This document shows, one piece after another, positions 1 through 12,552 of a stretch of DNA of 12,552 nucleotides (position 1 is the first letter of the stretch; each line of letters starts with the position of its first letter). The stretch comes from Giesbergeria sp. (GTDB lineage Bacteria > Pseudomonadota > Gammaproteobacteria > Burkholderiales > Burkholderiaceae_C), in contig JAGNUJ010000043.1 in the NCBI GenBank assembly GCA_017987055.1, forward strand, positions 1 to 12,552, written 5' to 3'. Position numbers and translations under genes: made by a program. Below the pieces are notes generated by a model, which had not been told where the DNA came from, made no database searches, and saw nothing but the letters and a program-made list of their open reading frames with translations.

Positions 1-938
1 TCGGCGCTGTGGATGGTGTGCGGGTCGCGGCAGACCAGCAGCGCGCCGGTCAGCACGCCGTTTTCGACGATGGGGGCGCGGCGCACCACTTGGGTGCGGG
101 CGGCCAGTTGCACCACGGCTTCGCTGCTTTCTTGGTATTTCAGCGTGTGCGCCATGTCCAGTTGCGGCGCGACGCTGCCCAGCGCGCGGCCATGCAGTTG
201 CGCCGCTGGCGCGCCCAGCAGCGCCGCCATCGCCGGGTTCAGCGCTGCAATGCGCTGCTGGCAATCGACCGCCACCACGCCGTCTTGCAACTGGCTGAGG
301 ATGGTTTCCAGCCGCTGATGGCGCGTGCGCTCGGCCAAGCGCTGGCGTGCCAGCAGCAGCGCTTCGTTGAAGGCTTGCTGCACAGCGGCGTCAGAGTGCA
401 GCAGCACGCTGGCGATGCCGGCTTCTTGCGCCAAATCCGCCACCAGCCCCGGCGCGACCACCGCACCGATGCCGGCGGCTTGCAGCGTTTGCACGCAGGC
501 GCTAGCGTCCTGCGGGCCGTGGTAGCTCAACTGCGCAATGCCAGCGCCAAACTGCGCCTCAAACTGCGCCACCTGCGCTGACGGCGCGCCAAACGTCACC
601 AGCGCTACCTTGGTCTTTGGCGGCGACAGCGCGCGCGCTCTGGCCAGCGCGCCCAGTAAATCAAAGCCGCGCACTTCCACCATAGCGGCGGGAATCTCCA
701 CCCGCGCGCGAATCCATGCGCCGCTGGCTCCCGCCAGCACCAGCGCGTCAATCGGCGTGCGCGCGTGCAGCGCCAGCACCGCATCGACCGCGCTGTCGAA
801 CGAGGCGCTCAGGTGCGTGATGCGCGCTTGGTGCTCAAAACCCTCGGCGACGCGCTCGAACACGCGCGCAATGCGGTGGCGGCCAACGGTGACGATGTGC
901 GGCGGGACGCTGGGCGGCGGGGCAAATGCTTCATTCAT
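1..938 (-). CDS. prpR: PrpR-type sigma-54-dependent activator, N-terminal part (cut by window edge)
   Basis: Reading the minus strand from the ATG at 936-938 gives about 312 residues with no stop before the window edge. Residues about 14-195 match the PrpR_N sensory domain: HIVTVGRHRIARVFERV near the start, then DALVLAGASGAWIRAR, GAVVAPGLVADLAQEAG, and AAVQQAFNEALLLARQRL, which parallels the ATVRQAF stretch of E. coli PrpR. Residues about 207-310 read as a PAS domain (ILSQLQDGVVAVDCQQRIAA). E. coli PrpR goes from sensor to AAA+ with little between, so the PAS is an extra input module. The AAA+ and Fis-type HTH domains must lie left of the window. PrpR proteins sense 2-methylcitrate and activate propionate genes with sigma-54. 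The gene is divergent from the lyase at 1169, and a sigma-54 promoter lies between them. An in-frame ATG at 945-947 is an equally possible start; neither start has a clear Shine-Dalgarno sequence. The family is clear, but the ligand is uncertain because the neighbouring lyase is not a typical PrpB. Confidence 0.88.
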   Translation of the reverse strand, partial: MNEAFAPPPSVPPHIVTVGRHRIARVFERVAEGFEHQARITHLSASFDSAVDAVLALHARTPIDALVLAGASGAWIRARVEIPAAMVEVRGFDLLGALARARALSPPKTKVALVTFGAPSAQVAQFEAQFGAGIAQLSYHGPQDASACVQTLQAAGIGAVVAPGLVADLAQEAGIASVLLHSDAAVQQAFNEALLLARQRLAERTRHQRLETILSQLQDGVVAVDCQQRIAALNPAMAALLGAPAAQLHGRALGSVAPQLDMAHTLKYQESSEAVVQLAARTQVVRRAPIVENGVLTGALLVCRDPHTIHSA

Positions 939-949
939 GCCGCGCATTA

Positions 950-963
950 TTTCAAGACTGAAA
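950..963. promoter_or_regulatory. TTTCA-N4-TGAAA dyad, candidate activator site
   Basis: This perfect 5+5 inverted repeat with a 4-nt spacer lies in the divergent intergenic region. Its centre is about 75 nt upstream of the start site predicted from the sigma-54 promoter at 1005-1019. Sigma-54 activators bind dyads upstream of the promoter, so it could be an enhancer site for the adjacent PrpR-type protein. Only one copy is evident, whereas activators usually use two. Chance occurrence is not excluded. Confidence 0.28.
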
Positions 964-1004
964 CAAAACCGCCGCTTTGCCAGCGTTTTCGCCCTCAGCC
1001 CACT

Positions 1005-1019
1005 TGGCACGCAGCTTGC
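1005..1019 (+). promoter_or_regulatory. Sigma-54 (-24/-12) promoter for the lyase gene
   Basis: TGGCAC (1005-1010), five bases, then TTGC (1016-1019) reproduces the sigma-54 consensus TGGCAC-N5-TTGC. The invariant GG (1006-1007) and GC (1018-1019) are exactly 10 nt apart. It points rightward to the lyase at 1169 and sits beside a divergent sigma-54 activator gene, the classic prp arrangement. Transcription would start near 1031, giving a leader of about 138 nt that contains the inverted repeat at 1057-1136. Confidence 0.8.
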
Positions 1020-1056
1020 GTTGCTACTTGCATTGCCAGCGCCCTGATTTAATTTA

Positions 1057-1136
1057 ATAGCTGCTAGCGCACGCTTTTAAAGGGTTTCAGACTGTTTTGA
1101 TACGCAAACGCACTCAACACGTGCGCTAGCAGCTAT
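1057..1136 (+). repeat. 80-nt inverted-repeat element, copy 1 (in lyase leader)
   Basis: The ends form a perfect 17-bp inverted repeat: ATAGCTGCTAGCGCACG at 1057-1073 and its reverse complement at 1120-1136, around a 46-nt loop. In inverted orientation the 80 nt aligns without gaps to the 80-nt element at 10433-10512. I count 57 of 80 identical positions, with divergence mostly in the centre. The 20 nt at 1119-1138 recur exactly at 10495-10514. A T-rich stretch (1141-1155) follows, so in the plus direction the element resembles a large terminator or attenuator. It lies between the sigma-54 promoter and the ribosome binding site. No transposase or target duplication is visible. Confidence 0.85.
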
Positions 1137-1157
1137 CAAATTATTTTTTATTTTTAC

Positions 1158-1162
1158 AAGGA
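1158..1162 (+). promoter_or_regulatory. Ribosome binding site fixing the lyase start
   Basis: AAGGA ends 6 nt before the ATG at 1169-1171. A TTG at 1163-1165 is in frame but overlaps the spacer directly after this site, so ATG 1169 is the right start. Confidence 0.75.
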
Positions 1163-1168
1163 TTGCCG

Positions 1169-2041
1169 ATGTATTCCCAACCCAAACGCCAACTCAAAGC
1201 TTTAGCCAACGCCCGCCGGGGCGTGCTGGTGCCTGGCGCGTTCAACGCCCTGTCGGCGCGCGTGATTGAAGACCTCGGCTTTGAGGCGATTTACGTCACC
1301 GGCGCGGGCGTGACCAATATGTGGTTTGGCCTGCCGGACCAAGGCTTTATGGGCCTGCACGAGATCGCCGAGCACACCGCGCGCATCCGTGACGCGGTGC
1401 ATTTGCCGCTGATCGTCGATGCCGACACCGGCTTTGGCAACGCGCTCAACGTGCGCCACGCGGTGCGCGTTTTAGAGCGCGCCGGTGCCGACTGCATCCA
1501 GCTCGAAGACCAAGTCGCGCCCAAGCGCTGCGGGCATTTTTCGGGCAAAGAGGTGATTGCTACCGAAGAAGCCGTAGCCAAAATCAAGGCCGCCGTGGAC
1601 GCGCGCCATGACGAAAACCTGCTGATTTTGGCGCGCACCGACGCCTGCGCCGTACACGGCTTTGAAGCTGCGCTGGAGCGCGCGCAGCTGTTCAGCGAGG
1701 CCGGCGCGGACATCTTGTTTGTCGAAGCCGTCACTACCGAAGCCGAAATCCGCAGCCTGCCCCAGCGCTTGGCCGCGCCGCAGTTGATGAACATGGTGAT
1801 TGGCGGCAAGACACCGATTTTTGGCACTGACGAGCTGGGCGCGTTGGGCTATGGGCTGGTGCTGTACGCCAACGCCGCACTGCAAGGTGCCGTCGCCGGC
1901 ATGCAAAAAGCGCTGGGCACGCTGCAGCAAACGCGCCGTTTGGACGAAGACCCGGCGCTGGTTGTGTCGTTTGCCGAGCGCCAGCGCTTGGTGCGCAAGC
2001 CCGAGATGGATGCGCTGGAGCAGCGCTACGCCGCGGCTTAA
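1169..2041 (+). CDS. Isocitrate lyase/PEP mutase family C-C lyase, 2,3-dimethylmalate lyase-like (PrpB relative)
   Basis: This 290-residue enzyme has the alpha/beta-barrel signatures of the superfamily: Mg-binding DADTGFG (84-90), LEDQ (112-115) and the lyase loop KRCGH (119-123), whose Cys121 is the usual catalytic acid/base. Such enzymes cleave 2-alkylmalates, 2-methylisocitrate or isocitrate retro-aldol fashion, releasing pyruvate or glyoxylate. The divergent activator suggests methylisocitrate lyase (PrpB), but details argue against a canonical PrpB. The N-terminus has VPGAFNALSARV where PrpB has NANHALLA, the loop reads KRCGHFSGKEV instead of KRCGHRPNK, and a later NMVIGGKTP matches petal-death-protein and dimethylmalate-lyase types. 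The intact Cys argues for a lyase over a phosphonomutase or oxaloacetate decarboxylase. It is expected to be soluble and cytosolic, driven from the sigma-54 promoter at 1005. No prpC or prpD follows; the next gene is a transporter 157 nt away. The family is certain, the substrate is not. Confidence 0.9.
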   Translation: MYSQPKRQLKALANARRGVLVPGAFNALSARVIEDLGFEAIYVTGAGVTNMWFGLPDQGFMGLHEIAEHTARIRDAVHLPLIVDADTGFGNALNVRHAVRVLERAGADCIQLEDQVAPKRCGHFSGKEVIATEEAVAKIKAAVDARHDENLLILARTDACAVHGFEAALERAQLFSEAGADILFVEAVTTEAEIRSLPQRLAAPQLMNMVIGGKTPIFGTDELGALGYGLVLYANAALQGAVAGMQKALGTLQQTRRLDEDPALVVSFAERQRLVRKPEMDALEQRYAAA

Positions 2042-2147
2042 CGCCGGGTCGGTACTGACGGCTTAGCGGCGGCTAAAGCGCTATGGTGGCAACGCGCCTG
2101 CAGCACCATCGGGCGCAGCGGATGCAACAAAGTGCAAAATTACACAT

Positions 2148-2176
2148 TTGCAAGCGTACTAGGCTACGCATATTTT
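2148..2176 (+). promoter_or_regulatory. Possible sigma-70 promoter for the BCCT transporter
   Basis: TTGCAA (2148-2153) and TATTTT (2171-2176) are separated by 17 nt and match the -35 and -10 consensus at four of six positions each. Transcription would start about 15-20 nt upstream of the ATG at 2199. The AT-rich patch stands out in a GC-rich gap, but the boxes are only moderate matches. Of the rest of the 157-nt gap (2042-2198), I note only a small stem (TTAGC-GGCG-GCTAA, 2063-2076) without a T tract. Confidence 0.35.
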
Positions 2177-2198
2177 TCCCTTAAAGAAAGAGTCTGCC

Positions 2199-4283
2199 AT
2201 GCCCATCCCCGAACCAGCGCGCGCCCCCAGCGCGTCGCCCATTCCCCCCGCCCCAGCGCCGCCGCAGTTCCAAACCGCCTCCCACCGCACCACTTTTGCC
2301 CCAAAGGTGGTGCTGCCGGCGTTGCTGGTGCTGGGCATCTTGCTGGTGTTTTGCGGCTTTTACCCCCAGCGCGCCGAGCGGTTTTTCTCCGGCGCACAGG
2401 GCTGGGTGGTCGGCCACTTTGACTGGTTTTACACCGTCGTCGTCACCGTCTTTCTGGTCTTTTTGGTGCTGATTGCGTCCAGCCGTTATGGCGACATTCG
2501 CCTCGGGGCAGACGATGCGGTGCCGGACTTCAGCTTTGTCTCGTGGACGGCGATGCTGTTTGCCGCCGGCATGGGCATTGGCCTGATGTACTTTGGCGTC
2601 GGCGAGCCGCTGCAACACTTTTTAAAGCCGCCGACGCAAATTGGCGGCACGCCCGCCGCCGCGCGCGAGGCGATGCAGTCCACCTTCTTCCACTGGGGCT
2701 TTCACGCCTGGGCGGTGTATGGCGCGATGGGCTTGGTGCTGGCCTACTTCGGCTTTCGCTACAACCTGCCCCTCACCATGCGCTCGGGGCTGTACCCGCT
2801 GCTCAAAGAGCGCATCAACGGCCCGATTGGCGACGCGGTCGATGCGTTTGCGCTGGTCGGCACCATTGCTGGCATTGCCACCACGCTGGGTTATGGCGCG
2901 CTGCAGCTGTCGGCCGGTTTGGGTTCACTGACCAGTTGGGACACCGGCAGCACCGGGTTTCGCATTGCCATCATCGCCATCGTCGTCGGCTTGGCCGGCA
3001 TCTCGGCCGTCACCGGGCTGGACAAAGGCGTGCGCCGCCTGAGCGAATTAAATTTGTCGCTGTCCTTCATCCTGCTGGGCTTTGTGCTGATGGCCGGCCC
3101 GACGGTGTTTTTGTTCCAAGCGCTGAGCGAAAACATTGGCAACTACCTGTCGCAACTGGTCAATATGTCGCTGCGCACCTTTGCCTATGAGCCAACGCAA
3201 GAGGCCGGCTGGTTTGGCGGCTGGACGATTTTGTACTGGGCGTGGTGGATTTCTTGGTCGCCGTTTGTCGGCATGTTTATCGCGCGCATTTCGCGTGGCC
3301 GCACCATTCGCCAGTTTGTCGTCGGCGTACTGCTGGTGCCCACGGCGTTTAACTTGGTGTGGATGACGGTGTTTGGCAACGGTGCCATCTGGATTGACAC
3401 CCATGTCGCCAACGGCGCGCTGGCGCAAACCGTCGGCAATGTGGACGCGCTGCTGTTTCGCTTCTTTGACTACCTGCCGTTTACCAGCGCCGTCTCGTGG
3501 CTAGCGATTGTGTTGATTGCGGTGTTTTTTGTAACGTCTGCCGACTCGGGTGCGTTTGTGGTCGATTCGATTGCCTCGCGCGGCAACCCGCGCTCGCCGG
3601 TGTGGCAACGGCTGTTTTGGGCGGCGGTACTGGGCGTCACCGCCGTGGTGCTGCTGCTCGCTGGTGGCCTGAAAGCGCTGCAAGCGATGACGCTGGTCGC
3701 TGCTTTGCCGGTGGCCGTCATCATGCTGGCGCTGTGCTTTGGGCTGTGGCGCGGGCTGGCGGCTGACGTAGCGCACTCGTCACAAGACCTGTCGCCAGCG
3801 ACCAACTTCTGGAGCGGTCAGCACTGGCTGCGCCGGCTGGAGCAAATCGTCCACCAATCGACCCGCAGCGAGGTGCTGGAGTACCTGCGCGCCACCGTGC
3901 TGCCGGCAATGGAGCAAGTCGCCAGCGAGCTGCGCAAGCGCGGTGTCGAGGCCACCGTTCACAGCGAAGAAGTAGCGGACGGCACGCTGCGCCTGACGAT
4001 TCCAGACCCGCTGATGCGCGACTTTGTCTATGGCGTCAAAGTGCAAGAGCGCACGCTGCCGGTGTTCTTGGTGCGCGAGGCGGCCAAAAGCAGCGCCAAC
4101 ACGCAGGTGTTTGAGCCGATCACTTTCTTTGCCGACGGGCGCCTCGGTTACGACATCCAATACCTGCGCCCCGAGGAGCTGATTGCCGACATCTTGCGCC
4201 ACTACGAGCGCTACCGCGCCATCACCGGCGACGAGCGCACCCAGCTGCTCAACCGCGCGCCGGGGCACACCGACGCGCTGTGA
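2199..4283 (+). CDS. betT: BetT-like BCCT family transporter (choline/betaine uptake)
   Basis: This 694-residue inner-membrane protein is close in length to E. coli BetT (677). A Pro/Ala-rich cytosolic tail (1-35) is followed by about 12 hydrophobic segments between residues 38 and 525. Family signatures are the glycine stretch AGMGIGLMYFGVGEP (123-137), RYNLPLTMRSGLYPLL, RINGPIGDAVD, the aromatic substrate box YWAWWISWSPFVG (346-358; Trp349, Trp350 and Trp353 match the BetP betaine cage), ISRGRTIRQFV, and FVTSADSGAFV. From about 530 to the end runs a long soluble C-terminal domain like that of BetT, finishing IADILRHYERY and APGHTDAL; in BetT this domain is linked to osmotic control. Position 128 is Gly. 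Proton-coupled BetT carries Asp there, while sodium-coupled BetP has Gly, so coupling and substrate may differ from E. coli. A weak purine-rich site (AAAGAAAGAG, 2183-2192) precedes the ATG. It is convergent with the helicase gene and has no bet enzymes next to it in this window. Confidence 0.9.
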   Translation: MPIPEPARAPSASPIPPAPAPPQFQTASHRTTFAPKVVLPALLVLGILLVFCGFYPQRAERFFSGAQGWVVGHFDWFYTVVVTVFLVFLVLIASSRYGDIRLGADDAVPDFSFVSWTAMLFAAGMGIGLMYFGVGEPLQHFLKPPTQIGGTPAAAREAMQSTFFHWGFHAWAVYGAMGLVLAYFGFRYNLPLTMRSGLYPLLKERINGPIGDAVDAFALVGTIAGIATTLGYGALQLSAGLGSLTSWDTGSTGFRIAIIAIVVGLAGISAVTGLDKGVRRLSELNLSLSFILLGFVLMAGPTVFLFQALSENIGNYLSQLVNMSLRTFAYEPTQEAGWFGGWTILYWAWWISWSPFVGMFIARISRGRTIRQFVVGVLLVPTAFNLVWMTVFGNGAIWIDTHVANGALAQTVGNVDALLFRFFDYLPFTSAVSWLAIVLIAVFFVTSADSGAFVVDSIASRGNPRSPVWQRLFWAAVLGVTAVVLLLAGGLKALQAMTLVAALPVAVIMLALCFGLWRGLAADVAHSSQDLSPATNFWSGQHWLRRLEQIVHQSTRSEVLEYLRATVLPAMEQVASELRKRGVEATVHSEEVADGTLRLTIPDPLMRDFVYGVKVQERTLPVFLVREAAKSSANTQVFEPITFFADGRLGYDIQYLRPEELIADILRHYERYRAITGDERTQLLNRAPGHTDAL

Positions 4284-4288
4284 ATTTG

Positions 4289-4328
4289 CGTGCGGTTTTG
4301 CTATTAAATAAATAGCTGCAACCGCACG
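4289..4328. repeat. Hairpin between convergent genes, built from a partial repeat element
   Basis: CGTGCGGTT (4289-4297) pairs with AACCGCACG (4320-4328), and GCTATT (4300-4305) pairs with AATAGC (4311-4316). A 2x3 internal bulge and a 5-nt loop complete the fold. The right arm begins a copy of the intergenic repeat found at 10433. The hairpin sits in the 56-nt gap between the transporter stop and the helicase stop, so it could end or stabilise transcripts from both sides. No T tract follows on either strand, so it is not a textbook intrinsic terminator. Confidence 0.6.
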
Positions 4329-4339
4329 TATTCATTGGG
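4312..4339 (+). repeat. 28-nt direct repeat, copy A, abutting the helicase stop
   Basis: This segment starts ATAGCTGCAACCGCACG and matches 10433-10460 at 27 of 28 positions; only 4335 (T) versus 10456 (G) differs. It ends at the base next to the helicase stop codon (TAG on the minus strand, 4340-4342). It corresponds to the first third of the 80-nt element at 10433-10512; the remaining 52 nt of that element are not recognisable here. Copies A and B lie in the same orientation, 6121 bp apart, on either side of the helicase gene. Confidence 0.85.
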
Positions 4340-7300
4340 CTAGAGGTCGATTTGGATGGTATTTTCAGCCGCGTCGAGCGGTTTTTCGGCCTTTTCAGCG
4401 CTTTTAGCGCGGTCAGCAATCAAGAGTTGGCGCAAGGCAACATGGATTTTCTCCAGCGTGCCGCCCGGGTTGACCCACCAGTCGGTCGACCAAATCCGCA
4501 AAATCTCCCAGCCCAAGCCGCGCAACACATGTTCGCGCAGTTTGTCGCGGTCGCGGGCGGTGGCGCTGCTGTGGTAGGTCGCGCCATCGCACTCAACGCC
4601 GGCCAAATAGCGCCCGGGAAAGTCCGGGTGGACCACGCCCAAATCGACGCGGAACGAGGACGCGCCAATTTGCGTGTGGACGCGCCAGCCTTTTCTCTCC
4701 AGCGCTGCGGCCACGCCGGCTTCAAACGGGCTGTCAAAGTCGCCTTGGCTGCCGTGGTGCGAATCGACCAGCGCTTTGGGGCCGCGCTCGGCGAACTCCA
4801 AAAAGTGCTTCAAATCACGCACACCATTGGCTTGGGTGCGCGACAAATCCAGCTGGTCACCGCGCAGACTGGAGAACACGCGCAACTCGTGGCGCGCGCG
4901 GGTGACGGCGACGTTCAAGCGGCGCTCGCCGCCGTCGCGGTTCAAGGGGCCAAAGTTCATCGACACCGCGCCGGCAATGTCGGGGCCGTAGGTGATAGAG
5001 AAATACATGATGTCGCGCTCGTCGCCCTGCACGCTTTCTAGGTTTTTGACGAACAGCGGCTCCAGTTCTGCATCCGAAAAATACGACTCCAGCTCGGGGT
5101 CTTTGCGCCGCTCGGCGTCGAGCAGGTCTTCAATCAAATGCTGCTGCTCGGTGTTGAAAGTGACCACGCCTATCGTCAGCCCCGAAGCGCGAAACTCGGG
5201 CGACTGCAAGCGCGCCACCAAGTCGGCCACCAGCGCTTTGGCTTCAATCTGGTTGGTGCGCGCGCCGCCTTTTTCGTAGCGCCCGGCCACCCAGTGAAAG
5301 CTGACCGCGTTGTCCTGCGTCGCCGGCGACGGAAACGTCACCAGCGCGCCGCCGTAGTACTTGTGGTTGCTAAAGGCGATCAAGCTCTCGTGGCGCGAGC
5401 GGTAGTGCCACGACAGGTTGCGCGTTGGCAGGCTGGCACCCAGGCATTCGTCCAGGATGCTTTCCAAGTCGCTTTCCACGTCCGGCATGTCGTCGTCCGA
5501 GCTGTTTTCGCGGCCAAAAAAGTTGGTGGGCGGCAGCTGCTTGGGATCGCCCACCATCACCACCTGCTTGGCGCGCGCCATCGCACCGACCGCGTCCCAG
5601 ACCGGAATTTGCGAGGCTTCGTCAAAAATCACGATGTCAAAGTTGCTGCTGTTGGCCGAAAGGTACTGCGCAATCGACAGCGGGCTCATCAGCAAGCAAG
5701 GCGTCAGCTGCAGCACCACCGAGGGAATCTCTTGCAGCAGTTGGCGCAGCGGCAGGTGTTGGCGTTTTTTGGTGATTTCGCGGCGCAGCACGCCCCATTC
5801 GCTGTTGCGCTCGACGCTGTCGGCGGCCGGCAAATTGGCGCTGAGTTTGGCGCGTATCCACTGGCGCGTGGCGGTGGTGAATTCTTCGTCCAGCGCGCGA
5901 AAGGCTTCAATGCGCTGCTCGTGCTCGGCCGAGACGAAGCGCTTGAGCACGTCGTCTTCGTCCACCACTTCGGCCAGCCACCAGCGGGCGTAGTTGACCT
6001 CTAGCGCTTGCAGCGCTTGCTCGGGCGCAATCTCGCCGCATTCAATCGCATCGGCCAGCGCGCCCAAGCCAGCAGCCTGCGCCGTGGTTTTGGCGTAGCG
6101 CCAGCCGCACCACGCGTGCAGCTGCCCCGCGCCAGCTTCAACGCGCGCGGCTACTGCCGCCAGTTCACTCAGGCTGCTATCGGCAAAACTGTTTCGCACC
6201 GCTTCGGGCTGTTCGGCCAGATCGCTAAAGTGAGCGACAGCAGCGTCCAACTGCGCCAACTCGGTCAGCAATTGCTGGCAAGTTTGTTCGATAGCACCAC
6301 CGCTGGCCAGCTCGTGGTTGCGTGCGCCCAGCAGCTGCTGCAACGCTTGGCGCAGCGCTTGTGCCCCAGCGCTAGGCGCGCCAGCCCCTTCGGTCAGTCC
6401 CGCCAAGCTCGTCTGCAGCACCGCATGAAAGCGCAACGCGCCTTCGACCGCTGCGGGGGATGTATCCAAGCCGCGCCACAGGCCGGGGCAGTGATTGGCC
6501 AAACCATCCAAAGCGGACAGACGCGCTTCCAGCGCGCTGCGCGATTGCAAGCGGCGGTGCTCTTGCTGCAGCAGCGTGCCGCACTGGCCGTCGGCGACCA
6601 AGGGGTGCGCCACTTGCAAGCTACCGCGTTCGGCCAGCGGTTGGCGCTCGCGCTCAAACGCCAAGGCGGCGCGCAGCAGTTCGATATTGGTATCGTGGCC
6701 GCGCCACAGCCCGTGGCTGGCAGCAGCCAACGGCGCACACAGCGCCAGCTGCTGGTCAATGTCGTACAGCGCTTGCAAGCGCTGTGCCTCGCGCGCCCAG
6801 CGCTCGCCGCAGCTGCCTTGGGCTACCGACACCAGCGCCGACAGGGAATAAGGCCGGTGAAAACGCGCAGCTTGTAACGCCGCATTGGCCTGCAGGGCGC
6901 TGCGCATGTCCTCGGTGCGGGTTTTCAGGCCAAACCACAGGCCATCGGCCGCCGCGCCGGGGTTGACTTGGGCGACTTGGTCGCTCAGCACTTTGATGCG
7001 CACCAGCGCGGCCAAATCTTGCGCAACGTTGGGTTCGCCTGCGCCTTCGGTGACGGCTTCGAGTGCCATGCGCACGTCGCGTTGGCCTTTCCATGACAGC
7101 GGCCAGACGGCTTTTTCGGCTTTGGTCCACGCGCGTTGCAATTGCACCACGTTGAGTTGTGCCACCTCAGCGCTGTAGGACACCGACAGGCTTTGGCGCA
7201 GCTGCGCAATTTCCTCAATGCAGCGCAGGCCGTGCTCAATGTCATCACAAACCGCCGCCGGCCACGGCAGACCCAATTGAGCATGCAAGCGCTGGCGCTG

Positions 7301-10300
7301 CTCCAGTGCCGTGATGGCATGGGACAAGCGATCTTGCAGCACACTCGGCCACGCCGCCAGCAGCTGCCCCGACAGTTGGCGGTGCTGCGCCAGTTGTTGC
7401 ACGCCAACTTGTAGGGCGGCGCAAATTTGCGCACTGTCGGGCGCAGCGCAAAAGTCCCACGACTGCCCGGCCGCTTGCGGCAAAACCTCGGCCAGCGCAG
7501 CCAGTGCGCTGCGCACCGAGCGCTGCAGTGGCGGCCAGTCGATGGGATGCTGTGCGCCTAATGGCTCCCCCAGTTGCTGGGCTAATTGCCCGATAGTGCT
7601 GGCCGCCTCTTGGCTGGCCGCTTTCAGCGTTTGGGCGGCGCGCACCATCTCTTGTTGCCAGCGCACCGACCAATCGGTGGCGTAGATAGCCGCCAAGGGC
7701 GCGACGCCGGCCAATGGCTCAGCACCCACCGCCGTGGCGTTGGCACGCAAGCGCGCCGCCATCTCGCGCAACTGCGCCAGCGAGGCTTCGTCGTGCGCGT
7801 GTGGCGACGACCAGCTAAAGGGCAACTCGGGCAGCGCTGCGCCGACCACCACATGGCCGATGGCGCGGTAAATCGTCAGGCCGTTGTCGTAGCGTCGGTG
7901 CAGGCGCTCGACGTAGGTCGAAAGTTGCTCGCGCAGCCGGCTCAGCTCAAAGGCTTTGGCACTCCAACTGGCCGCATCCAACTGGCCGCTGGAGTCCCAC
8001 GATTGGCTCAGTTGGTTGAGTACATCGAGCTTGCGGCTTTTGTTGGAGTGCAGCTCTAGGCAAAAGTCCCCCAGCCCAACTTCGCGCAAGCGGCGATAGA
8101 CCACATCCAGCGCGGCAATCTTTTCGGCGACAAACAGCACGCGCTTGCCTTCGGCCAAGCACTGCGCAATCAGGTTGGCAATCGTCTGGCTTTTGCCGGT
8201 GCCGGGCGGGCCAATCAAGACGAAATCTTTGCCCTTGGCGGCGGCCATGATGGCGGCCAGCTGCGAGGAGTCTGCCGGCAGCGGGCTGAAGACTTTGTCG
8301 GGCGGGTATTCCGCGTCCAAGCGGCGCGGCTCGGGGAAAGGGATGCTGGAGCGGTACGGCTCGCGCGGCGTGTCCAGCAGGTGCGCCACCACCGGCGACT
8401 TGCGCAGGTCTTCGGTGCGGTCAACCAAGTCTTTCCACATCAGGTATTTGGCGAACGAGAACACCGACAGCACTACGTCTTCGTTCACTTCCCAGCCGCG
8501 CACGTTTTTGATGGCGGTGCGCACCCGCGTCCAGATGCCGGTGATGTCCAGCCCGTGCTCGCCCGGTGCCAGCTCGCCGGCGGGCACGCCCAGCTCCAGC
8601 TGAAAGTCTTGCCGCAGCATCTCGACCAAGGTTGGGTTAAAGCGCGCCTCGTCCTCGTGCGCTTGCAGCGTAAAGCCCGAGCGCGCGCTTTTGCGCTCGA
8701 GCAGCACCGGCAGCAAAATCAAAGGCGCTTTGATGCGCACCTCGGGCTTGTCCGGGCGCGTCCAGACCAAAAAGCCCAGCGCGACAAACAGCGTGTTGGC
8801 GCCGCCCTCTTGCAGCGCATTGCGCGCCCCCCGGTACAAATCCACCAGCCGCACGTCCAGCTCTTGGTCTTCCAAGCGGATGAAGACTTCTTTGCGCTGC
8901 AAGGCCTCGGCAGCGTGCGCGCCGTGCAAATCTTCCAGACTGCGCGCCTCGTGCAGTTGTTGGCTGCGCGGGTCTTGGCCGACCATCAACTCGGGGCTGG
9001 GCAGCAGTTTGATGCTTTGGCCAGCGGCCAGCGCGTCTTCCAGCGCCGCAGCCCCCACTTCCAACAACAACGCGCTTTTGCCTTGGCGAAAATTGAGCAG
9101 CACGTTGCGCAGCGATAAATCGAGCAGCTTGCGCTGCCAGCGCGCCAGCCGGTCTTTCGGGTCGAGTTCGGCGGTGGGGATTTCGGCCAGCGGCGTATCG
9201 CGCAGCAAAGTCGGCGCGTCTTCGATGGTGATGGGCACGCTCTCCAAGCCCTCGCCGTCCACGGGCGCTGGCGCTGGGGCGATGGCTTCGGTCAGCGCCA
9301 GCGGGCGGATGCGCGCCATGCGGGCGCGTTTGACATCGACCACCAGCTCGAATTTGTCGTCCTCGGCCTCGGCCAGTTGGCGCGTGGCTTGGGCGATGGC
9401 TTGGCTAAAGCGCACCGGCTGGCCTTGCGCGGCCAAGGTGGTCTCAAACACCAGCATCTCTTGCAGTTGCATGCGCTTGCGCACGGCGGTGATGTCGTCA
9501 ACGACGCTGCTGGAAAACACCTCTTTGCCCAGCCAGACACCGACAAAGGCGTGGCCGCGCGTAAACACCAGCAGCGGGCTGAGGCTGGCTTGCTCCAAGC
9601 AGGCCGCAAACAGCAGCGATAAATCAAGGCAAGTGGCCAAGCCCGCGTCCAGCACTTGGCTGGGGTTGCGCACTTTTTGGCCGGTGCGCTCAAAACTGGC
9701 CGGCGGCAGGGCGTAGTTGAGCTTTTTTTGCAGCACCGCCGTCCAAATCGCCGAGGCCAACTCCCACGCGCGCTTGGGGCCTTGGCTGTAGCCGTCCATC
9801 GCGCCGGGCTTGCCAGCCGCTTCCAGCACCAGCGCCGCGCTTTTGAGCACCTTGTCAATCGCCGGGTCGTTCGGCTGGACAAAGGCGGCCACCATTTCGG
9901 GCAGGTCGCCCAGCCCGCCCCACTGGTTGCGCGCCAGCAGCTCGACGGTGTAGTCGCAGCTGGCCAGCACCGTGTCAACGCTTTCAGTGCGCAGGCGCTG
10001 GTGCAGCGCAAAGTGCAGCACCGCCGGCTCGGCCTCCGTCAAACGCGACAGCAGCGCGCCGTCCAGTTGCACGTCAAGGTCGCGCAGGTCATAGGTTTTG
10101 CCAGCGGCCACCGCCTCCAAGTGCCATGTGCGCGGTTTGACAAAGGCCGGCTCAGAGGTCAAATGCAGCGTCAGCCCTTGCAGCGGCGCTGGCGTGTCGT
10201 TGACCACCGCCAGCGCTTGCAGCGCCGGCACCGCGTTTTGAAAATCCGCCAAATTGAGCTTGGCGATCACTTCCACTTCCACGCGGATAGCGCCTTGGCC

Positions 10301-10360
10301 GTTGGCGCTAGTTGCCGCGTCCACACCCATATCCATCTGCCCTAGAGGCACCTCTGTCAT
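4340..10360 (-). CDS. Giant DUF4011-type SF1 helicase-nuclease with N-terminal transglutaminase-like domain; probable defence protein
   Basis: This is a single 2006-residue reading frame with good AGGAGT spacing before its ATG. Domains in order: (a) 1-230, a beta-rich N-terminal region; (b) about 235-300, a transglutaminase/papain-like module with Cys244 (ATCLDLSLLFAA), His270 (GHAFVGVWL) and Asp288/289 as a likely triad; (c) DUF4011, with WQRKLLDLSLRNVLLNF at 408-424; (d) SF1 helicase, with Walker A GPPGTGKS 717-724, Ia about 741-747, LELHSNK 768-774, Walker B DEAS 1580-1583, motif III GDPKQLPP 1604-1611, QGDERD 1778-1783 and AVTRAR 1818-1823; (e) about 1875-1985, a Vsr/DUF559/MTES_1575-like nuclease with Glu1880, Asp1906 and the ECDG motif (Glu1923, Asp1925). 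About 700 mostly helical, Ala/Gln/Leu-rich residues separate motif Ia from Walker B. The order DUF4011-helicase-Vsr is that of the Hhe single-gene defence system as I recall it. A helicase-coupled DNA cleavage role is inferred, and no partner genes are adjacent. All core motifs are intact. Confidence 0.9.
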   Translation of the reverse strand: MTEVPLGQMDMGVDAATSANGQGAIRVEVEVIAKLNLADFQNAVPALQALAVVNDTPAPLQGLTLHLTSEPAFVKPRTWHLEAVAAGKTYDLRDLDVQLDGALLSRLTEAEPAVLHFALHQRLRTESVDTVLASCDYTVELLARNQWGGLGDLPEMVAAFVQPNDPAIDKVLKSAALVLEAAGKPGAMDGYSQGPKRAWELASAIWTAVLQKKLNYALPPASFERTGQKVRNPSQVLDAGLATCLDLSLLFAACLEQASLSPLLVFTRGHAFVGVWLGKEVFSSSVVDDITAVRKRMQLQEMLVFETTLAAQGQPVRFSQAIAQATRQLAEAEDDKFELVVDVKRARMARIRPLALTEAIAPAPAPVDGEGLESVPITIEDAPTLLRDTPLAEIPTAELDPKDRLARWQRKLLDLSLRNVLLNFRQGKSALLLEVGAAALEDALAAGQSIKLLPSPELMVGQDPRSQQLHEARSLEDLHGAHAAEALQRKEVFIRLEDQELDVRLVDLYRGARNALQEGGANTLFVALGFLVWTRPDKPEVRIKAPLILLPVLLERKSARSGFTLQAHEDEARFNPTLVEMLRQDFQLELGVPAGELAPGEHGLDITGIWTRVRTAIKNVRGWEVNEDVVLSVFSFAKYLMWKDLVDRTEDLRKSPVVAHLLDTPREPYRSSIPFPEPRRLDAEYPPDKVFSPLPADSSQLAAIMAAAKGKDFVLIGPPGTGKSQTIANLIAQCLAEGKRVLFVAEKIAALDVVYRRLREVGLGDFCLELHSNKSRKLDVLNQLSQSWDSSGQLDAASWSAKAFELSRLREQLSTYVERLHRRYDNGLTIYRAIGHVVVGAALPELPFSWSSPHAHDEASLAQLREMAARLRANATAVGAEPLAGVAPLAAIYATDWSVRWQQEMVRAAQTLKAASQEAASTIGQLAQQLGEPLGAQHPIDWPPLQRSVRSALAALAEVLPQAAGQSWDFCAAPDSAQICAALQVGVQQLAQHRQLSGQLLAAWPSVLQDRLSHAITALEQRQRLHAQLGLPWPAAVCDDIEHGLRCIEEIAQLRQSLSVSYSAEVAQLNVVQLQRAWTKAEKAVWPLSWKGQRDVRMALEAVTEGAGEPNVAQDLAALVRIKVLSDQVAQVNPGAAADGLWFGLKTRTEDMRSALQANAALQAARFHRPYSLSALVSVAQGSCGERWAREAQRLQALYDIDQQLALCAPLAAASHGLWRGHDTNIELLRAALAFERERQPLAERGSLQVAHPLVADGQCGTLLQQEHRRLQSRSALEARLSALDGLANHCPGLWRGLDTSPAAVEGALRFHAVLQTSLAGLTEGAGAPSAGAQALRQALQQLLGARNHELASGGAIEQTCQQLLTELAQLDAAVAHFSDLAEQPEAVRNSFADSSLSELAAVAARVEAGAGQLHAWCGWRYAKTTAQAAGLGALADAIECGEIAPEQALQALEVNYARWWLAEVVDEDDVLKRFVSAEHEQRIEAFRALDEEFTTATRQWIRAKLSANLPAADSVERNSEWGVLRREITKKRQHLPLRQLLQEIPSVVLQLTPCLLMSPLSIAQYLSANSSNFDIVIFDEASQIPVWDAVGAMARAKQVVMVGDPKQLPPTNFFGRENSSDDDMPDVESDLESILDECLGASLPTRNLSWHYRSRHESLIAFSNHKYYGGALVTFPSPATQDNAVSFHWVAGRYEKGGARTNQIEAKALVADLVARLQSPEFRASGLTIGVVTFNTEQQHLIEDLLDAERRKDPELESYFSDAELEPLFVKNLESVQGDERDIMYFSITYGPDIAGAVSMNFGPLNRDGGERRLNVAVTRARHELRVFSSLRGDQLDLSRTQANGVRDLKHFLEFAERGPKALVDSHHGSQGDFDSPFEAGVAAALERKGWRVHTQIGASSFRVDLGVVHPDFPGRYLAGVECDGATYHSSATARDRDKLREHVLRGLGWEILRIWSTDWWVNPGGTLEKIHVALRQLLIADRAKSAEKAEKPLDAAENTIQIDL

Positions 10361-10367
10361 AAAAACT

Positions 10368-10373
10368 ACTCCT
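10368..10373 (-). promoter_or_regulatory. Ribosome binding site of the helicase gene
   Basis: AGGAGT on the minus strand lies 7 nt from the ATG at 10358-10360. It supports this start over in-frame ATGs that would give residues 9 (Met) or 11 (Met). Confidence 0.7.
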
Positions 10374-10383
10374 GTTTGCCGGA

Positions 10384-10389
10384 ATTATC
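10384..10389 (-). promoter_or_regulatory. Possible -10 box for the helicase gene
   Basis: GATAAT on the minus strand matches TATAAT at five of six positions and lies 24 nt upstream of the helicase start codon. The best -35 candidate, CTGACA (plus-strand 10410-10415), is 20 nt away, longer than the usual 16-18, so the call is weak. Any such promoter lies inside the segment bounded by the two 28-nt direct repeats. Confidence 0.25.
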
Positions 10390-10424
10390 AGCGCCAGCGC
10401 TTTGCCCTGTGTCAGCAGGCGGCT

Positions 10425-10512
10425 AAAAAACCATAGCTGCAACCGCACGTATTCAGTGGGTTGCAGCTAGTTTTAGGTCTCAATCCGTTTAAATACGTGC
10501 GCTAGCAGCTAT
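10425..10512 (-). terminator. Terminator-like hairpin with T6 after the alpha-2-macroglobulin gene
   Basis: On the minus strand, transcripts leaving the alpha-2-macroglobulin gene run straight into the 80-nt repeat. Its two 21-nt ends pair at about 19 positions (ATAGCTG with CAGCTAT, then GCACGTATT with AATACGTGC, with two mismatches between them). GG and six consecutive T (10430-10425) follow at once. The loop of about 38 nt is large, and the opposite strand lacks a comparable T tract. It would separate the macroglobulin transcript from the helicase gene downstream. Confidence 0.55.
10433..10512 (-). repeat. 80-nt inverted-repeat element, copy 3 (contains direct repeat copy B)
   Basis: The element has the same length as 1057-1136 and is about 71% identical to it in inverted orientation, with near-identical ends. 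It contains the 28-nt direct repeat 10433-10460 shared with 4312-4339. It also has an internal 11-bp inverted repeat: TAGCTGCAACC at 10434-10444 and its complement at 10459-10469. Its last base (10512) is also the last base of the alpha-2-macroglobulin stop codon, and the conserved TCA flank at 10512-10514 supplies that TGA. Confidence 0.85.
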
Positions 10513-12552
10513 CATTTTTGTGAAGCTGCGTCTGCCAGCGCGGGCGCAGCCAGCACCTGCACGCGCGCATTGGGCGCAGCGCCCGACATCTCGGGCGCGT
10601 ACAGCGCCTCGACATGGCTGGGCGGCAGCGCAAAACTGCCGACGTTGTTCAGCCGCAGCGTGTATTGCATCGTCACCGTGCCTTTGGGCAGGTACTCGTA
10701 ATAGCTGCGGAAGGACTCGAAGCTGCGCTCCTCAAACGCCGGCCAGCCAGCGCCGCTGCTCTTTTCGCCCTGCGTGGCGATGGCCGAATCGCGCCCCAAG
10801 CCGCTGCCCAAAATCGTCGCGCCGGCCGGAATCGGGTCAGTGATCGCCACCCACGTCATCGGCGCGCTGGCGCTCACTTGCAGCGTCACCCGCAGCACGT
10901 CGCCGCGCGTGTATTGGCCAGCGGGCAGGGTTTTGTTGGCCTGCTCTATCGGCGTGATGGTCTTTTGAATCGCAAAGCCGGCGTTGACCGGCGCCAGCAG
11001 CGGCACGGCGGCCAGCGATTGCAGCGTCAACCACGGCTTGCCGCTGCCGCTGTGGGTGACGCTCAGCGCTTGCGCGGCGGCTTTGCCAGTGCCCCACGGC
11101 AAGAACATGCGGTTGCCCTGCCAATGGCCCGGTGCGTTCGGTGCGCCAAACCAACTGGTTTGGTGCGCCGCGCCGCTGGCATCGTCCACCTTGGCGCGTT
11201 TGACCTGCGCCCAATCGACATGGGCGGTGTCAGCGCCCAAAGCCGCTTGCGTCGTACCAGCGACGGGCGCCGCTTCAAACGCCGCCGAGAAGCGCGCCAG
11301 CGCCAAGCCGCCCCACAGGTTGGCCGTGGTGGTGCGCCAAGCGCCGTTCTGCTGGCGTGCCATAAAGCCGTTGGCCAGACGCGCAATGTCGGCTTTCCAC
11401 GCCGGGTTGTCGATGACGGCCAGCAGCAGGCGGGCGCTGTTGAGGTCGCCACCCTGCATCAGCCACCACCAGTCGTCATCTTGTTCGGTGGTGAAGGCCA
11501 GTTGGCTGCCTTGGTAGCTCAGGCGGCTGCGCAAAATTTGCTGGGCTTCTTCCAAGCGCTCGGTGTGCTGCGGAATGTTTTTCACGCGTTGCAGCACGCT
11601 CATCCAGTCGATGACGGCGTGCGTTGGCCACTGCTGCGGCGCGATGGTGATGCTGTCGAGCATCCGCGCCTGCGCCTTGCCGTAGCGCGCCAGCGCTTCG
11701 ATGGCGGCCAGTTTGCGCATCTCCAAGTCTTTGCGCGGGCTCCAGAAGTGGCGCTCAATGCGGCCTTCGACAAAGTCGATCAAGCCGCGCTCCATCGGCG
11801 CGCGCACCTCGTCGGCCAGCGCAAACGCCGGGTTCAGCCGCGCCGCTTCGTGGGCGCTGGCCAACAGGTAGGCGGTGAGCGTGTCGCTGCCGTGCTGGGT
11901 GTCGCCGTTGCGCGGCGGAAAGTAGCTGAGCAGGCCGTCGCTGTCCAAATAGGTCGGCAACTGCCCCAGCAGCGCCAGCCAGCGCTCGCTGTCGTCCATG
12001 CCGATGGCGCGGCTGGCTTGCTGCTCCAAGCAGCTGTAGGGGTAACGCGCCCACCAGTCGCGCACGCCGGGCAGGCCACTGGCCAGCGTCGGTTGCAGCG
12101 ACATTTGCAGGCCGCCGCGCCCGGGCAGTGCGCCGGCCGGTGGCTGGACTGGCAACTGGAACGCGCCATCGACCTGCACCAGCGTCGCTTGCTGCACCGC
12201 CAAAGGCACGGCGGGGACGATGCGCTGGCTGATCTTCAGCGCGTCGCTGGCACCCTTGGTGGTGGCGTCGATTTCCCATATCAGCGCCTCAAAACGCGTG
12301 TGCGCCAGTTGTGCCGGCGCGGTCACGTCCCACGCCAGTTCGCGGGTTTCGCCGGCGGCCAAATCTACCGTCTTGGGCGGCAGCTCCAGCAGCGTGGCAC
12401 GCGGTGCCAGCACCACTTGCATCGGCTTTTTGGTGGTGTTGCGCAGCGTGAACTGGGCGCGGAACTGGTCGCCCTCGCGCACCAGCGGTGGCAGGCCGCT
12501 GATGATTTGCAGGTCTTGCGTGGTGCGCACCGTGGTGCTACCGGTGCCAAAC
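10512..12552 (-). CDS. Bacterial alpha-2-macroglobulin (YfhM/YfaS family), C-terminal part (cut by window edge)
   Basis: The reading frame enters at the right window edge (FGTGSTTVRTTQDLQI) and runs 679 residues to a TGA at 10512-10514. A GTG at 12528-12530 is in frame, but the homology continues upstream of it, so it is an internal Val. The segment begins in a macroglobulin beta domain (SGLPPLVREGDQFRAQFTLRN). It then enters the helical thioester domain with YPYSCLEQQASRAIGM; the CLEQ thioester tetrapeptide is encoded at 12021-12032. The receptor-like C-terminal beta domain follows (ITDPIPAGATILGSG, FRSYYEYLPKGTVTMQYTLR). About 510 residues follow the thioester Cys, close to my recollection for E. 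coli YfhM and the Salmonella homologue. These periplasmic proteins trap proteases by covalent bonding and often pair with penicillin-binding protein PbpC. Here the next gene downstream is the helicase, not pbpC. The bait region, MG domains and signal peptide lie beyond the window. Confidence 0.9.
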   Translation of the reverse strand, partial: FGTGSTTVRTTQDLQIISGLPPLVREGDQFRAQFTLRNTTKKPMQVVLAPRATLLELPPKTVDLAAGETRELAWDVTAPAQLAHTRFEALIWEIDATTKGASDALKISQRIVPAVPLAVQQATLVQVDGAFQLPVQPPAGALPGRGGLQMSLQPTLASGLPGVRDWWARYPYSCLEQQASRAIGMDDSERWLALLGQLPTYLDSDGLLSYFPPRNGDTQHGSDTLTAYLLASAHEAARLNPAFALADEVRAPMERGLIDFVEGRIERHFWSPRKDLEMRKLAAIEALARYGKAQARMLDSITIAPQQWPTHAVIDWMSVLQRVKNIPQHTERLEEAQQILRSRLSYQGSQLAFTTEQDDDWWWLMQGGDLNSARLLLAVIDNPAWKADIARLANGFMARQQNGAWRTTTANLWGGLALARFSAAFEAAPVAGTTQAALGADTAHVDWAQVKRAKVDDASGAAHQTSWFGAPNAPGHWQGNRMFLPWGTGKAAAQALSVTHSGSGKPWLTLQSLAAVPLLAPVNAGFAIQKTITPIEQANKTLPAGQYTRGDVLRVTLQVSASAPMTWVAITDPIPAGATILGSGLGRDSAIATQGEKSSGAGWPAFEERSFESFRSYYEYLPKGTVTMQYTLRLNNVGSFALPPSHVEALYAPEMSGAAPNARVQVLAAPALADAASQK

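Follow-up and report, generated by a model that had tools for sequence, protein, structure and literature searches.

The window, a stretch of 12,552 bases that makes up an entire contig of a 61% complete genome, encodes a protein that by its sequence is a member of the already known and named ProA family. We consider it somewhat probable that this ProA member is a stand-alone, horizontally moving anti-phage protein which combines a DNA-triggered helicase-nuclease with a protein-directed Cys-His-Asp module as a second effector, so that sensor, motor and effector would share one chain. We infer DNA as the trigger, use of the nuclease, proteolysis and phage protection: the SF1 helicase with DUF4011 would engage exposed or replicating foreign DNA, and ATP would be used to bring the C-terminal Vsr-like nuclease onto that DNA. 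The same activation would free the N-terminal Cys-His-Asp module, which may then act as an amide-bond hydrolase on a protein of the phage or the host.

The NCBIfam model NF058533 ("anti-phage protein ProA") matched the window protein with 2171.7 bits against a cut-off of 1500, spanning residues 36–1999 and model positions 1–1725. This extent, together with the conservation of the catalytic triad in relatives, shows that the domain combination is more than a chance arrangement. The comparison with Hhe in the initial annotation stands as a resemblance but not as a family assignment: the Hhe model (NF042953) reached 857.8 bits, under its curated cut-off of 2000, and filing the protein as Hhe was therefore rejected, while the best PADLOC model was PDC-S37 (1203.2 bits versus 593.8 for Hhe, both raw scores for which no cut-off is given).

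The gene is one intact reading frame of 2006 codons with 0 internal stops, and a likely ribosome-binding site ends 8 bases upstream of its ATG (Table 1). Reading frame, motifs and Pfam matches confirm that the parts named in the initial annotation lie on a single real chain. In place are TCLD (Cys244), GHAF (His270), VVDD (Asp288/289) and VECDGATYH (Glu1923), as well as the helicase motifs GPPGTGKS (Walker A, residues 717–724, with Lys723), DEASQ (1580–1584) and GDPKQLPP (1604–1611). The Pfam blocks of the SF1 helicase (about 697–760 and 1511–1830) represent two halves separated by a long, poorly conserved insert (about 800–1450). The nuclease matched the MTES_1575 family (whole-protein E 2.9e-34) and, weakly, DUF559 (5.5e-5). 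A predicted model of residues 1–640 comprises Ig-like, transglutaminase-like and mixed alpha-beta parts. The gene lies between two identical 22-base repeats, the 5' copy of which forms an imperfect inverted pair with positions 10491–10512.

Table 1. Features of the window (residue numbers refer to the ProA-family protein)
Feature	Positions	Strand	Basis or remark
ProA-family helicase-nuclease with N-terminal transglutaminase-like module, 2006 aa (ATG at 10360, stop at 4340)	4340..10360	-	ORF, Pfam, PADLOC, NCBIfam
Ig-like beta sandwich, residues 22–142	9935..10297	-	
Transglutaminase-like module, residues 145–356, Cys244/His270/Asp288	9293..9928	-	predicted model, fold matches, triad conservation
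Linker, residues 358–400, variable, model confidence mostly low	9161..9289	-	
DUF4011 (PF13195), residues 411–582	8615..9130	-	Pfam
SF1 helicase, residues 697–1830	4871..8272	-	Pfam and motifs
Vsr-like REase_MTES_1575 nuclease, residues 1879–1976 (Glu1880, Glu1923, Asp1925)	4433..4726	-	Pfam
AGGAG, likely ribosome-binding site of the ProA-family gene	10369..10373	-	read from sequence
22-base repeat ATAGCTGCAACCGCACGTATTC, just 3' of the ProA-family gene	4312..4333	+	
22-base repeat identical to ATAGCTGCAACCGCACGTATTC, just 5' of the ProA-family gene	10433..10454	+	same orientation
Bacterial alpha-2-macroglobulin (bMG10), C-terminal part, runs off the contig	10512..12530	-	
BCCT choline/betaine transporter, convergent with the ProA-family gene	2199..4283	+	

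Residues 145–356 were modelled confidently (pLDDT 92.4, pTM 0.92), and a structure search with this predicted model returned transglutaminase-like folds, the nearest of which are mostly hydrolases. The triad follows the order Cys-His-Asp, with the Cys at a helix start and the His on a strand in the predicted model. Membership of the transglutaminase-like superfamily, as the initial annotation had proposed, is thus supported by predicted fold and triad. No Pfam model matched this part of the window protein, and the call therefore rests on motif conservation and predicted fold. Among family proteins the corresponding Pfam matches were weak, both for PF01841 (best E 0.016 in 1 of 5 proteins, and 0.042 in 1 of 36 in a second set) and for the transglutaminase-like DUF553 (best 8.7e-4, 3 of 36). 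N-terminal alignments used as profiles against solved structures gave no match, and the search of a viral structure library yielded one match below 1e-3, without a name.

Cys244, His270, Asp288 and Asp289 are invariant in 121 of 121 close sequences, a set made up of the best 120 of 1631 matches plus the window protein, which is thus counted twice. The conservation among homologues that was expected of the triad also holds in a broader set (99 rows), where Cys244 and His270 are each kept in 98, Asp288 in 95 (Glu in 2) and Asp289 in 94 (Glu in 3). These rows derive from 117 frames above 100 bits, minus 3 duplicates and 16 without the N-terminus, plus the window; a few represent the same genome fetched twice. 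The 80 homologues among them, the top-ranked of 264, were retrieved with a pair of N-terminal patterns. One pattern (FA[AS]CLEQA) adjoins Cys244, so that conservation in these 80 is biased upwards. Cys and His are also kept in 19 of the 20 rows that were found by the whole-protein model and not by the N-terminal patterns. Comparison with two sister proteins showed purifying selection on the module, with dN/dS (0.105 and 0.110) similar to that of the nuclease (0.093 and 0.136) and below that of the Ig-like part (0.175 and 0.261). For the linker (about 356–400), dN/dS was 0.14 or 1.01, depending on the sister protein compared.

The nuclease residues are similarly conserved in the 89 rows that cover them (Glu1880 in 89, Glu1923 in 88, Asp1925 in 89). 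In nine extra relatives, Walker A and the nuclease motif are retained throughout; seven of these (L104–L108, L112 and the Hhe-like L078) are without the transglutaminase-like module, and two (L102, L103) are cut within it. The helicase-nuclease core thus occurs without the module, and the module is an addition to it. In a divergent pair, L109/L205 and L204 (88% identical), Cys244 is replaced by Ala, His270 by Met and Glu1923 by Ile; the helicase motifs, Walker A among them, are largely kept, and Glu1880 and Asp1925 are unchanged. Since the pair represents a single lineage, triad and nuclease Glu1923 were probably lost in one event. We entertain only as a tentative possibility that ProA is a dual-effector immune protein in which a DNA-triggered helicase drives cleavage of both DNA and protein amide bonds, the two sites being kept or lost together, and that the degenerate lineage is a decoy, inhibitor or sensor form. 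If so, the degenerate form would live beside an intact-motif copy in one genome, as one of the two genomes of the pair also carries a copy with intact motifs.

Joint loss of the triad and the nuclease residue in one lineage would also fit a module that acts as a regulator, clipping its own chain or a partner and so licensing the nuclease, and the module does lie in cis, joined to DUF4011 by residues that were mostly modelled with low confidence. We nevertheless regard regulation as unlikely, as the variable linker gives no sign of a sequence-specific cut site, and an informal look at neighbours revealed no partner gene tied to the ProA family. More improbable again is a non-catalytic role for the module as a DNA- or damage-binding platform that aims the helicase in the manner of Rad4/XPC. 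Rad4 has lost its catalytic triad, unlike the ProA module with its near-constant Cys and His, and the sole row of the 99 without them also has Ile in place of nuclease Glu1923. The conserved triad thus disfavours a Rad4-like scaffold and the variable linker makes self-processing less likely. As for the chemistry of the preferred second effector, hydrolysis seems likelier than cross-linking, given that most of the nearest folds are hydrolases.

The C-terminal end of the protein differs among members. Only 31 residues follow position 1975 in the window protein, compared with 187–319 in long relatives; DUF3320 lies in this long stretch in L088, the sole long relative tested, and Pfam found no DUF3320 match in the six scanned frames of the window. 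A FastTree phylogeny of 87 rows (the 91 well-covered of the 99, minus one truncated row, one duplicate and two that are interrupted by contig ends) comprises 15 short and 72 long C-terminal ends, between which the state changes seven times. The window protein falls within a seven-member group of short proteins from Simplicispira and Delftia (support 98). Among the remaining short rows, some may reflect broken frames, and the L091 match has internal stops. In PMC3710099, wHTH domains are suggested to recognise invading DNA. The existence of short members implies that such recognition cannot hold for all members, and this argues that the C-terminal wHTH segment is not needed in every ProA member.

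Occurrence of the family is patchy: ProA exceeds the cut-off in 4 of the 24 genus genomes (several of them incomplete) and in 27 of the 299 from the phylum, and both counts include the window's own genome. Sister loci within the same genus group belong to Simplicispira psychrophila, an uncultured Simplicispira and a Giesbergeria. As in the window, the S. psychrophila ProA gene lies between the alpha-2-macroglobulin and BCCT transporter genes. In genome G009 the macroglobulin gene adjoins the ProA gene, and in G011 the ProA gene lies elsewhere, between a DAHP synthase gene and AAA_2/Proteasome-domain genes (hslU/hslV-like, a name inferred from the domains). In G002, which has no ProA over cut-off, a type I restriction-modification locus adjoins the macroglobulin gene; in G012 and G019, likewise without ProA over cut-off, the macroglobulin and BCCT matches are co-directional and 0.24 kb apart. 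The latter two were candidates for an empty site, but the BCCT gene is inverted in the window relative to them, so that the change was not a simple insertion and no clean empty site was obtained among these genomes.

Homologues are also found on mobile elements. A total of 462 plasmid records match, 28 of them over at least 80% of the length, with 55% identity for the top-ranked. One P. aeruginosa plasmid with a homologue carries integrating-conjugative-element genes; a Comamonas plasmid has UvrD helicase and AAA ATPase, PDDEXK nuclease and TIR genes near its homologue; and on a Klebsiella plasmid no defence gene is named except a toxin-antitoxin toxin. In phages, 2 of 50,697 records match, and neither match covers 80% of the length. 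A cellular DNA repair or recombination role is the least probable explanation, since its supporting points (metabolic or envelope neighbours in the window, a helicase and nuclease layout also used in repair, and a DUF4011 gene that is core in P. aeruginosa; PMC10250203) are opposed by the patchy distribution, by homologues on plasmids, one of them ICE-like, and by the repeated change of C-terminal form.

The defence context proposed in the initial annotation was recovered as examples near some homologues; within the window no defence neighbour was seen, the remaining identified genes being metabolic or cell-envelope genes. PADLOC searches of 122 neighbours of 24 homologues (called with a simple codon-based gene caller, the S. 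psychrophila locus with 6 of 128 proteins being left out) identified Wadjet, CBASS and Pycsar components. With an E threshold of 1e-10, 157 PADLOC families were matched, and among the 25 listed none was matched by more than 2 of the 122 proteins. Six neighbours were checked singly: L192 matches Mokosh, L164 matches CBASS E1-E2, L141 matches GajB/DRT helicases in parts only (UvrD-type helicases), and L144, L175 and L181 gave no defence match in PADLOC. A control of 65 genes, all from one genus and one site, matched 24 families, 22 of which are those of the two type I restriction-modification genes in G002 and the other 2 PtuB models. Defence genes thus occur near some homologues, and as evidence for enrichment these examples are only suggestive.

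Helicase-nuclease defence proteins are common, and in many of them it is obscure how sensing is connected to killing. ProA adds to such a chain a conserved active site that looks protein-directed, and Cys244, Lys723 and Glu1923 are the residues whose mutation would separate protease-like, helicase and nuclease roles.

Among known systems, the closest is ProA itself (NF058533), with which the window protein shares the transglutaminase-like module, DUF4011, SF1 helicase and MTES_1575 nuclease in one chain; it differs in that its match stops at model position 1725 of 1903 and the DUF3320 segment is absent. Among the open-licence papers listed, with 20 of 52 covered in one search, there was neither the paper that introduced the name ProA nor one that tests it. 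PDC-S37, a single-protein system and the best PADLOC model, has candidate status only, the PDC label presumably denoting a candidate system, and was not found by name in the open-licence literature. Hhe, which reportedly originates from Gao et al. 2020, has DUF4011, the SF1 helicase and the Vsr-like nuclease in common with the window protein; the Hhe-like L078 of a sister species (1748 aa, Hhe 1365.5 bits, under cut-off) is without the transglutaminase-like module. The label "Gao Hhe" appears in PMC13249269. PMC3710099 (2013) describes giant HEPN-transglutaminase-SF1 helicase-Vsr-wHTH proteins of MTES_1575 type and suggests protein cleavage as a further line of defence. The initial annotation saw a candidate for an undercharacterised system, but the transglutaminase-SF1 helicase-Vsr layout has been in print since that year. 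These giants resemble the window protein in carrying a transglutaminase-like peptidase, SF1 helicase and Vsr REase on one chain, and differ by their HEPN domain and by C-terminal wHTH domains that overlap DUF3320. HEPN was absent from the window protein at E up to 1 among the 25 Pfam families listed out of 26 and was not apparent in the predicted model of residues 1–640; with neither HEPN nor wHTH found, filing under the 2013 giants was rejected. Already known, then, are the ProA name and model and, from PMC3710099, the layout and the idea of protein cleavage. Added here are a fold model, measurements of conservation and selection, the finding that DUF3320 is missing from this and other members, and a doubly degenerate lineage.

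Two proteins encoded at other loci, an NHL/TPR-repeat protein (L198) and a shorter protein (L196), also give weak to moderate matches to the ProA model over its first 290–330 positions. Both carry an apparent N-terminal signal peptide, as judged by eye, and the N-terminal domain pair of ProA may be an older unit that exported proteins also carry. In a sister species (G005), L078:7336-12582 encodes a 1748-aa Hhe-like protein in which the transglutaminase-like module is missing; it scores 1365.5 bits with the Hhe model and 1102.1 bits with the ProA model, below both cut-offs.

Divergent ProA-like proteins (L204 and L205, also L109) have substitutions at Cys244 and His270 of the transglutaminase-like triad and at the nuclease residue Glu1923. 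Despite these losses their helicase motifs are mostly retained, and one genome carrying a degenerate protein of the L204/L205 type also has a ProA copy with intact motifs.

In a genome of the same genus (G002, L070), a type I restriction-modification locus adjoins the alpha-2-macroglobulin gene, in the slot occupied by ProA in the window. This slot is possibly a small defence hotspot in the genus. In the window, the divergently oriented PrpR-like regulator and methylisocitrate-lyase-like gene are a pair of ordinary metabolism.

Features in the window and proteins matching the ProA N-terminus
Feature	Position	Strand	Remarks
22-base repeat	1057-1078		intergenic; inverted pair with 1115-1136
22-base repeat	1115-1136		intergenic
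22-base repeat	4312-4333		intergenic; flanks ProA gene
22-base repeat	10433-10454		intergenic; flanks ProA gene; inverted pair with 10491-10512
22-base repeat	10491-10512		intergenic
PrpR-like propionate regulator	3-1010	-	cut by contig end
Methylisocitrate-lyase-like gene	1163-2041	+	276.2 bits, below prpB cut-off of 354.4
NHL/TPR-repeat protein	L198:4370-9511		1713 aa; DUF553 transglutaminase-like match
Protein	L196:5247-6422		391 aa; without Pfam match

The ProA gene is flanked by 22-base repeats in the same orientation, the only exact copies among the 37 found at up to three mismatches in the searched part of the genome (none in the reversed sequence used as a control). At two window sites the repeat forms inverted pairs with 36-base spacing, an arrangement likewise seen in REP-like elements.
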